A DNA stretch of 64,000 nt from Klebsiella grimontii (lineage in GTDB: Bacteria; Pseudomonadota; Gammaproteobacteria; Enterobacterales; Enterobacteriaceae). Shown here piece by piece: positions 1 to 64,000 of this stretch. A program made the translations under genes and the position numbers. The stretch covers positions 558,001-622,000 of the forward strand of contig NZ_FZTC01000015.1 in assembly GCF_900200035.1 (NCBI RefSeq), given 5' to 3'. Numbering within the stretch: the stretch's first letter is position 1; the number at the start of each line of letters is the position of its first letter. Below the pieces are notes generated by a model. The model was not told the DNA's origin and searched no databases. It worked only from the letters and a program-made list of their open reading frames with translations.

Positions 1-283
1 TGCCGCGCTGGCCGCTGGTGGAGTTGCCGGTCAGGTTAACGCCGGGCATGGTACGAATAATTTCCGACACGTCGCGCGCGGGCGGGCGTTTACGAATTTC
101 ATCCGCGGTAATGGTTGAAACGCCGGGGGCCTGCAGGTTCTGCTCGGCGGCGGTGACGACCATGGTTTCATCAGCGGATGCGGCTTTGCTATCGGAGACC
201 GTTTCCGCCGCGCTCAGCGGAAAGGTAGCCCCGTAGATTCCCAGATTGACCAGCAAGGCCAGGGATTTGATCCTGTTATTCAT
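1..283 (-). CDS. fepA: Ferric enterobactin outer-membrane receptor FepA, N-terminal part
   Basis: Only the first 94 codons lie in the window; the gene runs off the left edge. The product is the TonB-dependent outer-membrane receptor that imports ferric enterobactin. The translation begins MNNRIKSLALLVNLGIYG, a signal peptide ending near residues 25-26. A TonB-box-like ETMVV follows at about residues 39-43, and then the start of the plug domain (QAPGVSTITADEIRK, TMPGVNLTGN), which closely matches the E. coli FepA I recall. The start is set by AGGAA a few bases upstream of the ATG at 283. It is divergent from fes across a Fur-box region, so iron repression is expected. Confidence 0.95.
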   Translation of the reverse strand, partial: MNNRIKSLALLVNLGIYGATFPLSAAETVSDSKAASADETMVVTAAEQNLQAPGVSTITADEIRKRPPARDVSEIIRTMPGVNLTGNSTSGQRG

Positions 284-553
284 TGTAATTCCTGCTTTTC
301 GTCGCCGCCTTCCCCAAAGGCCCTTCCCGTCGGGAGGGGAGGCGGAATCAATAGTGCCGGTAGAGGGCAAAGGCATTCCATCGCTGGCTAAATGAGCCCT
401 CTCTGACATGTTTATTTTTGAAAGACGCGCTTCCCACAGCGCGCTAATACGCTATTGCAAATGAAAATAGTTATCAATAATATTATCAATAAATATTGCG
501 TTTATTAATGCGTTTGTTGATAAATGTCACGATAAACATAGGGTTGAAAAGGA
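284..553. promoter_or_regulatory. Divergent fepA/fes promoter region with Fur-box-like sequence
   Basis: This 270-bp gap separates fepA (minus) from fes (plus). Around 459-500 there is a strongly AT-rich stretch with overlapping GATAAT/ATTATC-type units (ATAGTTATCAATAATATTATC region), resembling tandem Fur boxes. Fur repression of the fepA-fes region is established in E. coli; site assignment here is by eye. The part near fepA (300-350) is GC-rich and holds nothing I recognise. Confidence 0.65.
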
Positions 554-1753
554 ATGCATAAGACAGGATGCGACGACTGGTGGCGCACTATCTCCGGTCC
601 GCAAATAGAGGCCGTGGACGACGCGTATCGGGTGACCTTCTGGTGGCGCGATCCGGCGGGCGACGAAGCGTCTTCGGCAACCCGCCGGGTGTGGATTTAT
701 ATTACCGGCGTGACTGACCATCATAAAAACGCCGTGCCGCAAACGCTGCAGCGCATTCCCGGCACCGATGCCTGGCGCTGGCAAACCACGCTTTCTCCCA
801 CCTGGCGCGGCAGCTACTGCTTTATCCCTTCCGCGCGCGACGACGACTTTTCTCCTCAGCTTTTTAACGGCGACGGCCCGGACCGCGCGCTGCTGCGCGA
901 AGGCTGGCGCAGGCTGCTGCCGCGGGCGATTGCCGACCCGCTCAATCCGCAAAGCTGGAAGGGCGGGCGCGGTCACGCGGTCTCCGCGCTGGAGCTGCCG
1001 GAAGCCCCGGAGCAGCCGGGCTGGGCGCTGCGTGAAGAACCTTATCAGCCTCCGATCTGCATTGAGTGGCGCAGCCAGCGGCTCGGCAACCGCAGACGAA
1101 TATGGGTTTACGCCACCGGCGACGCGCAGCCGCAGCAGCGCCCGCTGGCGATCCTGCTCGACGGCCAGTTCTGGGCCGAAAGTATGCCGGTATGGTCGCC
1201 GCTGGCGGGCTTAACCCGCGAAAAACGGCTGCCGCCGGCGGTTTATCTGCTGATTGACGCGATTGATAACCCGCACCGGGCCGCAGAGTTGCCCTGCAAT
1301 GACGCGTTCTGGCTGGCGGTACAGGAAGAGCTGCTGCCAATGGTTCACCGACTAGCGCCTTTCAGCGATCGCGCCGATCGCACGGTGGTGGCGGGTCAGA
1401 GCTTTGGCGGCCTGGCCGCGATGTTCGCCGCCCTCTACTGGCCCCAGCGCTTTGGCTGCGTGCTCAGCCAGTCCGGCTCCTACTGGTGGCCGCATCGCGG
1501 CGGCGCGCAGACGGGCCTGCTGATTGACCGCCTGAGCCGCGGCGAAATACAGCCGCAAGGGCTACGTATCTGGCTGGAAGCCGGTCTTCGCGAGCCGATC
1601 ATTTTTCGCGCCAACCAGGCGCTGCTGGCGCATCTGGAACAGCAGACGATTTTCTGGCGTCAGGTTGATGGCGGGCATGATGCGCTGTGCTGGCGCGGCG
1701 GGCTGACGGCGGGGCTCATCCAGCTGTGGCAGCCTTTATGCCGTGACGAGTAG
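554..1753 (+). CDS. fes: Enterochelin (enterobactin) esterase Fes
   Basis: Cytoplasmic esterase that hydrolyses the trilactone of ferric enterobactin so that iron can be released. The 399-aa length matches the E. coli enzyme. The alpha/beta-hydrolase nucleophile motif GQSFGG is present with Ser283, and a C-terminal DGGHDALCW supplies the catalytic His. The N-terminal part (WWRTISGPQIE, VWIYITGVTDHH) is the usual Fes N-domain. The start ATG at 554 follows AAAAGGA. It is the first gene of fes-ybdZ-entF, with 27 bp to ybdZ, and transcription is expected to be Fur-controlled from the divergent region upstream. Confidence 0.95.
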   Translation: MHKTGCDDWWRTISGPQIEAVDDAYRVTFWWRDPAGDEASSATRRVWIYITGVTDHHKNAVPQTLQRIPGTDAWRWQTTLSPTWRGSYCFIPSARDDDFSPQLFNGDGPDRALLREGWRRLLPRAIADPLNPQSWKGGRGHAVSALELPEAPEQPGWALREEPYQPPICIEWRSQRLGNRRRIWVYATGDAQPQQRPLAILLDGQFWAESMPVWSPLAGLTREKRLPPAVYLLIDAIDNPHRAAELPCNDAFWLAVQEELLPMVHRLAPFSDRADRTVVAGQSFGGLAAMFAALYWPQRFGCVLSQSGSYWWPHRGGAQTGLLIDRLSRGEIQPQGLRIWLEAGLREPIIFRANQALLAHLEQQTIFWRQVDGGHDALCWRGGLTAGLIQLWQPLCRDE

Positions 1754-1780
1754 CAACGCGCGCTTTACGAGGAATTTGAC

Positions 1781-1984
1781 ATGCAATTCAGTAATCCCTT
1801 CGACAATCCACAAGGGCAGTTTTACATCCTGCGCAATGAGCAGCAGCAGTACAGCCTGTGGCCGCACCACTGCGCGCTGCCGCAAGGCTGGTCGGTAGAG
1901 TGCCCGCCGCAGTCGTTAGAGGCGTGCAACGCCTGGCTGGCGGCGAACTGGTCTACCTTGACCCCCGCCCACCATGCGTCCTGA
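1781..1984 (+). CDS. ybdZ: MbtH-like protein YbdZ
   Basis: A 67-aa MbtH-like protein, a small chaperone/activator of NRPS adenylation domains, here presumably of EntF. The family signature is visible: NPFDNPQGQFYILRNEQQQYSLWP followed in parts by LPQGW and AACNAWL-type residues with conserved tryptophans. It lies between fes and entF, with about 10 bp to the EntF start. A GAGGA-type ribosome-binding site precedes the ATG at 1781. Confidence 0.92.
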   Translation: MQFSNPFDNPQGQFYILRNEQQQYSLWPHHCALPQGWSVECPPQSLEACNAWLAANWSTLTPAHHAS

Positions 1985-1994
1985 GGAGCCGATA

Positions 1995-4900
1995 ATGACC
2001 ACACGTTTACCGCTGGTTGCGGCGCAGCCGGGGATCTGGATGGCGGAGCGCCTCTCGACGCTGCCCGGCGCATGGAGCGTCGCCCACTATGTTGAGCTGC
2101 GCGGCGATATTGACCCAGTCCTGCTCGGGCGGGCGATTATCACCGGGCTCTCTCAGGCCGACACCCTCAGCATGCGCTTTTGTGAAGATAGCGGCGAAGC
2201 CTGGCAGTGGGTTGATGAACGCCGCGTTTTTGCCGAACCGGACTATCAGGATCTGCGCGCGGCGAGCGACCCGCACGCCGCCGCGCTGGCGAGGATGCAG
2301 GCCGACCTCGGGCAGAATCTGCGGGTGGACGGCGGTAATCCGCTGGTCTGCCATCAGCTGCTGCGGGTAGGCGATAACCGCTGGTACTGGTATCAGCGTT
2401 ACCACCATTTGCTGGTCGATGGCTTCAGCTTCCCGGCCATTACCCGCCAGACCGCCGCGATTTATCGCGCCTGGCAGCGCGGCGAAGAGACGCCCGCCTC
2501 GCCGTTTACGCCCTTTGCCGAGGTGGTGGAAGAGTACCAGCGCTATTACGGCAGCGATGCCTGGCAGCGCGACAAAGCGTTCTGGCAGGCGCAGCGTCAG
2601 GCGCTGCCGTCTCCGGCCTCGCTGTCGGATGCGCCGCTGGCGGGAAGGGCGACCAGCAGCGATATCTGGCGCATGAAGCTGGAGGTGGATGCCGGCGTCT
2701 TTAGCCGGCTGGCGGCAAGCGCGCCGCAGTGCCAGCGCGCGGACCTGGCTCTGGCGCTGACCGCCCTGTGGCTGGGACGGCTGTGCAGCCGAACGGAGTA
2801 TGCCGCAGGCTTTATTTTTATGCGTCGTATGGGCTCCGCGGCGCTCACCGCCACCGGTCCGGTGCTCAACGTTCTGCCGCTGGCGGTCACCATTGACGCC
2901 GGGGAAACGCTGGCGGAGCTGGCCGCGCGTCTTGCCGGACAGCTGAAGAAAATGCGCCGCCATCAGCGCTATGACGCCGAACAGATTGTCCGCGACAGCG
3001 GCAAGGCGGCGGGCGACGAACCGCTGTTTGGCCCGGTGCTTAATATTAAAGTTTTTGATTATCAGCTGGATATCGATGGCGTACAGGCGATTACCCATAC
3101 CCTGGCGACCGGTCCGGTCAACGACCTTGAGCTGGCGCTGTTCCCGGATGAAGCCGGCGGCCTGTCGCTGGAGGTGCTGGCCAATAAGCAGCGTTACGAT
3201 AAACAGACGCTGGGCAACCATATCGCCCGACTTTCCGCGCTGCTGGCGCAATTTGCCGATAATCCGGCCCTGCGCTGCGGCGACGTGAATATGCTATCGG
3301 CGGCGGAAGCGGAGCAGCTACAGCGGGTGAACGCCACCGCCGTCGATCTGCCGCTCACCACCCTGAGCGCGCGGGTGGCGGAACAGGCGGCGAAAACCCC
3401 GGATGCCCCGGCGCTGGCGGACGGCCGCTGGCAGTTTAGCTACCGCGAGATGCGCCAGCAGGTGGTGGCGCTGGCTGAACAGCTTCGCGCGCGGGGCGTC
3501 AAGCCGGGCGATAGCGTGGCGGTGGCGCTGCCGCGTTCGGTATTCCTGACCCTGGCGCTGCACGGCATCGTTGAAGCCGGCGCCGCGTGGCTGCCGCTGG
3601 ATACCGGCTATCCCGACGATCGTCTGCGGATGATGCTGGAAGACGCACGGCCGTCGCTGCTGATTACCTCTGAAGATCAGCGGGCGCGCTTTAGCGATAT
3701 CCCCGGCCTCGAAAGCCTGTGCTATCAACACCCGCTGGCGGCGGCGGATGCCGCGCCGCTGGCGCTCTCGCAGCCGGAGCATACCGCGTATATCATCTTC
3801 ACCTCCGGCTCGACGGGGAGACCGAAAGGGGTCATGGTCGGGCAAACCGCCATCGTCAACCGCCTGCTGTGGATGCAGGACCACTATCCGCTCACCGCCG
3901 ATGATGTGGTGGCGCAGAAAACGCCGTGCAGCTTTGATGTATCGGTCTGGGAGTTCTGGTGGCCGTTTATCGCCGGCGCGCAGCTGGTGATGGCCGAGCC
4001 GGAGGCCCATCGCGATCCGCTGGCGATGCAGCAGTTCTTCGCCCGCTACGGCGTGACCACCACCCACTTTGTCCCCTCGATGCTGGCGGCGTTTGTCGCC
4101 TCGCTGAATACGGAAAACGTCGCCTCGTGCCATACCCTGCGCCGGGTCTTCTGCAGCGGCGAAGCGCTGCCGACGGCGCTGTGCCGGGAGTGGGAGGAGC
4201 TGACCGGCGCGCCGCTGCATAACCTGTACGGCCCGACGGAAGCTGCGGTGGACGTCAGCTGGTATCCGGCCTGCGGGCCTGAACTGGCGGCGGTAACCGG
4301 CGCCAGCGTGCCGATTGGCTGGCCGGTGTGGAATACCGGCTTACGCATCCTCGATGCATCGATGCGCCCGGTACCGCCGGGCGTGGCGGGGGATCTCTAC
4401 CTGACCGGCATTCAGCTGGCGCAGGGCTATCTCGGGCGCCCCGATTTAACCGCCAGCCGCTTTATCGCCGACCCTTACGCGCCGGGCGAGCGCATGTACC
4501 GCACCGGCGACGTTGCCCGCTGGCTGGATAACGGCGCGGTCGAGTATCTCGGGCGCAGCGACGACCAGCTAAAAATCCGCGGCCAGCGGATCGAACTCGG
4601 GGAAATTGATCGCGCAATGTCGGCGCTGCCGGACGTTGCGCAGGCGGTGGCTCACGCCTGCGTCTTCAACCAGGCGGCGGCGACCGGGGGCGATGCCCGC
4701 CAGCTGGTGGGCTATCTGGTTTCTGAATCCGGCCTGCCGCTGGATACCGAGGCGCTTAAAGCGCGGCTTGGCGAACAGCTGCCGCCGCATATGGTGCCGG
4801 TGGTGCTGATTCAACTGCCGGCGCTGCCGCTGAGCGCCAACGGCAAGCTGGATCGCAAAGCGCTGCCGCTGCCGACGCTGAGCCGCGTAAGCCGCGGTCG

Positions 4901-5882
4901 TCCGCCGGAGCCGGGCGTGGAAACCACCGTCGCCTCGGCGTTCAGCCAGCTGCTGGGCTGCGAGGTGAACGATATCGACGCCGATTTCTTCGCCCTTGGC
5001 GGCCATTCGCTGCTGGCGATGCGTCTGGCGGCGACGCTCGGCCGCGAACTGCAACGCCAGGTGACGCCGGGGCAGGTGATGGTCGCTTCTACCGTCGGCA
5101 AGCTGAGCGCGCTGCTGGCATCGGATCTGAGCGATGAGCAGGCGCAACGGCTGGGCTTCGACGCGATCCTGCCGCTGCGCGAGAGTGACGGCCCGACGCT
5201 GTTTTGCTTCCATCCAGCTTCCGGTTTTGCCTGGCAGTTCAGCGTGCTGGCGCGTTATTTAAGCCCGCGTTGGTCGATCGTCGGCATTCAGTCGCCGCGA
5301 CCGCACGGGCCGATGGCGACGGCGGCGGATCTGGATGCGGTCTGCGAGCATCATCTGCAAACCCTGCTTTCGCAGCAGCCCCACGGCCCCTATTATCTGC
5401 TGGGCTATTCGCTCGGCGGCACCCTGGCGCAGGGAATAGCCGCCCGCTTACGCCAGCGCGGCGAAGCGGTGGCGTTTCTCGGCCTGCTGGATACCTGGCC
5501 GCCGGAAACGCAGAACTGGGCGGAGAAAGAGGCCAACGGTCTGGACCCTGAGGTGCTGGCGGAGATCGCCCGCGAGCGCGAGGCGTTTCTGGCCGCCCAG
5601 CAGGGGCAGGCTTCCGGTGAGCTGTTCAGCGTTATCGAGGGTAACTACGCCGACGCGGTGCGCCTGCTGACCACCGCGCACAGCGCGAAGTTTGACGGTA
5701 AGGCGACGCTGTTCGTGGCGGAGAAAACCCGTCAGCCCGGGATGGAGCCGCAGAGGGTCTGGGGGCCGTGGGTCGGCGAGCTGGAGGTGTTTAGCCAGGA
5801 TTGCGCCCACGTGGATATTATCTCCCCGCAGGCCTTTGAGGCGATTGGCCCGGTGGTCAGGGAGATCCTCGGGGAAGGATAG
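1995..5882 (+). CDS. entF: Enterobactin synthase component F (NRPS)
   Basis: A 1295-aa nonribosomal peptide synthetase that activates serine, condenses it with 2,3-dihydroxybenzoate and releases the cyclic trilactone. Domain order: condensation (HHLLVDG at 137-143), adenylation (FTSGSTG starting at F602), peptidyl carrier (GGHSLLAM with phosphopantetheine Ser1005) and thioesterase (GYSLGG with Ser1139, a late AHVD histidine). Length agrees with E. coli EntF (about 1293 aa). I chose ATG 1995 (MTTRLPLVAAQPG) over the in-frame ATG at 1974 because GAGGAG at 1983-1988 is well spaced and the N-terminus then aligns with EntF. E. coli has fepE just downstream; it is absent here. Confidence 0.96.
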   Translation: MTTRLPLVAAQPGIWMAERLSTLPGAWSVAHYVELRGDIDPVLLGRAIITGLSQADTLSMRFCEDSGEAWQWVDERRVFAEPDYQDLRAASDPHAAALARMQADLGQNLRVDGGNPLVCHQLLRVGDNRWYWYQRYHHLLVDGFSFPAITRQTAAIYRAWQRGEETPASPFTPFAEVVEEYQRYYGSDAWQRDKAFWQAQRQALPSPASLSDAPLAGRATSSDIWRMKLEVDAGVFSRLAASAPQCQRADLALALTALWLGRLCSRTEYAAGFIFMRRMGSAALTATGPVLNVLPLAVTIDAGETLAELAARLAGQLKKMRRHQRYDAEQIVRDSGKAAGDEPLFGPVLNIKVFDYQLDIDGVQAITHTLATGPVNDLELALFPDEAGGLSLEVLANKQRYDKQTLGNHIARLSALLAQFADNPALRCGDVNMLSAAEAEQLQRVNATAVDLPLTTLSARVAEQAAKTPDAPALADGRWQFSYREMRQQVVALAEQLRARGVKPGDSVAVALPRSVFLTLALHGIVEAGAAWLPLDTGYPDDRLRMMLEDARPSLLITSEDQRARFSDIPGLESLCYQHPLAAADAAPLALSQPEHTAYIIFTSGSTGRPKGVMVGQTAIVNRLLWMQDHYPLTADDVVAQKTPCSFDVSVWEFWWPFIAGAQLVMAEPEAHRDPLAMQQFFARYGVTTTHFVPSMLAAFVASLNTENVASCHTLRRVFCSGEALPTALCREWEELTGAPLHNLYGPTEAAVDVSWYPACGPELAAVTGASVPIGWPVWNTGLRILDASMRPVPPGVAGDLYLTGIQLAQGYLGRPDLTASRFIADPYAPGERMYRTGDVARWLDNGAVEYLGRSDDQLKIRGQRIELGEIDRAMSALPDVAQAVAHACVFNQAAATGGDARQLVGYLVSESGLPLDTEALKARLGEQLPPHMVPVVLIQLPALPLSANGKLDRKALPLPTLSRVSRGRPPEPGVETTVASAFSQLLGCEVNDIDADFFALGGHSLLAMRLAATLGRELQRQVTPGQVMVASTVGKLSALLASDLSDEQAQRLGFDAILPLRESDGPTLFCFHPASGFAWQFSVLARYLSPRWSIVGIQSPRPHGPMATAADLDAVCEHHLQTLLSQQPHGPYYLLGYSLGGTLAQGIAARLRQRGEAVAFLGLLDTWPPETQNWAEKEANGLDPEVLAEIAREREAFLAAQQGQASGELFSVIEGNYADAVRLLTTAHSAKFDGKATLFVAEKTRQPGMEPQRVWGPWVGELEVFSQDCAHVDIISPQAFEAIGPVVREILGEG

Positions 5883-5888
5883 AAAAAC

Positions 5889-5965
5889 TCCCGGGTTGCG
5901 GCGTAAACGCCTTACCCGGGCTACCGTTTCTGCCAGCCCGGCTAAGCGCAGCGCGAGCCGGGAAT
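5889..5965. repeat. REP/BIME-type repeat pair between entF and fepC
   Basis: Two imperfect GC-rich palindromic units in opposite orientation. The first is CCCGGGTTGCGG...CCTTACCCGGG and the second is GCCCGGCTAAGCGCAGCGCGAGCCGGG. They sit between the convergent 3' ends of entF and fepC. Near-identical units recur at 25929-26024 and related ones at 10131-10173, 16291-16427 and 48898-48982. Such elements usually act in mRNA 3'-end stability or gyrase binding. Confidence 0.8.
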
Positions 5966-5967
5966 AT

Positions 5968-6762
5968 CTATCGGCGACCCAGCGGCACCACCAGCGGCGT
6001 ATGCGCCACCGGATCCTCTATGATCGTACAGCGCAGACCGTAAATCTTTTCAATGAGCTCCGCGCTGACGATCTCCTTCGGCGCGCCTTCGGCGACGATT
6101 TTACCCTCGCGCAGGGCAATCAAATGGGTCGCGTAGCGGCAGGCCTGGTTCAGATCGTGCAGCACCGCCGCCAGCGTATAGCCCTTCTGCTGATTCAGCT
6201 CGCTTAGCAGCTCAAGCAGATCGATCTGATGGCTGATATCCAGCCAGGTGGTAGGCTCATCGAGCAGCATAATCGCCGTCTCCTGGGCCAGCACCATGGC
6301 GATCCACGCCCGCTGGCGCTGGCCGCCGGAGAGGGTATCGACGCTTTGCCGCGCGAGGTCGGTAATGCCGGTGGCCTTCATCGCCCTGCTGACCGCCTCT
6401 TCATCCTCTTTGCGCCAGCGGGTAAACAGCGGCTGGTGCGGATAGCGCCCGCGGGCCACCAGCTCCTGAACCGTTATATCCCCCGGCGTGGTGGCGTTCT
6501 GCGCCAGCAGGCCGATGCGCTTTGCCACCTCTTTACTGGCGTAACGCTGGATCTGCTCGCCGTCGAGATAAACATGACCGCTGGCGGGCGTCATCAGGCG
6601 GCTCAGGGTGCGCAGCAGCGTCGATTTACCGCAGCCGTTGGGGCCAATAATGGCGGTAAAGTGGCCGTCGGGAATGGTGACGTTCAGCGATTCGGCGATG
6701 GTTTTTTTGCCGTACGCCAGGGTCAACTGGTCGCCGCGCAAACGGGAGGTGACAGCGGTCAT
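5968..6762 (-). CDS. fepC: Ferric enterobactin ABC transporter ATP-binding protein FepC
   Basis: The 264-aa ATPase of the inner-membrane ferric enterobactin importer. It shows Walker A GPNGCGKST, the signature LSGGQRQR, Walker B MLLDEPTTWLD and a switch histidine (VLHDLNQ). It works with the FepD/FepG permeases and binding protein FepB. Its start overlaps the fepG stop by 4 bp, the last step of a fepD-fepG-fepC operon read leftward from the fepD/entS promoter. Confidence 0.96.
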   Translation of the reverse strand: MTAVTSRLRGDQLTLAYGKKTIAESLNVTIPDGHFTAIIGPNGCGKSTLLRTLSRLMTPASGHVYLDGEQIQRYASKEVAKRIGLLAQNATTPGDITVQELVARGRYPHQPLFTRWRKEDEEAVSRAMKATGITDLARQSVDTLSGGQRQRAWIAMVLAQETAIMLLDEPTTWLDISHQIDLLELLSELNQQKGYTLAAVLHDLNQACRYATHLIALREGKIVAEGAPKEIVSAELIEKIYGLRCTIIEDPVAHTPLVVPLGRR

Positions 6763-7751
6763 TTTTTGCGGGACTCCTGAATTAATAACCCGATAAGGTA
6801 GAGGCCGCCAATGCTGACGGTCACCACGCCCACCGGTAACTGATAGGGCATAAACAGACGCTGCGCGCAGTAGTCAGACAGCGCCAGCAGCAGGGCGCCG
6901 CACAGCGCCGCCTGGGCCAGCCCCCAGCGGGCGGTACCGCTAAGGCGCCGCGCGATATGCGGGGCCACGAGGGCGATAAAGGAAATCGGCCCGGCGAGGG
7001 CGGTAGCGGCGGCGGTCAGCACCACCCCGACCAGCATCAGCAGCAGCCGCGAGCGTTCAACCCGCACGCCCAGCGCGCAGGCGGTATCGTCGCCCATCTC
7101 CAGCAGCCGCATACGCCGCGCCAGCAGCGCCCCGCACGCCAGCATCAAGAGAATCAGCGGCGCGGAGGGCCAGGTTTTTCCCCAGGTCAGACCGTTAAGC
7201 GAACCGGCATACCACAGCCCGGCGGAGAGGGCGGTTTCCAGCGAAGCGCGCAGCAGCAGCCAGGTATTGAACGCCACCAGCATGGCCCGCACGCCGATGC
7301 CGATAATAATCAGGCGAAAGGTCTCAATGCCGTTGCGCCACGCCAGCAGCCAGACCACCAGCGCGGTGAGAATACCGCCAACCATTGCCGCCATGGCGTT
7401 GGCCGCCAGGTTCTGGCCGAACATCACCATCGCCACCAGCACGCCGCTCCACGCCCCGGTGTTGAACCCCATCACGTCCGGACTGCCCAGCGGGTTGCGG
7501 GTCAACGACTGGAAAATCGCGCCGCTGACGCCAAGGGCGGCGCCGATCAGCAGCGCCATCAGCACGCGCGGCAGACGCCACTCGGTCACCACCAGGGTGA
7601 CGTTACGCGGCGCATCGCCAAGCAGCGCGGAGATAACCTGCTCAACGCTTAACGGCACCAGGCCGCTACCCAGCCCCCACAGGGAGACCAGCACGCTGGC
7701 GACCAGCAGTAGCAAACAGCTCAATATCAGGCGACGAGAAGGCGCAATCAC
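6759..7751 (-). CDS. fepG: Ferric enterobactin ABC transporter permease FepG
   Basis: A 330-aa FecCD/BtuC-type permease with about nine or ten hydrophobic segments. Visible family motifs are GAALGVSGAIFQSLTRNPLGSPDVMG near residue 75-100 (in pieces) and the cytoplasmic loop VAPHIARRLSG that contacts the ATPase. It overlaps fepD upstream and fepC downstream by 4 bp each, giving translational coupling. It pairs with FepD as the heterodimeric channel. Confidence 0.95.
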   Translation of the reverse strand: MIAPSRRLILSCLLLLVASVLVSLWGLGSGLVPLSVEQVISALLGDAPRNVTLVVTEWRLPRVLMALLIGAALGVSGAIFQSLTRNPLGSPDVMGFNTGAWSGVLVAMVMFGQNLAANAMAAMVGGILTALVVWLLAWRNGIETFRLIIIGIGVRAMLVAFNTWLLLRASLETALSAGLWYAGSLNGLTWGKTWPSAPLILLMLACGALLARRMRLLEMGDDTACALGVRVERSRLLLMLVGVVLTAAATALAGPISFIALVAPHIARRLSGTARWGLAQAALCGALLLALSDYCAQRLFMPYQLPVGVVTVSIGGLYLIGLLIQESRKK

Positions 7752-8755
7752 ATGCCACCTCCGCGCGGCTGGCGGCGCACCAGCCAGATCAGCACCGGCG
7801 CGCCAATAAAGGCGCTGACCACTGAAACCCGCAGTTCGCCGGGCACCAGCAGGCGCCCCAGCACGTCGGCAAACAGCAGCAGGGCGGGGGTCGCCAGTAG
7901 GGTCACCGGCAGCGACCAGCGATGATCCGCGCCCACCAGCCAGCGGGCCATATGCGGCATCATCAGGCCGATAAAGGCGATCGGCCCCACCACCGCCGTG
8001 GCGCTACCGCACAGAACGGTAATCGCCAGCAGACCAATAAGCTGAGTCCGCGCGACCCGGCTGCCGAGCGCGGTGGCCGTATCGTTGCCGAGGCTCAGGC
8101 TGTTTAAGGCCCGGCTCAGCAGCAGGGTCACCAGACCGGCAATCAGCACCGGGATCAGCACAATTTTCAGGGTTTGCAGGGTGCGCACGTCGAGCGAACC
8201 CGCCTGCCAGAAGCGCAGCTGGTCATAGACGTCGGGATTAAGCAGCGCGATACCGCTGGAAAGCCCTTCCAGCACCGCCGCCAGGGCGACCCCCGCGAGG
8301 GTCAGGCGCACGGGGCTGAGCTGGCCGCCGCCCTGGCTGCCGGTAAAGGCGACCAGCAGCGAGGCGCCGAACGCGCCGCAAAAGGCCATCAGCAGCTGCT
8401 CCTGCGGCGAAGAAAGGCCAAACAGCGCCGCGCCCAGCACGATAGCGAAGCTGGCGCCGGAGTTGACGCCGAGGATCCCGGGGTCCGCCAGCGGGTTGCG
8501 GGTCAGCGTTTGCATCAGCGCGCCGGCCAGACCCAGCGCGCCGCCGGCCAGCAGCCCGGCGAGGGTTCGCGGCAGCCGGGCATCAAGGACGATGGTGCAA
8601 TCGGCGCTCTGGCAGGTGCCGGTGAAGGCATCGAGGACGACGCTAAACGGTAGGGGTTTGGCGCCGATCAGCAGGCTGAGCGCAACGGCGATGATTAAAA
8701 CGATTAAAAGACCCGGCACGGCAAAGGCGCGCGCCGCGGTCGTGGAACACGACAT
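7748..8755 (-). CDS. fepD: Ferric enterobactin ABC transporter permease FepD
   Basis: A 335-aa FecCD-type permease and the first gene of fepD-fepG-fepC. Motifs include GGALGLAGALMQTLTRNPLADPG, split across the second membrane region, and GLMMPHMARWLVG for ATPase coupling. The ATG at 8755 lies about 15 bp from the start of a Fur-box-like stretch, so transcription probably begins inside the fepD/entS gap. Confidence 0.95.
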   Translation of the reverse strand: MSCSTTAARAFAVPGLLIVLIIAVALSLLIGAKPLPFSVVLDAFTGTCQSADCTIVLDARLPRTLAGLLAGGALGLAGALMQTLTRNPLADPGILGVNSGASFAIVLGAALFGLSSPQEQLLMAFCGAFGASLLVAFTGSQGGGQLSPVRLTLAGVALAAVLEGLSSGIALLNPDVYDQLRFWQAGSLDVRTLQTLKIVLIPVLIAGLVTLLLSRALNSLSLGNDTATALGSRVARTQLIGLLAITVLCGSATAVVGPIAFIGLMMPHMARWLVGADHRWSLPVTLLATPALLLFADVLGRLLVPGELRVSVVSAFIGAPVLIWLVRRQPRGGGM

Positions 8756-8867
8756 GGCTTACATCCCTGGCATGATAATGATAGTAATTATCGTTATCGA
8801 TTCTATTCAGTTATGTTAGCATGTGCACCCATAAAAATGGTATGGAAAATAATAACAAGGCGCTGTC
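8756..8867. promoter_or_regulatory. Divergent fepD/entS promoter with Fur box
   Basis: At about 8772-8800 the sequence reads ATGATAATGATAGTAATTATC then GTTATCGATTC in adjoining bases, an excellent match to the GATAATGATAATCATTATC Fur consensus. It sits between fepD (minus) and entS (plus), as in E. coli. Confidence 0.85.
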
Positions 8868-10109
8868 ATGAACCGACAATCCTGGCTGCTGAATCTCAGC
8901 TTGTTGAAAACTCACCCGGCCTTTCGCGCCGTCTTTATCGCCCGCTTTATTTCAATCCTGTCGCTTGGCCTGCTGGGCGTGGCGATCCCGGTGCAAATCC
9001 AGATGATGACCCATTCAACCTGGCAAGTGGGGCTGTCGGTGACCCTGACCGGCGCTTCGATGTTTGTCGGTTTGATGATCGGCGGCGTGCTTGCCGACCG
9101 CTATGAGCGTAAGCGTTTGATCCTGCTGGCGCGCGGCACCTGCGGGATTGGTTTCGTCGGCCTGTGCCTGAACGCCATGCTGCCGGAGCCGTCGTTAATC
9201 GCCATCTATCTGCTCGGTATCTGGGACGGTCTGTTCGCCTCTATTGGCGTGACCGCACTGCTGGCGGCGACGCCGGCGCTGGTTGGCCGGGAAAACCTGA
9301 TGCAGGCCGGGGCGATCACCATGTTGACGGTGCGGCTGGGCTCGGTGATTTCGCCGATGATCGGCGGTCTGCTACTGGCAACCGGCGGCGTGGCCTGGAA
9401 CTACGGTCTGGCGGCGGCGGGAACCTTTATCACCACGCTGACTCTGCTGCGTTTACCGCTGCTGGCGCCGCCGCCGCAGCCGCGCGAGCACCCGCTGAAA
9501 TCGCTGAACGCGGGGCTGAAGTTTCTGTTTAACAGCCCGCTTATCGGCGGCATCGCGCTGCTTGGCGGTCTGCTGACGATGGCCAGCGCGGTGCGCGTGC
9601 TCTATCCGGCGCTGGCCGGAAGCTGGCAGATGTCGGCGTCGCAGATTGGCCTGCTCTATGCTGCGATCCCACTGGGCGCGGCATTCGGGGCACTAACCAG
9701 CGGGCAACTGGCGCAGACGGCGAAGCCGGGCGTGCTGATGCTGGCGACCACCGTCGGCTCGTTTGTGGCGATTGCGCTGTTCAGCCTGATGCCGGTGTGG
9801 GAGCTGGGCGCGCTGTGTCTGGCGCTGTTTGGCTGGCTAAGCGCGATAAGCTCGCTGCTGCAATATACGCTGATTCAGACCCAGACCCCGGAAAATATGC
9901 TCGGGCGCATCAACGGTCTGTGGACCGCGCAGAACGTGACCGGCGATGCGATAGGCGCGGCGCTGCTCGGCGGCCTGGGCGCGATCCTGACACCGGTGGC
10001 CTCGGCGAGCGCCAGCGGTTGGGCGCTGGTGATTGTGGGCGCGGTGCTGGTGGGGCTGTTACGCGAACTGCGCCGCTTTCAGCGCCCGGAAGCGGTCAGC
10101 GAAAGTTAA
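8868..10109 (+). CDS. entS: Enterobactin exporter EntS (MFS)
   Basis: A 413-aa major facilitator superfamily protein with about 12 hydrophobic segments that exports enterobactin across the inner membrane. The MFS loop motif [12 protein letters not shown] after TM2 is clear. Sequence and length match E. coli EntS (YbdA), and it occupies the same position between fepD and fepB. ATG 8868 follows AACAAGG. Fur control is expected from the box at 8772-8800. Confidence 0.95.
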
Positions 10110-10130
10110 CTCCGCTGGGCTTTCCCGGCG

Positions 10131-10173
10131 GTCCGGTAGCCCGGGCAAGGCGCCTGGCGCCGCCCCCGGGAGA
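10131..10173. repeat. REP-type palindrome between entS and fepB
   Basis: GTAGCCCGGGCAAGGCGC followed by CCGCCCCCGGGA forms a GC-rich imperfect hairpin between the convergent ends of entS and fepB. It resembles the REP units elsewhere in the window. Confidence 0.6.
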
Positions 10174-10178
10174 TCGGC

Positions 10179-11138
10179 TTAGGCAAAGAGCGCTGCTAAA
10201 CGCTGCAGCACCAGCACGGCGCTGTAGTAATCCAGGCGGAAGGTTTCCGTCCCCAGCGGATAAACGCGTTTCCCTTCAACGGCGGGCAGATGCGATAGCA
10301 GCGGGTTGGCGTTAATCGCGTCGGCGTCTTTTTGGTCGCCGGCGAACAGGAACAGGCTCTGACCGTTAAGCCCGGCGGCTAAGTTTTCCCCGCCCAGCTG
10401 CACGATATCATGCCGTTTTCCCTGGCTCTGGCTGGCATGCAGCCCGCCTGGCAGGTCGGCGAGGGTAAAGCCCAGCTGTTCGAGCAGCTGTCCCTGAGCG
10501 GATTCTTTGGTCCAGATATTGGCGCTATGGGCCGCGGCGGTGTAGACCAGCGCGGTGACCGGCTGCGGCGGCAGCTTCATCTGCTCTTTCAGCGCCGCCA
10601 GCTTTTTATCAAACTCAGCGATTCTCTCCGCCGCCTGTTTTTCGTGGCCGGTAATCTCCCCCAGTTGGGTCAGCAGGGCCTGCCAGCTTTTATCATCGTA
10701 GTTAATGATAAGCGTCGGGGCGATGGTGGAAAGCTGGTCGTAGAGCGTCATCGCCGAATCGCCGCCGGTGGCGCTAATCAGAATCAAATCCGGCATTTGC
10801 GCGGCGACGGCCTCAGCGCTCGGTTCGCCGATATAGAGGCGCGCCAGCTTGCGCGCTTTCGCCACCTCGCTCCACTGCCGCAAAAAACCCTGGCCATCGG
10901 CGACGCGGTTGTTGGGCGTGGTGGCTCCGCTGGCCACTACCGGCGCGTCAATCGCCAGTAGCGAACCGGTCAGCGTCACGCTGGTGGAGACAATGCGCAG
11001 CGGCTGGCTTTCCAGCGTATGGGTTCCGCGGCTGTCGGTTATCTGGCGCGGCCAGTCTGCCGCCAGCGCTGAGCTCATTCCTAAAATCGCCAGGCCGCTG
11101 GCGAGGAGGGTACGGCGGCAAAAGGTGGAGAAATTCAC
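10179..11138 (-). CDS. fepB: Ferric enterobactin periplasmic binding protein FepB
   Basis: A 319-aa periplasmic binding protein with a signal peptide ([20 protein letters not shown], likely cleaved after SALA at about residue 26). The class III (TroA/BtuF-like) fold is suggested by the [17 protein letters not shown] and [14 protein letters not shown] segments. It hands ferric enterobactin from FepA to FepD/FepG. It is transcribed alone, divergently from entC. Confidence 0.94.
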
Positions 11139-11207
11139 GTATTCGCATCCTGAGTGAGTGGTGATAAATGCTTCTCATTTTCAGCTTTGCGCCGCGTGGA
11201 TGCAAGT

Positions 11208-11334
11208 CTATACCCTAATAATTCGAGTTGCAGGAAGGCGGCAAGTGAACGAATCCCGATGAGCTTACTGTAGTAAGTGATTCGGGTGAGCGAACACAGC
11301 CAACACACCTGCAACTTGAAGTATGACGGGTATA
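11208..11334. repeat. ERIC-like repeat between fepB and entC
   Basis: A roughly 127-bp imperfect palindrome beginning TATACCCTAATAATTCGAG and ending TATGACGGGTATA. It contains GTAAGTGATTCGGGTGAGCG, close to the well-known ERIC core. It sits upstream of fepB and 110-240 bp upstream of entC, between the two promoters. Confidence 0.85.
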
Positions 11335-11399
11335 AGTCGCACAACATGCTACCTGTACGGTTGACATAAAGCGCAATACCTTTTAGGTTAGCCAACCAA

Positions 11400-11430
11400 A
11401 ATATAAATGATAATTATTCGTAATATCTTT
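11400..11430. promoter_or_regulatory. Fur-box-like site upstream of entC
   Basis: AAATGATAATTATTCGTAAT at about 11405-11425 matches a Fur box in its left part. It lies 25-45 bp before the entC start in the divergent fepB/entC gap, as in E. coli. Confidence 0.75.
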
Positions 11431-11449
11431 ATCGTTTTTGGAGGATGAT

Positions 11450-12625
11450 ATGGAAACGTCTTTGGCTGAGGAAGTTCGGGAGAAAAAAATGACCCTGCCG
11501 CCGGAAAGCTTCTTCTTTATGTCGCCGTACCGCAGTTTCACCACCGCTGGCTGCTTTAGCCGATTCTCTCATCCCGCCGCCGACGGCGATGATCCGGACG
11601 GAGAGTTTCAGCAAAAAATGGCCGCCGCCTTTAAAGCGGCGCGCACTGCCGGGATCGCCAGACCGGTGATGGTCGGCGCCATTCCGTTCGATACCAGCGA
11701 GCCCTCCGAGCTGTTTATCCCCGCGAGCTGGACCGCGTTCTCCCGCACTGAAAAGCAGCACTCCGCGCGCTATGCGTCGGGGCAAAATCCGATGGATGTC
11801 GTGCAGCGCCGGGAGATCCCCGAGCAGGACACCTTTATGGCGATGGTGGCGCGCGCGGCGGCCCTCACCGCGACGCCGGAAGTGGACAAGGTGGTCCTGT
11901 CGCGCCTGATTGATATCACCACCCGCGAACGGGTCGATAGCGGGGCGCTGCTCGAGCGCCTGATCGCCCAGAATCCGGCCAGCTTTAACTTCCACGTGCC
12001 GCTCTCAGACGGCGGCGTGCTGCTGGGCGCAAGCCCAGAGCTGCTGCTGCGTAAAGAAGGCGCGCATTTCAGCTCTCTGCCGCTGGCCGGTTCCGCCCGC
12101 CGCCAGCCGGACGATGTGCTGGATCGTGAAGCGGGGCACAGGCTGCTGGCGTCTGAAAAAGATCGCCATGAACATGAGCTGGTGACTCAGGCGATGAAGG
12201 CCGTATTAGCGCCGCGCAGCAGCGAACTCTCCCTGCCGGACTCTCCGCAGCTGATCACCACGCCGACCCTGTGGCATCTGGCGACGCAGATTCAGGGCAC
12301 CGCGCTGGCAAACGAGAATGCCATGTCGCTGGCCTGCCTGCTGCATCCGACTCCGGCGCTGAGCGGTTTCCCACATCAGGCGGCGAAACGCCTGATCGGC
12401 GAACTGGAGCCGTTCGACCGCCAGCTATTCGGCGGCATTGTTGGCTGGTGTGATGACGAAGGCAACGGCGAGTGGGTAGTGACCATCCGCTGCGCGCGCC
12501 TGCAGCAGCGCACCCTGCGGCTATTTGCCGGCGCAGGTATCGTTCCGGCCTCTTCGCCGTTGGGCGAGTGGCGCGAAACCGGCGTCAAACTGACCACCAT
12601 GCTGAACGTATTCGGCTTGCAATAA
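11450..12625 (+). CDS. entC: Isochorismate synthase EntC
   Basis: Converts chorismate to isochorismate, the first committed step of 2,3-dihydroxybenzoate synthesis. 391 aa, the usual EntC length. Chorismate-binding-family motifs are LAGSARR, ASEKDRHEHELV, HPTPALSGFP and FGGIVGW, then GAGIVPASSP. I chose ATG 11450 (METSLAEEV) because GGAGGA at 11440-11445 is right for it and E. coli EntC starts MDTSLAEEV; the upstream in-frame TTG at 11438 would overlap the Shine-Dalgarno. First gene of entCEBAH. Confidence 0.96.
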   Translation: METSLAEEVREKKMTLPPESFFFMSPYRSFTTAGCFSRFSHPAADGDDPDGEFQQKMAAAFKAARTAGIARPVMVGAIPFDTSEPSELFIPASWTAFSRTEKQHSARYASGQNPMDVVQRREIPEQDTFMAMVARAAALTATPEVDKVVLSRLIDITTRERVDSGALLERLIAQNPASFNFHVPLSDGGVLLGASPELLLRKEGAHFSSLPLAGSARRQPDDVLDREAGHRLLASEKDRHEHELVTQAMKAVLAPRSSELSLPDSPQLITTPTLWHLATQIQGTALANENAMSLACLLHPTPALSGFPHQAAKRLIGELEPFDRQLFGGIVGWCDDEGNGEWVVTIRCARLQQRTLRLFAGAGIVPASSPLGEWRETGVKLTTMLNVFGLQ

Positions 12626-12631
12626 GGGACG

Positions 12632-14242
12632 ATGATGATCGAATTTACCCGCTGGCCGGAAGCGTTCGCGGCCCGCTATCGGCAAAAAGGCTACTGGCAG
12701 GATCTGCCGTTAACTCAACTGATTACCCGTCATGCGGAAAACGACGCCCCGGCGATTATCGACGGCGACAAAAGCTACAGCTACCGTGAATTCAACCGCC
12801 TGGTGGATAACCTCGCCTCCTCGCTGCAGCATCAGGGCCTGAAGCGCGGCGAAACGGCGCTGGTGCAGCTGGGCAACGTTGCGGAATTTTATATCACCTT
12901 CTTCGCGCTGCTGCGTATCGGCGTTGCGCCGGTCAACGCGCTGTTCAGCCACCAGCGTAGCGAGCTGAACGCCTACGCCGCGCAGATTGAACCCGCTTTG
13001 CTGATTGCCGACCGCGAACACGCGCTGTTTGGCGATGATGATTTTCTTAACGCTTTTGTCGCCCAGCATGCGTCGGTACGCGTGGCGCTGCTGCTGAACG
13101 ACGACGGCGAGCAGAGCCTGACGGCGGCCATCGGGCGGCCTGACGATAATTTCGTCGCGCATCCGACGCCCGCTGACGAAGTGGCCTTTTTCCAGCTCTC
13201 TGGCGGCAGCACCGGTACGCCGAAGCTCATCCCACGTACGCATAACGACTACGACTACAGCATTCGCCGCAGCAACGAGCTGTGCGGCGTAAGCGCCGAA
13301 ACGCGCTACCTGAACGCGCTTCCCGCCGCCCACAACTACGCGATGAGCTCGCCGGGTTCATTAGGCGTGTTCCTCGCCGGCGGCGTGGTGGTGTTAGCGC
13401 ACGACCCGAGCGCGACCCTCTGCTTCCCGCTGATAGAAAAGCACCAGATCAACCTGACCTCGCTGGTTCCCCCCGCGGTCAGCCTGTGGCTACAGGAGAT
13501 CCATGACGCCGGCAGCAATGCTCAACTGCAATCGCTGCGGCTGCTGCAGGTGGGCGGAGCGCGCCTCTCAGCGACCCTCGCCGCGCGCATTCCGGCGGAA
13601 ATTGGCTGCCAGCTGCAGCAGGTCTTCGGCATGGCGGAGGGGCTGGTGAACTATACCCGCCTCAACGACAGCCCCGAGCGCATCATCAACACCCAGGGCT
13701 GCCCGATGTGCCCGGATGACGAAGTGTGGGTGGCCGATGCCGATGGTAATCCGCTGCCGCGCGGCGAAGTCGGGCGCCTGATGACCCGCGGGCCGTACAC
13801 CTTCCGCGGGTACTACAAGAGCCCGCAGCATAATGCCGAAGCCTTTGATGCCGACGGCTTCTACTGTTCGGGCGATCTGATTTCGATCGATGAAGAGGGC
13901 TACATCACCGTGCAGGGGCGGGAAAAAGATCAGATCAACCGCGGCGGCGAGAAGATCGCGGCGGAAGAGATCGAAAACCTGCTGCTGCGTCATCCTGCGG
14001 CGATCCACGCGGCGCTGGTCAGCATGGAAGACAGCCTGCTGGGTGAGAAGAGCTGTGCGTATCTGGTGGTGAAGGAGCCTCTGCGCGCGGTAGCGGTGCG
14101 CCGCTTCCTGCGTGAACAAGGGGTCGCAGAATTTAAACTTCCGGACCGCGTGGAGTGCGTTGATGCGCTGCCGCTGACGCCGGTGGGCAAAGTCGATAAA
14201 AAACAATTACGTCAGTGGCTGGCTGAACGCAAGCTGGGCTGA
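12632..14242 (+). CDS. entE: 2,3-dihydroxybenzoate-AMP ligase EntE
   Basis: Adenylates 2,3-dihydroxybenzoate and loads it on the EntB aryl carrier domain. 536 aa, an ANL-superfamily enzyme with the P-loop [18 protein letters not shown], the A5-like [18 protein letters not shown] and the C-terminal [14 protein letters not shown] hinge, plus GKVDKKQL near the end with the catalytic lysine. The start [10 protein letters not shown] aligns in length with E. coli EntE; ATG 12635 is an alternative. It follows entC by 6 bp. Confidence 0.96.
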
Positions 14243-14255
14243 AGGAGAAGACAGA

Positions 14256-15107
14256 ATGGCAATCCCAAAATTACAGGCTTACGCGCTGCCGGAAGCCAGC
14301 GATATCCCGGCGAACAAAGTGAACTGGGCATTTGAGCCGTCCCGCGCCGCGCTGTTGATTCACGATATGCAGGAGTATTTCCTCAACTTCTGGGGCGAAA
14401 ACAGCCCGATGATGGAGAGAGTGGTGGCCAACATCGCCGCCCTGCGCGAGTTCTGCAAACAGAACCATATTCCGGTCTTTTACACCGCTCAGCCGAAAGA
14501 GCAGAGCGATGAAGACCGCGCGCTGCTGAACGATATGTGGGGACCGGGCCTGACCCGTTCGCCGGAACAGCAGCAGGTGATTGCCGCGCTCGCGCCGGAC
14601 GACAGCGACACCGTACTGGTGAAGTGGCGCTACAGCGCGTTTCATCGCTCGCCGCTGGAGGAGATGCTGAAAGAGGCGGGGCGCGATCAGCTGATCATCA
14701 CCGGCGTTTACGCCCATATCGGCTGTATGACCACTGCGACTGACGCGTTTATGCGCGATATTAAGCCGTTCTTTGTCGCCGATGCGCTGGCCGATTTCAG
14801 CCGTGAAGAGCATCTGATGGCGCTCAACTACGTGGCGGGCCGTTCCGGTCGCGTGGTGATGACCGAAGAGCTGCTGCCGCTGCCGGCGTCAAAAGCGGCG
14901 CTGCGCGCGCTGGTGTTGCCGCTGCTGGATGAAAGCGACGAGCCGATGGACGATGAAAACCTGATCGATTACGGCCTCGACTCGGTGCGTATGATGGCGC
15001 TCGCCGCGCGCTGGCGTAAAGTGTACGGCGATATCGACTTCGTGGTACTGGCGAAAAACCCGACTATCGACGCCTGGTGGGCGCTGCTGTCCCGCGAGGT
15101 GAAATAA
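14256..15107 (+). CDS. entB: Isochorismatase / aryl carrier protein EntB
   Basis: Bifunctional 283-aa protein. The N-terminal isochorismatase domain (AALLIHDMQEYFLNFW, VKWRYSAFHRSPL, GVYAHIGCMTTA) hydrolyses isochorismate to 2,3-dihydro-2,3-dihydroxybenzoate. The C-terminal aryl carrier domain has DYGLDSVRMM, where Ser243 is the phosphopantetheine site. It lies 13 bp after entE, with AAGGAGAAG before the ATG, and its TAA overlaps the entA ATG by one base. Confidence 0.96.
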   Translation: MAIPKLQAYALPEASDIPANKVNWAFEPSRAALLIHDMQEYFLNFWGENSPMMERVVANIAALREFCKQNHIPVFYTAQPKEQSDEDRALLNDMWGPGLTRSPEQQQVIAALAPDDSDTVLVKWRYSAFHRSPLEEMLKEAGRDQLIITGVYAHIGCMTTATDAFMRDIKPFFVADALADFSREEHLMALNYVAGRSGRVVMTEELLPLPASKAALRALVLPLLDESDEPMDDENLIDYGLDSVRMMALAARWRKVYGDIDFVVLAKNPTIDAWWALLSREVK

Positions 15108-15862
15108 TGAACGGACTCGATTTTCACGGCCAGACCGTGTGGATCACCGGGGCGGGCAAGGGGATCGGCTACGCCACCGCCCTGGCGTTCGTTGAGGCCG
15201 GCGCGCAGGTAACCGGCTTTGATCTGGCGTTCGACGGTGAAAGCTATCCGTTCGCTACCGAGACGCTGGACGTCGCCGACGCGCGGCAGGTGGCGCAGGT
15301 ATGTGGCCGCCTGCTGGCTGGCATTGAACGGCTGGATGTGCTGGTCAATGCCGCCGGCATTTTACGGATGGGGGCGACCGATGCGCTGAGCCAGGAAGAC
15401 TGGCAGCAGACCTTCGCCGTCAACGTCGGCGGGGCGTTTAACCTGTTCCAGCAGACGATGGCGCAGTTTCGCCGCCAGAAAGGCGGGGCAATTGTGACGG
15501 TGGCCTCCGATGCTGCGCATACTCCGCGCATCGGCATGAGCGCCTACGGCGCGTCAAAGGCGGCGCTGAAGAGCCTGGCGCTGACCGTTGGCCTTGAGCT
15601 GGCGGGCAGCGGGGTACGCTGTAATCTGGTTTCTCCTGGCTCGACTGACACCGATATGCAGCGCACGCTGTGGGTCAGCGATGACGCTGAACAGCAGCGC
15701 ATTCGCGGTTTCGGCGAGCAGTTTAAGCTGGGCATTCCGCTGGGCAAAATCGCCCGTCCGCAGGAGATTGCCAATACCATTCTGTTCCTCGCCTCCGACC
15801 ACGCCAGCCATATCACGCTGCAGGATATCGTGGTGGACGGCGGCTCGACGCTGGGGGCATAA
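15107..15862 (+). CDS. entA: 2,3-dihydro-2,3-dihydroxybenzoate dehydrogenase EntA
   Basis: A 251-aa short-chain dehydrogenase that oxidises the EntB product to 2,3-dihydroxybenzoate with NAD+. Rossmann motif TGAGKGIG at residues 14-21, NAAG at 81-84, catalytic Ser134, Tyr147 and Lys151 (YGASK). I chose ATG 15107 (MNGLDFHG), which overlaps the entB stop (TAATG); an upstream start would extend into EntB with residues not found in the family. Confidence 0.96.
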   Translation: MNGLDFHGQTVWITGAGKGIGYATALAFVEAGAQVTGFDLAFDGESYPFATETLDVADARQVAQVCGRLLAGIERLDVLVNAAGILRMGATDALSQEDWQQTFAVNVGGAFNLFQQTMAQFRRQKGGAIVTVASDAAHTPRIGMSAYGASKAALKSLALTVGLELAGSGVRCNLVSPGSTDTDMQRTLWVSDDAEQQRIRGFGEQFKLGIPLGKIARPQEIANTILFLASDHASHITLQDIVVDGGSTLGA

Positions 15863-16276
15863 ATGGCCTGGAAACGTCAGATGACGCTGGATGCGCTTAA
15901 CGCGACCAGCGCGAATACGATGGTGGCGCATCTGGGGATAGTGTATACCCGGCTGGAAGAGGGCGTGCTGGAGGCGGAAATGCCGGTCGATGCGCGAACC
16001 CATCAGCCGTTCGGGCTGCTACACGGCGGCGCCTCCGCGGCGCTGGCGGAAACCCTCGGTTCAATGGCCGGATGGTTGATGACCGAAGAGGGCCAGTGCG
16101 TGGTGGGGATCGAACTTAACGCCACCCATCACCGGGCGGTCTCCAGCGGCAAAGTGCGCGGCGAGTGCCGACCGCTGCACCTGGGGCGTCAGGGCCAGAG
16201 CTGGGAAATTGCGGTGTTCGACGAACGGGGGCGCCGCTGCTGCACCTGCCGGCTGAGTACGGCGATCCTCGGCTGA
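15863..16276 (+). CDS. entH: Enterobactin proofreading thioesterase EntH (YbdB)
   Basis: A 137-aa hotdog-fold thioesterase that removes wrongly loaded aryl groups from EntB. The family segment [15 protein letters not shown] contains His54 and the catalytic Glu63. The ATG directly follows the entA stop codon, so it is translationally coupled as the last gene of entCEBAH. Confidence 0.94.
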
Positions 16277-16290
16277 AGCATGGCCTGTTC

Positions 16291-16427
16291 CCGGCTGGCG
16301 GCGTGAACGCCTTAGCCGGGCTACGGGTAACATGCCGTCTGTGGCGCCGGCGATCGGGTGACCAACTCAACGCCATCTGCGGGCCGGTAGCCCGGACAAG
16401 GCGCGTCAAGCGCCGCCTCCGGGAAAC
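16291..16427. repeat. REP/BIME-type units in the entH-cstA gap
   Basis: Two REP-like palindromes: TTCCCGGCTGGCGGCGTGAA...CCTTAGCCGGGCTACGG at about 16290-16326 and GTAGCCCGGACAAGGCGCG...CGCCTCCGGGA at about 16387-16424. They lie downstream of entH and before the cstA control region. Confidence 0.7.
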
Positions 16428-16615
16428 AGACTGCGATGCAGTTACAGATTACCCTCCCCGTTTTCATCTCTTTTCCTGCCAGAAGTGATCTCGCTTGCAA
16501 TGTGAGATAAATCCTTGCCGTCAGGCGACATCTGCAACGTTTCAAAGTTGTTAAAATTCACATTATGTTCTAGAAACAACTTGTAACATCCTGATTACCC
16601 TACCAGTGGAACACA
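16428..16615 (+). promoter_or_regulatory. Upstream control region of cstA
   Basis: A region of 188 bp before cstA. TGTGAGATAAATCCTT at 16501-16516 has one perfect CRP half-site and a poor second half. cstA is CRP-dependent in E. coli, so this is the likely position, but the match is weak. AT content rises towards the start codon. Confidence 0.3.
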
Positions 16616-18724
16616 ATGATGAATAATTCAGGGAAATACCTCATCTGGACACTGCTCTCCGTTATCGGAGCCTTTGCCCTGGGCTATATCGCGCTAAACC
16701 GGGGTGAACAGATCAACGCGCTGTGGATTGTCGTCGCGGCAGTCTGCGTCTATCTGATCGCCTATCGCTTCTACGGCCTCTATATCGCCAAAAATGTACT
16801 GGCGGTCGACCCGACGCGCATGACCCCGGCGGTGCGTCACAACGACGGCCTCGACTATGTTCCAACCGACAAGAAGGTGCTGTTCGGCCACCATTTTGCC
16901 GCTATTGCCGGCGCGGGGCCGCTGGTTGGCCCGGTGCTGGCGGCGCAGATGGGCTACCTGCCGGGAATGATCTGGATCCTTGCGGGCGTGGTGCTAGCCG
17001 GGGCGGTACAGGACTTCATGGTGCTGTTCGTCTCCACTCGTCGCGACGGACGTTCGCTCGGCGAGCTGGTGAAAGAGGAGATGGGCCCGACCGCCGGCGT
17101 GCTGGCGCTGGTGGCCTGCTTTATGATCATGGTGATTATCCTCGCGGTACTGGCGATGATTGTGGTGAAAGCGCTGACCCACAGCCCGTGGGGGACTTAC
17201 ACCGTCGCCTTCACCATCCCGCTGGCGATTTTCATGGGGATCTATATTCGCTATCTGCGCCCCGGGCGCATTGGCGAAGTGTCGGTGATTGGCCTGGTGA
17301 TGCTGGTGTTTGCCATTATTTCCGGCGGCTGGGTGGCGGAAAGCCCGACCTGGGCGCCGTGGTTTGATTATACCGGCGTGCAGCTCACCTGGATTCTGGT
17401 GGGCTACGGCTTTATCGCCGCCGTGCTGCCGGTCTGGCTGCTGCTGGCGCCGCGCGACTACCTCTCCACCTTCCTGAAAATCGGCACCATCGTCGGCCTG
17501 GCGATCGGTATCCTGATCATGCGTCCAACGCTGACGATGCCGGCGCTGACCAAATTTATCGATGGCACCGGCCCGGTGTGGAGCGGCAGCCTGTTCCCGT
17601 TCCTGTTTATCACCATCGCCTGCGGCGCGGTTTCCGGCTTCCATGCCCTGATCGCCTCCGGCACGACGCCGAAGATGCTGGCCAATGAAGGCCAGGCCTG
17701 CTTTATCGGCTACGGCGGCATGCTGATGGAGTCCTTCGTGGCGATTATGGCGCTGGTGGCGGCCTGTATTATCGACCCGGGCGTCTATTTCGCGATGAAC
17801 AGCCCGATGGCGGTGCTGGCTCCGGCGGGCGTGACCGATGTGGTGGCGTCGGCGGCGCAGGTGGTGAGCAGCTGGGGCTTTACCGTGACGCCGGATACCC
17901 TTAACCAGATCGCTCACGAAGTGGGAGAGCAGTCGATTATCTCCCGCGCGGGCGGCGCGCCGACGCTGGCGGTAGGCATGGCCTACATTCTGCACGGTTC
18001 GCTGGGCGGCCTGATGGATGTCTCCTTCTGGTATCACTTCGCCATTCTGTTCGAGGCGCTATTTATCCTGACCGCGGTGGATGCCGGTACGCGCGCGGCG
18101 CGCTTTATGCTGCAGGATTTGCTGGGGGTGATAAGCCCCGGGCTGAAGCAAACCAGCTCGCTGCCGGCGAACCTTCTCGCCACGGCGCTGTGCGTGCTGG
18201 CGTGGGGCTACTTCCTGCATCAGGGCGTAGTTGACCCGCTCGGCGGCATCAACACGCTGTGGCCGCTGTTTGGTATTGCCAACCAGATGCTGGCGGGGAT
18301 GGCGCTGATGCTGTGCGCGGTGGTACTGTTTAAGATGAAGCGCCAGCGCTATGCATGGGTCGCGCTGCTGCCGACCTCATGGCTGCTGATTTGTACCCTG
18401 ACCGCGGGCTGGCAGAAGTCGTTCAGCACCGACACCAAAGTCGGCTTCCTGGCGATTGCCAACAAGTTCCAGGCGATGATCGACAGCGGTAATATTCCGC
18501 CGCAGTACACCGAGTCGCAGCTGGCGCAGCTGGTGTTTAACAACCGTCTGGATGCCGGGCTGACCATCTTCTTTATGGTGGTGGTCGTGGTGCTGGCGCT
18601 GTTCTCGATTAAGACCGCGCTGGCGGCGCTGAAAGAGGACAAACCGACGGCGAAAGAGACCCCGTACCAGGCGATGCCTGCTGATGCCGATAGCCTGGTG
18701 ACCCAGGCGAAACGCGCTCACTAA
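16616..18724 (+). CDS. cstA: Carbon-starvation protein CstA (pyruvate/peptide transporter)
   Basis: A 702-aa inner-membrane protein with many hydrophobic segments, nearly identical by eye to E. coli CstA (701 aa). Conserved stretches include FGHHFAAIAGAGPLVGP and GGAPTLAVGMAYI. CstA was described as a carbon-starvation-induced peptide uptake protein and later implicated in pyruvate uptake. ATG 16616 and 16619 are both possible; E. coli starts M-N-K-S-G, which favours 16619. It probably forms an operon with ybdD. Confidence 0.95.
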   Translation: MMNNSGKYLIWTLLSVIGAFALGYIALNRGEQINALWIVVAAVCVYLIAYRFYGLYIAKNVLAVDPTRMTPAVRHNDGLDYVPTDKKVLFGHHFAAIAGAGPLVGPVLAAQMGYLPGMIWILAGVVLAGAVQDFMVLFVSTRRDGRSLGELVKEEMGPTAGVLALVACFMIMVIILAVLAMIVVKALTHSPWGTYTVAFTIPLAIFMGIYIRYLRPGRIGEVSVIGLVMLVFAIISGGWVAESPTWAPWFDYTGVQLTWILVGYGFIAAVLPVWLLLAPRDYLSTFLKIGTIVGLAIGILIMRPTLTMPALTKFIDGTGPVWSGSLFPFLFITIACGAVSGFHALIASGTTPKMLANEGQACFIGYGGMLMESFVAIMALVAACIIDPGVYFAMNSPMAVLAPAGVTDVVASAAQVVSSWGFTVTPDTLNQIAHEVGEQSIISRAGGAPTLAVGMAYILHGSLGGLMDVSFWYHFAILFEALFILTAVDAGTRAARFMLQDLLGVISPGLKQTSSLPANLLATALCVLAWGYFLHQGVVDPLGGINTLWPLFGIANQMLAGMALMLCAVVLFKMKRQRYAWVALLPTSWLLICTLTAGWQKSFSTDTKVGFLAIANKFQAMIDSGNIPPQYTESQLAQLVFNNRLDAGLTIFFMVVVVVLALFSIKTALAALKEDKPTAKETPYQAMPADADSLVTQAKRAH

Positions 18725-18738
18725 GCCATCACGTTATC

Positions 18739-18763
18739 GCCCCTCTTTGAGAGAAGGGGGGCG
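18739..18763 (+). other. Hairpin between cstA and ybdD
   Basis: CGCCCC and GGGGCG flank about 13 bases in the 55-bp gap. There is no T-run after it, so it is more likely an mRNA stabiliser or attenuator than a full terminator. Confidence 0.4.
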
Positions 18764-18779
18764 ATTATGAGAGTTGAAA

Positions 18780-18977
18780 ATGTTTGATACCCTTTCGAAA
18801 GCAGGAAAATATTTAGGCCAGGCGGCGAAAATGATGATCGGCGTCCCGGATTACGACAACTACGTGGAGCACATCCGCGCGACCCATCCCGAACAAACGC
18901 CGATGACTTACGAAGAGTTTTTTCGCGAGCGTCAGGACGCACGCTACGGCGGCAAAGGCGGCGCGAAGTGCTGCTAA
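18780..18977 (+). CDS. ybdD: Small CstA-associated protein YbdD
   Basis: A 65-aa YbdD/YjiX-family protein found next to CstA-type transporters and reported to be needed with them for pyruvate uptake. The family sequence is clear: [38 protein letters not shown] chose ATG 18780 (MFDTLSK) to match E. coli; an upstream TTG would add two residues. Its stop codon overlaps the stop codon of the convergent antitoxin gene by 4 bp. Confidence 0.93.
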
Positions 18978-19378
18978 CCCTCTTTCGGCAAATACAGGCT
19001 GATCTGCTCCTGCCTACAGCCGTATATCGCCGCCAGCTTTTCGCGGGTGCGCTTTTGCGGGCGGGAGTCGATAGCTTCTAGCTGGGAAACCGCAGACTGG
19101 CTAATTCCGAGCTTATCGGCCACCTCCTGCTGCGACAGGCCGCGTAAAATGCGCCAGGCCGCCTGCAGGCTGACTTTCTCTTTATCCATGATGTCGCAGA
19201 CGCTGTCAGGTAAGGGAATATCGTCGTATTCATCCGATTCGTAGGGGACGTCTTCCCACTCTTCCTCTTTTTCATCATCGTATTCCGCCATTTTCAGACG
19301 CATCTGGAAGTATTCGTTATAGGGGATCACCACATACTGCGGGTTGCCCTCGTCGTCCTTAATTAGTTGCACTGCCAT
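18974..19378 (-). CDS. Type II antitoxin with Xre-type HTH domain
   Basis: A 134-aa protein. The first 25 residues ([20 protein letters not shown]) look like the Phd/type II antitoxin start that is common in HTH antitoxins. The middle is very acidic ([18 protein letters not shown]). Residues from about 90 form an Xre/Cro helix-turn-helix ([21 protein letters not shown]). It follows the toxin gene with a 20-bp overlap, the toxin-first order typical of HigBA-like pairs. The likely role is neutralising the toxin and autorepression. Confidence 0.85.
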
Positions 19379-19661
19379 AAGGCGTTGCCTCCTCGTGAAG
19401 ATAGGTTGTTGAGGTTCTTCGTTTTATCGCTACGACATAGCAGCTTTCAGATAGCCCCTCAAACTGTGTGAAGATGATGCGATAATCACCGACACGCAAT
19501 CGATAATGATCTTCGGATCCCGACTGCTTGAGTTTTTTAATGTCCGGAGCCGGCGCATTTTTATCATCCATGGTGCGTAGCTTTTCTTTGATTCTCTCCT
19601 GATAGCGGGAATCTATTGCGGCGAGCTGTTTTTCTGCGCTTTTCGACCAAAAAACGATCAT
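19359..19661 (-). CDS. RelE/ParE-superfamily toxin
   Basis: A 100-aa basic protein of the RelE/ParE/HigB type: IVFWSKSAEKQLAAIDSRYQ at the N-terminus, then LKQSGSEDHYRLRVGDYRII, the usual beta-strand core with conserved arginines. The family includes ribosome-dependent mRNA interferases and gyrase inhibitors, and the sequence does not settle which. I chose ATG 19661 because GGAGG lies 5-6 bp upstream; a GTG at 19673 is in frame but has no such site. E. coli K-12 has nothing at this place between ybdD and ybdH, so it looks acquired. Confidence 0.85.
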   Translation of the reverse strand: MIVFWSKSAEKQLAAIDSRYQERIKEKLRTMDDKNAPAPDIKKLKQSGSEDHYRLRVGDYRIIFTQFEGLSESCYVVAIKRRTSTTYLHEEATPYGSATN

Positions 19662-19688
19662 CCTGACCTCCACTTTAAGTCAAAGCTC

Positions 19689-19720
19689 ATTATAAGTAAA
19701 TAATAAGATTATAAGTAAAT
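19689..19720 (-). promoter_or_regulatory. Direct-repeat operator of the toxin-antitoxin operon
   Basis: The 13-mer ATTATAAGTAAAT occurs at 19689-19701 and again at 19708-19720, with centres 19 bp apart, just upstream of the toxin start. Tandem repeats in an AT-rich promoter suit an autorepressing HTH antitoxin binding two DNA faces about two turns apart. Confidence 0.6.
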
Positions 19721-19841
19721 TTAAATTATCTTATAGGAGACGATAATGCAGATTTTATGCGGAATAAAGACAGAAACATCCGCTTTGCGAGGCGGCTCGA
19801 AAGCGCCTCCGCCGGGCGGCAGAGGCGAATAAAACGGGGGA

Positions 19842-20933
19842 TTAACCGGCGAAACGTTCGACTTTTTCAAACGCGGCGCGCAGGGTTTCGGCGTTCAGTT
19901 CAACCGGCAGAAAATGGATGGACTCTACCGGGCGCAGGGTATGGGTAATCACCTGATCCAGCTGTTCGCGGTTGTTGATATCCACCTCCAGCGCCGCCAG
20001 CGTGGTCGGCAGGTTAAAGCGCTGATACGCCTGCACTAGCTGCGCCAGCACCTCGTCCTGGCCGAGCAGGGCGCTCTGGACCAGAATGCCGTAGGCGACT
20101 TTGGTCCCGTGCAGATACTTCTCGGTCTGCGGCAGTACCGTCAGCCCGTTATGCACCGCGTGCGCGGCGGCGACGCGGGTATAGCGCTCGCCTAATCCCC
20201 CGACCATACCGCCGCCGGCGATAATCGCATCCACCACGTCGCGGAAGGCCTGGGTCAGCTCGCCGCGCTGTTGGTCAGCCAGCGCCGTTTCGCTGCTGTC
20301 CAGCAGCACATCGCGGATCGCCAGCGCGCCGTTGATGCCAAGGCGCACGGTGAGCGGCAGCGTCTCCGGCTGCGGAGCCAGCACCACCGCTTCATACCAT
20401 TTCGCCAGCGTATCGCCGATGCCCGCCAGCAGATATTCCGCCGGCGCGTTAAGAATAATGCGCGGCTCCACCAGCACCAGGAAGTTGGCGTCGTCGAAAA
20501 TCTCAAACTGCAGCGCCTGACCGGCATCGTTATACCACACCGACAGCGGCGTCCACGCCGCGCAGGTGGCGGCGATGGTCGGGATGGCCACCACCGGCAG
20601 GCCGAGGCGGCGGGCCAGCGCCTTGGCGGTATCGAGCAGCGCGCCGCCGCCCACGCCAATCACCACCGACCGATCGTCGCCGGACGTGCGGGCCAGCTCG
20701 CTGACGTCGCTTTCGCTGCAGTGGCCTTTAAATACGATTTTTTTGGCGCCAGCAACGTTAAACGCTGCCGGCAGAAAAGCCTGCGCGCCTGCGATAGCCC
20801 GCTCGCCGTACACCCACACCGCGCGTGAAAGCTGTTCTTCGCTATAAAAATCCTGCAGCCGGGCAAGGCTGCCGGGATGGGAATAGTAGTTGGCGGGGCC
20901 GGGGACCACGCGGATATCGCTGTGACTCATCAA
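19842..20933 (-). CDS. ybdH: 2-oxo acid reductase HcxA/YbdH (iron-type alcohol dehydrogenase fold)
   Basis: A 363-aa glycerol-dehydrogenase-like protein, very similar to E. coli YbdH (HcxA), which reduces 2-oxo acids such as 2-oxobutanoate to hydroxy acids with NADPH. The nucleotide loop GVGGGALLDTAKALARRL is clear. Metal-site residues are suggested in GIGDTLAKWYEA (Asp), AAAHAVHNGL (His) and KYLHGTKVAYG (His). ATG 20933 or 20930 can start the protein. In E. coli it lies directly beside ybdL; here a large block separates them. Confidence 0.9.
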   Translation of the reverse strand: MMSHSDIRVVPGPANYYSHPGSLARLQDFYSEEQLSRAVWVYGERAIAGAQAFLPAAFNVAGAKKIVFKGHCSESDVSELARTSGDDRSVVIGVGGGALLDTAKALARRLGLPVVAIPTIAATCAAWTPLSVWYNDAGQALQFEIFDDANFLVLVEPRIILNAPAEYLLAGIGDTLAKWYEAVVLAPQPETLPLTVRLGINGALAIRDVLLDSSETALADQQRGELTQAFRDVVDAIIAGGGMVGGLGERYTRVAAAHAVHNGLTVLPQTEKYLHGTKVAYGILVQSALLGQDEVLAQLVQAYQRFNLPTTLAALEVDINNREQLDQVITHTLRPVESIHFLPVELNAETLRAAFEKVERFAG

Positions 20934-21090
20934 TGCTGTCCTTGTGCTGTTTCGCTAACCCGATGTTATGTCTGGACATCCGGATGGCTAATATTATTTC
21001 GCTTTAACTTATGCCTTTTATGCATTTGTCAGTCAAGGGCGGCTATGAAAAATTCGTTAAATCAGAACATTAATCGACAGGGTGCAGGGG
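20934..21090. promoter_or_regulatory. Divergent ybdH/sugar-importer promoter region, possible MetJ boxes
   Basis: Between ybdH and the importer operon, three adjoining 8-mers at 20966-20989 (TTATGTCT, GGACATCC, GGATGGCT) each match the MetJ consensus AGACGTCT at 5 of 8 positions. They form the palindromes ATGTCTGGACAT and ATCCGGAT. This is suggestive only. The rest is AT-rich promoter-like sequence. Confidence 0.35.
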
Positions 21091-22593
21091 ATGACCGGCA
21101 ATCGCCTTGAGATGCAAAATATTAGCCTGGCCTTTTCCGGCTTTCGGGCGCTGAGCAACGTGTCTTTTACCCTGAAGGGGGGCTCGGTGCACGCGCTCAC
21201 CGGCGCCAACGGCGCGGGTAAGTCAACGCTCATGGCGGTGCTGTGCGGCACGCACGCCCATTACGAAGGCGAAGTGGTGATTAACAATCAGCCGGTCAGC
21301 ATTCGCTCGCCGCGCGACGCCAAACAGCTGGGGATTCACCTGGTGCAGCAGGAGGTTGACGTCGCGCTGGTCCCGGGCCTGAGCATCGCGGAAAACATCA
21401 TGCTCGACAGGCTGGCTGAACCGGGGCTGGCTTTTCGCTGGGGACGGCTGCGCCAGCTGGCGCGCGAGGCCCTGGCCCAGCTTGACGTCAGCCTCGACGT
21501 ACGTCGCTCCATCGACGGCTGCACGTTGGCGGAAAAACAGCAAATTCTGCTGGCCCGCGCGCTGTCGCATCACTGCCGCTTTCTTATCCTTGATGAACCG
21601 ACCGCGCCGCTGGATCAACACGAAAGCGAGCGCCTGTTTGCGGTGGTGCGCCGCCTGCAGCTTCAGGGCATAGGCATCGTGTTTATCTCGCACCGCATTC
21701 ATGAATTAAACGCGGTTTGCGACACCCTGACGGTGCTGCGCGACGGTCGTCTGATTGAGAGCGGGCCGATGGCCGATCTGAGCGGCGAGCAGATTGTCGA
21801 AAAGATGCTCGGCCATGAGCTGAGCGATATCTTCCCGCCGAAGCGGCCGCCGCATAGCGATGAGGTGCTGTTACAGGTTGAAGGGCTGCACGACGAGGGG
21901 CTGCTGCAGGATATCTCGCTGCGCCTGCGCAAGGGGGAGATTCTGGGGATCGCCGGGCTGGCGGGCGCCGGCAAAACCGAGCTGTGCAAGGCGCTGTTTG
22001 GCGCCAGCAAAAGCCGGTTGACGCGCGGCGAGCTGAACAGCCAGCCGTGGCGACCGCGCGACCCGGCGGATTCGGTGGCGCGCGGTCTGGCGCTGGTGCC
22101 GGAAGAGCGACGCAAGGAGGGTATTTTTATCGAAGAGCCGGTGGCGATGAACCTGGCGGTTAGCGCCGACAACAGCTTCTCTCGCTGGAGCCTGTTTGGC
22201 CATCGTCAGGCCTGGCGGTGGGCGGAAGAAGTGATCGCCCGGGTGGGGATACGGACATCGGGTCCGGCGCAAACCTTGCGCCGTCTCTCCGGCGGCAATC
22301 AGCAAAAGGTGGCGATTGGCAAATGGCTGCGCGGCAACGCCAATGTCCTGATTTTCGATGAGCCGACCAAAGGGGTCGATGTCAAAGCCAAAACGGATCT
22401 TTTCAACGTGATTGACGGCCTGGCGCGGGAAGGTAAAGGGGTGATTTACGCCTCGGGCGAATTCTCCGAGCTGGTCGGGCTGTGCGATCGCATCTGCGTG
22501 CTGTGGGACGGGCGCATCGTGGCGGAAATTCCGGGCGCAGAGGCCCGGGAAGAGAACATTCTTTATTACTCCACCGGAGGAGCAGCAGCGTGA
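21091..22593 (+). CDS. Sugar-type ABC importer, duplicated ATP-binding protein
   Basis: A 500-aa protein with two fused ABC domains, as in RbsA, MglA or XylG. The first has Walker A GANGAGKST, a poorly conserved signature (CTLAEKQQILLARAL) and Walker B FLILDEPTAPLD. The second has GLAGAGKTE, the signature LSGGNQQKVAIGKWL and VLIFDEPTKGVD. AGGG at 21079-21082 favours ATG 21091 over a GTG at 21082. It begins an operon with a permease, a binding protein and an LVIVD-repeat protein. The substrate is not identifiable; proximity to mtnK makes methylthioribose or a related pentose possible. Confidence 0.9.
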   Translation: MTGNRLEMQNISLAFSGFRALSNVSFTLKGGSVHALTGANGAGKSTLMAVLCGTHAHYEGEVVINNQPVSIRSPRDAKQLGIHLVQQEVDVALVPGLSIAENIMLDRLAEPGLAFRWGRLRQLAREALAQLDVSLDVRRSIDGCTLAEKQQILLARALSHHCRFLILDEPTAPLDQHESERLFAVVRRLQLQGIGIVFISHRIHELNAVCDTLTVLRDGRLIESGPMADLSGEQIVEKMLGHELSDIFPPKRPPHSDEVLLQVEGLHDEGLLQDISLRLRKGEILGIAGLAGAGKTELCKALFGASKSRLTRGELNSQPWRPRDPADSVARGLALVPEERRKEGIFIEEPVAMNLAVSADNSFSRWSLFGHRQAWRWAEEVIARVGIRTSGPAQTLRRLSGGNQQKVAIGKWLRGNANVLIFDEPTKGVDVKAKTDLFNVIDGLAREGKGVIYASGEFSELVGLCDRICVLWDGRIVAEIPGAEAREENILYYSTGGAAA

Positions 22594-23588
22594 GTAAAGC
22601 CCTGGCAGTGAACGCGACGGTATCGGGCCGTCAGCGATTTTTCGATTTTCTCTACAAATGGGGCATGTTGCTGACCGTCGTCCTGCTGATCGCCGTTTTT
22701 GGCCTCGCGTCGGACAACTTCCTCGACCCGTTTAACATCATCAACATCCTGCGCTCCATCGCCATCGTGACGGTGATCGCCATCGGCGTGTCGATATCGC
22801 TGACCATCGGCGGCTTCGATTTGTCCGTAGGCTCCACCGCCTCGCTGGCCAATGCGCTGGTGATTTCGCTGTTTGTCTGGCACGGCTTCGGCACCACCGA
22901 GGCGATTGTTGTCACCCTGGCGCTCTGTACCTTAGTGGGGCTATTTAACGCGTTTCTTATCGTGATCCTGCGTATTCCCGACATGCTGGCGACGCTTGCC
23001 AGCCTGTTCGTGATTCAGGGCGTGGCGATGACCTACAGCTACGGCGGGTCAATTACCGAAAATATGGTGCTGCCGAGCGGCGATATGGCGGAAGGCGCGA
23101 TCCCGGCGGCGTTCGGTTCGCTGGGGCAGGTGCCGACGATAGTGATCATTATGCTGGTGGTGACCGTTATCGCTCAGCTGGCGCTCTCTTTTACCACCCA
23201 CGGGCGGCGGATGTACGCCATCGGCGGCAACCCGGAAGCGGCGCGCCTCTCCGGCCTGCGGATCACCCGTTATAAGGTGGCGGCATACGTGATCGCCTCC
23301 CTGCTGGCGGGGCTCGGCGGCATTTTGCTGGCTTCGCGTATCGGCTCGTCGCAGGTGAACGCCGGCGGCGGCTACCTGATGGATGCGGTGGCGGCGGCGT
23401 GGATTGGCTTCTCGCTGGCCGGTTCAGGTAAACCGAACGCGCTCGGTACGCTAGTGGGGGCGGTGATCCTGGGCGTGCTCTCCAACGGCCTGGTGATGCT
23501 CTCGGTGCCGTACTACGCAATGGACATTATTAAAGGGCTGGTGCTGGCTGGCGCGCTCGCACTGACCTATTTTCAGCGCCGCACCTAA
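22590..23588 (+). CDS. Sugar-type ABC importer permease
   Basis: A 332-aa RbsC/YtfT-like permease with 8-10 hydrophobic segments. The family signatures are SIGGFDLSVGS-like (TIGGFDLSVGSTASLANAL) near residue 75 and AIGGNPEAARLSGL in the cytoplasmic loop. The GTG start at 22590 overlaps the preceding stop (GTGA), with GGAGGA 8 bp upstream. One permease is present, presumably a homodimer. Confidence 0.9.
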   Translation: MSKALAVNATVSGRQRFFDFLYKWGMLLTVVLLIAVFGLASDNFLDPFNIINILRSIAIVTVIAIGVSISLTIGGFDLSVGSTASLANALVISLFVWHGFGTTEAIVVTLALCTLVGLFNAFLIVILRIPDMLATLASLFVIQGVAMTYSYGGSITENMVLPSGDMAEGAIPAAFGSLGQVPTIVIIMLVVTVIAQLALSFTTHGRRMYAIGGNPEAARLSGLRITRYKVAAYVIASLLAGLGGILLASRIGSSQVNAGGGYLMDAVAAAWIGFSLAGSGKPNALGTLVGAVILGVLSNGLVMLSVPYYAMDIIKGLVLAGALALTYFQRRT

Positions 23589-23608
23589 TATTTTACAGGG
23601 TAAACACT

Positions 23609-24673
23609 ATGAAAAAGATAACGTTTTCACTCATCGCACTGGGGTTGTTCAACGCTGCGGCGGCCTTTGCTGAAACCCCGACGCCGCTTCCGGCGGCGAT
23701 TGCCGAACATAGCGGGCCGATTCGCATCGCGGTGATCCGCAATCTGGGCTCCGACGATAACACCACCCAGTTTGTCTCCGGGGCGATCCAGGAGGGGAAA
23801 AAGCTTGGGTTTAAAATCAGCACCTTCCTCAGCAACGGTGATGACGCCAAATTCCAGGACTTCGTTAACCAGGCGATTAGCCAGAAATACGACGGCATTA
23901 TTCTTTCTCAGGGACGCGACCCCTACGCCACCGCGCTGGTGAAAAAAGCGGTGGACGCCGGGATCAAAGTATCGGTCTTCGATACCGCGGTAAACGGCGA
24001 GATCCCGGGCGTTACCGTTACCCAGCAGGATGACGCTTCGCTGACCGAACTCTCCTTTGGCCAACTGGTAAAAGATTTCAACGGCAAAGCCAATATCGTC
24101 AAACTGTGGGTCGCGGGTTTCCCGCCGATGGAGCGCCGCCAGGCGGCCTACCAGACGCTGCTTAAACAAAATCCCGGCATCAAAGAGCTGGAATCCATCG
24201 GCGCGGTCTCTTCCGACGTGCAGGGCGATACCGCCAACAAGGTCGGCGCGATCCTGGCGAAATATCCGAAAGGCAAAATTGATGCTATCTGGGGAACCTG
24301 GGACGCCTTCAGCCAGGGCGCGTATAAAGCGTTGAAAGAGAACGGCCGCACCGAGATCAAACTCTACAGCATCGATATTTCCAACCAGGATCTGCAGCTG
24401 ATGCGCGAATCCGGCAGCCCGTGGAAGGTGAGCGTGGCGGTGGATCCAAAGCTTATCGGCGCCACCAACGTGCGCCTGATCGCCAATAAGATTGCCGGGG
24501 AACCGACGCCTGCGACCTACGACTTTAAAGCGGCGGCGATCCCGCAGGCGCTGCTGGCGGCGCAGCCGGGGGCGGTGAACGTCGCCTCGCTGGGTAAAAT
24601 TATCCCGGGCTGGGGCCAGACCGAAGACTTTATCGCCCCGTGGTTCGCTACCCTGGAAGCGAAAAACAAATGA
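23609..24673 (+). CDS. Periplasmic sugar-binding protein of the first importer
   Basis: A 354-aa RbsB-like (peripla_BP_4) protein with a signal peptide (MKKITFSLIALGLFNAAAAF, cleavage near FA-ET). Binding-fold segments IRIAVIRNLGSDDNTTQF, DGIILSQGRDPYATALVKKA and VDAGIKVSVFDTAV are visible. It follows the permease by 20 bp with AGGG upstream. Its last codons overlap the next gene (ATGA). Confidence 0.9.
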   Translation: MKKITFSLIALGLFNAAAAFAETPTPLPAAIAEHSGPIRIAVIRNLGSDDNTTQFVSGAIQEGKKLGFKISTFLSNGDDAKFQDFVNQAISQKYDGIILSQGRDPYATALVKKAVDAGIKVSVFDTAVNGEIPGVTVTQQDDASLTELSFGQLVKDFNGKANIVKLWVAGFPPMERRQAAYQTLLKQNPGIKELESIGAVSSDVQGDTANKVGAILAKYPKGKIDAIWGTWDAFSQGAYKALKENGRTEIKLYSIDISNQDLQLMRESGSPWKVSVAVDPKLIGATNVRLIANKIAGEPTPATYDFKAAAIPQALLAAQPGAVNVASLGKIIPGWGQTEDFIAPWFATLEAKNK

Positions 24674-25911
24674 GTGTTTTGCCCACACCAGAATACAGCC
24701 GCAATATGCGGCTGATTGGGCATAGCGATCAGGGGGGACGCCCGGACGGCGTCCAGCTGATGGTCCATCGTGGTTTTGCCTATATCGGCCATATGGTCTC
24801 ACAGGGCTTTTCCGTGGTGGACGTGCGCGACCCGAAAAATCCGCGAACGGTCAATTACATCGCCGCGCCGCCCGGTACCTGGAACGTTCATTTACAGGCG
24901 CACGACGATCTGCTGCTGGTGATCAACGCCCGGGATCTGTTCGCCGATGCCCGCTTTGCCGACGAAAAGGTTTACTACACCCGTTCGGTGGGCGAGACGG
25001 TCAGCGACGTGCAGGATAAGGGCTGGAGCGCCGGGCTGCGGATTTTTGATATTTCGGTTGCGGATAAACCGCGTGAAATCAGCTTCCTGTCGCTTAACGG
25101 CATCGGCATTCACCGCATCTGGTACGTCGGCGGACGCTGGGCCTACGTTTCCGCGCTGATCGACGGCTTTAGCGACTATATTTTCCTGACTATCGACCTG
25201 GCCGACCCGCGTAAGCCGGAAGTCGCCGGGCGCTGGTGGCTGCCGGGAATGAACCAGGCGACGGGGGAAACGCCGCAGTGGCCGGAAGGTAAGCGCTATG
25301 CGCTGCATCATGCGATTATCGCCGGCGACACCGCCTACGGTAGCTGGCGCGACGGCGGCCTGACGCTGCTCGATGTGCAGGACCGCGCGCAGCCGAAGCT
25401 GATTAGCCACCGTAACTGGAGTCCGCCGTTTGGCGGCGGTACCCACACCGCGCTGCCGCTTCCGGACCGGGAGCTGCTGGTGGTGCTCGATGAGGCGGTA
25501 TTGGATAACCAGCAGGACGGCGACAAGCTGATCTGGCTGTTTGACATTCGCGAACCGACGAATCCGGTGAGTATCGCCACTTTCCCGCAGCCGGATGAAG
25601 CTGACTACGTGGCGAAAGGGGCGCACTTTGGCCCGCATAACCTGCATGAGAATCGCCCCGGCAGCTTTGTCAGCTCAACGCTGATTTTCGCCACTTATCA
25701 GAACGCGGGCGTTCGCGCTTACGATATCTCCAACCCTTATCGACCGGTGGAAACCGGGGCGCTGGTGCCCGCCGCGCCGGCGAAGATGATGGATACCCGG
25801 CCCGGTCGTCCGCGGGTGATCCAGTCCTGCGACGTGTTCGTTGACGCGCAGGGCATAATCTACAGCACCGACTATAACGGCGGGCTGTCGGTGATTGAGT
25901 ATCTGGGGTAG
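24670..25911 (+). CDS. LVIVD-repeat (beta-propeller-like) cytoplasmic protein
   Basis: A 413-aa protein of the LVIVD-repeat family. Repeated units of the type GFSVVDVRDPKNPRTV, GLRIFDISVADKPREI, FLTIDLADPRKPEV, GLTLLDVQDRAQPKLI and GVRAYDISNPYRPVE suggest a seven-bladed propeller. There is no signal peptide. The ATG at 24670 overlaps the binding-protein stop by 4 bp, so it is co-translated with the importer. Conserved histidines (HNLHENRPG, HRIWYVGG) could bind metal or catalyse, but no function is assigned. It may act on the imported substrate. Confidence 0.8.
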   Translation: MSVLPTPEYSRNMRLIGHSDQGGRPDGVQLMVHRGFAYIGHMVSQGFSVVDVRDPKNPRTVNYIAAPPGTWNVHLQAHDDLLLVINARDLFADARFADEKVYYTRSVGETVSDVQDKGWSAGLRIFDISVADKPREISFLSLNGIGIHRIWYVGGRWAYVSALIDGFSDYIFLTIDLADPRKPEVAGRWWLPGMNQATGETPQWPEGKRYALHHAIIAGDTAYGSWRDGGLTLLDVQDRAQPKLISHRNWSPPFGGGTHTALPLPDRELLVVLDEAVLDNQQDGDKLIWLFDIREPTNPVSIATFPQPDEADYVAKGAHFGPHNLHENRPGSFVSSTLIFATYQNAGVRAYDISNPYRPVETGALVPAAPAKMMDTRPGRPRVIQSCDVFVDAQGIIYSTDYNGGLSVIEYLG

Positions 25912-25928
25912 GGGATGGTGGGTTGTTG

Positions 25929-26024
25929 CTTCCCGGCTCGCGGCGTAAACGCCTTAGCCGGGCTACCGGATCACAGACGGTGGTGAACCCGTAGCCCGGC
26001 TAAGCGCAGCGCGAGCCGGGAACG
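25929..26024. repeat. REP/BIME-type repeat pair between the LVIVD gene and mtnK
   Basis: TTCCCGGCTCGCGGCGTAAA...CCTTAGCCGGGCTACCGG followed by GTAGCCCGGCTAAGCGCAGC...GAGCCGGGAA, in opposite orientation, between convergent genes. The second unit is nearly identical to that at 5935-5963. Confidence 0.8.
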
Positions 26025-26038
26025 ACAGGATAGAGAAT

Positions 26039-27238
26039 TCAACCGTACTGACGAATTCGCGCAATCAGTTCTTCGACATTATCGAGACGGTCGGCAATAA
26101 GAATAAGCGCTTTACCCAGCGTGATGGCGTGGCGCAGGCATTCATGGCGCATGGCTTCGTCCTGGATAGTATCGATATCCGCCACGTGCGACAGTCCGAC
26201 GCTGCGGCGAATCAGCTCGGTGCCGCAGAAGCCCACCGCGTCGGCCCAGACTTTCTTCAGGAACGCGGAGGCATAGCCGGGCCAGGCCAGCGCGGCATCG
26301 CGGGATTTCTCCGCCGCCAGCGCCTGAAAACGCTCGGCGAAGGTGGTCCAGAACTGCTGGATATCGCTGAGGCGCTGTTCGCGAGCGGCGGCGGCATCGC
26401 GAATCCCCAGATGGCCTGGCAGACCGCAGTAGTTGAGCAGCAGGTTGCCGATGGCGGTACCGATATCGAAGCCTATCGGGCCGAAAAAGCCGAACTCGGC
26501 GTCGATGGCCTTAAAGCTGCCCTCGGCGACGAAAATCGAGCCGCTGTGGATATCGCCATGCAGCAGCGCTTCGGCATGGGAGAAGAAGCGGTGCTTGAGC
26601 GCGGCCACCGCCAGCTTCAGCTGCGTATCGTCGCGCAGGGCGGCGACGTCGGCCTCCAGCGCGGCTGGATAGCTGTTGCGCTCGTGAACCTGATACGGGT
26701 CGTTAAAGAACAGGTCCTCGGTGATTTCGCACATCTCGGGGTTAATAAACTGCGCCACCTGGGCCTTTTTCTCGTGAGGATGCAGATAAAAGTCGCTGGT
26801 GTGGAACAGCGCCTGGGCCAGGTATTCCCCCAGTTGGCCGGCGGCGCGCGGGTAATAAACGTTGTTAATCAGCTCGCCGCGCCAGATGCGGTGATCGGAG
26901 AGGTCTTCCATCACCATTACCGCCAGCTCGGGGTCGAAATGCACAATCTGCACCGTATGCTGCGGGCAGTGCTGATAGTGAGCCACCAGGGTTTGCGCCT
27001 CAAGGCGCGCGCGGTCAAGGGTCAGCGGCCAGGATTCACCCACGCAGCGCACGTAGGGCAGCGCCTGCTTGACGATGATCCGGCTCACGCCCTCGGTATC
27101 GAAAATTTTAAATACCAGGTTGAGGTTACCATCGCCCACTTCCTGCGCGGACACCAGTTCTGACGGGTTTTCGATACCGCCAAATTGTTGGGCGTAAGCC
27201 ACCGCATCGCTGGCCGTGAAAGTATGGTATTGCGACAT
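26039..27238 (-). CDS. mtnK: 5-methylthioribose kinase MtnK
   Basis: A 399-aa kinase that phosphorylates 5-methylthioribose at C1, the entry of methionine salvage. The protein-kinase-like fold shows [11 protein letters not shown] (loop), [12 protein letters not shown] (catalytic loop) and [13 protein letters not shown] (metal site). It closely matches Klebsiella MtnK from memory. I chose ATG 27238 (MSQYHTF) because it gives the family length; the open frame extends 29 codons further through the promoter. It is divergent from mtnA, with a MetJ box between. Confidence 0.95.
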
Positions 27239-27340
27239 TGCCTCGATCCTCAAAATTCTGATTAAGCCGTTCAGACGTCTATACTTCTGGATTCCATCCT
27301 GACACAATGTGATACAACAACGCAACAGGGATTTAACTAA
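27239..27340. promoter_or_regulatory. Divergent mtnK/mtnA promoter with MetJ box
   Basis: AGACGTCT, the exact MetJ consensus 8-mer, lies at 27273-27280, followed at once by ATACTTCT (27281-27288), a 5-of-8 repeat. MetJ binds tandem 8-bp boxes, so methionine (SAM) repression of both genes is likely. A similar array precedes mtnC/mtnE. Confidence 0.75.
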
Positions 27341-28369
27341 ATGCAGACACTACAGACCACCAGCCTGCGGGTAAGCGAAAATCAGCTCTTTATTCTTGAC
27401 CAGCAGGCCTTACCGCAGGAAAAACGCTGGCTGGCGGCGGATAACGTGGCGCTGCTGGTGGAGCATATTCACGCCCTGCGGGTGCGCGGCGCGCCGCTGA
27501 TTGGCCTGTCGGCGAGCCTGCTGCTGGCGCTGCTGGCGCAGCGTGGTCTGACCCGCGATGAGCTGTCTCAGGCGCTGGAAACGCTGCGCGCCGCGCGGCC
27601 GACGGCGGTAAACCTGATGAATAATCTGGACCGCATGAAGCTAGCGCTGGCGGAGGAGCGCTATCCGCAGGCGCTGGAAGCGGAGGCGCTGCGCCTGATC
27701 GCAGAAGATAAACAGCTTTGCGCCAGCATCGCCGAGGCGGGCAGCGCGCTGGTGACGCCGGGCAGCCGCCTGTTGACCCACTGCAATACCGGCGGTCTGG
27801 CGACGGCGGGCGTCGGCACCGCGCTGGGGGTGATTGCGCTGGCGCATCAGCAGGGAAACGTGGCCAACGTCTGGGTGGATGAAACGCGCCCGCTGTTACA
27901 GGGCGGACGTTTGACCGCCTGGGAGCTGGGTGAGCTGGGCGTGCCGTACCGGCTGATTACCGATTCGATGGCCGCCAGCCTGATGGCGCAGGGCCAGGTC
28001 GACGCGGTTTGGGTGGGCGCTGACCGTATTGCCGCCAACGGCGACGTAGCGAATAAAATCGGCACCTATTCGCTGGCGGTGCTGGCGAAGTATCATCAGA
28101 TCCCGTTTTACGTGGCCGCGCCGCAGACCACCCTGGACCGCCATTGCCCGAACGGCGCGGCGATTCCGATTGAGCAGCGGGCGGCCGCCGAAGTGACCGG
28201 CGTCGCCGGCAGCTTTGGCGCGGTACAGTGGGCGCCGAAAGAGGCCGCGGTTTACAATCCCGCGTTCGACGTCACGCCCGCATCGTTAATCAGCGGCTGG
28301 GTGCTGGATAGCGGCGTGGTGACCCCGGAGCAGGTCGCCGCCGGGGCGTTCAAACCAGAAAAGGCCTGA
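27341..28369 (+). CDS. mtnA: Methylthioribose-1-phosphate isomerase MtnA
   Basis: A 342-aa aldose-ketose isomerase related to eIF2B subunits that makes methylthioribulose-1-phosphate. Family motifs are RVRGAPLIG near residue 48, [13 protein letters not shown] with the catalytic Cys148, and [20 protein letters not shown] with Asp228. AGGG before the ATG at 27341. It is transcribed away from mtnK from a shared control region. Confidence 0.95.
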
Positions 28370-28381
28370 ACCTGAGCGAAA

Positions 28382-28411
28382 AAGGCGAAGCGATATCCCT
28401 CGCTTCGCCTT
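28382..28411. terminator. Bidirectional terminator between mtnA and the phytase gene
   Basis: A perfect 12-bp stem, AAGGCGAAGCGA / TCGCTTCGCCTT, with a 6-base loop. Read on the minus strand it is followed by further Ts (CTTTTTCGCT), serving the phytase operon. Read rightward the T-run is short. Confidence 0.75.
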
Positions 28412-28415
28412 CAAC

Positions 28416-29684
28416 TTATGGCAGCACCATCTCTACCGCCGGAGCGGACTGCCGGTCGATATGCTTGCCGAGCGCCGTCAGCGCAGCCTGGTAAGGGCAC
28501 AGCGTTCCGACGTTGGTGGTCTGGCAGCCCGCCTGACGCCACTCCTGGCGCAGCATCGGATGCTGATTATCCGGCGTTTGCAGGCGGCGTAAATCGTCCA
28601 GACTTTGCGCCTGGAAGTAGACGCGCAGGTAGCGTTTCCCGCTGTGGGTATCGCGCCAGCGCTCGAGGACCAGGCTGCTGCCCGGCGGGATGTTGCCGCG
28701 GCTGTACCCCGGCAGCTGCCAGCTAAAATCCATCAGCGTACGCACCATGGCGATATTGGTATCGTGCGCCACCAGCAGCAGCCAGCGCACGTTCGGCGCG
28801 GCGCCTTCTTGTACCCCTTCCAGCATCGCGTTGAGCAGAATCGAGCCGCGTTTTTGCGCGGTATAAAACACGTCGTTGCTCAGATCGTAGTTTTCCGTCA
28901 GCAGCGGCAGTAGGGCGGTGATCTGGCTGGCGCGGGTAATATGGCCCCACGCCAGCTGGCTGAGGGGCAGGTTTTCGCTCCATCCCAGGCGCAGCGTCTC
29001 GACCATATTGGCCATTACGCTCAGACCGCTAATCGACGTTTTGCCGCTTTTGCTCTGCTCCACCTGCCATGGTAGATCAAACACCGGGCAGGGCTTGTCG
29101 GCTACGCAGACCGCGTTTTTCAGCAGCTGAATGGCCGGGGCCAGCGCCTGCCGACGCTGGGCCAGATCGCCGGCCTTCTTCTTCACTTCCGCCAGCTGGC
29201 GGGCGGGATCGGGTTGCGTGGCGGCAAATTTATCGGTCTGAAACAGCGGGTCGGCGTCGCCGCTGACGTGATGAATCAACACGCCGCAGCCGGGAAATGC
29301 GCCGTCCACCAGCGCCTGGGCGGTGGCCCGCGTGCGCTGCAGGGGGCTGGCACGAACGTAAATCTCCCCGTTCGCCGGACAGCCCGCTGTCAGCAGACCG
29401 AGCTGGCGATAGCGCGCGCCTTCATCGCGCCCTTTATTGACGACGGCGGCATAGCCGTGGCCGGTGAGCTCACCGTCGCGGGTGGTCCACTGCGTCCACG
29501 GGCGCTGGGTCGCGGCTTCGATGGCCTCCCGGTTGCCCTCCGTCGGCGGACGAATGCCGTGGCGGCTGAGTTCAACCACCTTTTCCAGCGCAAACTGCGC
29601 GGCGGCGTGCCCCGGCGCGGCCAGCAGCGGCAGGGCGCAGGCGAGCAGCAGACGTAGCAAAACCTGATGTCGTACAGGCATCAT
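28416..29684 (-). CDS. phyK: Periplasmic histidine acid phosphatase / phytase (PhyK type)
   Basis: A 422-aa histidine acid phosphatase with a signal peptide (about residues 1-28, cleaved near GHAAA). The active-site motif RHGIRPPT is at 41-48 and the proton donor HDTN at 307-310. These motifs are those of AppA/PhyK phytases; Agp glucose-1-phosphatase has a different RH loop. The overall sequence resembles Klebsiella PhyK. It releases phosphate and lower inositol phosphates from phytate. It is the last gene of an operon after the phosphatase and antiporter genes; ATG 29681 is an alternative start. Confidence 0.9.
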   Translation of the reverse strand: MMPVRHQVLLRLLLACALPLLAAPGHAAAQFALEKVVELSRHGIRPPTEGNREAIEAATQRPWTQWTTRDGELTGHGYAAVVNKGRDEGARYRQLGLLTAGCPANGEIYVRASPLQRTRATAQALVDGAFPGCGVLIHHVSGDADPLFQTDKFAATQPDPARQLAEVKKKAGDLAQRRQALAPAIQLLKNAVCVADKPCPVFDLPWQVEQSKSGKTSISGLSVMANMVETLRLGWSENLPLSQLAWGHITRASQITALLPLLTENYDLSNDVFYTAQKRGSILLNAMLEGVQEGAAPNVRWLLLVAHDTNIAMVRTLMDFSWQLPGYSRGNIPPGSSLVLERWRDTHSGKRYLRVYFQAQSLDDLRRLQTPDNQHPMLRQEWRQAGCQTTNVGTLCPYQAALTALGKHIDRQSAPAVEMVLP

Positions 29685-29709
29685 AAAATATTCCTTATCG
29701 GTTAAAGAG

Positions 29710-31071
29710 TTATGATGAGAATGAGGTCTGACGTTCTATCGCGTGTCGCCTGGCGACAATCGCAGCGGTGGTAAAACAGAATAGCGCGGACACGAGGCCG
29801 GTGCCTACCCAAAACAGCGACAGCGTACTGAAGTCATACAGCGTTTTGCCGTTTTCGATCATCGAGGTTTTATCGATGATGATGCCGGTGAGAAACTCGC
29901 CGAGTCCCGCCCCCGCGTAGCTGGCGATACCGATAGTGCCGAGCGCGGCGCCCGCCGCTTTACGCGATGAAATATCGACGGCGATCAATCCGCCGAGGAA
30001 GCAGGTCAACGCCCCGATGGTGGCGCCGAAGATAATCATCGCCAGAATATCGGTGTAGTAGCCGTGCGGCGACCAGAGCATCAGCGCGAAGCCGGCGGTG
30101 TTGAGCAGGCTGATAAAGCCGGCCATCACGCTGCGGTTGCGCGGGAAGAAGCGGTCGGAGAGCATCCCGGCGATAATGGTTCCGGCGATACCGGCGATGG
30201 CGTTGACCCCGATAATCCCGGAAGCCTCGAGGGTAGAATAGGCTTTATCCTGTTCGAGGAAGAAAATTCCCCATGAGTTCACCGCGTAGCGGTCGATATA
30301 CATAAACGCCGAGGCCAGCGCCAGCGTCCACAGGGCCGGGTTGCGCAGCGCCAGCAGCTGGTTCTTAAACACCGAGCCGCGGGCTTCCGTCTCTTCCAGC
30401 GGTTCGTCGCGAATCACGTTGATTGACGGGAAGCCGCAGCTTTGCGGCGAGTCGCGCATAAACAACAGCATCAGCACCACCCCGGCGGCGCCGAGCGCGG
30501 CGGTCGACAGGTAGCCCATTTGCCAGCCGAACCCGGCAATCACCGCCGCGATCACCATATAGGTCATCGCTTCGCCGATGTTATGCGCCGTCGACCAGAT
30601 GGCGTAAAAGGTGCCTCGTTCTTTACAGCCGTACCAGCGCGCCAGCGATACCACGCAGGGGCCGACGCCCATCGACTGCGCCCAGCCGTTGATCCCCCAG
30701 AAGATAGCCAGCAGCATGGCGTTGCTGGTCATCCCCATCATCAGGTTCATCCCGGCGCTCAGCAGCAGCCCGAGACTCATATAGCGCACCACGTTGGCAT
30801 GATCGGCGATAAAGCCGTTGACCAGCTTGCCGATGGCGTAGCTGAAAAACAGTGTTGAGCCGATCATGCCCAGCTCCGTCGGGGTAATGCCGAGCTCCAC
30901 CAGCGCGCTTTTGGCGACGGTGAACGACAGCCGGCAAACGTAGAAGGTGACGTACGCCAGGGTCATGGTAATAAAGGTTTGCCAGCGCACGCTGCGAAAG
31001 CGCTGTTCATCGAACTCTCCGCCCGCTTTGGGCGGCGAAGCGCGAAAAAATGCGATAATTCTTCCAGACAT
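29710..31071 (-). CDS. Organophosphate:phosphate antiporter (OPA family MFS)
   Basis: A 453-aa 12-TM major facilitator of the GlpT/UhpT/PgtP/UhpC family. Family features are TFYVCRLSFTVAKSALVE in TM1 with the conserved Arg, and GWAQSMGVGPCVVSLARWY with GTFYAIWSTAHNIG after it. The family swaps sugar phosphates or glycerol-3-phosphate for inorganic phosphate. Lying 25 bp upstream of a phytase and downstream of an inositol-monophosphatase-like gene, it may import a phytase product such as an inositol monophosphate. That substrate is inferred. Confidence 0.85.
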   Translation of the reverse strand: MSGRIIAFFRASPPKAGGEFDEQRFRSVRWQTFITMTLAYVTFYVCRLSFTVAKSALVELGITPTELGMIGSTLFFSYAIGKLVNGFIADHANVVRYMSLGLLLSAGMNLMMGMTSNAMLLAIFWGINGWAQSMGVGPCVVSLARWYGCKERGTFYAIWSTAHNIGEAMTYMVIAAVIAGFGWQMGYLSTAALGAAGVVLMLLFMRDSPQSCGFPSINVIRDEPLEETEARGSVFKNQLLALRNPALWTLALASAFMYIDRYAVNSWGIFFLEQDKAYSTLEASGIIGVNAIAGIAGTIIAGMLSDRFFPRNRSVMAGFISLLNTAGFALMLWSPHGYYTDILAMIIFGATIGALTCFLGGLIAVDISSRKAAGAALGTIGIASYAGAGLGEFLTGIIIDKTSMIENGKTLYDFSTLSLFWVGTGLVSALFCFTTAAIVARRHAIERQTSFSS

Positions 31072-31178
31072 AATGGTATCTCCGAAGGTCGGAGGCCTGA
31101 CTGATTAGTGTGGTTCGTCCGTGAGGTTTATCGTCGTTGTGTAGAGTACATAATCAGATAAAGCCTGACCCGATACGG

Positions 31179-31988
31179 TTAAGGTAATGGGTGACAAAGC
31201 ATGTTTTTTAATTGTGGGTAGAGCGTCTTGCTGGCCAGCAGCAGCGGGTTGCCGTGACGAATCCCGTCGTTTGTCAGATAGTCATTGCTGAGGCCGCCCG
31301 CTTCGCGCATCAGCACCAGCCCCGGCAGCCCGTCCCACGGGTTCATATGCGGTTCGTAGTAGCCGATAAGCCTGCCCGCCGCCGCCCAGGCGCTCATCAG
31401 CGCCCCGGAGCCGTTGCGGATAAACATCCCGCCGTCGCTCAGCAGCGCATCAAGGAAGGGCAGAAAGAGCGCAGGCGTCACGCGGTGCGAGGTGCCGACG
31501 CCCATCACCCCCTCTTTGACCGTCGCCGCCGGATGCGGCGCGATGGGCGCATCGTTAAGCCATGCGCCCTGGCCTTTCAGGGCGTGGAACAGCTCGCGAT
31601 GGTTGGGGTCGTACACCACGCCGATAACCGGTTCGCCGTCGGCAAGGATGGCCAGCGACAGGCACCAGGTGTGCAGGCCGTTGAGAAAACAGCTGGTGCC
31701 GTCGATGGGATCGACAACCCACAGCACGCGCGCGTCCGGCATCTGCGTCCCGCTCTCCTCGCCGAGAAAACCGTCCTGCGGGAAGGCGTCCATAATGCGC
31801 TGCTTAACAAACGCTTCGACCCGCTTATCGGCGACGCTGACCACGTCCTGCAGGTCGTCGCCTTTATGATCCACCGCCAGCCGGTCGCGCTGTTGATAGT
31901 ATTCGAACGCCAGCTCAGCGCCGGCTTTCGCCAGCTCGCAGGCTAAACGGTAGCGGGCCTGCAGTTCATTTGATTCCAGTGATTTCAT
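31179..31988 (-). CDS. Inositol monophosphatase family enzyme (SuhB-like)
   Basis: A 269-aa (270 if the upstream ATG is used) Mg-dependent phosphatase with the full family signature: GEESG near residue 79, WVVDPIDGTSCFLNG and WDGLPGLVLMREAGG. The family hydrolyses inositol monophosphates, PAP or fructose-1,6-bisphosphate. Its place between a LacI-type operator and an organophosphate antiporter/phytase pair favours inositol phosphate. AGGGAG sits 3-4 bp from ATG 31991 and 6-7 bp from 31988, so I prefer 31988. Confidence 0.88.
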   Translation of the reverse strand: MKSLESNELQARYRLACELAKAGAELAFEYYQQRDRLAVDHKGDDLQDVVSVADKRVEAFVKQRIMDAFPQDGFLGEESGTQMPDARVLWVVDPIDGTSCFLNGLHTWCLSLAILADGEPVIGVVYDPNHRELFHALKGQGAWLNDAPIAPHPAATVKEGVMGVGTSHRVTPALFLPFLDALLSDGGMFIRNGSGALMSAWAAAGRLIGYYEPHMNPWDGLPGLVLMREAGGLSNDYLTNDGIRHGNPLLLASKTLYPQLKNMLCHPLP

Positions 31989-32001
31989 CATAACTCCCTA
32001 T

Positions 32002-32019
32002 TTTGCACACGTGTGCAAA
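32002..32019. promoter_or_regulatory. LacI-family operator upstream of the phytate operon
   Basis: TTTGCACACGTGTGCAAA is a perfect 18-bp palindrome with a central CG, the classic layout of LacI/GalR-type operators. It is 14-31 bp upstream of the first enzyme gene and downstream of the regulator gene. I saw no second copy in the window. Confidence 0.8.
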
Positions 32020-32109
32020 TTACCTGAAAAAAACAGCCCCGAAGGGCAAAATGAGTGTGGATGGATTAAAAAAATTATTCTGTGATCGCTCCGGCATAAA
32101 ATGAATTTT

Positions 32110-33099
32110 TCATTTCGCGCTTTGACGAACGATCAGTTTCACCGGTACTTCACGGTGGCGTGACGGCAGGCTGAATTTGGCGATCCTCGTCACCAGCAGA
32201 TCCACCGCATGGTGGGCGAGCAGGGCGGTATTCTGCTGCACGGTGGTCAGCTGATAGGGCTGCCAGTCCGCCTGCGGGATATCGTCGAAGCCGATAATCG
32301 CGGGCAGCGAAGCCGTGGGATTGTCCGCCCGCAGGCCGTCCAGCGCGCCGAGCGCCAGCATATCGGTGGCGCAGAACAGCGCCTGCAGCCGCGGATGCGC
32401 GGCGAGCAGCTGCCTGGCGGCGGCAAACCCCGCCTGATAGCCGGCGCTGTCGCAGAAGTGCGCGGCAACTTCCGTGCCCTGGGTGTGGGCGACAAACGCT
32501 TCGTAGCGCTGGCGGGTGCTGAAGTTATCCAGGCTTTCGCCGATAAACCCGGCCTGTCGCCACTGGCGCTGGGCAAACAGCTCGGCCACCAGTTTCGCCC
32601 CCTGCGCGTTGTCGCTGCACACGCGGTCGCAGCCGGCCAGCTCGGCGTGGCGGTTGATAAGGGTCACCGGGATTTTTCGCTCCAGATACTCCTCCGCCAG
32701 CGACAGCGGCGGCGCCCCGGAGGTGATAATGACCCCCGCGACGTGATAGCTCAGCAGCTGCCTGAGCGACGGGGCGAGCTGCTGCGGATCGTCGGCGTTC
32801 ATCAGCAGCGGCATAAAACCGTTGAGCGCCAGCTGGTGGACCAGCGGCGACAGCAGCTTGCTGCGGAACGGGTTATCAAACCCGGCGGTGACGATGCCGA
32901 TAAAGTTGCTGCTGCCGGTGTTCATCGTGCGGGCGATGATATTCACCTGATAGCCCAGGGTTTCCGCCGCGGCGAGGACCTTCTGGCGGGTTTTTTCCGC
33001 CACCGATGCGCCGGGCGTAAAGGTACGGGAAACCGCGGAACGGGAGACGCCAGCGAGCCGGGCAACGTCCTCTGCCTTAATCCATTTTTTTTCGCTCAT
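32110..33099 (-). CDS. LacI/GalR-family transcriptional regulator
   Basis: A 329-aa protein with an N-terminal LacI helix-turn-helix (VARLAGVSRSAVSRTFTPG, about residues 10-28) and a periplasmic-binding-protein-like effector domain (FIGIVTAGFDNPF, PLLMNADDP, AIIGFDDIPQADW). I chose ATG 33099 (MSEKKWIKAEDVARLAG) because it places the HTH at the usual position; the frame is open further upstream without family similarity. It is encoded just before the inositol-phosphatase/antiporter/phytase genes on the same strand and probably controls them. Confidence 0.88.
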   Translation of the reverse strand: MSEKKWIKAEDVARLAGVSRSAVSRTFTPGASVAEKTRQKVLAAAETLGYQVNIIARTMNTGSSNFIGIVTAGFDNPFRSKLLSPLVHQLALNGFMPLLMNADDPQQLAPSLRQLLSYHVAGVIITSGAPPLSLAEEYLERKIPVTLINRHAELAGCDRVCSDNAQGAKLVAELFAQRQWRQAGFIGESLDNFSTRQRYEAFVAHTQGTEVAAHFCDSAGYQAGFAAARQLLAAHPRLQALFCATDMLALGALDGLRADNPTASLPAIIGFDDIPQADWQPYQLTTVQQNTALLAHHAVDLLVTRIAKFSLPSRHREVPVKLIVRQSAK

Positions 33100-33244
33100 A
33101 GTATCAGGGTACGGGTTGTTCTCAGTGAGCCCGCGCCGACGCTGGAGCCCAAGGCCGGCACGGAAAAAGTAGTAAGAAGGTACCACATAAATCCGTGCGC
33201 GAGCAGCGGGTTGACGCGGGATGCGCGCCGCGTCAACGTCAGGC

Positions 33245-34483
33245 TTATGCCGGGTAGCGAATCTGCTCAGCCTGGCGCTGCAAAATAACTTTGCCATGTC
33301 GAATGGAGGTCAGCACTTTGGCCTGGCGGCGCAGCGCGTCATAGTCGTCTTGCGCATCGAGGATCAGCAGGTTCGCCGGGCGTCCTTCGGCAATGCCGTA
33401 GTTGTCGCCGAGGCACAGGGTGCGGGCGCTGTTCTCGGTAATCAGATCGAGGCAGCGCTGCAAATCTTCGTATCCCAGCATATGGCAGATATGCAGCCCG
33501 GCGTCGAGGATACGCATGATGTTGCCGTTGCCCAGCGGATACCACGGGTCCTGAATGGAGTCCTGAGCGAAGCAGACGTTGATCCCGGCGCGGTCCAGCT
33601 CCGCCACCCGCGTCACGCCGCGGCGTTTCGGCCAGCTGTCGAAGCGCCCCTGCAGATGAATGCTTTCGGTCGGGCAGGAGATAAAGTTAATGCCCGAGGC
33701 TTTGAGCAGGCGGAACAGCTTCGAGCAGTAGGCGTTATCGTAGGAGCCCATGGCGCAGGTATGGCTGGCGGTGACCTGCGCGCCCATGCCGCGCACCCGG
33801 GCCTCTTCCGCCAGTACCTCCAGAAAGCGCGACTGCGGGTCGTCGGTTTCATCGCAGTGTACGTCCACCAGGCAGCCGTGGCGCTCGGCCAGATCCATCA
33901 GAAAAACCAGCGAGCTGACGCCCTTATCGCGGGTGTTTTCGTAGTGCGGAATGCCGCCCACCACGTCGGCGCCCATTTCGATGGCGCGGGTCATCAGTTC
34001 GCGTCCGCCGGGAAAGGACTCAATGCCCTCCTGCGGAAAGGCGACGATCTGCAGATCGATAAGATGGGCCGCCTCTTTTTTCACCCTCAGCATCGCCTCA
34101 AGCGCGGTCAGGGAAGGGTCGGTGACATCAATGTGGGTACGCACGTGCTGCACGCCGTTGTCGCGCAGCATGCCGATGGTTTTCAGCGCCCGCTGGCGCG
34201 TATCTTCGACGGTGACGCTCGCTTTGCGCTGGCTCCAGCGGGCGATACCCTCAAACAGGGTGCCGCTCATGTTCCACTCCGGCTCGCCCGCCGTCAGGGT
34301 GGCGTCAAGATGGATATGCGGCTCGACGAATGGCGGGATAACCAGCTTTTGTTGGGCATCGATATCGCTGGCGCCAGCCGTCTGCGCCGCGGCCTGCGCG
34401 CTGATGCTTTTAATCAAGCCGTCCTGTAAGTCGAGGGTATAGAGCGCTTCTTGATGGCGCAGGCGCGCGTTGATAATTTTCAT
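33245..34483 (-). CDS. Cytosine deaminase-like amidohydrolase (CodA family)
   Basis: A 412-aa amidohydrolase similar to E. coli CodA along its length. Metal ligands are in place: His56 and His58 (PHIHLD), His209 (VHCDE), His241 (ASHTCAM) and Asp308; the catalytic Glu is Glu212 and the substrate Gln is Gln151 region (FPQEG). The residue matching E. coli Asp314 is Ser309 (AQDSI instead of GHDDV), and the preceding His is Gln307. So the base deaminated may not be cytosine. It is the last gene of permease-pucR-deaminase, overlapping pucR by 4 bp. Confidence 0.85.
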   Translation of the reverse strand: MKIINARLRHQEALYTLDLQDGLIKSISAQAAAQTAGASDIDAQQKLVIPPFVEPHIHLDATLTAGEPEWNMSGTLFEGIARWSQRKASVTVEDTRQRALKTIGMLRDNGVQHVRTHIDVTDPSLTALEAMLRVKKEAAHLIDLQIVAFPQEGIESFPGGRELMTRAIEMGADVVGGIPHYENTRDKGVSSLVFLMDLAERHGCLVDVHCDETDDPQSRFLEVLAEEARVRGMGAQVTASHTCAMGSYDNAYCSKLFRLLKASGINFISCPTESIHLQGRFDSWPKRRGVTRVAELDRAGINVCFAQDSIQDPWYPLGNGNIMRILDAGLHICHMLGYEDLQRCLDLITENSARTLCLGDNYGIAEGRPANLLILDAQDDYDALRRQAKVLTSIRHGKVILQRQAEQIRYPA

Positions 34484-35715
34484 GGTTGTTCCCGTAAATG
34501 GTTTTGCGACATACGCCAGATCGCTAAGGCGACCGAGGCGTTGAGATGAAATTGCGGATGGCTGACCGGATAGCCGGTCAGCTTTTCAATACGTTGAATA
34601 CGCTGATGCAGCGTGTTGCGGTGAATGCCCAGCCGCTCGGCGGCCCTGACCACGTTGCCGCTCTCCTGAAGCAGCGTTTCCAGCGTCTCCAGCAGCAGCC
34701 AGGGGCTTTTGCGATCCGGCTCAATCAGGCAGCCGAGGGTGTCGTGCATAAAATCGCTCAGCAGGGCGGGGTCGCTAACGGCGGAGAGCAGCTTGATAAA
34801 CCCCAGCTGCTGGTAGTCGCTGATGCGCTGGGCCGGACGCAGGTTATCGCTGAGGTCCAGCGCCTGGCGCGCCTGCGACAGCGCGCGCTGATATCCCTGC
34901 AGCTGCTGTACCGGCGCCGAAAGGCCGCACAGCAGCGAAAGCCCGTCTTCGCTCTCCGCCAGCGCAATCAGCCACGCCTGGAGCCAGGTTTTCTGCTGAT
35001 AAAACTCGCCGTCTTCATCCGGGAGGAGGAAGAGAAACATATTGCTGCGTTCGACCAGAGGGTAGGGATTGCCCTGCTGATTGAGCTGTTGCTGCAGACG
35101 CTGGCGCACGGTGCGGCGGGCCTGCTGCAGCCAGGCTTCGGCCTGCTCCGGCGGAAACTGGCGAAACAGACGCGGTATCCCCTCAAGGCGCAGCGCCGCC
35201 ACCCGCAGCGGGCGGGTAAAATCCAACTGCTGGTGGAGCGCGCGCTGATGCAGAATTTGCAGGTCGGGATAGTCGCCGGTTAACAGCTGTAGCAGTATAT
35301 CGCGCTGCGATTGCAGGGCGTTTTCGCTGCGCACCAGCGCGGTACCAATGCGTTCGGTTACGATCACCATCTTCAGCAGATAGGGCTGTTCGATTAGCGG
35401 AATGCCCAGCGCGTCGGCCAGCGCGATCAGGCGCGGCGGGATCGCCTGAATAAAGACGTCGCCGGTGAGGATCACCATGCCGGCGATCCCGCGCTGCTTG
35501 CCCTCCATCAGCAAATGGATCAGGTTGTCTTCATCGCGGGGATGGTTGATCCCGGTGATAAACACCAGCTCCCCGCCCATGATCCATTCGGCGATATTTT
35601 CATTTTCCGCCACGTAGTACCAGCGAACCGCCAGCTGCAGCCCCTGTTTACCGGCGCGCAGGCGCATGGCGGAGAGCCCCTCCAGGGCGAGGATTTCGCC
35701 GACCGTCAGGCTCAT
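34480..35715 (-). CDS. PucR-family transcriptional regulator
   Basis: A 411-aa regulator. The N-terminal PucR domain (TVGEILALEGLSAMRLRAGKQGL) binds small molecules, with a GGDEF-like middle and a C-terminal helix-turn-helix (AAERLGIHRNTLHQRIQRIEKL). PucR proteins control purine or amino-acid use. It lies between a permease (2-bp gap) and a deaminase (4-bp overlap) and probably regulates that operon in response to a nucleobase. Confidence 0.88.
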   Translation of the reverse strand: MSLTVGEILALEGLSAMRLRAGKQGLQLAVRWYYVAENENIAEWIMGGELVFITGINHPRDEDNLIHLLMEGKQRGIAGMVILTGDVFIQAIPPRLIALADALGIPLIEQPYLLKMVIVTERIGTALVRSENALQSQRDILLQLLTGDYPDLQILHQRALHQQLDFTRPLRVAALRLEGIPRLFRQFPPEQAEAWLQQARRTVRQRLQQQLNQQGNPYPLVERSNMFLFLLPDEDGEFYQQKTWLQAWLIALAESEDGLSLLCGLSAPVQQLQGYQRALSQARQALDLSDNLRPAQRISDYQQLGFIKLLSAVSDPALLSDFMHDTLGCLIEPDRKSPWLLLETLETLLQESGNVVRAAERLGIHRNTLHQRIQRIEKLTGYPVSHPQFHLNASVALAIWRMSQNHLREQP

Positions 35716-35717
35716 GG

Positions 35718-36980
35718 CTACTGCTCCGCGACCGAATCAGCGGCGGGCTGGCGTTTACTCAGGCGAGTCAGCGCGATATAGGCCAGCGCGGACACGCTAA
35801 TGCCAACCAGCGGGGCGATCCACGGCGACAGGTAAGCCACCACCGCGCCCACGGCGTAGGCGCCCAGCCCCAGCCAGTTAAAACGCGGCAAACGGGCGGT
35901 GTGCAGCAGCGGATAGCGGCCGCCGCGATAAAACCAGTAGTCGGCGAGGATAACGCCGCCGATGGGCGGAATGATGCTGCCCAGCAGCACCAGGAAAGGG
36001 ATCAGCATTTCATACATACCGCCAATGGCCAGCAAAATCCCGACGCCGGCGGCGACCACGGTCAGGGTGCGGCGACGCTCGCTGCGCAGCAGATGACAGG
36101 CGGCGGCCGAGACGTTATAGATCGTCGGCCCCTGAATCGTCAGCAGGTTGAGGCACAGCATCACCACCGCGGCGACCGACAGCCCCTGCAGAATCAGCAC
36201 CTCGACGATATCGGCCTGCTGGTAGACGATGGCGCACCAGGCGCCGGCGATAATCATCAGCCCGTTGCCGATCAGGAAGCTGCTCATGCTGGCGACGATG
36301 GCGGTACGGCTGGAGTTGGCCAGCCGCGTCCAGTTGGTCGCCTGGGTCGCGCCGCTGGCAAAGGTGCCGAATACCATGGTGATGGCCGCCGACCAGGTCA
36401 TGGTTTCGCCCGGTTCGATTTGGGTCATCGCCTGCCAGCCGCCGGCATGATGGGCGGCGAGATACATCGACACCACCAGCAGAATAAACATCAGCGGTAC
36501 CGACACGCGCGACAGCGCATCCAGCCCCTTATAGCCCACCAGCGCGGTGACGCAGAACAGGATGCCGAACAGGATCATCAGCGGAATGGTCGTCGCCTCA
36601 GGCAGGGCGAGGATTTTGACCAGCGAGATGGCGACCGTCGCGGTGCCCCAGGCGTACCAGCCCAGCTCGGCGAAGCCGAGAATAAAATCGGCAAGCTTGC
36701 TGCCGATTTCACCGAAGCAAAAACGGCCCATCAGCACGGTATTCAGCCCGCTGCGCGCGGCGATCCAGCCGAGCGACGCGGCGTACAGGGCCAGCAAAAA
36801 GTTACCGATTACCGCAATCCACAGCAGGTTAACGATGGAGAAAGAGACGCCAAGCTTGCCGCCCGCGAACATGGTGCCGGTAAAAAAGGTAAAGCTGAAC
36901 AGAACCATCGAGATGGAAAATACGCCTTTACGCCCGGAGGCGGGCGCTTCGACGAGCGGAAAATCATTGCTGTTTGACAT
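35718..36980 (-). CDS. Cytosine/purine permease (CodB-like, NCS1 family)
   Basis: A 420-aa NCS1 (nucleobase:cation symporter-1) transporter with about 12 hydrophobic segments. Segments such as FTFFTGTMFAGGKLG in the first TM and GFAELGWYAWGT and FGTFASGATQATNWTRLA fit CodB. First gene of the operon, with AGAGG before the ATG at 36980. It should import the substrate of the deaminase; the exact base is unknown. Confidence 0.88.
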   Translation of the reverse strand: MSNSNDFPLVEAPASGRKGVFSISMVLFSFTFFTGTMFAGGKLGVSFSIVNLLWIAVIGNFLLALYAASLGWIAARSGLNTVLMGRFCFGEIGSKLADFILGFAELGWYAWGTATVAISLVKILALPEATTIPLMILFGILFCVTALVGYKGLDALSRVSVPLMFILLVVSMYLAAHHAGGWQAMTQIEPGETMTWSAAITMVFGTFASGATQATNWTRLANSSRTAIVASMSSFLIGNGLMIIAGAWCAIVYQQADIVEVLILQGLSVAAVVMLCLNLLTIQGPTIYNVSAAACHLLRSERRRTLTVVAAGVGILLAIGGMYEMLIPFLVLLGSIIPPIGGVILADYWFYRGGRYPLLHTARLPRFNWLGLGAYAVGAVVAYLSPWIAPLVGISVSALAYIALTRLSKRQPAADSVAEQ

Positions 36981-37101
36981 GGTGGAACCTCTGAGTGGCT
37001 ATCCGAAAAGCGATCACTGAGGGGTAGCAAGAGGTGTGCCAGAAAAAGCGGGGCAGGGGTAACACAATGGGGTGGGCAGTGTGCACATAAAATGGCGTTA
37101 T

Positions 37102-37443
37102 TTAGCCGATGTTTGCCATAAATGTGTGCACAGTGACATGTTTTGCACCGCCGTGGAGCAGGGGGATTGCGCTATTGCGCGCGCATTCCTGTCGGGTGGC
37201 GCGAACTGCGGGGAGGGCTAAATCGACAAATGCTGCCAATTTTGCGCCGTTTTCCGGTGGCACGATCCCCCATCTTTTTGACCGCCCGCAGCCGGTAATT
37301 TTGGTGCCATGAAAATGCTCAGTTGTATTGTTGTTAAAAACCGTAATTTCATATTCTTTTCTGATATAACCATTATCAAAGTAAGTCTTTCCTGAAATAT
37401 TGTTCGCTTGCGCTGGCGATGTTAGTATCGGGTGAATAGCCAT
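37102..37443 (-). CDS. Doubtful small open frame in the codB-mtnB gap
   Basis: A 113-codon open frame with ATG 37443, lower in GC and unlike its neighbours. The C-terminal half (VRATRQECARNSAIPLLHGG) vaguely recalls short Ash/Icd-type phage proteins, but I cannot confirm it. No good ribosome-binding site is seen, and its start overlaps the MetJ-like box of mtnB. It could be a phage relic or chance. Confidence 0.2.
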   Translation of the reverse strand: MAIHPILTSPAQANNISGKTYFDNGYIRKEYEITVFNNNTTEHFHGTKITGCGRSKRWGIVPPENGAKLAAFVDLALPAVRATRQECARNSAIPLLHGGAKHVTVHTFMANIG

Positions 37444-37484
37444 TTAGACGGCTAAATATAACATCGCTAAACTAAGGAACTGCT
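37444..37484 (+). promoter_or_regulatory. MetJ-box-like sequence upstream of mtnB
   Basis: TTTAGACGGCTAAATATA holds AGACGGCT at 37446-37453, a 7-of-8 match to the MetJ box, inside the palindrome TTTAG-ACGG-CTAAA. The flank CATTTAGACG is identical to that upstream of mtnE. The TAAGGA site of mtnB follows. Confidence 0.6.
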
Positions 37485-38096
37485 ATGTGGCAAGAAAGAC
37501 TCGCGCAACTGGTCACCACCTGTCACTGGATCGGCGCGAAAGGCTGGGCGCCGGCTACCGGCGGCAATATGTCGGTGCGTCAGGATGAGACCTGGTGCTG
37601 GCTCAGCGAGTCGGGGCGCGATAAAGGCAGCCTGACGACGGAGGATTTCCTGCAGGTGGAGATCGCCAGCAACACAGCGCCTTCCGGGCGTAAACCCTCC
37701 GCTGAAACCGGCCTGCATACCCTGGTGTATCGCCTGTTCCCGGAGGCGAACGTGGTTCTGCACGTGCATACCGTCAACGCCACCGTGCTGTCGCGGATTG
37801 AAAAAGGCGCCACCCTGGCGCTGCAGGGCTATGAAATGCAGAAAACCCTGACCGGCCAGCACAGCCATCTCGACACCGTACCGGTCGCCATTTTTGATAA
37901 CGACCAGGATATCGACGCTCTGGCGGCGCGTATTGAAGATTATGCCCAGACCCACCCGCTGCGCTACGGCTTCCTGCTGCGTGGCCACGGCCTGACCTGC
38001 TGGGGCAAAGACATTAACGAGGCCCGTCGCCAGCTGGAAGGACTGGAGTTTCTCTTCGAATGCGAGCTGATGCGCCGCCGCTACGAACGCGACTAA
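37485..38096 (+). CDS. mtnB: Methylthioribulose-1-phosphate dehydratase MtnB
   Basis: A 203-aa class II aldolase-fold Zn enzyme that dehydrates methylthioribulose-1-phosphate. Family segments are ATGGNMSVR, LSESGRDKGSL, PSAETGLHTLVYRLFP, the metal pair HVHTVNATVL and GFLLRGHGLTCWGKD with the third His, matching enterobacterial MtnB as I recall it. ATG 37485 follows AAGGA. Unusually it is not beside mtnC-mtnD but heads an operon with an FGGY kinase and a 2-hydroxyacid dehydrogenase. A fuculose-type aldolase is the alternative reading. Confidence 0.88.
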   Translation: MWQERLAQLVTTCHWIGAKGWAPATGGNMSVRQDETWCWLSESGRDKGSLTTEDFLQVEIASNTAPSGRKPSAETGLHTLVYRLFPEANVVLHVHTVNATVLSRIEKGATLALQGYEMQKTLTGQHSHLDTVPVAIFDNDQDIDALAARIEDYAQTHPLRYGFLLRGHGLTCWGKDINEARRQLEGLEFLFECELMRRRYERD

Positions 38097-38121
38097 ATTT
38101 CTCTTCACCAACGGGTCAGGC

Positions 38122-39609
38122 ATGGATTTTTATCTCGGAATCGATATCGGCACTTCGCGCGTGAAAGCGGTGCTGTTTGATCAACGCTTTCAGGCGTGCG
38201 CCAGCGCGGCGCAGAACACCGGCCCGCGGCTGTCGGCCAACGGTGACGCCGAGCAGGACATGGCCCAGCTATGGCAATCGGTGGTGGCGATTCTGCGCGA
38301 TATCGCCCGGCATCCGGCGCTGCAAAACGGGCGTTTACGCGCCATCGGCCTCGCCGGGCAGGGCGAAGGGGTGTGGCTCAGCGACGCCGAAGGCGAACCG
38401 GTCGGGCCGGGTATTCTGTGGAGCGACACCCGCAGCCGCGAGCTGATGAGCGAACTGCTCAGCCGCCCCGGCTTTGACCGCCGTTTCTTTGACGATACCG
38501 GCACCCACCTGCAGCCCTGCAACACCAGCATGCAGCTGTGCTGGCTCAAGCATCACCAGCCGGAGCGGCTGGCGGCGGCCCGCTATCTGTTTTTCGCCAA
38601 GGACTGGATCCGCTTTCGCCTCACCGGCGTCGCGGCGCTGGATCTCACCGATGCCAGCACCTCTTTGCTGAATCAGCAGAGCGGGAAGCTCTCCACGGTG
38701 GTGCTCAATGAGATGGGCCTGGCAGATTTACAACATCTGTTCCCGCCGCTGCTGGCGCCGGACGCGCAGGCGGGCGTGCTGCGTGAAGAAGTCGCGGCGC
38801 TCACCGGGCTGCCTGCGGACACGCCGGTGGCGGCCGGCGCGCTGGATGTCTGCAGCGCGGCGCTGGGCTGCGGCGCGGTCAACGACGGCGATATCTACAC
38901 CATTCTCGGCACCACCTGCTGCACCGGTATCGTCTGCCACGGTCGCCAGTCGGTCAACGAGGGGACGCGCTACGTCACCCACACCGAAGCGGGCAGCTTT
39001 ATTAACCTTTTTCCGATGCAGGCCGGGACGCCGAACATCGACTGGCTCCAGCAGCAAATCTCGCTGGAGCCGGATTTACGGCAGCTGGAACAGAATATCG
39101 CCAGCGTCGAACCGGGCAGCGGCGGCGTCTTCTGGCAGCCCTACCTCAACGGCGAACGCGCGCCGTTCTTTAGCCCCGAGGCGCGGGCCGGTTATTTCGG
39201 CATTAGCCAGCACACCACCCGCGCGGAGCTGCAGCGGGCGGTGTTCGAAGGGCTGGCCTACGCCATCGTCGACTCGCTTCAGGGCTACCCGCAGGGCGGC
39301 GAACTGTACCTGACCGGCGGCGGCGCGGCTTCGGCGACCTGGCTGCAAATGATTGCCGACTGTACCGGCAGAACGGTGGTTTCCAGTCCTTTCAACGAGC
39401 TTAGCGCGCGCGGCGCGGCGATTCTGGCGGCGCGCAGCGTCGATGCCCTCAGCCGCTATCCGGCGCTGGAGCAGACCCGCTATCGGCCCAATCCGCAGGC
39501 GCATAGCCGCTACGCTGCGCTCTATCCGGTTTACCGCCTGCTGCGCGAGCAGATGCTCCCGGTGTGGCAGGCCCGCCGCGAGGCGCTTCAACGTATTTCT
39601 CAGGAATAA
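38122..39609 (+). CDS. FGGY-family carbohydrate kinase
   Basis: A 495-aa sugar kinase: the N-terminal phosphate-binding loop GIDIGTSRVKAVLFD, the middle LWSDTRS and the C-terminal adenosine motif LTGGGAASATWLQMIAD. It resembles xylulokinase/LsrK-type kinases, but the substrate is not identifiable. It starts 25 bp after mtnB and may be co-transcribed under the same MetJ-like control. It could phosphorylate a ketose or deoxy-sugar delivered by the nearby importer. Confidence 0.87.
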   Translation: MDFYLGIDIGTSRVKAVLFDQRFQACASAAQNTGPRLSANGDAEQDMAQLWQSVVAILRDIARHPALQNGRLRAIGLAGQGEGVWLSDAEGEPVGPGILWSDTRSRELMSELLSRPGFDRRFFDDTGTHLQPCNTSMQLCWLKHHQPERLAAARYLFFAKDWIRFRLTGVAALDLTDASTSLLNQQSGKLSTVVLNEMGLADLQHLFPPLLAPDAQAGVLREEVAALTGLPADTPVAAGALDVCSAALGCGAVNDGDIYTILGTTCCTGIVCHGRQSVNEGTRYVTHTEAGSFINLFPMQAGTPNIDWLQQQISLEPDLRQLEQNIASVEPGSGGVFWQPYLNGERAPFFSPEARAGYFGISQHTTRAELQRAVFEGLAYAIVDSLQGYPQGGELYLTGGGAASATWLQMIADCTGRTVVSSPFNELSARGAAILAARSVDALSRYPALEQTRYRPNPQAHSRYAALYPVYRLLREQMLPVWQARREALQRISQE

Positions 39610-39614
39610 CGCAT

Positions 39615-40643
39615 ATGAAAATTGTTTTTACCGCCGAGCACGCCGGCGACCTCAGCGCTTTTCAGCAACTGGGCGAACTGCGGGTGGAAGGCTGGGCGCT
39701 GGGCAAGCCGAAGCTGAGCGCAGGCCAGCTGATCGAACTGGCCCATGACGCCGAGGTGCTGGTGACCAGCTATGATGAGGTGACGGAAGCGGTGATCGCC
39801 GCCTGCCCGCGTTTACAGGTGATCGCCTGCACGCGCGCCAATCCGGTGAACATCGATACCAAAGACGCCCAGGCGCGCGGTATCCGCGTGCTCTATACGC
39901 CGGGGCGCAACGCCGACGCCGCCGCAGAGCTGACGCTGGGGCTGATGCTGAGCCTGGCGCGGCATATTCCGCAATCGCACGCGGCGCTAAAGCGCGGCGA
40001 ATTTACCCACGCCGAGAACGCCGCGCAGGCCACCCAGAGCGGGCTGCGCCGCGATGTGGTGTGGGACGTCAGTCCGCAAAGCCCCTATGAAGTGTTTAAA
40101 GGCAGCGAGCTGCGCAACAAAACCCTGGGGCTGATCGGTTACGGTAATATTGGCCGCCGGGTGGCGCGTATCGCCCGCGCCTTTGGCATGGCGGTACTGG
40201 TGGTGGACCCGTTTGTCGCCGCCGAAGATATCAACGAACCGGGTTTGCAGAAAACGACGCTTGAAGGGCTATTCCGCGAGGCGGATATCGTGAGCCTGCA
40301 TCTGAGCAGCGGCCCGCACAGCGATGGGTTGGTGAACGCGCAGCTGTTGAATAGCATGAAGCCGGGCGCGCTATTGATTAATACCTCGCGCGCGGCGGTG
40401 GTGGACGAAGAAGCGCTGATTCACGCGCTGCGCCACGGCCCGCTGGGCGGCGCGGCGCTGGATGTCTACCATCGCGAGCCGCTGTGGCGCGACCATCCGT
40501 TTGTCACCGAGTTTGATAACGTGATTATTACTCCGCATATCGCCGGGGCGACCCGGGAGAGCATTGCTAAGCATACGGCGATGATTGCCGCCGACCTCCA
40601 GCGCTATGTCGCCGGAGAGCCGCTGCTCTATCAGTGGCGTTAA
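39615..40643 (+). CDS. D-isomer 2-hydroxyacid dehydrogenase (SerA-like)
   Basis: A 342-aa NAD(P)-dependent dehydrogenase. The dinucleotide motif GYGNIG is at 175-180 and the catalytic triad is Arg259 (NTSRAA), Glu288 (HREPL) and His308 (TPHIAGAT). I chose ATG 39615 (MKIVFTAEHAG), preceded by CAGGAATAA, just 5 bp after the kinase stop. The substrate is unknown; SerA-type enzymes oxidise phosphorylated or free 2-hydroxy acids. It belongs with the FGGY kinase. Confidence 0.87.
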   Translation: MKIVFTAEHAGDLSAFQQLGELRVEGWALGKPKLSAGQLIELAHDAEVLVTSYDEVTEAVIAACPRLQVIACTRANPVNIDTKDAQARGIRVLYTPGRNADAAAELTLGLMLSLARHIPQSHAALKRGEFTHAENAAQATQSGLRRDVVWDVSPQSPYEVFKGSELRNKTLGLIGYGNIGRRVARIARAFGMAVLVVDPFVAAEDINEPGLQKTTLEGLFREADIVSLHLSSGPHSDGLVNAQLLNSMKPGALLINTSRAAVVDEEALIHALRHGPLGGAALDVYHREPLWRDHPFVTEFDNVIITPHIAGATRESIAKHTAMIAADLQRYVAGEPLLYQWR

Positions 40644-40681
40644 GCCGCGCTTGCCGCCGCGCAATGCGGCGGCGAAGCTTG

Positions 40682-41626
40682 TTATCCGCGACGGTGGGTC
40701 GCCATAAACGCCTGCGTATGCTGCCAGTCCACCACGCCGGCATCCGATCCCATCCCGGTCGCCACCAGCGCGGCGACGGCGGAAGCCACCTCGCACGCCG
40801 CTTTGACGCTTAACCCCCGGGCCAGCGCGGCAATAAAGCCGCCGCAGTAGCTGTCGCCGCAGCCGGTGGTATCTACGGCATCGACCCGGTACGGCGCGAT
40901 ATGCTCGACGGCGCCGTCGCGGGTCAGCAGCCAGGAGCCGTTCTCGCCGTCCTTCAGAATGCAGGTTCCGACGCCAAGCGCAAAGAAGAAGCGGGCGATC
41001 GCTTCCGGCTGGGTCTCTCCGGAGAGATACGCCGCTTCTTCAAGGGAGGGCATAAAGTAGTCCACCGACGGCAGCAGCGGGCGCAGCAGTTCCAGGGTAT
41101 GTTCATTGGGGGCAATCAAATCGAAGCTGGTGGTGACGCCGCGAGCCTTCGCCGCTTGCAGCAGAAGGGCGCTCTGCCCGCGATCCATCGCCGCCAGCAG
41201 GCCGGTGCCGCCGTGGTGCAGGAAGCGGCAGTCGAGGACGGCATCAAACTCCTCTTCGCGGATAAAAAGCGTATCGGAAGCGCCCCGGCAGTGTAGCGCC
41301 GGGCGCTCGCCGTTGGGGCGGATGGGCAGGATCGTCGCCGATGTTTCCTGCTGCGCGGTGCGCCGGATCAGCGAGCAGTCGATCCCCAGGCGCGCGTAGC
41401 TGGCGAGGATAAAATCGGCTTTTTCATCTTTGCCGAGGCAGGCCACCGCGGCGGTGCGAATGCCCAGCTTCGCGGCGTTAATATTGGCCCCGGCGGCGGT
41501 TCCTGCGGGGTTAAGGCGGATTTGTTCGATAAAGGCTACCCCGCCGCGCGGCGGGATGTCGATAACCGGACGACCGGCGATATCAAGAATAGTCAGGCCG
41601 ACAAAGACGGCGTCAAAGGTTGCCAT
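40682..41626 (-). CDS. PfkB-family carbohydrate kinase
   Basis: A 314-aa ribokinase-like protein with GGxG-like N-terminal sequence (NPAGTAAGANINAAKLG) and the C-terminal signature VDTTGCGDSYCGGFIAAL, with catalytic Asp258. The usual GAGD is GCGD here. It follows the importer permease by 11 bp and is last in the binding protein-ATPase-permease-permease-kinase operon, so it likely phosphorylates the imported sugar. It converges with the dehydrogenase gene. Confidence 0.88.
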   Translation of the reverse strand: MATFDAVFVGLTILDIAGRPVIDIPPRGGVAFIEQIRLNPAGTAAGANINAAKLGIRTAAVACLGKDEKADFILASYARLGIDCSLIRRTAQQETSATILPIRPNGERPALHCRGASDTLFIREEEFDAVLDCRFLHHGGTGLLAAMDRGQSALLLQAAKARGVTTSFDLIAPNEHTLELLRPLLPSVDYFMPSLEEAAYLSGETQPEAIARFFFALGVGTCILKDGENGSWLLTRDGAVEHIAPYRVDAVDTTGCGDSYCGGFIAALARGLSVKAACEVASAVAALVATGMGSDAGVVDWQHTQAFMATHRRG

Positions 41627-41637
41627 GAGAGCTCCGC

Positions 41638-42639
41638 TTAACGATGGGTCTGGCGCAGACGCGCCTGCCAGAAGGAGAGGGCCAGCGCCACCACCAGAAT
41701 CACGCCAACCAGCGCGTCTTTCACCAGGTAGTTCAGCCCCATCAGGTTCAGGCCGTTATCGATGATCGCCAGAAATAGCACCCCGCCGAGGGTGCCGGCG
41801 ATGCTGACCCGACCCAGCCGGTTGAAGGCGGTGCCGATAAAGACCGCGGCGATGGCGTCCATCAGGTAGGCCTGGCCGGCCAGCGGCGTAAACTGGCGCA
41901 AGTTGGCGGAGAGAATGACGCCGCCGACGGCGCACAGCGCGGAGGCCGCCACCAGCACCCATAGCATGGTCCGGCGATCGCGGATCCCGGCGATCCGCGC
42001 CGCTTCGCCGTTCTGGCCGATAGCGCGTACGTATTTGCCGAACAGCGTGCGTTCGGTCATCAGCCAGGCCGCCAGCCACAGCGCCAGCACAATCACCACC
42101 GGCGTTGGAATACCGGCGATATTGCCGACCGCCAGATCGTGATACTCCGGCGCCATCCGGCGGTAGGAGATAGAGCCGCCGCCGTCGGTATAGATGCGTT
42201 CGGCGCTGCTGGCGATAAACCAGGTGCCGAGGGTGGCGAGGAACGGGCGAATCTGGCAGACCAGGATCAGGAAGGCGTTCAGCAGGCCGATAATCACCCC
42301 GCCGAGCAGCGCGCAGCCCACCGCCGCCTGCCACGGCAGGTGCCAGGTTTTGAGCGCCACCAGCGCAAAGGCGGCGCCGAAATCAAGCGCGACGCCGACG
42401 GAGAGGTCAATCGCCCCGGCGCTAACGATAAGGGTCATCGCCATCGCCACGATCAGCAAAATCGCGCTGCCCTGCAGCAGATTGGCCCAGTTATCGAAGG
42501 TCAAAAATACCGGGTTCGCCCAGCCGAACAGGGCAATCGCCAGCAGGGTAATCCCGCCGAATCCCGCCCGGGAAAGCCACGCCAGCGGGCTGCTGCCGGT
42601 TTGACTCGTTGATGGGGTCTTGAGCGTCATCTGGCTCAT
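41638..42639 (-). CDS. Sugar-type ABC importer permease (second system)
   Basis: A 333-aa RbsC-like permease: SAGAIDLSVGVALDFGAAF and AIGQNGEAARIAGI are the usual membrane and loop motifs. It overlaps the other permease gene by one base. With two distinct permeases the importer channel is probably a heterodimer. Confidence 0.9.
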   Translation of the reverse strand: MSQMTLKTPSTSQTGSSPLAWLSRAGFGGITLLAIALFGWANPVFLTFDNWANLLQGSAILLIVAMAMTLIVSAGAIDLSVGVALDFGAAFALVALKTWHLPWQAAVGCALLGGVIIGLLNAFLILVCQIRPFLATLGTWFIASSAERIYTDGGGSISYRRMAPEYHDLAVGNIAGIPTPVVIVLALWLAAWLMTERTLFGKYVRAIGQNGEAARIAGIRDRRTMLWVLVAASALCAVGGVILSANLRQFTPLAGQAYLMDAIAAVFIGTAFNRLGRVSIAGTLGGVLFLAIIDNGLNLMGLNYLVKDALVGVILVVALALSFWQARLRQTHR

Positions 42640-43625
42640 CAGTTGCCTCCTTTATGTCTGACCGCCGACGCCGCCAGCACCACGAGGATCAGGCCGCCTT
42701 TGATCGCGCCCATCCAGAAAATATTCACCCCCAGCAGGCCGAGCCCGTTCGAGAGCGCATTGACCAGTACCGCGCCGAGCAGCGCCCCCCAGATGGTGAC
42801 CACCCGACGCCGCGAAAACGCCGCGCCGATAAAAGTGGCGAGGACGGTTTCCAGCAGCAGCGGCGTCGCCGTGCCGCTGGAGCTGCCGGAGCCTTGGCTG
42901 AGCAGCGGCAAAATCGCCAGGCCGGCGGCGATGCCCGCCAGCAGCCAGACGATAATGGTCAAACGGCGAACGTTGAGCCCGCTCATCTGCGCCATATCGC
43001 GGTTACCGCCCACCGCCTGTAAATGCTGGCCGAAGCGGGAGTGGTGGAGCAAAAACTGAAACAACGCGAAGACTGCCAGCAGATAGAGCAGCGGCAAGGG
43101 AATGCCGAAAAGATCGTTATCGCGAAAGGCCACCATCAGCGGGTCGTTTACCGCGATGCGCCGCTGTCCGGTCAGCAGGTCGGTCAGTCCGGTGAAGGCC
43201 ACCGAGGTTGACAGGGTCGCCAGCAGCGGCGGCAGACCCGCCGCCAGCACCAGCGTAGCGTTGACCGCGCCGCAGGCCAGGCTCACGGCAATCAGCAGTA
43301 AAAACAGCGCCAGGTACGGGGTGTTCCACTCGGCCATGCCGAGGCTGAGCAGCGCGACGCCGAGCACCGCGATGGCGGGCAGCGACAGGTCGATGCCGCC
43401 GGAGACCACATCATCGCCGCCGACGGCAATCACGCAGACCAGGCCAAAGCAGAGGATCGCCAGCGGCACGCTCTGCACCAGCATCATGCTGATATTTTGC
43501 CAGCTTAAAAAGAAAGGCGACTGCAGGCTGAGCCAGACCAGCAGCGCAAAAAAGAGAATCAGGGGAAATTTTTCGATAAGCGTCGTGATGCCCGGAAGGG
43601 GGCGGCGCTGGATACCTGCACTCAT
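42639..43625 (-). CDS. Sugar-type ABC importer permease (second system)
   Basis: A 328-aa RbsC-like permease with GGIDLSLPAIAVLG and AVGGNRDMAQMSGL motifs and 8-10 hydrophobic segments. Overlaps the ATPase gene by 4 bp upstream and the next permease by one base. Partner of the 41638-42639 product. Confidence 0.9.
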   Translation of the reverse strand: MSAGIQRRPLPGITTLIEKFPLILFFALLVWLSLQSPFFLSWQNISMMLVQSVPLAILCFGLVCVIAVGGDDVVSGGIDLSLPAIAVLGVALLSLGMAEWNTPYLALFLLLIAVSLACGAVNATLVLAAGLPPLLATLSTSVAFTGLTDLLTGQRRIAVNDPLMVAFRDNDLFGIPLPLLYLLAVFALFQFLLHHSRFGQHLQAVGGNRDMAQMSGLNVRRLTIIVWLLAGIAAGLAILPLLSQGSGSSSGTATPLLLETVLATFIGAAFSRRRVVTIWGALLGAVLVNALSNGLGLLGVNIFWMGAIKGGLILVVLAASAVRHKGGN

Positions 43626-45175
43626 ACCTGTTGTTCCTGTCCACCGTTAATCGTCACCAGCAGCGCGTCCAGCGTCAGCCCGCGGGACGGGAGGTTGGCC
43701 ACCAGCTCGCCGCGCCACATCACCAGGATACGGTCGCAAAGGCCCAGCAGCTCCGGCGCGTCGCTGGATGAGACCAGCACGCCGCGACCGCGATCCGCCA
43801 GCTCGCGGGTACGCTGATAGATATCGCTGCGCGCGCCGATATCCACCCCGAGGGTGGGTTCATCGAGAATGAAAAGCCGCGCATCGGTGCCCAGCCAGCG
43901 GGCGAGAATCGCCTTTTGCTGGTTGCCGCCGCTCATAAAACGTACCGGCAGTTCCGGACGGCCGGGGCGGATGGCGAGCTGTTCGATCCAGCCGCGCGCT
44001 TTATCCAGCGCTTTGCCGCGATGCTCCCAGCCGAAAGTGGCGGTTTCCGGTAGCGAAGCCAGATTGATATTGTCGGCGGTGGAGAAGGGGAGAATCAGCC
44101 CCTGATGGCGACGGTCGCGCGGCACCAGCGCCAGTCCGGCGCGGGTCGCCTGATACGGCGTCCGCAGCCGCTTCGCCTGGCCGTCGATGCTTATCGTGCC
44201 GCTGCGGGGGCGGCGCAGCCCGTAAAGCAGATCGACCAGCACGTCACGCCCGGCGCCCAGCAGCCCGGCGACGCCGACGATCTCTCCCGGCTGAATATCA
44301 AAGCTAATATCGTGCAGCTGCTGACCGTCGCTGAGATGGCGAACCGATAGCACCGGCGCGGCGGCATCGACCTGATGCGCGCTGCTCTGGCGAGGGGTAT
44401 AGAGCTGTTCAATGTCGCGACCGACCATCATTTTAATCAGCGCGTCGGTATTCTGCACGAGGTCCCGGTCGGGATAGCCGACGACCTCGCCGTTACGCAG
44501 CACCGTACCGCGATCGCAAAGGGCGGCGATTTCGTTGAGATAGTGGGAAATATAGAGGATCGCGATCCCCTGCTCGCGAAGGCGCAGAATCGCTGAGGAG
44601 ACCAGGCTGGCTTCCTGCGCCTCCAGCGGCGCGGTGGGCTCATCGAAGACCACCAGCTTTGCCGCGCCGTCGATCAGCGCCCTGGCGATTTGCACCAGCT
44701 TGCGCTCGGCGAGACTGAGGTCGCGGATCAGGCGGCGGGGATTGATGTCCAACTGCCAGCTGTCGCGAAAAAACGCCTGGGTGGCGGCGTTCATTCGCCC
44801 TCGGTCCAGCACCCCCCAGCGGGTGCGATACTCCTGGCCGAGGAACACCGATTCCGCCACGGTAAAGTGCGGGATCAGGTTGAGCTCCTGGTGAATAACG
44901 CGGATGCCCAGCGCTTCAATCGCCGCGGGATTGCCGAGCGGCAGCGGCGCGCCGTCCAGCGTGGCGTTGCCGCTATCGGCCCGGTAGACGCCAGCGAGGA
45001 TTTTTATCAGCGTCGATTTTCCCGCGCCGTTCTCGCCGATCAGGCCGTGAATTTCACCGGGGTTCAGAAGCAGCGTGACCGCATTTAATGCAGTCACGTT
45101 GGCAAAGCTTTTGCTGATCTGGTTCATCGCCAGGCCAGCGGCGGGGTTCGTCCCGCCGGAGGATTGAGTGATCAC
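43622..45175 (-). CDS. Sugar-type ABC importer ATPase, duplicated (second system)
   Basis: A 517-aa tandem ABC ATPase of the RbsA/MglA type. First domain: GENGAGKSTL, signature LSLAERKLVQIARAL, Walker B KLVVFDEPTAPLE. Second: GLLGAGRDVL (degenerate Walker A, as usual in this family), MSGGNQQKAILARWL, LFILDEPTLGVD. The start overlaps the binding-protein stop by 4 bp. Confidence 0.92.
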   Translation of the reverse strand: MITQSSGGTNPAAGLAMNQISKSFANVTALNAVTLLLNPGEIHGLIGENGAGKSTLIKILAGVYRADSGNATLDGAPLPLGNPAAIEALGIRVIHQELNLIPHFTVAESVFLGQEYRTRWGVLDRGRMNAATQAFFRDSWQLDINPRRLIRDLSLAERKLVQIARALIDGAAKLVVFDEPTAPLEAQEASLVSSAILRLREQGIAILYISHYLNEIAALCDRGTVLRNGEVVGYPDRDLVQNTDALIKMMVGRDIEQLYTPRQSSAHQVDAAAPVLSVRHLSDGQQLHDISFDIQPGEIVGVAGLLGAGRDVLVDLLYGLRRPRSGTISIDGQAKRLRTPYQATRAGLALVPRDRRHQGLILPFSTADNINLASLPETATFGWEHRGKALDKARGWIEQLAIRPGRPELPVRFMSGGNQQKAILARWLGTDARLFILDEPTLGVDIGARSDIYQRTRELADRGRGVLVSSSDAPELLGLCDRILVMWRGELVANLPSRGLTLDALLVTINGGQEQQV

Positions 45176-46152
45176 TGCAGTTCGCCATATCCCAGCTGTT
45201 TGTAGACCGCTTTCGCCTCCTGCGGGCCTTTCACCGGGACTACCGGAATAAAGGTTTGCAGCGGCAGCTTCTGTTTGTCGAAGTAGCGCGCGACGTTATC
45301 GGCGGAGGTCTGGCCAATCAGGTGCGGCTGCTGGGCGACGTTGGCGACGAACGGGCTGCCCGGTTCGGCCATGATCTCCAGGGTTTCCGGGCCGGCGTCG
45401 ATGGCGGTGACTTTCACGTCTTTATCGCGTCCGGTCTCTTCCAGCGCCTGAACAATACCGATTGCCGGCTGATCCCAGCAGGCCACGTGAATTGCGTCGA
45501 GCTTACCTTTCGGGTACTGGCTCAGCAGTTCGAGGGTTTTCTTCCGCGCGTCTTCCGGGGAGTTGGCAAACTGTTCGGCCAGCTCCGGCTGAATAATATG
45601 AATATCCGGGTAATCTTTAAGGACATATTTCCACTGGTCGTAACGAATGCCGCAAATACGCAGGGAGCTGGAGAATGCGTTAAATACCGCGACGTTGCCT
45701 TTGCCGCCCAGTTCATCGGCCATATAACGACCAATGGTTGACCCTAAAGTGTAGTTATCTGAGGTGGTGTTATTGACCGAATATTTCGAAACGTGGTCTA
45801 CGGTAAATACCGGAATGCCGGCATCGCGTAGCGCTTTGAATTTAGGCTCAACGGCGCTGTCGCCCAGAATGCTAATTACCGCATCAACCTTACGCGACAG
45901 TAAAATATCGTGGTTATTCGCATGAACCTGGTTATCGCGGCCGCCGTCGACGCCGATCGCTTTACCACCCAGTTTCTCTACCTCTTCAGTCGCACCCTTA
46001 TAGGCTTCACGATCCCAGAAGTGCTGCGTGCCGACCACGGCGACGCCGATGGTTTTTCCCTGAAGCGATAACGCCTCTGCCGCCAGAGCGTTAACGGAGG
46101 CAAGCGAGAGCAGGCCCAGCGCGATGGGCAATAATTTCATTTTCTGCGACAT
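45172..46152 (-). CDS. Periplasmic sugar-binding protein (second system)
   Basis: A 326-aa RbsB-like binding protein with a signal peptide (MSQKMKLLPIALGLLSLASV, cleaved near LAA-EA). Binding-fold segments GKTIGVAVVGTQHFWDREAY and DAVISILGDSAVEPKFKALR are visible. I chose ATG 46152; ATG 46140 would also give a signal peptide. First gene of the operon; the substrate is unknown, perhaps the sugar used by the PfkB kinase. Confidence 0.9.
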   Translation of the reverse strand: MSQKMKLLPIALGLLSLASVNALAAEALSLQGKTIGVAVVGTQHFWDREAYKGATEEVEKLGGKAIGVDGGRDNQVHANNHDILLSRKVDAVISILGDSAVEPKFKALRDAGIPVFTVDHVSKYSVNNTTSDNYTLGSTIGRYMADELGGKGNVAVFNAFSSSLRICGIRYDQWKYVLKDYPDIHIIQPELAEQFANSPEDARKKTLELLSQYPKGKLDAIHVACWDQPAIGIVQALEETGRDKDVKVTAIDAGPETLEIMAEPGSPFVANVAQQPHLIGQTSADNVARYFDKQKLPLQTFIPVVPVKGPQEAKAVYKQLGYGELQ

Positions 46153-46564
46153 TGTTATTATGGTCCTGTGATGGAGGTGGCTGCGGAGCAGTAGCATGAC
46201 AATAACCGCCACGCAACCTCAAATACAAAATATGTCTAAGTTATATCAACAATGTTATATCGCAGATTTGCCTGAGGAAAACTTAAATTTGTCATCGGCA
46301 ACCTGAAAATATTTCATGATGCGGCTTTATCCATTTTTATTTTGTGGGTTTAATTTGCTTGCCAGTATTATTTATTCAAAACACTATTGCTGCTTAATTA
46401 TTATTAATGTGGCTCTTTAATATATCGCTTTATGCAATAACCTTGAGTCATTCTTAATGGATAATGCCTTTGATGCAGTGGATTGTATGGCTGCCGATGT
46501 TTTATTTTTATTGTTCCGGCGATTTATTATAGCGACCATTATCGGGTGACAAACAACAGGCACT
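46153..46564. promoter_or_regulatory. Long AT-rich divergent promoter region
   Basis: A 412-bp gap between the second importer and the S/N-oxide reductase, much more AT-rich than the genes (runs of TTTATTTTTATTG type). It holds no plausible gene. ATATGTCT near 46228-46235 matches a MetJ 8-mer at 6 of 8 positions but stands alone. No regulator can be named. Confidence 0.4.
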
Positions 46565-48874
46565 ATGAAAAAACAACATAATCTGACCGTGATGCACTGG
46601 GGGACCTGGCAGGTCCAGGCCCGTGACGGCAACATTGAGGCGGTGACGCCGGTGCCGTGGGATAAAAATCCCTCACCTATTGGGCAGTCGCTCCCGGATG
46701 CGGTCACCAGCAAGACGCGCATTCGCCGTCCGGCGGTGCGCGCCGGCTATCTGCAAAATGGCCCGGCTTCCCGCGAGGGGCGCGGTAAAGAGCCGTTTGT
46801 GGAGGTGAGCTGGGAGGTGGCGCTCGATCTGCTGGCGCGTGAACTGAATTCGGTCAAAGCGCGCTGCGGCAATGAAGCGATTTTCGGCGGTTCCTACGGC
46901 TGGGCCAGCGCCGGGCGTTTCCATCACGCGCAAAGCCAATTGCATCGCTTCCTTAAGTGCTTTGGCGGCTATACCGCCAGCACCAATACCTACAGCAGCG
47001 CGGCGGGCGAGCGCATCCTGCCGCATATTCTCGGTCCGCTGAGCCCGCTGCACCGCCAGCATACCCACTTTTCCGAGCTGGCGCGCGAGTGTCAGCTGTT
47101 CGTCGCGTTCGGCGGCCTGCCGCTGCGTAATGCGCAGGTCAACGGCGGCGGCGCCAACGATCATATGCTGAAATACTGGCTGGAAAAGATGCAGGAGCAG
47201 GGGACGCGCTTTATCAATATCAGCCCGGTGCGCAATGACCTGAGCGCCGTGGAGAGCGCAGAGTGGCTTGCGGTTCGTCCGGGGACCGACACCGCGCTGC
47301 TGCTGGCGCTCTGCTACGTGCTGATTACTGAATCCCTCTACGACAGCGCTTTTGTCGCCAGCCATACCGTGGGCTTCGCGCCTTATCGCGCCTACCTGAT
47401 GGGGGAGCGCGATGGCGTCGCAAAAACGCCGGAATGGGCGGCGGCGATAACCGGTATTGAGGCGCAGCGAATTGCCGCGCTGGCGCGCGAGATGGCGAGC
47501 CTGCGCACGATGGTCAATATCTCGTGGTCGATTCAGCGGGCGCGCCAGGGCGAGCAGGCCTACTGGGCGACGGTGGCGCTCACCGCGCTGTTGGGGCAAA
47601 TCGGTACGCCGGGCGGCGGGTTAGGATTTGGCTACGCCTGTACTAATCTGGCTGGGGCGGCGCGGAAGGCCTTTTCCGGGCCGCGTCTTCCGGCCGGGGA
47701 TAACGCCGTGAACAGCGTGATTCCGGTGGCGCGTCTTTCCGATATGCTGCTGCATCCGGGCGAAGCGTACGAGTTTGACGGCCAGCATCTGCGCTACCCC
47801 GATATTCGTCTCGTCTACTGGGCGGGCGGCAATGCGTTTCATCATCATCAGGATCTTAACCGCCTGTGCGAAGCCTGGCGGCGGCCGGAAACGGTAGTGG
47901 TACATGAGCAGTTCTGGACCGCGCAGGCCAAATTTTCCGATATCGTTTTGCCGGCCACCACTTCGCTGGAGCGGGAAGATATCGGCAGCGGCGGTCACGA
48001 TGGCTTTATGATCGCCATGAGCGCGCAGATCCCACCGGTGGGCGAAGCGCGCGATGATTACGCCATCTTCTGCGATCTCGCCGAACGGCTGGGGTTCGCT
48101 GAGCGTTTTAGCGAGGGGCGCGACGCCGGGCAGTGGCTGCGGCAAATCTACGAAGCGTCGCGGCCGCGCGCGCAGGAAGAAGGGATCGTGTTGCCGTCGT
48201 TTGAGGCGTTCTGGCAGCAGGGAGTGCTGGAGTATAGCGCGCCGGAGAAACCGCAGGTCTTTCTGGCGGATTTTCGCGCCGACCCGCAGCGCTATCCGCT
48301 CGCCACGCCGTCCGGCAAGATTGAGCTTTTTTCAGCAACCATCGCCGGATTTGGCTATCGCGAGTGCCCAGGCCACCCGTGGTGGGATGAGCAGGAGGCG
48401 CAGCGGCAGCGGCAGGAAGCGGCGCGCTGGCCGCTGCACCTGCTCTCCAGCCAGCCGCGCACCCGTCTGCATAGCCAGTACGATCACGGCAGCGTGAGCC
48501 GGGCGACGAAAATTGAGGGACGCGAACCGCTGTGGATGCACCCGCAGGATGCGCAGGCGCGGGATATCCGCGAAGGCAGCGTGGTCAAGGTTTATAACGC
48601 CCGCGGCGCGATTCTCGCCGGCGTGCACCTGAGCGAGCAGATTTTGCCGGGGGTGGTGCAGATGTCGACCGGCGCCTGGTACGATCCGTTGGATCCGAAT
48701 GAAAAGGGATCGCTGGATAAGCACGGTAATCCCAACGTGCTCACCGAGGATCGCGGCAGTTCGCGCCTGGGGCAGGGCTGTAGCGCCCAGAGCTGCTGGG
48801 TGGAAATTGAGCCATGGCGCGAGGCGCTGCCGCCGGTGACCGCTTTCGATCCGCCGAGGTTTATTGGCGCTTAG
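46565..48874 (+). CDS. Molybdopterin S/N-oxide reductase (BisC/TorA-like)
   Basis: A 769-aa molybdenum bis-MGD enzyme without a twin-arginine signal, so cytoplasmic like BisC. The Mo-ligand region FGGSYGWASAGRFHHAQ (Ser110) is typical of DMSO/TMAO/biotin sulfoxide reductases. Further family segments are ISPVRNDL, VARLSDML, YWAGGNAFHHHQDLNR and DIVLPATTSLEREDIG. BisC reduces biotin and methionine sulfoxides. Standing amid methionine-salvage genes, it may reduce methionine S-oxide or a methylthio-sugar sulfoxide, but this is inferred. Confidence 0.88.
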   Translation: MKKQHNLTVMHWGTWQVQARDGNIEAVTPVPWDKNPSPIGQSLPDAVTSKTRIRRPAVRAGYLQNGPASREGRGKEPFVEVSWEVALDLLARELNSVKARCGNEAIFGGSYGWASAGRFHHAQSQLHRFLKCFGGYTASTNTYSSAAGERILPHILGPLSPLHRQHTHFSELARECQLFVAFGGLPLRNAQVNGGGANDHMLKYWLEKMQEQGTRFINISPVRNDLSAVESAEWLAVRPGTDTALLLALCYVLITESLYDSAFVASHTVGFAPYRAYLMGERDGVAKTPEWAAAITGIEAQRIAALAREMASLRTMVNISWSIQRARQGEQAYWATVALTALLGQIGTPGGGLGFGYACTNLAGAARKAFSGPRLPAGDNAVNSVIPVARLSDMLLHPGEAYEFDGQHLRYPDIRLVYWAGGNAFHHHQDLNRLCEAWRRPETVVVHEQFWTAQAKFSDIVLPATTSLEREDIGSGGHDGFMIAMSAQIPPVGEARDDYAIFCDLAERLGFAERFSEGRDAGQWLRQIYEASRPRAQEEGIVLPSFEAFWQQGVLEYSAPEKPQVFLADFRADPQRYPLATPSGKIELFSATIAGFGYRECPGHPWWDEQEAQRQRQEAARWPLHLLSSQPRTRLHSQYDHGSVSRATKIEGREPLWMHPQDAQARDIREGSVVKVYNARGAILAGVHLSEQILPGVVQMSTGAWYDPLDPNEKGSLDKHGNPNVLTEDRGSSRLGQGCSAQSCWVEIEPWREALPPVTAFDPPRFIGA

Positions 48875-48897
48875 GCGCAGGGAATCGCCGGGCGATA

Positions 48898-48982
48898 GCT
48901 GGCCGCCTTGCCCGGCCTACAGGATCATCGCCGTCTGCGGGTCGGCTAGCCCGGACAGGCGCGCCACGCGCGGCCTCCGGGA
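48898..48982. repeat. Degenerate REP-type units between the reductase and mtnD
   Basis: GCTGGCCGCCTTGCCCGGCC near 48898 and GGCTAGCCCGGACAGGCGCG...GGCCTCCGGGAA near 48943-48981 resemble the other REP units. They sit between convergent genes. Confidence 0.6.
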
Positions 48983-49031
48983 AAACGCCATGAGAGTGGT
49001 GATAAGCCTGTTCACCCGTTGAGTCGCGGCA

Positions 49032-49574
49032 TTACGCCAGCCGCGGGTAGGCGCTGGCGATATCGTCCCCGGTAAACTGGGCAATCCAGCCTTCCGGGTT
49101 GTCGAAGATGCGGATGGCGGTGAAGTTGGGCTCAGAACCCATATCAAACCAGTGCGGCGTATGCGCGGGAACCGAAATCAGGTCGTTCTTCTCACACAGG
49201 ACCTGGAACACCTCATCGCCAATATGCAGGCAAAACAGACCGGCTCCCTCGACGAAGAAGCGCACTTCGTCTTCCCCGTGGGTATGCTCGTTGAGAAACT
49301 TTTCCCGCAGCGCCTCTTTTTGCGGATTATCCGCGCGCAGGCTGATCACGTCCCAGCTCTGATAGCCTTTCTCTGCCACCAGCTTATCAATCGCATGCTG
49401 ATAGGCGGCAATAACCGTTTCTGCGGTTGGCGCCGCGCCTAAATCACGGTCGGCCTGCCAGCGCTCAAAACGGACGCCTTTGGCGTTGAGCTGCTGCTGG
49501 ATCTCTTCGGCGTCAGTGCTGTGCCAGAGCGAGTTTTGCGGGTCTTTCACGGAAAAAATGGTTAATGCGCTCAT
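49032..49574 (-). CDS. mtnD: Acireductone dioxygenase MtnD
   Basis: A 180-aa cupin that oxidises acireductone: with Fe to formate and the 2-oxo acid precursor of methionine, with Ni to methylthiopropionate, formate and CO. Metal ligands His97, His99, Glu103 ([11 protein letters not shown]) and His141 ([10 protein letters not shown]) fit the Klebsiella enzyme. It overlaps mtnC by 4 bp. No second downstream gene. Confidence 0.95.
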
Positions 49575-50260
49575 GCTGGGATCTGCTCCGGATGAATATC
49601 GTCAAAACGCTGAACCTGCGGATGGTGGCTGGCCGGGTCGCGGTCGCCGCGCACCAGCTGTAGGGTGCGGAAACCGGCCTCTTCCGCGGCATCCAGCTCC
49701 TGATGAATATCGGACAGGAACAGGATGGCGGCAGGAGGCTGTCCCAGCTGCTCAGCAATGTTGCGGTAGGACTGCGCTTCACGCTTGGCGCCTACCAGGG
49801 TATCGAAATAGCCGTTGAACAGATGAGTAATATCACCTTCATCGCTGTAGCCAAATAACAATTTCTGCGCAGCAACGGAGCCTGAGGAATATACATATAA
49901 ATCAATACCCTGTGACTTCCATTTTTCCAGCGCCGGCAGAACATCCGGATACAGGTGGCCGGTAAAGTCGCCATGAACGTAGCCATCGCGCCAGATAATG
50001 CCCTGCAGCGCCTTGAGGGCGGTCGATTTGCGGTCTTCATCCATAAAGGCGAAGAGGGTAGCAATAAGTTCTTCGGCGCCAGCCGCCGGCTGGGCGATCT
50101 CTTCGCGCAGGTTATCGAGAATGGTCTTCACCGGCTCGACAAACTGCTGAGCGGTAACGAAACCGGCCAGGCGTTCGCGGGCGTACGGGAACAGAACGTT
50201 GTGGACGAAGCGAATGTCGCTGGTGGTGCCTTCAATATCGGTCACGATAGCGCGGATCAT
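49571..50260 (-). CDS. mtnC: Enolase-phosphatase MtnC
   Basis: A 229-aa HAD-family enzyme that enolises and dephosphorylates the diketone to acireductone. HAD motif [11 protein letters not shown] has Asp8 as nucleophile and Glu10; [12 protein letters not shown] is motif II and [13 protein letters not shown] motif IV. First gene of mtnC-mtnD, divergent from mtnE with a MetJ box between. Confidence 0.95.
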
Positions 50261-50433
50261 GAGTTCTCCAGAGTGAACGGTAGGTCGTGCTGACGGTGGC
50301 GTTGTGTTGATAGCGGTTTTTCAATCATAAGCGAAATAACGTTATCATTTAGACGTCTAAGCGTCTTGATTGCCAAATATTAACATCGTGTTATAGTGGC
50401 TTCAACAACAGCATCACAAACGGTACAAAAAGA
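50261..50433. promoter_or_regulatory. Divergent mtnC/mtnE promoter with tandem MetJ boxes
   Basis: AGACGTCT at 50351-50358 is an exact MetJ box, followed at once by AAGCGTCT (6 of 8 matches) at 50359-50366. Strong candidate operator for repression of both genes. Confidence 0.8.
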
Positions 50434-51594
50434 ATGAGCAATAAGCCACTGATTCCTGAGAGTAAACTCCCCTCACTGGGCACGACCATTTTTAGCCAAA
50501 TGAGCGCCCTGGCCCAGCAGCATCAGGCGATTAACCTGTCGCAGGGGTTTCCGGATTTCGACGGCCCACGCTATCTGCAGGAGCGACTGGCATATCATGT
50601 GGCGCAGGGGGCCAATCAGTATGCGCCGATGACCGGCGTGGCCGCGCTGCGCGAAGCCATCGTCGATAAAACCGAAGAGCTGTACGGCTACCGTCCCGAT
50701 GCCAACAGCGACGTGACCGTGACCGCCGGAGCGACGGAAGCGCTGTATGCGGCGATTACCGCCCTGGTGCGCGCCGGCGACGAGGTTATCTGCTTTGACC
50801 CAAGCTACGATAGCTATGCCCCGGCGATTGAGCTGTCGGGCGGCGTGCTGAAGCGTATTGCCCTCCAGCCGCCACATTTTCGCGTTGACTGGCAGCAGTT
50901 CGCCGCGAGCCTCAGCGACAAAACCCGACTGGTTATCCTCAATACGCCGCACAACCCGTCAGCAACGGTGTGGCTGCGTGAAGATTTTTCCGCGCTATGG
51001 CAGGCGATTGCCGATCGTGAAATCTACGTGCTTAGCGATGAAGTTTATGAACATATCTGCTTTGCCGCCGAAGGCCATTCCAGCGTGCTGGCGCATCCGC
51101 AGCTGCGCGAACGGGCGGTAGCGGTTTCTTCATTTGGCAAAACCTTTCATATGACCGGCTGGAAGGTCGGCTACTGCGTGGCGCCTGCCGCCATTAGCGC
51201 CGAGCTGCGGAAAGTGCATCAGTATCTGACTTTTGCCGTCAATACGCCCGCGCAGCTGGCGATTGCCGATATGCTGCGTCGCGAACCGGAGCATTACCGG
51301 CAGCTTCCGGCGTTTTACCGCGAGCGGCGGGATCTGTTTATTGATGCGCTGCGTTCCAGCCGCCTGGAAATTTTGCCCTGCGAAGGGACCTACTTCCTGC
51401 TGGCGGACTATAGCGCCGTCTCGGATCTGGATGATGTCAGCTTCTGCCGCTGGTTAACCACTGAAATCGGCGTCGCGGCGATCCCGCTGTCGGTGTTTTG
51501 CGCCGATCCGTTCCCGCATAAGCTGATACGCCTGTGCTTTGCCAAACAGCCAGCAACGCTGCTGGCTGCGGCGGAACGTTTGTGTCGTCTGTAG
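50434..51594 (+). CDS. mtnE: Methionine aminotransferase MtnE (YbdL)
   Basis: A 386-aa class I/II aminotransferase that converts 4-methylthio-2-oxobutanoate to methionine, the last salvage step. PLP motif SSFGKTFHMTGWKVGY has Lys236; NTPHNPSATVW and DEVYEHICF are typical. Very close to E. coli YbdL (386 aa). From here the gene order again follows E. coli. Confidence 0.95.
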   Translation: MSNKPLIPESKLPSLGTTIFSQMSALAQQHQAINLSQGFPDFDGPRYLQERLAYHVAQGANQYAPMTGVAALREAIVDKTEELYGYRPDANSDVTVTAGATEALYAAITALVRAGDEVICFDPSYDSYAPAIELSGGVLKRIALQPPHFRVDWQQFAASLSDKTRLVILNTPHNPSATVWLREDFSALWQAIADREIYVLSDEVYEHICFAAEGHSSVLAHPQLRERAVAVSSFGKTFHMTGWKVGYCVAPAAISAELRKVHQYLTFAVNTPAQLAIADMLRREPEHYRQLPAFYRERRDLFIDALRSSRLEILPCEGTYFLLADYSAVSDLDDVSFCRWLTTEIGVAAIPLSVFCADPFPHKLIRLCFAKQPATLLAAAERLCRL

Positions 51595-52224
51595 TTATTT
51601 AACGGTCCACGCCTGAGAAAATTGACGGTCGCCGAACATCTCCACCAGACCGTTGATTTGCTTCAGGCGCAATACTTCGTCTGAATCCATACCTAACTCT
51701 TTGCCGATTTTAGCGTCGGACCAGCCGAGATGCGTCAGTTCCTGGACAATTTCCGACATCGCATGAATCTGATGCCGCCCCCGCGCCCGGTTGTGGCGAA
51801 TGGTCGCGGCCATCAGAGAATCACGCTTAGCGCCGTTATTGTCCAGGCAGGCGATGGGCAGATAGCCTTTCAGCCGTTTTTTCAGCGCCGCTTTGCCGCT
51901 GGCCAGCTCATGGCGATGAAAACCATCGATAATGGCGTAGCGCTCATGCTCCTGTTTCAACACCACCACGGGTTGCGTGAAGCCGTCCGTTTCCAGCGAG
52001 GTGAACAACAGGCGCTTTTCTGGCGGCGCAAGGTTATTTGGGTTGTAATCATTAGGCAAAACGTTTTCCTGTTTGACCCACAGTACGCAATCAACCGGTT
52101 GTGATTTGAAGGGGCTATATTTATGCAGAGTCTGGCGGAAGGCGTTAAGCGCAGTAATCTTTTCCTCTTCATCTTCCAGCGATTGCAGATAGCGTTCAAT
52201 AGCCTGGATTAATTGTCGTTGCAT
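51595..52224 (-). CDS. ybdM: ParB-like nuclease-domain protein YbdM (IbrB-like)
   Basis: A 209-aa protein with a ParB/sulfiredoxin-like N-terminal domain (YAIIDGFHRHELASG; LPIACLDNNG) and a C-terminal helical DNA-binding-like part (GWSDAKIGKELGMDSDEVLRLKQ). I chose ATG 52224 because GGGGAA is correctly spaced and the length then equals E. coli YbdM. It overlaps the ybdN stop by 16 bp. YbdM/YbdN are related to IbrB/IbrA, regulators of immunoglobulin-binding proteins in some E. coli; the molecular function is unclear. Confidence 0.85.
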   Translation of the reverse strand: MQRQLIQAIERYLQSLEDEEEKITALNAFRQTLHKYSPFKSQPVDCVLWVKQENVLPNDYNPNNLAPPEKRLLFTSLETDGFTQPVVVLKQEHERYAIIDGFHRHELASGKAALKKRLKGYLPIACLDNNGAKRDSLMAATIRHNRARGRHQIHAMSEIVQELTHLGWSDAKIGKELGMDSDEVLRLKQINGLVEMFGDRQFSQAWTVK

Positions 52225-53438
52225 AGTATTCCCCATTGCTGGCGCTTCTTATTCATACGCTCGCGATAGCGTTTATATTGATGAGATTTGGTCGGACTAA
52301 AAGAGAGCTGGCGGCACCAGTAATCATTGTTCAGGAGAACTTTGCAGATGCGCCGCCATGAGGGGATATCTTTGGAGCCAATATCCGCCGGTTGGGTATC
52401 CGGAATATCCGCCATTCCCCGCTTCTGGTACCAGTGCAGATAAACAGCGATTTTATTGCGATAGTGTTCCGCCGTTTTCTCCGGCATGCTATCGAGCAAG
52501 AACAGGGCATAGCTTTTCCACGTGTGGTGCTCCGGCTTATCCAGCTTCCGATGACCGTAGAACTGATTATCGTGACCGGCATAGACCCCGCCGCAGTGGA
52601 CGCCGCTGACGCGCTGGCACATGGCAGCCCAGCGTTCAGGCTCCAGCACATGGTAGAGCCACAGCCCCTGGCGCTGTTCCGGGCCAAAGGGTTCGCAAAT
52701 ACGCATATAGCGCAGCGGAACGCCCGCCTGATACATCAAGTTATAGAGCGGGTTATAGGACAGGCCGCTTTTACCAAACCAGGTCCAGATATCGGCGGTT
52801 TTCCAGTCGTAGATAGGATAGATGTACCACGCGTGACCGCCCGGCGCTGAGGTGGTCCAGGGTTTATCGTCGGCAAAGCGAAGCTTACGCTGCGAGGAGA
52901 TGGCGATAAACCGATTAAGCGATTCATCGGCGCGGATGCCGACCATAACCGCCGCGGGACGGTTTTGCGAAAACCAATCGGCAAATTCGCGGACGAACGT
53001 TTCAAAGCTCATACCCGATTGATAAAACGGGAAATAGCCGGGATCGGTAATCGCATCTTTCGGCGGTTGGCGCACCCAGTTCGCACCGGGTTCCCAGCAC
53101 TGCCATTCGGGGTTATATTGGGTCAGCGAGTTTTGCGTGGTGAGGGGCAACGCCACCCAGAAAAATTGCTCAATAACGTCGCGATACTCTTCGCGCATCC
53201 TTTCGCAATGCGCAATGGTGCAGGAAAACTGCGCTTCCCAATCAACAAACAGGACGCAAATCTTTTTGCCTGTATGGCGGGCATGCTGCGCCGTGAGATG
53301 CAGCATGGTTGTTGAATCTTTACCGCCAGAAAAAGAGACGCAAATACGGGAGAAGTTTTCCATTACCCACTCTATTCTTTGCTGGCTAGCCTGCAGAACG
53401 GACTCTGGTAATGGAAGTTTTATAAAAGACACAGCCAT
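52209..53438 (-). CDS. ybdN: PAPS-reductase-like protein YbdN (IbrA-like)
   Basis: A 409-aa protein with the PP-loop SGGKDSTT (37-44) of PAPS reductase/ATP pyrophosphatase folds, related to DndC. VGIRADESLNRF and IYPIYDWKTADIW are characteristic. It is IbrA-like (DUF3440) and cooperates with YbdM. The chemistry it performs is not known to me. Confidence 0.88.
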   Translation of the reverse strand: MAVSFIKLPLPESVLQASQQRIEWVMENFSRICVSFSGGKDSTTMLHLTAQHARHTGKKICVLFVDWEAQFSCTIAHCERMREEYRDVIEQFFWVALPLTTQNSLTQYNPEWQCWEPGANWVRQPPKDAITDPGYFPFYQSGMSFETFVREFADWFSQNRPAAVMVGIRADESLNRFIAISSQRKLRFADDKPWTTSAPGGHAWYIYPIYDWKTADIWTWFGKSGLSYNPLYNLMYQAGVPLRYMRICEPFGPEQRQGLWLYHVLEPERWAAMCQRVSGVHCGGVYAGHDNQFYGHRKLDKPEHHTWKSYALFLLDSMPEKTAEHYRNKIAVYLHWYQKRGMADIPDTQPADIGSKDIPSWRRICKVLLNNDYWCRQLSFSPTKSHQYKRYRERMNKKRQQWGILCNDN

Positions 53439-53535
53439 TATTCCTTTAATGCGAAAGATACTTTTTACTTATATCATACTCTTTTTGTAATCAAGAGGTT
53501 GGTTATTATTCATCAATTTAATGAAATTATTTTAA

Positions 53536-54447
53536 TTATTCGATGGCGTTATTTCTTTCGAAGTCATCGATAAATTTTGCAAACTTTGGATCGTCTATAT
53601 TTACCCGGTTGTAAATCATGTAAATGTTGATGGCGGGGATCTTAAACGGCGCCTCTATAATTTTAAACTTATTTTGAAAGCTAATGTATTCTAAAATACA
53701 GGTCGGCACAAAACCGATTAAATCAGTTTGTTGAATAACATTAAGTATGGCAGTGTATGAATCGCTACTGAAAGCGATTTTTCTATCAGCAAGAATGCCG
53801 GCAGCCTGGTTCTGAAAGGATTTAGTTCCCTGATCGTTAGACAGGTAATAAGTAAATCGTTCCTGCAGTATGGCCTTCGTCGTGGTCAGTGATGCCAGCC
53901 TGGGATGGTTTTCATTACACACCAGCGAAATGTCCATTTCCTGGATGCGTTTACAGACGGTGGCTCGCGATGACAGCGGCAGAGTGCTGAATACCAGGTC
54001 GGCTTTACGGTAGGATAACAAGCTTTCTACCGACTCTCCTGATGCCAGCAGATCGTGATGCTCAACGTACAGGTTTGAATCATTTAATAACATATGAAGC
54101 AAATTGGTTGTTTTAGGGGTAATAAAAAGCTGCGGGGCATAAACCACAAGACGTTTCTTTAATTCAGAACGATTGGTCAGATAAATAGTTTGTTCTAATT
54201 GATTTAGATTTTTTTCAAGATGATGATGCAGATTAACGCCTACCGTAGTCGGCGTTATCCCTTTACCTGAACGAACGAATAGCGGGTCATTGAGCTGGTT
54301 ACGTAGACGCTGGAGAGATTGACTGACGGCAGAGGGGGTAATAAATAGCGTTTCCGCCGCTTTACTGATGCTTAAGTGCTGGTAAATACATTCAAAAATA
54401 ACGAGTAGGTTCAGATCGAATTTCTTGAGATCGTAAAGATTAGCCAT
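53536..54447 (-). CDS. ybdO: LysR-family regulator YbdO
   Basis: A 303-aa LysR-type regulator with an N-terminal winged HTH (SISKAAETLFITPSAVSQSL) and a substrate-binding-like domain. It closely matches E. coli YbdO over the first 100 residues. The ATG at 54447 (MANLYDLKKFD) is preceded by CAGGACG; TTG 54453 is an alternative. Lower GC than its neighbours. Targets unknown. Confidence 0.88.
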   Translation of the reverse strand: MANLYDLKKFDLNLLVIFECIYQHLSISKAAETLFITPSAVSQSLQRLRNQLNDPLFVRSGKGITPTTVGVNLHHHLEKNLNQLEQTIYLTNRSELKKRLVVYAPQLFITPKTTNLLHMLLNDSNLYVEHHDLLASGESVESLLSYRKADLVFSTLPLSSRATVCKRIQEMDISLVCNENHPRLASLTTTKAILQERFTYYLSNDQGTKSFQNQAAGILADRKIAFSSDSYTAILNVIQQTDLIGFVPTCILEYISFQNKFKIIEAPFKIPAINIYMIYNRVNIDDPKFAKFIDDFERNNAIE

Positions 54448-54779
54448 TTTCAACGTCCTGTTAAGCTGGCGGTAAGAAAAATAGATTATTATATGGTCGC
54501 ATCATATTTGCTGGGTGAATATTTGTTTCTTATTATTTATTACTCGCGTCGTCATTAAGTTTATCTAAATATATACCACCGTCGTACATTCCGCCAGATC
54601 CTTTTGTTTACCGCAACGCCTAAGGCTGAAGGGCGTTTATGAAGTCTGACTTTACCTCCTTCATAATCTGTAGTTTTTCTTTATCTGCGGCCTAATCGCG
54701 TGTTGAAGCCTATTTTCGTTATCATAGGGTCAATTACCGTTATGACGTTGACGCCGGTATCGTTTATCAACCGATGAGG
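54448..54779. other. Gene-free stretch upstream of ybdO
   Basis: A 332-bp AT-rich stretch starting with the ybdO promoter side. I see no open frame or recognisable RNA in it. E. coli has dsbG in the ybdO-ahpC interval; no trace is visible here. Confidence 0.6.
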
Positions 54780-55095
54780 GTCATTAAGGCGCTTCCTATG
54801 TGCCGGCCGGGAGGAAGCTCATCGCGGAAGCCGGGGATTCAGATCCGTATGAACAGGGGGCAATTTAGTGAAGACCTGTAAAATCAATGATAAAAGCCAG
54901 GGCTGCGGTAAAACCTATTACAGCCATAGGTAAGACCTGAAGACGCATGGATTGCCCTTTCGTTCAGCGGGTGATGTAATCGCTGAGCTGTTACATTAAG
55001 GTGTAGAGCGCAACACATTGCCAGCTACTGGCGCTGAACCTACCTGCGGGTGTTTCAGGTAACGGGGCCGCCTGCGAGGGCGGCCTTTTTACTTT
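54780..55095 (+). ncRNA. Candidate structured non-coding RNA ending in a terminator
   Basis: Several self-complementary elements follow one another. Hairpin GCTTCCT (54791) with AGGAAGC (54812). Hairpin GGCTG...CAGCC (54901-54925) with an inner GGT-ACC pair. A long-range stem GTTCAGCG (54962-54969) with CGCTGAAC (55032-55039) enclosing two hairpins, ATGTAA/TTACAT (54974-54996) and GCCAG/CTGGC (55020-55032), in a cloverleaf-like layout. Hairpin TACCTG/CAGGTA (55041-55061). Terminator stem GGCCGCC/GGCGGCC (55066-55085) with a T-run. It also contains a 21-codon frame (GTG 54868 to TAA 54933) with two cysteines and a GGGGG site. I cannot place it in a known RNA family. Confidence 0.5.
55066..55090 (+). 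terminator. Rho-independent terminator upstream of ahpC
   Basis: Stem GGCCGCC, loop TGCGA, then GGGCGGCC and TTTTT. It ends the candidate RNA, since no annotated gene lies immediately upstream on the plus strand. Confidence 0.8.
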
Positions 55096-55269
55096 TCAGC
55101 GCATATCATGCGAAACGCGGCAGAAGTTTGCCATCGCGTTGACAGGTTCACAAAGTTGTCTTGTTCCGGTTGTTAGATAACGCTTATTGATTCGATAATG
55201 CAAACGCATTGGTCGAGTCAGGAAAAATTCGTTAACTTAGACCTCAACGAAAACACGGAGGAAGTATAG
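55096..55269 (+). promoter_or_regulatory. ahpC promoter region
   Basis: AT-rich leader with GATAACGCTTATTGATTCGATAA near 55177-55199, loosely similar to an OxyR binding pattern (ATAG-type quarter-sites). OxyR control of ahpCF is known in enterobacteria. CGGAGGAAG at 55256-55264 is a very strong ribosome-binding site. Confidence 0.4.
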
Positions 55270-55833
55270 ATGTCCTTAATTAATACCAAAATCAAACCTT
55301 TCAAAAACCAGGCGTTCAAAAACGGTGAATTCATCGAAGTAACCGAGAAAGATACCGAAGGCCGCTGGAGCGTCTTCTTCTTCTACCCGGCTGACTTCAC
55401 TTTCGTTTGCCCGACCGAACTGGGCGACGTCGCAGACCATTACGAAGAACTGCAGAAGCTGGGCGTAGACGTGTACTCCGTCTCTACCGACACCCACTTC
55501 ACCCACAAAGCGTGGCACAGCAGCTCTGAAACCATCGCCAAAATCAAATACGCGATGATCGGCGACCCGACTGGCGCCCTGACCCGTAACTTCGACAACA
55601 TGCGTGAAGATGAAGGTCTGGCAGATCGCGCCACCTTCGTTGTTGACCCGCAGGGTGTTATCCAGGCTATCGAAGTTACCGCTGAAGGTATCGGCCGCGA
55701 CGCGTCTGACCTGCTGCGCAAAATCAAAGCAGCTCAGTACGTAGCTTCTCACCCAGGCGAAGTTTGCCCGGCTAAGTGGAAAGAAGGCGAAGCGACTCTG
55801 GCTCCATCCCTGGACCTGGTCGGCAAAATCTAA
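55270..55833 (+). CDS. ahpC: Alkyl hydroperoxide reductase subunit C (peroxiredoxin)
   Basis: A 187-aa 2-Cys peroxiredoxin that reduces hydrogen peroxide and organic peroxides. Peroxidatic Cys47 (FVCPTELGD) and resolving Cys166 (EVCPAKW) are present. It matches E. coli AhpC in length and sequence. Codon use is strongly biased, as for a highly expressed protein. Followed by ahpF after an ERIC-like element. Confidence 0.97.
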
Positions 55834-55960
55834 ATTTCCATCGTCTTTCACGCCATAGCTGCGTTGGCGTCGCCTGCTCACCCCGGGAGCTTACTTCAGT
55901 AAGCTCCCGGGGATTCTCAGGCTCGCCGCCTTGCTCTGACGCGAAATACTTTGGAAATTA
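55832..55960. repeat. ERIC-like repeat between ahpC and ahpF
   Basis: A 129-bp palindromic element with ends AAATTTCCA / TTGGAAATT. The core is a 15-bp stem CCCCGGGAGCTTACT / AGTAAGCTCCCGGGG (55881-55912) with a 2-base loop, the ERIC-type centre. It lies in the ahpC-ahpF transcript and may lower ahpF expression or process the mRNA. Confidence 0.75.
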
Positions 55961-56074
55961 TTTCAGTCATGGGCGCACCGGCGCCCGTTTTATTCCAACA
56001 TCATGATGCAAGCGTATTCAGGCTGCCTGGACAAGGCCGCTTGCATGATGATGTTTTAAGCCCAGGAGATAAAA

Positions 56075-57640
56075 ATGCTCGACACCAACATGAAAACCCA
56101 GCTCAAGGCTTATCTTGAGAAGCTGACTAAACCTGTTGAGCTGATTGCCACGCTGGATGACGGCGCTAAATCGGCAGAAATCAGGGAACTGCTGGCTGAA
56201 ATTGCTGAACTCTCAGATAAAGTCACCTTCAAAGAAGATAACGGCCTGGCGGTGCGTAAGCCGTCATTCCTGATTACCAACCCCGGCTCCAGCCAGGGGC
56301 CGCGCTTTGCTGGCTCTCCGCTGGGACATGAATTCACCTCTTTGGTTCTGGCTCTGCTGTGGACCGGCGGTCATCCGTCAAAAGAAGCCCAGACCCTGCT
56401 GGAGCAGATCCGCAATATCGACGGCGATTTTGAATTCGAAACCTACTATTCGCTTTCATGCCATAACTGCCCGGATGTGGTTCAGGCGCTGAACCTGATG
56501 GCGGTACTGAACCCGCGCATCAAGCACACGGCGATTGACGGCGGAACGTATCAAAATGAAATCACCGAACGCAACGTGATGGGCGTACCGGCGGTATTTA
56601 TGAACGGTAAGGAATTTGGTCAGGGCCGCATGACGCTGACTGAAATCGTGGCTAAAGTGGATACCGGTGCGGAAAAACGTGCGGCGGAAGAGCTGAATAA
56701 ACGTGAAGCCTACGATGTCTTAATCGTCGGTTCCGGCCCGTCCGGCGCAGCTGCAGCCGTTTACTCCGCGCGCAAAGGCATTCGTACCGGCCTGATGGGC
56801 GAGCGTTTTGGCGGCCAGGTGCTGGATACCGTGGATATCGAAAACTATATCTCAGTACCTAAAACGGAAGGCCAGAAACTGGCTGGCGCATTAAAAGCGC
56901 ACGTTAGCGAATACGATGTTGATGTTATCGATTCCCAGAGCGCTTCAAAACTGATCCCTGCGGCGGTTGAAGGCGGTCTGCATCAGATTGAAACCGCCTC
57001 CGGCGCGGTGCTGAAAGCGCGCAGCGTGATCATTGCCACCGGCGCGAAATGGCGTAACATGAACGTGCCGGGTGAGGATCAGTATCGTACCAAGGGCGTA
57101 ACCTACTGCCCGCACTGCGACGGCCCGTTGTTTAAAGGCAAGCGCGTGGCGGTGATCGGCGGCGGTAACTCCGGTGTGGAAGCGGCAATCGATCTGGCAG
57201 GCGTTGTTGAGCATGTTACTCTGCTGGAGTTCGCGCCGGAAATGAAGGCCGACCAGGTTCTGCAGGATAAAGTGCGTAGCCTGAAAAACGTCGATATCAT
57301 CCTTAACGCGCAGACCACAGAAGTGGTGGGCGACGGCAGCAAAGTCACCGGCCTGCAGTACCGCGACCGGGTGAGCGGCGATGAACACCACGTGGCGCTG
57401 GCGGGGATCTTCGTTCAGATAGGTCTGCTGCCGAATACCACCTGGCTGGAAGGTGCGATTGAGCGCAACCGCATGGGTGAAATCATCATTGATGCGAAAT
57501 GTGAAACCAACGTGAAGGGCGTTTTCGCCGCCGGCGACTGCACGACCGTTCCGTATAAACAGATCATTATCGCCACCGGCGAAGGTGCGAAGGCGTCGCT
57601 GAGCTCGTTCGATTACCTGATTCGCACTAAAACTGCATAA
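56075..57640 (+). CDS. ahpF: Alkyl hydroperoxide reductase subunit F
   Basis: A 521-aa NADH:AhpC disulfide reductase. The N-terminal double thioredoxin fold has CHNC (Cys129, Cys132). The C-terminal part is a thioredoxin-reductase-like flavoprotein with [12 protein letters not shown] for FAD, CPHC (Cys345, Cys348), [10 protein letters not shown] for NADH and FAAGDCT near the end. AGGAGAT precedes the ATG at 56075. Confidence 0.97.
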
Positions 57641-57672
57641 TTCATAATAAAGTAAGACTCAACCTGCACAGT

Positions 57673-57705
57673 AAAGAGGCTACCCTTGGGTAGCCTCTTT
57701 TTTTT
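57673..57705 (+). terminator. Rho-independent terminator of ahpCF
   Basis: AAAGAGGCTACC / GGTAGCCTCTTT stem followed by a long T-run, 33 bp past the ahpF stop. It also overlaps the end of the convergent uspG. Confidence 0.92.
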
Positions 57706-57717
57706 AGCTCGCTGGAG

Positions 57718-58146
57718 TTATCTGACCACCATCACCGGAATATGGGCATGACGAATCACGCTTGAGGCGTTGGAGCCCAGCAGGTGCGTGCTGATGGAAG
57801 GATTGCGGGAGCCAATCACGACCACATCGGCTTTTATTTCATTGGCCAGTTCATTGACCATATCGCGCACGTTGCCAAAGCGGACGTGCATTTTGATTCG
57901 CGACGGGTCAATGCTGAAATGTCCGGCCATCGTTTTCAGGCGCGTTTCTGCTTCGTGCTGCAAGTGCTCTTCAAAGCGGCGCAGGTCGGCGGTAAAACGA
58001 CTCATCGTGAAGCTTGATGAGCCGGGTAGTACGTGGAGAAGATGGATAACCCCGTCCTGCTGGGCTAAAAACTCGGCATGGCGAACGGCTTTATCGCTTA
58101 ACTCCATTTCAAAGACATCAACGGGCATAATGATTGTTTTATACAT
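57718..58146 (-). CDS. uspG: Universal stress protein UspG
   Basis: A 142-aa UspA-family protein. The ATP-binding motif [17 protein letters not shown] near the C-terminus is intact, and the start [20 protein letters not shown] matches E. coli UspG. I chose ATG 58146 (MYKTII) because GGAGGA is 6 bp before it; ATG 58152 would abut that site. Stress-induced by analogy. Confidence 0.94.
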
Positions 58147-58289
58147 ATGCATTCCTCCTTGTTCGTCTGCTTTTATATCAACACATTATAGGAAAGTATT
58201 GTGCCATTCAGGTCGCAAAATTGTCAGATCGGCTGGAGTGCGGCGTAAAAGTTTGTCAAATGAGAAGTGAAGAGTGAAAAGCTCAGAAA

Positions 58290-58311
58290 GAGGATGTAGA
58301 TACATCCTCTG
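58290..58311 (-). terminator. Terminator of rnk
   Basis: AGAGGATGTA / TACATCCTCT perfect palindrome just past the rnk stop; on the minus strand it is followed by TTTCTGAGCTTTT. Confidence 0.7.
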
Positions 58312-58345
58312 GATAAAGCGTGAAACGCCTCAGGCAGGAAGGGGG

Positions 58346-58756
58346 TTAACGGTGGAAATCGCCAGCGGCTTCCGGCTGATAGAGCAGTTCCAGCACTTCA
58401 AGGTGCGTTGAGGTGCCGCCCGGTAATTCCCAGTGGATCGCGCTGCCGACTTTTAATCCCAGCAGGGCGGCGCCAACCGGGGCCATAACCGATAGCTGAG
58501 TGGCGCTATCCGTTACCTGGGCCGGGAAAACCAGGGTGCGGATGCGCTCTTCGCCGGTTGTTAAATCGCGAAACCTGACCTGGCTATTCATGCTGACAAC
58601 ATCATGCGGCATGGCTTCAGGGGCCAGCATTTGCGCGCGGTCAAGCTCGTCATTTAGCGCGTCCGCGACCGGCGAGTTGGCGAAAGCCGGCTGTTCCAGC
58701 AGCCTGTCAATGCGCTCTGCGTCAAGTTCATTAATGATGATTGCGGGTCTGGTCAT
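58346..58756 (-). CDS. rnk: Nucleoside diphosphate kinase regulator Rnk
   Basis: A 136-aa GreA-related protein with an N-terminal coiled coil region and a C-terminal FKBP-like domain ([17 protein letters not shown]). Similar in length and sequence to E. coli Rnk, which binds RNA polymerase. ATG 58756 (MTRPAII) has GGAG 7 bp upstream; ATG 58768 is too near it. Confidence 0.92.
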
Positions 58757-58911
58757 CTCATACTCCATGTTATCCAGGAACCTGTCCGTAAAAGAAAACC
58801 CTCACCGAAAATGGCAAGGGTTAATGTCCTCTCATCATACTGAGACTTGCTGGTGGTTTGAAGTGATTAAACGCACATTCATTAACGAACGATAGCTAAG
58901 TCGTATAAAAC

Positions 58912-59706
58912 CTAGCCGGCTTTATCCAGCAGAAATTGCTTACCGCAGTTTCCCGGATGGGGCTGGGGTAAGAGTGAGTTAGCGGATAACGGGGCATTGA
59001 TGGCCGCGGCTTTGATGGAGATTTGCATCTCTGTCAGATAGGCGGGGTTGCCGTTGCAGGTCAACTTGAACGCCTTAACGTTCTGTTTTCCATAGGCCTG
59101 AGCGACCGCGGCGTTGAAGTCATCCCGGCTAACGGTTTGCCCGTAATGTTTGGCCAGGAAAGCGCCAAGAGGCCCTTGCTTAATTTCGCCGTTCAGGCGC
59201 ACCATGGCGCCGAAATAGTTGTCAGGATCAAACCCAAAGCAAACGCCATGCTTGGCGTATTCATAACGTTCAAGGCATGAGTTGCCGCCCGAACCCGGCA
59301 TGACGCCGTTAAGTTTATTTGCCATTTCCAGCGATAGACCGGTTTCCGCCGCCCGACATTTTTGCCCGGCTTTCGCTTCAGGCATGTTGGGAACAGGGCG
59401 GGTCGCGCAGCCAAAACGCATCCAGCGGCGCTCGTCCACTCCGCGCGCGGCAATGGATTTTGGCAGGCTCGGCCACAGGCCGTGAACGGTGAGGAAATCG
59501 GCTTTATTGCTGAGTTCCTGCTGCAGGCGACACTCTTCCGGCTCGCCGCGGTTTCGGTCTTGCATACTTTGGCAGAACCCCGTTTGCCAGGAGAGAGCCA
59601 GCACGTAGCGGTCAAAATCACCGTATTGCGTGGCGATCAGCGGATCCGCGCTGACCTGGGCGGCGCTAAGCAAAAGGGCAATGGCGACGAAATCCTTCCT
59701 GAACAT
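58912..59706 (-). CDS. rna: Ribonuclease I (RNase T2 family)
   Basis: A 264-aa periplasmic RNase T2-family enzyme. Signal peptide residues 1-20 (MFRKDFVAIALLLSAAQVSA). Catalytic regions CAS I FLTVHGLWPS (His75) and CAS II YEYAKHGVCFG (His153) are intact, and several cysteines for disulfides are present. In E. coli citT follows; here dcuC does. Confidence 0.93.
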   Translation of the reverse strand: MFRKDFVAIALLLSAAQVSADPLIATQYGDFDRYVLALSWQTGFCQSMQDRNRGEPEECRLQQELSNKADFLTVHGLWPSLPKSIAARGVDERRWMRFGCATRPVPNMPEAKAGQKCRAAETGLSLEMANKLNGVMPGSGGNSCLERYEYAKHGVCFGFDPDNYFGAMVRLNGEIKQGPLGAFLAKHYGQTVSRDDFNAAVAQAYGKQNVKAFKLTCNGNPAYLTEMQISIKAAAINAPLSANSLLPQPHPGNCGKQFLLDKAG

Positions 59707-59757
59707 TTTTATTCCTGATGACGAATGGTCATTGATAACATTGCGTTATTAAAGCAT

Positions 59758-59782
59758 AAAAAAGGCGCCAACAGGCGCCTTT
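59758..59782 (-). terminator. Terminator of dcuC
   Basis: GGCGCC-AACA-GGCGCC-type stem; on the minus strand the stem is followed by TTTTTT, 17 bp past the dcuC stop. Confidence 0.85.
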
Positions 59783-59798
59783 TCACAGGGTTTCACCG

Positions 59799-61172
59799 TT
59801 AGCGGATTGCGCTGCCGGGAACCAGCACTTCGGTGGCGATAATCACCACTAACAAACCCACCAGAACAGGGACAGAGGTCCGTTTTACCACCTCAAACGG
59901 CGAAATTTTTGCCATCCCGGCGACGGCGACCACCACGCCGGATACCGGCGAAATGGTTCGGCCAAGGTTAGACGCCTGCAGCATCGGAATCGAAAGATAA
60001 GCCGGATTGATACCGGAAGAGTGCGCCAGCTTCGGGATCATCTCAACGAAAGCATAGAAGGGGGCATTACCAGAGCCTGTGGTCATCGCCGCCAGCATGG
60101 TCAGAATGACCAGTACCAGCATCAGAATAATACTGGCGGAGCCGAAAGAAGTCGCAATGGAGATCAGGCCGTTAATAAAGCCAATGGTACTCAGCCCCTG
60201 AGCAAAGACGCCGGCGGCAACCAGCAGCATCACCACTCCGGCAAACGCGTCAGCCATGCCGCGATACGCCGCCTCCAGGCCGTTAAACACATTTTTGGTG
60301 TTAAAGCCGCGGCAGAATTCCAGAACCGCCGCCAGCAGCATGCAGAGAACAAGGATAGTGATGATATGCAGCTCTGGGCCCCATTTGCCGTCGAAAATCA
60401 GTACTCCGATTATCGGGGTAAACGGCAAAATGGCGTAGAAGGCGGGAGCGGTGGTGGTTATCTCGTTTACATCGAGCATTTCATGGGCGACGTTTTCTTT
60501 TTTATCCAGGTAGCGCTGCCAGAAAAAGTGAGCGATCGCCATGCAGATAATGGCGACAATCGAGATAGGCAGCGTGGTTTTAAAGGCAAAGTCAATCAGC
60601 GGCATTTCGGCGGCCTTAGCGGCCAGCACGACATCGCCGGAGGTCGGGGACAGAATAATCGCCGCCGGAGAGGCGCAAATAGCGGCGGCGGCACCGCGGC
60701 TGATGCCAACGTTGACCATGACCGGGAACAGCGTCGCCATCAGCAGCACCCCCAGACCGGTTGCCGAGGAGACGGCCAGCGACATCAGGCAGGCAACGAA
60801 ATAGGCGGCGATCATCAGTAGATAGGGTGAGTTAATGAAGCGCAGCGGTTTCGACGCCAGCTTCACCACCATGTCATTGGCGCCGATGTGCGTCATATAG
60901 GTCGCGAACCCGCAGAGCATCATGATCATCATGCCGAGGTCGCCGCCGCGGCTCATAAGCAGTATCTTGATATATTCAACAATATCGGTGGCGGAGTAAC
61001 CGGTGCTCTTTGCGTCGCCAGGTAAAATCTTATGCCCCATTAGCGCACTGGCGATGAGTAATACTAAGCCACCGACGAACAGCACGCCGGTGGCGGAATA
61101 GCCTTTAATGATGTAGCGGGCGACGCCCACAATGACCACAATCCCAATCAGGATCTCTACTAGCGTAAGCAT
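59799..61172 (-). CDS. dcuC: C4-dicarboxylate transporter DcuC
   Basis: A 457-aa membrane protein of the DcuC family with 12 or more hydrophobic segments, handling fumarate/succinate exchange under anaerobiosis. Conserved: ATGLGVLLMATLFPVMVN, SPTSGDVVLAA and GSGNAPFYAFVEM. Close to E. coli DcuC (461 aa). An FNR-like site (CTGATGCAAATCAA) lies about 100 bp upstream. Confidence 0.92.
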   Translation of the reverse strand: MLTLVEILIGIVVIVGVARYIIKGYSATGVLFVGGLVLLIASALMGHKILPGDAKSTGYSATDIVEYIKILLMSRGGDLGMMIMMLCGFATYMTHIGANDMVVKLASKPLRFINSPYLLMIAAYFVACLMSLAVSSATGLGVLLMATLFPVMVNVGISRGAAAAICASPAAIILSPTSGDVVLAAKAAEMPLIDFAFKTTLPISIVAIICMAIAHFFWQRYLDKKENVAHEMLDVNEITTTAPAFYAILPFTPIIGVLIFDGKWGPELHIITILVLCMLLAAVLEFCRGFNTKNVFNGLEAAYRGMADAFAGVVMLLVAAGVFAQGLSTIGFINGLISIATSFGSASIILMLVLVILTMLAAMTTGSGNAPFYAFVEMIPKLAHSSGINPAYLSIPMLQASNLGRTISPVSGVVVAVAGMAKISPFEVVKRTSVPVLVGLLVVIIATEVLVPGSAIR

Positions 61173-61270
61173 TCTTTTACCCCTAAACCATTAACCCAAA
61201 GAATCTGCTGATAAATAAAGCGAAGGAAAAATTAAGTGAGCGAATGTGCCTAAAAAACGGGCGAAACTCG

Positions 61271-61284
61271 CTGATGCAAATCAA
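61271..61284 (-). promoter_or_regulatory. FNR-like site upstream of dcuC
   Basis: CTGATGCAAATCAA differs at one position from TTGATNNNNATCAA. It lies about 100 bp upstream of dcuC in the dcuC/pagP gap. The rest of that 295-bp gap is AT-rich with no further gene. Confidence 0.6.
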
Positions 61285-61467
61285 TAAATCGATGAGAATC
61301 TCTCTCTGACGGTACAAGGCCCGCATAGTTAAACGTCAGGCGAGGGGGATTTCAGATTTTTTGTACCGGGCAAATCAAGAGTTTGCCTAATTCCGTTAAG
61401 GTAGTATTAAGTTTATCTTTGCTATCTTACTCCGCTTTAAAAATGATACTGGTAAGAGAACGTGTTA

Positions 61468-62037
61468 ATGCGACGTCGATTTATAGGATTTTTTCTTGGA
61501 TGCCTGGGCCTGCTGCTATCATCCACCTCCGCTAACGCATCGTTTAGCTCGACGCTTCGCGACGGCTACAATACGCTAAGCGATAACGTCTCGCAGACGT
61601 GGAATGAGCCTGAGCACTACGATCTTTATATCCCCGCGGTGACCTGGCATGCCCGTTTCGCCTACGATAAAGAGAAAACGGACCGCTATAACGAACGCCC
61701 GTGGGGCGCCGGCTTCGGGGTTTCGCGCTGGGACGATAAAGGGAACTGGCATGGCATCTATCTGATGGCGTTTAAAGACTCTTATAACAAATGGGAGCCT
61801 ATCGGCGGCTATGGCTGGGAGAAGACCTGGCGTCCGCTGGCGGACGATAATTTCCACCTTGGTCTGGGCTACACGCTTGGCGTGACGGCGCGTGATAACT
61901 GGAAATATATCCCGATTCCGGTCGTGCTGCCCCTGGCTTCCATCGGTTACGGCCCGGCAACGTTCCAGATGACCTATATACCCGGTACCTACAACAACGG
62001 TAACGTTTACTTTGCCTGGGCGCGCATTCAGTTTTGA
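61468..62037 (+). CDS. pagP: Lipid A palmitoyltransferase PagP (CrcA)
   Basis: A 189-aa outer-membrane beta-barrel acyltransferase that moves palmitate from phospholipid to lipid A. A signal peptide ends near SANA; the barrel strands are visible ([47 protein letters not shown]). ATG 61468 has AAGAGA 8 bp upstream; GTG 61462 is too close to that site. PhoP control is expected; I see no clear PhoP box. Confidence 0.93.
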
Positions 62038-62232
62038 TGCGAATTTTGATAGCCATAAAAGAGATAAGCGGACTGTCTTGTGGAAAAACAAAGACTAAAG
62101 GGAACGAGGTACAAAAAGATAGAGACTTTTATCACTTTTTAGCAAAGTTGCGCTGGACAAAAGGTACCACAATTGGTGTACTGATACCCGACACAGTATT
62201 AGTGTCGATTTTTTCATATAAAGGTAATTTTG

Positions 62233-62442
62233 ATGTCTAAGATTAAAGGTAACGTTAAGTGGTTTAATGAGTCCAAAGGATTCGGTTTCATTACTCCGGA
62301 AGATGGCAGCAAAGATGTATTCGTACATTTCTCTGCAATCCAGTCCAACGGTTTCAAAACTCTGGCTGAAGGTCAGCGCGTAGAGTTCGAAATCACTAAC
62401 GGTGCCAAAGGCCCTTCTGCTGCAAACGTAATGCCTATCTAA
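62233..62442 (+). CDS. cspE: Cold-shock-domain protein CspE
   Basis: A 69-aa cold-shock protein with the RNA-binding motifs RNP1 KGFGFIT and RNP2 VFVHFS. It is nearly identical to E. coli CspE. ATG 62233 follows AAGG. The leader 62038-62232 is about 195 bp long and may be a structured UTR, as in other csp genes. CspE is an RNA chaperone that favours antitermination. Confidence 0.96.
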
Positions 62443-62462
62443 GCAACGCGTCAGTAGAATAT

Positions 62463-62491
62463 AAAAACCCGCTCATGGCGGGTTTTTTTTT
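62463..62491 (+). terminator. Terminator of cspE
   Basis: AAAACCCGC-TCAT-GCGGGTTTTTTTTT, a strong hairpin with a long T-run, 20 bp past cspE. Confidence 0.93.
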
Positions 62492-62499
62492 GCCTGCGG

Positions 62500-62883
62500 T
62501 TAGCGGCTGGCGGCATGAGAGAATAGCCAGAACGCAGCGGCGGTCATGGCAAATGAGCCTAATAAGTTGACGAGTACGTTGAGTAACGCCCAGCTAAAGC
62601 GCCCCTGCTGCAGGAGAAACACCACCTCGGCGGAGAAAGTGGAGAAGGTGGTCAGCCCGCCGCAAAAGCCAGTGGTGATAAGCAGCTTCCACATCGGATC
62701 GATATCCGTCAGGCGATTAAACCATGCCAGCCCTGCGCCGATAATAAAAGCGCCCAGCAGGTTAGCGGTGAGCGTACCAATGGGGATAGCATGATGCATG
62801 GGGTTAAACTTCATACCCAGCCACCAGCGCAAAACGCTGCCGGTGCCGCCGCCAAGAAACACAGCCAAAAGGAGTTGCAACAC
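62500..62883 (-). CDS. crcB: Fluoride ion channel CrcB (FluC)
   Basis: A 127-aa four-TM Fluc-family fluoride exporter with the signature [13 protein letters not shown] and [11 protein letters not shown]. Start: GTG 62883 has AGGGA 6 bp upstream and gives exactly the E. coli length; ATG 62889 would overlap that site. Convergent with cspE. Confidence 0.93.
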
Positions 62884-62974
62884 GGTCATTCCCTGTTTAT
62901 TGATCGAGACTAAACTTCGAGTGTAGCGCGCGAAAGACCTCACTGGCTACGACTAACCTGATGGAAGAGAAAAG

Positions 62975-63763
62975 ATGTTTGTTGCTGCCGGACAATTTGC
63001 CGTAACGCCGGACTGGACGGGAAACGCGCAGACCTGCGTCAGCATGATGCGCCAGGCCGCGGAGCGGGGGGCGTCGCTTCTGGTTCTGCCTGAGGCGTTG
63101 CTGGCGCGAGACGATAACGATGCGGATTTATCGGTTAAATCCGCCCAGCAGCTGGATGGCGGCTTCTTACAGCTCTTGCTGGCGGAGAGCGAAAACAGCG
63201 CGTTAACGACGGTGCTGACCCTGCATATCCCTTCCGGCGAAGGTCGAGCGACGAATACGCTGGTGGCCCTGCGTCAGGGGAAGATTGTGGCGCAATACCA
63301 GAAACTGCATCTCTATGATGCGTTCAATATCCAGGAATCCAGGCTGGTCGATGCCGGGCGGCAAATTCCGCCGCTGATCGAAGTCGATGGGATGCGCGTC
63401 GGGCTGATGACCTGCTACGATATACGTTTCCCTGAGCTGGCCCTGTCGTTAGCGCTCAGCGGCGCGCAGCTCATAGTGTTGCCTGCCGCGTGGGTAAAAG
63501 GGCCGCTGAAGGAACATCACTGGGCGACGCTGCTGGCGGCGCGGGCGCTGGATACAACCTGCTATATTGTCGCCGCAGGAGAGTGCGGGACGCGTAATAT
63601 CGGTCAAAGCCGTATTATCGACCCCTTAGGGACAACGCTTGCCGGGGCGGGAGAGCGGCCGCAGTTGATTTTTGCCGAACTTTCAGCTGATTATATTCAG
63701 CAGGTACGCGAGCGCCTGCCGGTGTTGCGCAATCGCCGCTTTGCGCCACCGCAATTATTATGA
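62975..63763 (+). CDS. ybeM: Nitrilase-family amidase YbeM (deaminated glutathione amidase)
   Basis: A 262-aa carbon-nitrogen hydrolase with catalytic triad Glu40 (LPEALL), Lys110 (YQKLHLYD) and Cys147 ([10 protein letters not shown]). It matches YbeM/Nit1-type amidases that remove deaminated glutathione; E. coli K-12 ybeM is often truncated, while this one is full length. AAGAGAAAAG precedes ATG 62975. Confidence 0.9.
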
Positions 63764-63890
63764 CGTTTTTTTAAACAAGGCTTGATTCACCTTGTTACAG
63801 ATTGCTATTGTGTCCGCGCGTCAAATAGCCGTTAATTGTATGCGTGTATGATGGCGTATTCGCAGCTTGTATTAGAGAAGAAGGTTAGCT

Positions 63891-64000
63891 ATGGGTGAGA
63901 TTAGTATTACCAAACTGCTGGTAGTCGCAGCGCTGATTATCCTGGTGTTTGGTACCAAAAAGTTACGCACGCTGGGTGGAGACCTGGGCTCGGCTATCAA
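63891..64000 (+). CDS. tatE: Sec-independent translocase subunit TatE, 5' part
   Basis: The first 36 codons are present: [20 protein letters not shown] is the TatA/E transmembrane helix, followed by [16 protein letters not shown], the hinge and start of the amphipathic helix. The gene leaves the window at the right edge. GAAGG precedes the ATG. Confidence 0.94.

Follow-up and report, generated by a model that had tools for sequence, protein, structure and literature searches.

A putative phytate-utilization operon of Klebsiella grimontii with a predicted inositol phosphate antiporter

The four genes of the locus

We analyzed a 64,000-nucleotide stretch of the Klebsiella grimontii genome (hereinafter the window), in which four genes follow one another on the minus strand. 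These code for a LacI-family regulator (33099-32110, 329 aa; Pfam LacI and Peripla_BP), an IMPase-family phosphatase (31991-31179, 270 aa; Pfam Inositol_P, PF00459), an OPA/MFS transporter (31071-29710, 453 aa; Pfam MFS_1) and a PhyK-type 3-phytase (29684-28416, 422 aa; Pfam His_Phos_2, with a match to 2wnh). From regulator to phytase, the intergenic gaps are 118, 107 and 25 bp. A first-pass annotation had named the same four genes on a single strand; all four open reading frames were recovered at these positions, and the Pfam domains, which agree with that naming, score above cut-off for every product. Against NCBIfam, none of the four products scored at or above the cut-off of a family.

The phytase scores 771.8 bits over residues 31-422 against the Klebsiella 3-phytase 2wnh, whereas structures other than PhyK reach at most 163.4 bits. 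The catalytic motifs RHGIRPP (at residue 41) and HDT (at 307) are kept, and the first 29 or so residues resemble, by eye, a Sec-like signal peptide. The protein falls short of the NCBIfam cut-offs for both Agp and AppA, and identity with Agp was rejected since Agp is a separate gene of this genome (G000:C6). As judged from these features, the protein is a PhyK-type 3-phytase, with its activity being predicted. It thus resembles PhyK of Klebsiella sp. ASR1 (2wnh, 2wni, 2wu0) in score, catalytic motifs and signal peptide; however, the latter is known as an enzyme, and our literature search returned nothing on the genes that share its operon, on its regulator or on an operator.

The IMPase-like protein matches PF00459 with 163.9 bits and shares the catalytic metal-site motifs of the SuhB/IMPase family, namely EES at 78, DPIDGT at 94 and WD at 219. 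Unlike SuhB proper, it attains only 121.5 bits against the NCBIfam SuhB equivalog (cut-off 332), forms a branch apart from SuhB in a quick tree, and displays an RxGSGALM segment seen in the 18 aligned sequences. The SuhB of the same genome is a separate gene (511.5 bits) to which it is just 35% identical, with 25% identity to a second paralogue. As a signal peptide was not seen by eye, we presume the enzyme to be cytoplasmic.

The transporter is related in sequence to GlpT and retains R45, K80, H165 and R269 (GlpT numbering throughout), among which the two arginines, R45 and R269, and the histidine H165 presumably constitute the phosphate site of the OPA family. In contrast to these shared positions, it features L46, S274 and A299, and a serine in place of N162; GlpT and UhpC have K46, D274 and E299, the last of which occurs in all five classic rows of the alignment. 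The genome codes separately for GlpT, UhpT, PgtP and UhpC, which are 27-32% identical to the window protein, and the latter obtains only 140-219.3 bits against the corresponding NCBIfam subgroups, whose cut-offs range from 407.75 to 750. Trees of the subfamily, from which 7 near-duplicate rows were left out, place it in a clade separate from all four. Accordingly, its identity as GlpT, UhpT or PgtP was rejected on the grounds of scores, distinct own-genome copies and pocket residues, and we assign it on these sequence criteria to a separate OPA subfamily, even though GlpT is its top solved relative (1pw4, 1.4e-51). In a control, matches to IMPase or PhyK were absent from the 1.5 kb around each of the seven own-genome OPA/MFS paralogues.

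Automated names of the form 'sugar phosphate sensor protein UhpC-like' on the proteins P0128 and P0133 might suggest that the OPA protein senses inositol phosphate and does not transport it. We consider this highly improbable: no UhpA/UhpB-type partner was detected among the neighboring genes typed by Pfam/NCBIfam, a LacI regulator adjoins, and in the trees the protein does not cluster with the UhpC rows. UhpC-type sensing was rejected.

Regulator-bearing relatives and a probable operator

We examined 27 IMPase-OPA pairs from Enterobacterales, Pasteurellaceae and Pseudomonas, the window included, thereby carrying out the check on gene-order conservation that the first-pass annotation had proposed. 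A relative of the LacI-type regulator precedes the IMPase gene in 23 of these, and in 21 of the 23 a histidine acid phosphatase comes after the pair: 17 directly, and 4 beyond a KdgM-type porin, which lies between OPA and phosphatase in the Pseudomonas loci (4/4 tested). In loci L011 and L022 the histidine acid phosphatase does not adjoin the OPA gene. Two Gallibacterium loci combine the IMPase-OPA pair with a PI-PLC-X-like gene.

In the window, a perfect palindrome, TTTGCACACGTGTGCAAA (32002..32019), covers positions -28 to -11 relative to the start of the IMPase gene and is the probable operator. Its core, TGCACACGTGTGCA, recurs in every one of the 23 regulator-bearing loci, unaltered in 20 and with a single change in 3, and is absent from all four IMPase-OPA loci that lack the regulator, which served as the control set. 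Two of five Pseudomonas loci have a second copy where the porin gene begins. A short GCCC-TTCG-GGGC hairpin on the minus strand (32036..32047), followed by a run of T (32027-32033), is the probable terminator of the regulator gene; it was read from the sequence and is absent from a hairpin scan that requires 5 stem pairs. In 20 of the 23 regulator-bearing loci, at least five consecutive T occur no more than 40 bp upstream of the operator. Since gene order and operator persist while the flanking genes differ between genera, the four genes are not grouped by chance. The regulator has HTH and ligand domains, with a palindrome in front of the IMPase gene next to it, and is presumed to be a local repressor acting at that site.

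OPA relatives in iol loci and in Bacteroidota

A class-wide search with an OPA alignment (A1) yielded one new genome in 369, and this led us to the myo-inositol catabolic (iol) loci. Among 250 genomes searched, the nine with matches, which belong to another order and include the starting genome G031, all code for an OPA relative and an IMPase within an iol locus. The G031 version is only 38% identical to the window OPA. Four of the nine additionally feature nearby a β-propeller phytase (PF02333), unrelated to PhyK, and a metallophosphoesterase gene. A later test on 398 genomes (threshold 1e-100, with every match at 1e-146 or better) recovered four newly found genomes, two of them with OPA, IMPase and iol genes together; in G241 the IMPase gene is about 3 kb from the OPA gene. 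The OPAs of the other two branch outside the subfamily, lack H165 and have PgtA/PgtB-like genes nearby, with no IMPase or iol match in these two loci. Support for the subfamily is 84/70 without these two rows and 100/100 with them. The iol loci of other orders hold an IMPase and an OPA of the same subfamily as the window protein; in contrast, the window pair is joined to a phytase and a LacI regulator away from iol genes, iolD being found in the source genome on a contig other than that of the operon.

Of the best 80 loci of the OPA scan, 60, nearly all from Bacteroidota, have no match to the window IMPase. Among the 58 such IMPase-less loci of these best 80 with a called OPA gene, 51 have near it a gene of a cluster labeled GDPD on the strength of its one tested member, and 32 a SusD-type gene. 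The residue signature of the window OPA is common to the Bacteroidota OPAs where examined. Given this signature and the GDPD-type neighbors, some members of the subfamily may transport glycerol phosphate.

These neighbors, along with the closeness to the GlpT structure, would fit an OPA that imports some other organophosphate freed by the acid phosphatase, such as glycerol phosphate or hexose phosphate, with the IMPase being a general sugar-phosphate phosphatase; one report indicates that IMPase-family enzymes can take sugar phosphates (PMC4288329). Nevertheless, we regard this as unlikely for the window, since GlpT, UhpT and PgtP are already in the genome, the window OPA departs from them at several pocket positions, its relatives of another order lie in iol loci in every matching genome, and two unrelated phytase families occur beside the subfamily.

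Predicted route and its control

Plants store phosphorus mainly as phytate, of which histidine acid phytases leave Ins(2)P as an unfinished remnant. We propose that the locus is, with good probability, an operon induced by its substrate, through which the cell draws carbon from phytate and perhaps from further inositol phosphates. Periplasmic PhyK would strip the equatorial phosphates, yielding an inositol monophosphate with the axial phosphate left, probably Ins(2)P. The OPA protein, a predicted inositol phosphate:Pi antiporter, would import this monophosphate, probably the Ins(2)P isomer, in exchange for cytoplasmic Pi. The IMPase-family enzyme would then free myo-inositol and Pi in the cytoplasm, with the Pi feeding the next exchange and the inositol entering the iol pathway encoded elsewhere in the genome. 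The LacI-type protein would repress at the palindrome until inositol or one of its phosphates detaches it. The first-pass annotation had envisaged the same sequence of phytate breakdown, OPA import and cytoplasmic dephosphorylation, and it gains support from the conserved order and operator, the distinct OPA subfamily and the OPA-IMPase pairs of the iol loci.

It is quite possible, short of being probable, that this reflects a dedicated Ins(2)P import: a new subfamily of OPA antiporters with an IMPase branch removing the axial 2-phosphate, phosphate-neutral and serving carbon supply, which would have been joined in evolution to histidine acid or β-propeller phytases, PI-PLC-like enzymes, porins and iol genes. 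Such an importer would account for the entry of phytase products into inositol catabolism. If this is true, PhyK acquires both a regulator and a function in the physiology of the cell, and the 'UhpC-like sensor' labels on database proteins need correction. Our open-access literature search found no paper describing this uptake-coupled phytate route, and what it did find says little on the bacterial use of the last, axial phosphate ester of phytate.

OPA exchange would yield no net Pi. Most likely, the route is directed to carbon and not to phosphate, as the exchange returns the phosphate freed by the IMPase and as a scan of the window for a Pho-box consensus, allowing up to 3 mismatches, gave no match. 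The same points, together with the LacI-type regulator and its conserved operator and the iol linkage of the OPA relatives, make it very unlikely that the operon scavenges phosphate, with the phytase giving Pi and the transporter and IMPase recovering the last phosphate under phosphorus starvation, although one report suggests a Pho-like response for growth on phytate (PMC11219571). Pho regulon control was rejected for want of a Pho box in the window. A scan with a CRP consensus gave 97 matches against 132 expected by chance; hence, we claim no CRP control.

A search of the genome for TTTGCACACGTGTGCAAA with up to 3 mismatches recovered one exact site, that of this locus, and one 3-mismatch site. 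Matches to the operator with two mismatches were also observed beside genes of no apparent relation to the operon; those in Yersinia plus three further genomes (L177-L180), those in Pseudomonas (L184) and one in Pantoea (L185) were set aside.

The four-gene block and its conservation

The four genes lie where the first-pass annotation had placed them, at 28416–33099 and all on the minus strand: a LacI-family regulator (32110–33099), an inositol monophosphatase (IMPase)-family phosphatase, an OPA-family transporter and a PhyK phytase, separated by gaps of 118, 107 and 25 bp. Their respective Pfam matches are LacI/Peripla_BP, Inositol_P, MFS_1 and His_Phos_2. The phytase is PhyK, scoring 771.8 bits with the solved Klebsiella 3-phytase (2wnh) versus 163.4 bits and less with non-PhyK structures. 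By eye, its N-terminus resembles a Sec signal peptide, and no signal peptide is apparent in the IMPase. One flank of the block comprises mtnA and mtnK; the other, cytosine deaminase, PucR-type and cytosine permease genes.

We then took the best 80 loci from an OPA-alignment scan of a species-genome collection. In 20 of them (L003–L022) an IMPase gene adjoins the OPA gene, with the LacI regulator ahead in 17 and absent in three Pasteurellaceae loci (L017, L019, L020). The other 60 (L023–L082), all from Bacteroidota except one Verrucomicrobia and one Lentisphaerae record, have no ORF matching the window's IMPase. Within the window's family, 6 of 246 genomes, counting the window's own, carry the OPA gene (E ≤ 1e-100), and all six possess the regulator, IMPase and phytase; in G537, a genome of the same genus, the phyK frame is split in two pieces (L138, 8233–9501). 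One further IMPase–OPA pair, L127 in genome G306, is without the regulator. Across the 27 pairs examined (the window, the 20, another five and another one), the regulator is present in 23. A histidine acid phosphatase (HAP) comes next in 21 of these 23, directly in 17 and after a KdgM-type porin in four Pseudomonas loci (L015, L016, L018, L021), each of which has two phytases. Of the remaining loci, L011 (Yersinia artesiana) has no HAP next to the block, and L022 has an OprD porin in its place. The block is kept together while the adjoining genes vary from genus to genus. Three single-chain database proteins (P0125, P0126, P0231) combine IMPase and OPA or OPA and phytase domains, representing either fusions or sequencing errors.

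A distinct transporter subfamily

The window genome codes for seven OPA or related MFS paralogues (24–32% identity), four of which pass the cut-offs for GlpT, UhpT, PgtP and UhpC; no match to IMPase or PhyK lies within 1.5 kb of any of the seven. In a careful 48-sequence OPA tree, the 17 IMPase-linked sequences form one group (100/99) and 11 from myo-inositol catabolic (iol) loci another (100/99). Together with 11 Bacteroidota-type and two PgtAB-linked sequences, these split from the five classic sequences of the GlpT, UhpT, PgtP and UhpC types (100/100); the same grouping minus the PgtAB-linked pair is supported at 84/70. With that pair left out, R45, K80, H165 and R269 (GlpT numbering) are invariant in the 39 sequences, L46 and S274 each occur in 38, and S162 in 37. 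At position 299 the 39 carry A, G, S or T; the five classic sequences all carry E. The full K46/D274/E299 set, a salt-bridge triad in GlpT, is found in GlpT, UhpC and a UhpC-like sequence, whereas PgtP and UhpT do not have it. The transporter's predicted substrate class is quite probably inositol phosphate. The Bacteroidota-type relatives (L023–L082) lie near genes that, as typed through cluster representatives, are GDPD-type (DUF4996) and SusD-type; these transporters may carry either glycerol phosphate or inositol phosphate.

A putative operator ahead of the IMPase gene

A perfect palindrome near the IMPase start (32002–32019) is a candidate operator. Allowing up to three mismatches, the window genome contains the palindrome itself and one three-mismatch site. 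Every one of the 23 regulator-bearing loci has its core, TGCACACGTGTGCA, close to the start of the IMPase gene, exactly in 20 and with one change in L007, L011 and L135; the best match in the four loci without the regulator has 5 to 7 mismatches. At up to two mismatches, 19 of 20 relative genomes searched have an operator match, the single Gallibacterium genome among them having none. Two of the Pseudomonas loci (L015, L018) show a second exact core just past the OPA gene, at the called porin gene start. Upstream of the operator we also observed a GATCAC(A/G)GAATA element in 9 of the 23 loci (window 32020–32115) and a T-run in 20.

A predicted carbon-gaining route and its links to inositol catabolism

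The Klebsiella phytase probably stops at Ins(2)P, and OPA proteins swap their substrate for Pi. The pathway originally proposed, from phytate to inositol monophosphate, OPA import and cytoplasmic release, emerges as the best explanation of the block. The axial 2-phosphate would best account for the import of a monophosphate; a version dedicated to Ins(2)P is a tentative prediction, which we place slightly short of an even chance. Since OPA exchanges substrate for Pi, the phosphate freed in the cytoplasm would leave again, and the net gain would be carbon rather than phosphorus. Such a route fits the LacI regulator, the absence of a Pho box in the window (consensus search, up to three mismatches), the iolD gene present in the window genome, and the description in PMC11219571 of a Klebsiella pneumoniae strain obtained on medium where phytate alone supplied carbon and phosphorus.

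In one study, a related phytase was not seen to attack the axial 2-phosphate, Ins2P being its assumed product (PMC9432691); Ins(2)P was observed as an intermediate in Mitsuokella (PMC7618129); in contrast, PhyK is said to be assumed to complete dephosphorylation (PMC12838507). Plant IMP acts on Ins(2)P at 0.94% of the rate it shows with Ins(1)P, and IMPL1, from a group described as nearer to prokaryote IMPs, at 17.8% (PMC4288329). The component families are already known; neither the transporter subfamily nor the coupled route seems to have been described in the literature searched. Neither the operon nor a bacterial inositol phosphate:Pi antiporter was found among the top-ranked results of the open-access literature searches, including PMC11219571, PMC12482443, PMC12838507, PMC9432691, PMC9181005, PMC7618129, PMC9430895, PMC2597717, PMC4642748, PMC3669009, PMC4288329, PMC12712290 and PMC8115612. 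The Pantoea 3.5.1 paper remarks on the phyK context but suggests E. coli-like regulators.

In genome G031, OPA and IMPase genes directly follow iolC/J, iolD, iolE, iolB and iolA, each of these five iol genes passing its NCBIfam cut-off. A search of 250 genomes of its order recovered nine matches, G031 included, all with iol genes and an IMPase within the retrieved stretch. Four of the iol loci (L199–L202) each have a two-domain beta-propeller phytase within about 5 kb of OPA and a metallophosphoesterase gene, and L200 an OprO/P-type porin. In a quick tree, the iol-locus IMPases cluster with those of the window type (SH-aLRT 96) and are separated from SuhB. A follow-up OPA search of 398 genomes, made after a prediction had been set, gave seven matches, four of them new as OPA loci, and the prediction held in two of these four. 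In G373 and G241 the setting is once more an iol operon, with the G241 IMPase about 3 kb off on the opposite strand; G258 and G326 have OPA beside PgtA/PgtB-like genes, and their transporters are without H165 and branch outside the subfamily. The iol loci with OPA and IMPase are from other Pseudomonadota (L176, L195–L202, L210, L211), some carrying a PhoD phosphatase, TonB-type receptor or beta-propeller phytase.

Other partners were also observed. The Gallibacterium loci have a PI-PLC-X-like gene one MFS gene beyond, above the cut-off in L019 and below it in L017; the L020 stretch ends past the OPA gene. In some Pantoea relatives, a second LacI paralogue and operator-like sites are accompanied by genes for an ABC importer with an SBP_bac_6-type binding protein and a fused permease (L181, 4120–7501; L182, 485–4036; L183, 1–4492), and L183 has a second PhyK (68%) as well; these ABC genes may constitute an alternative inositol-phosphate importer. 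ABC permease and ATPase genes of this kind also adjoin IMPase relatives in L126, L128 and L129, with a LacI gene present at L126 and L129.
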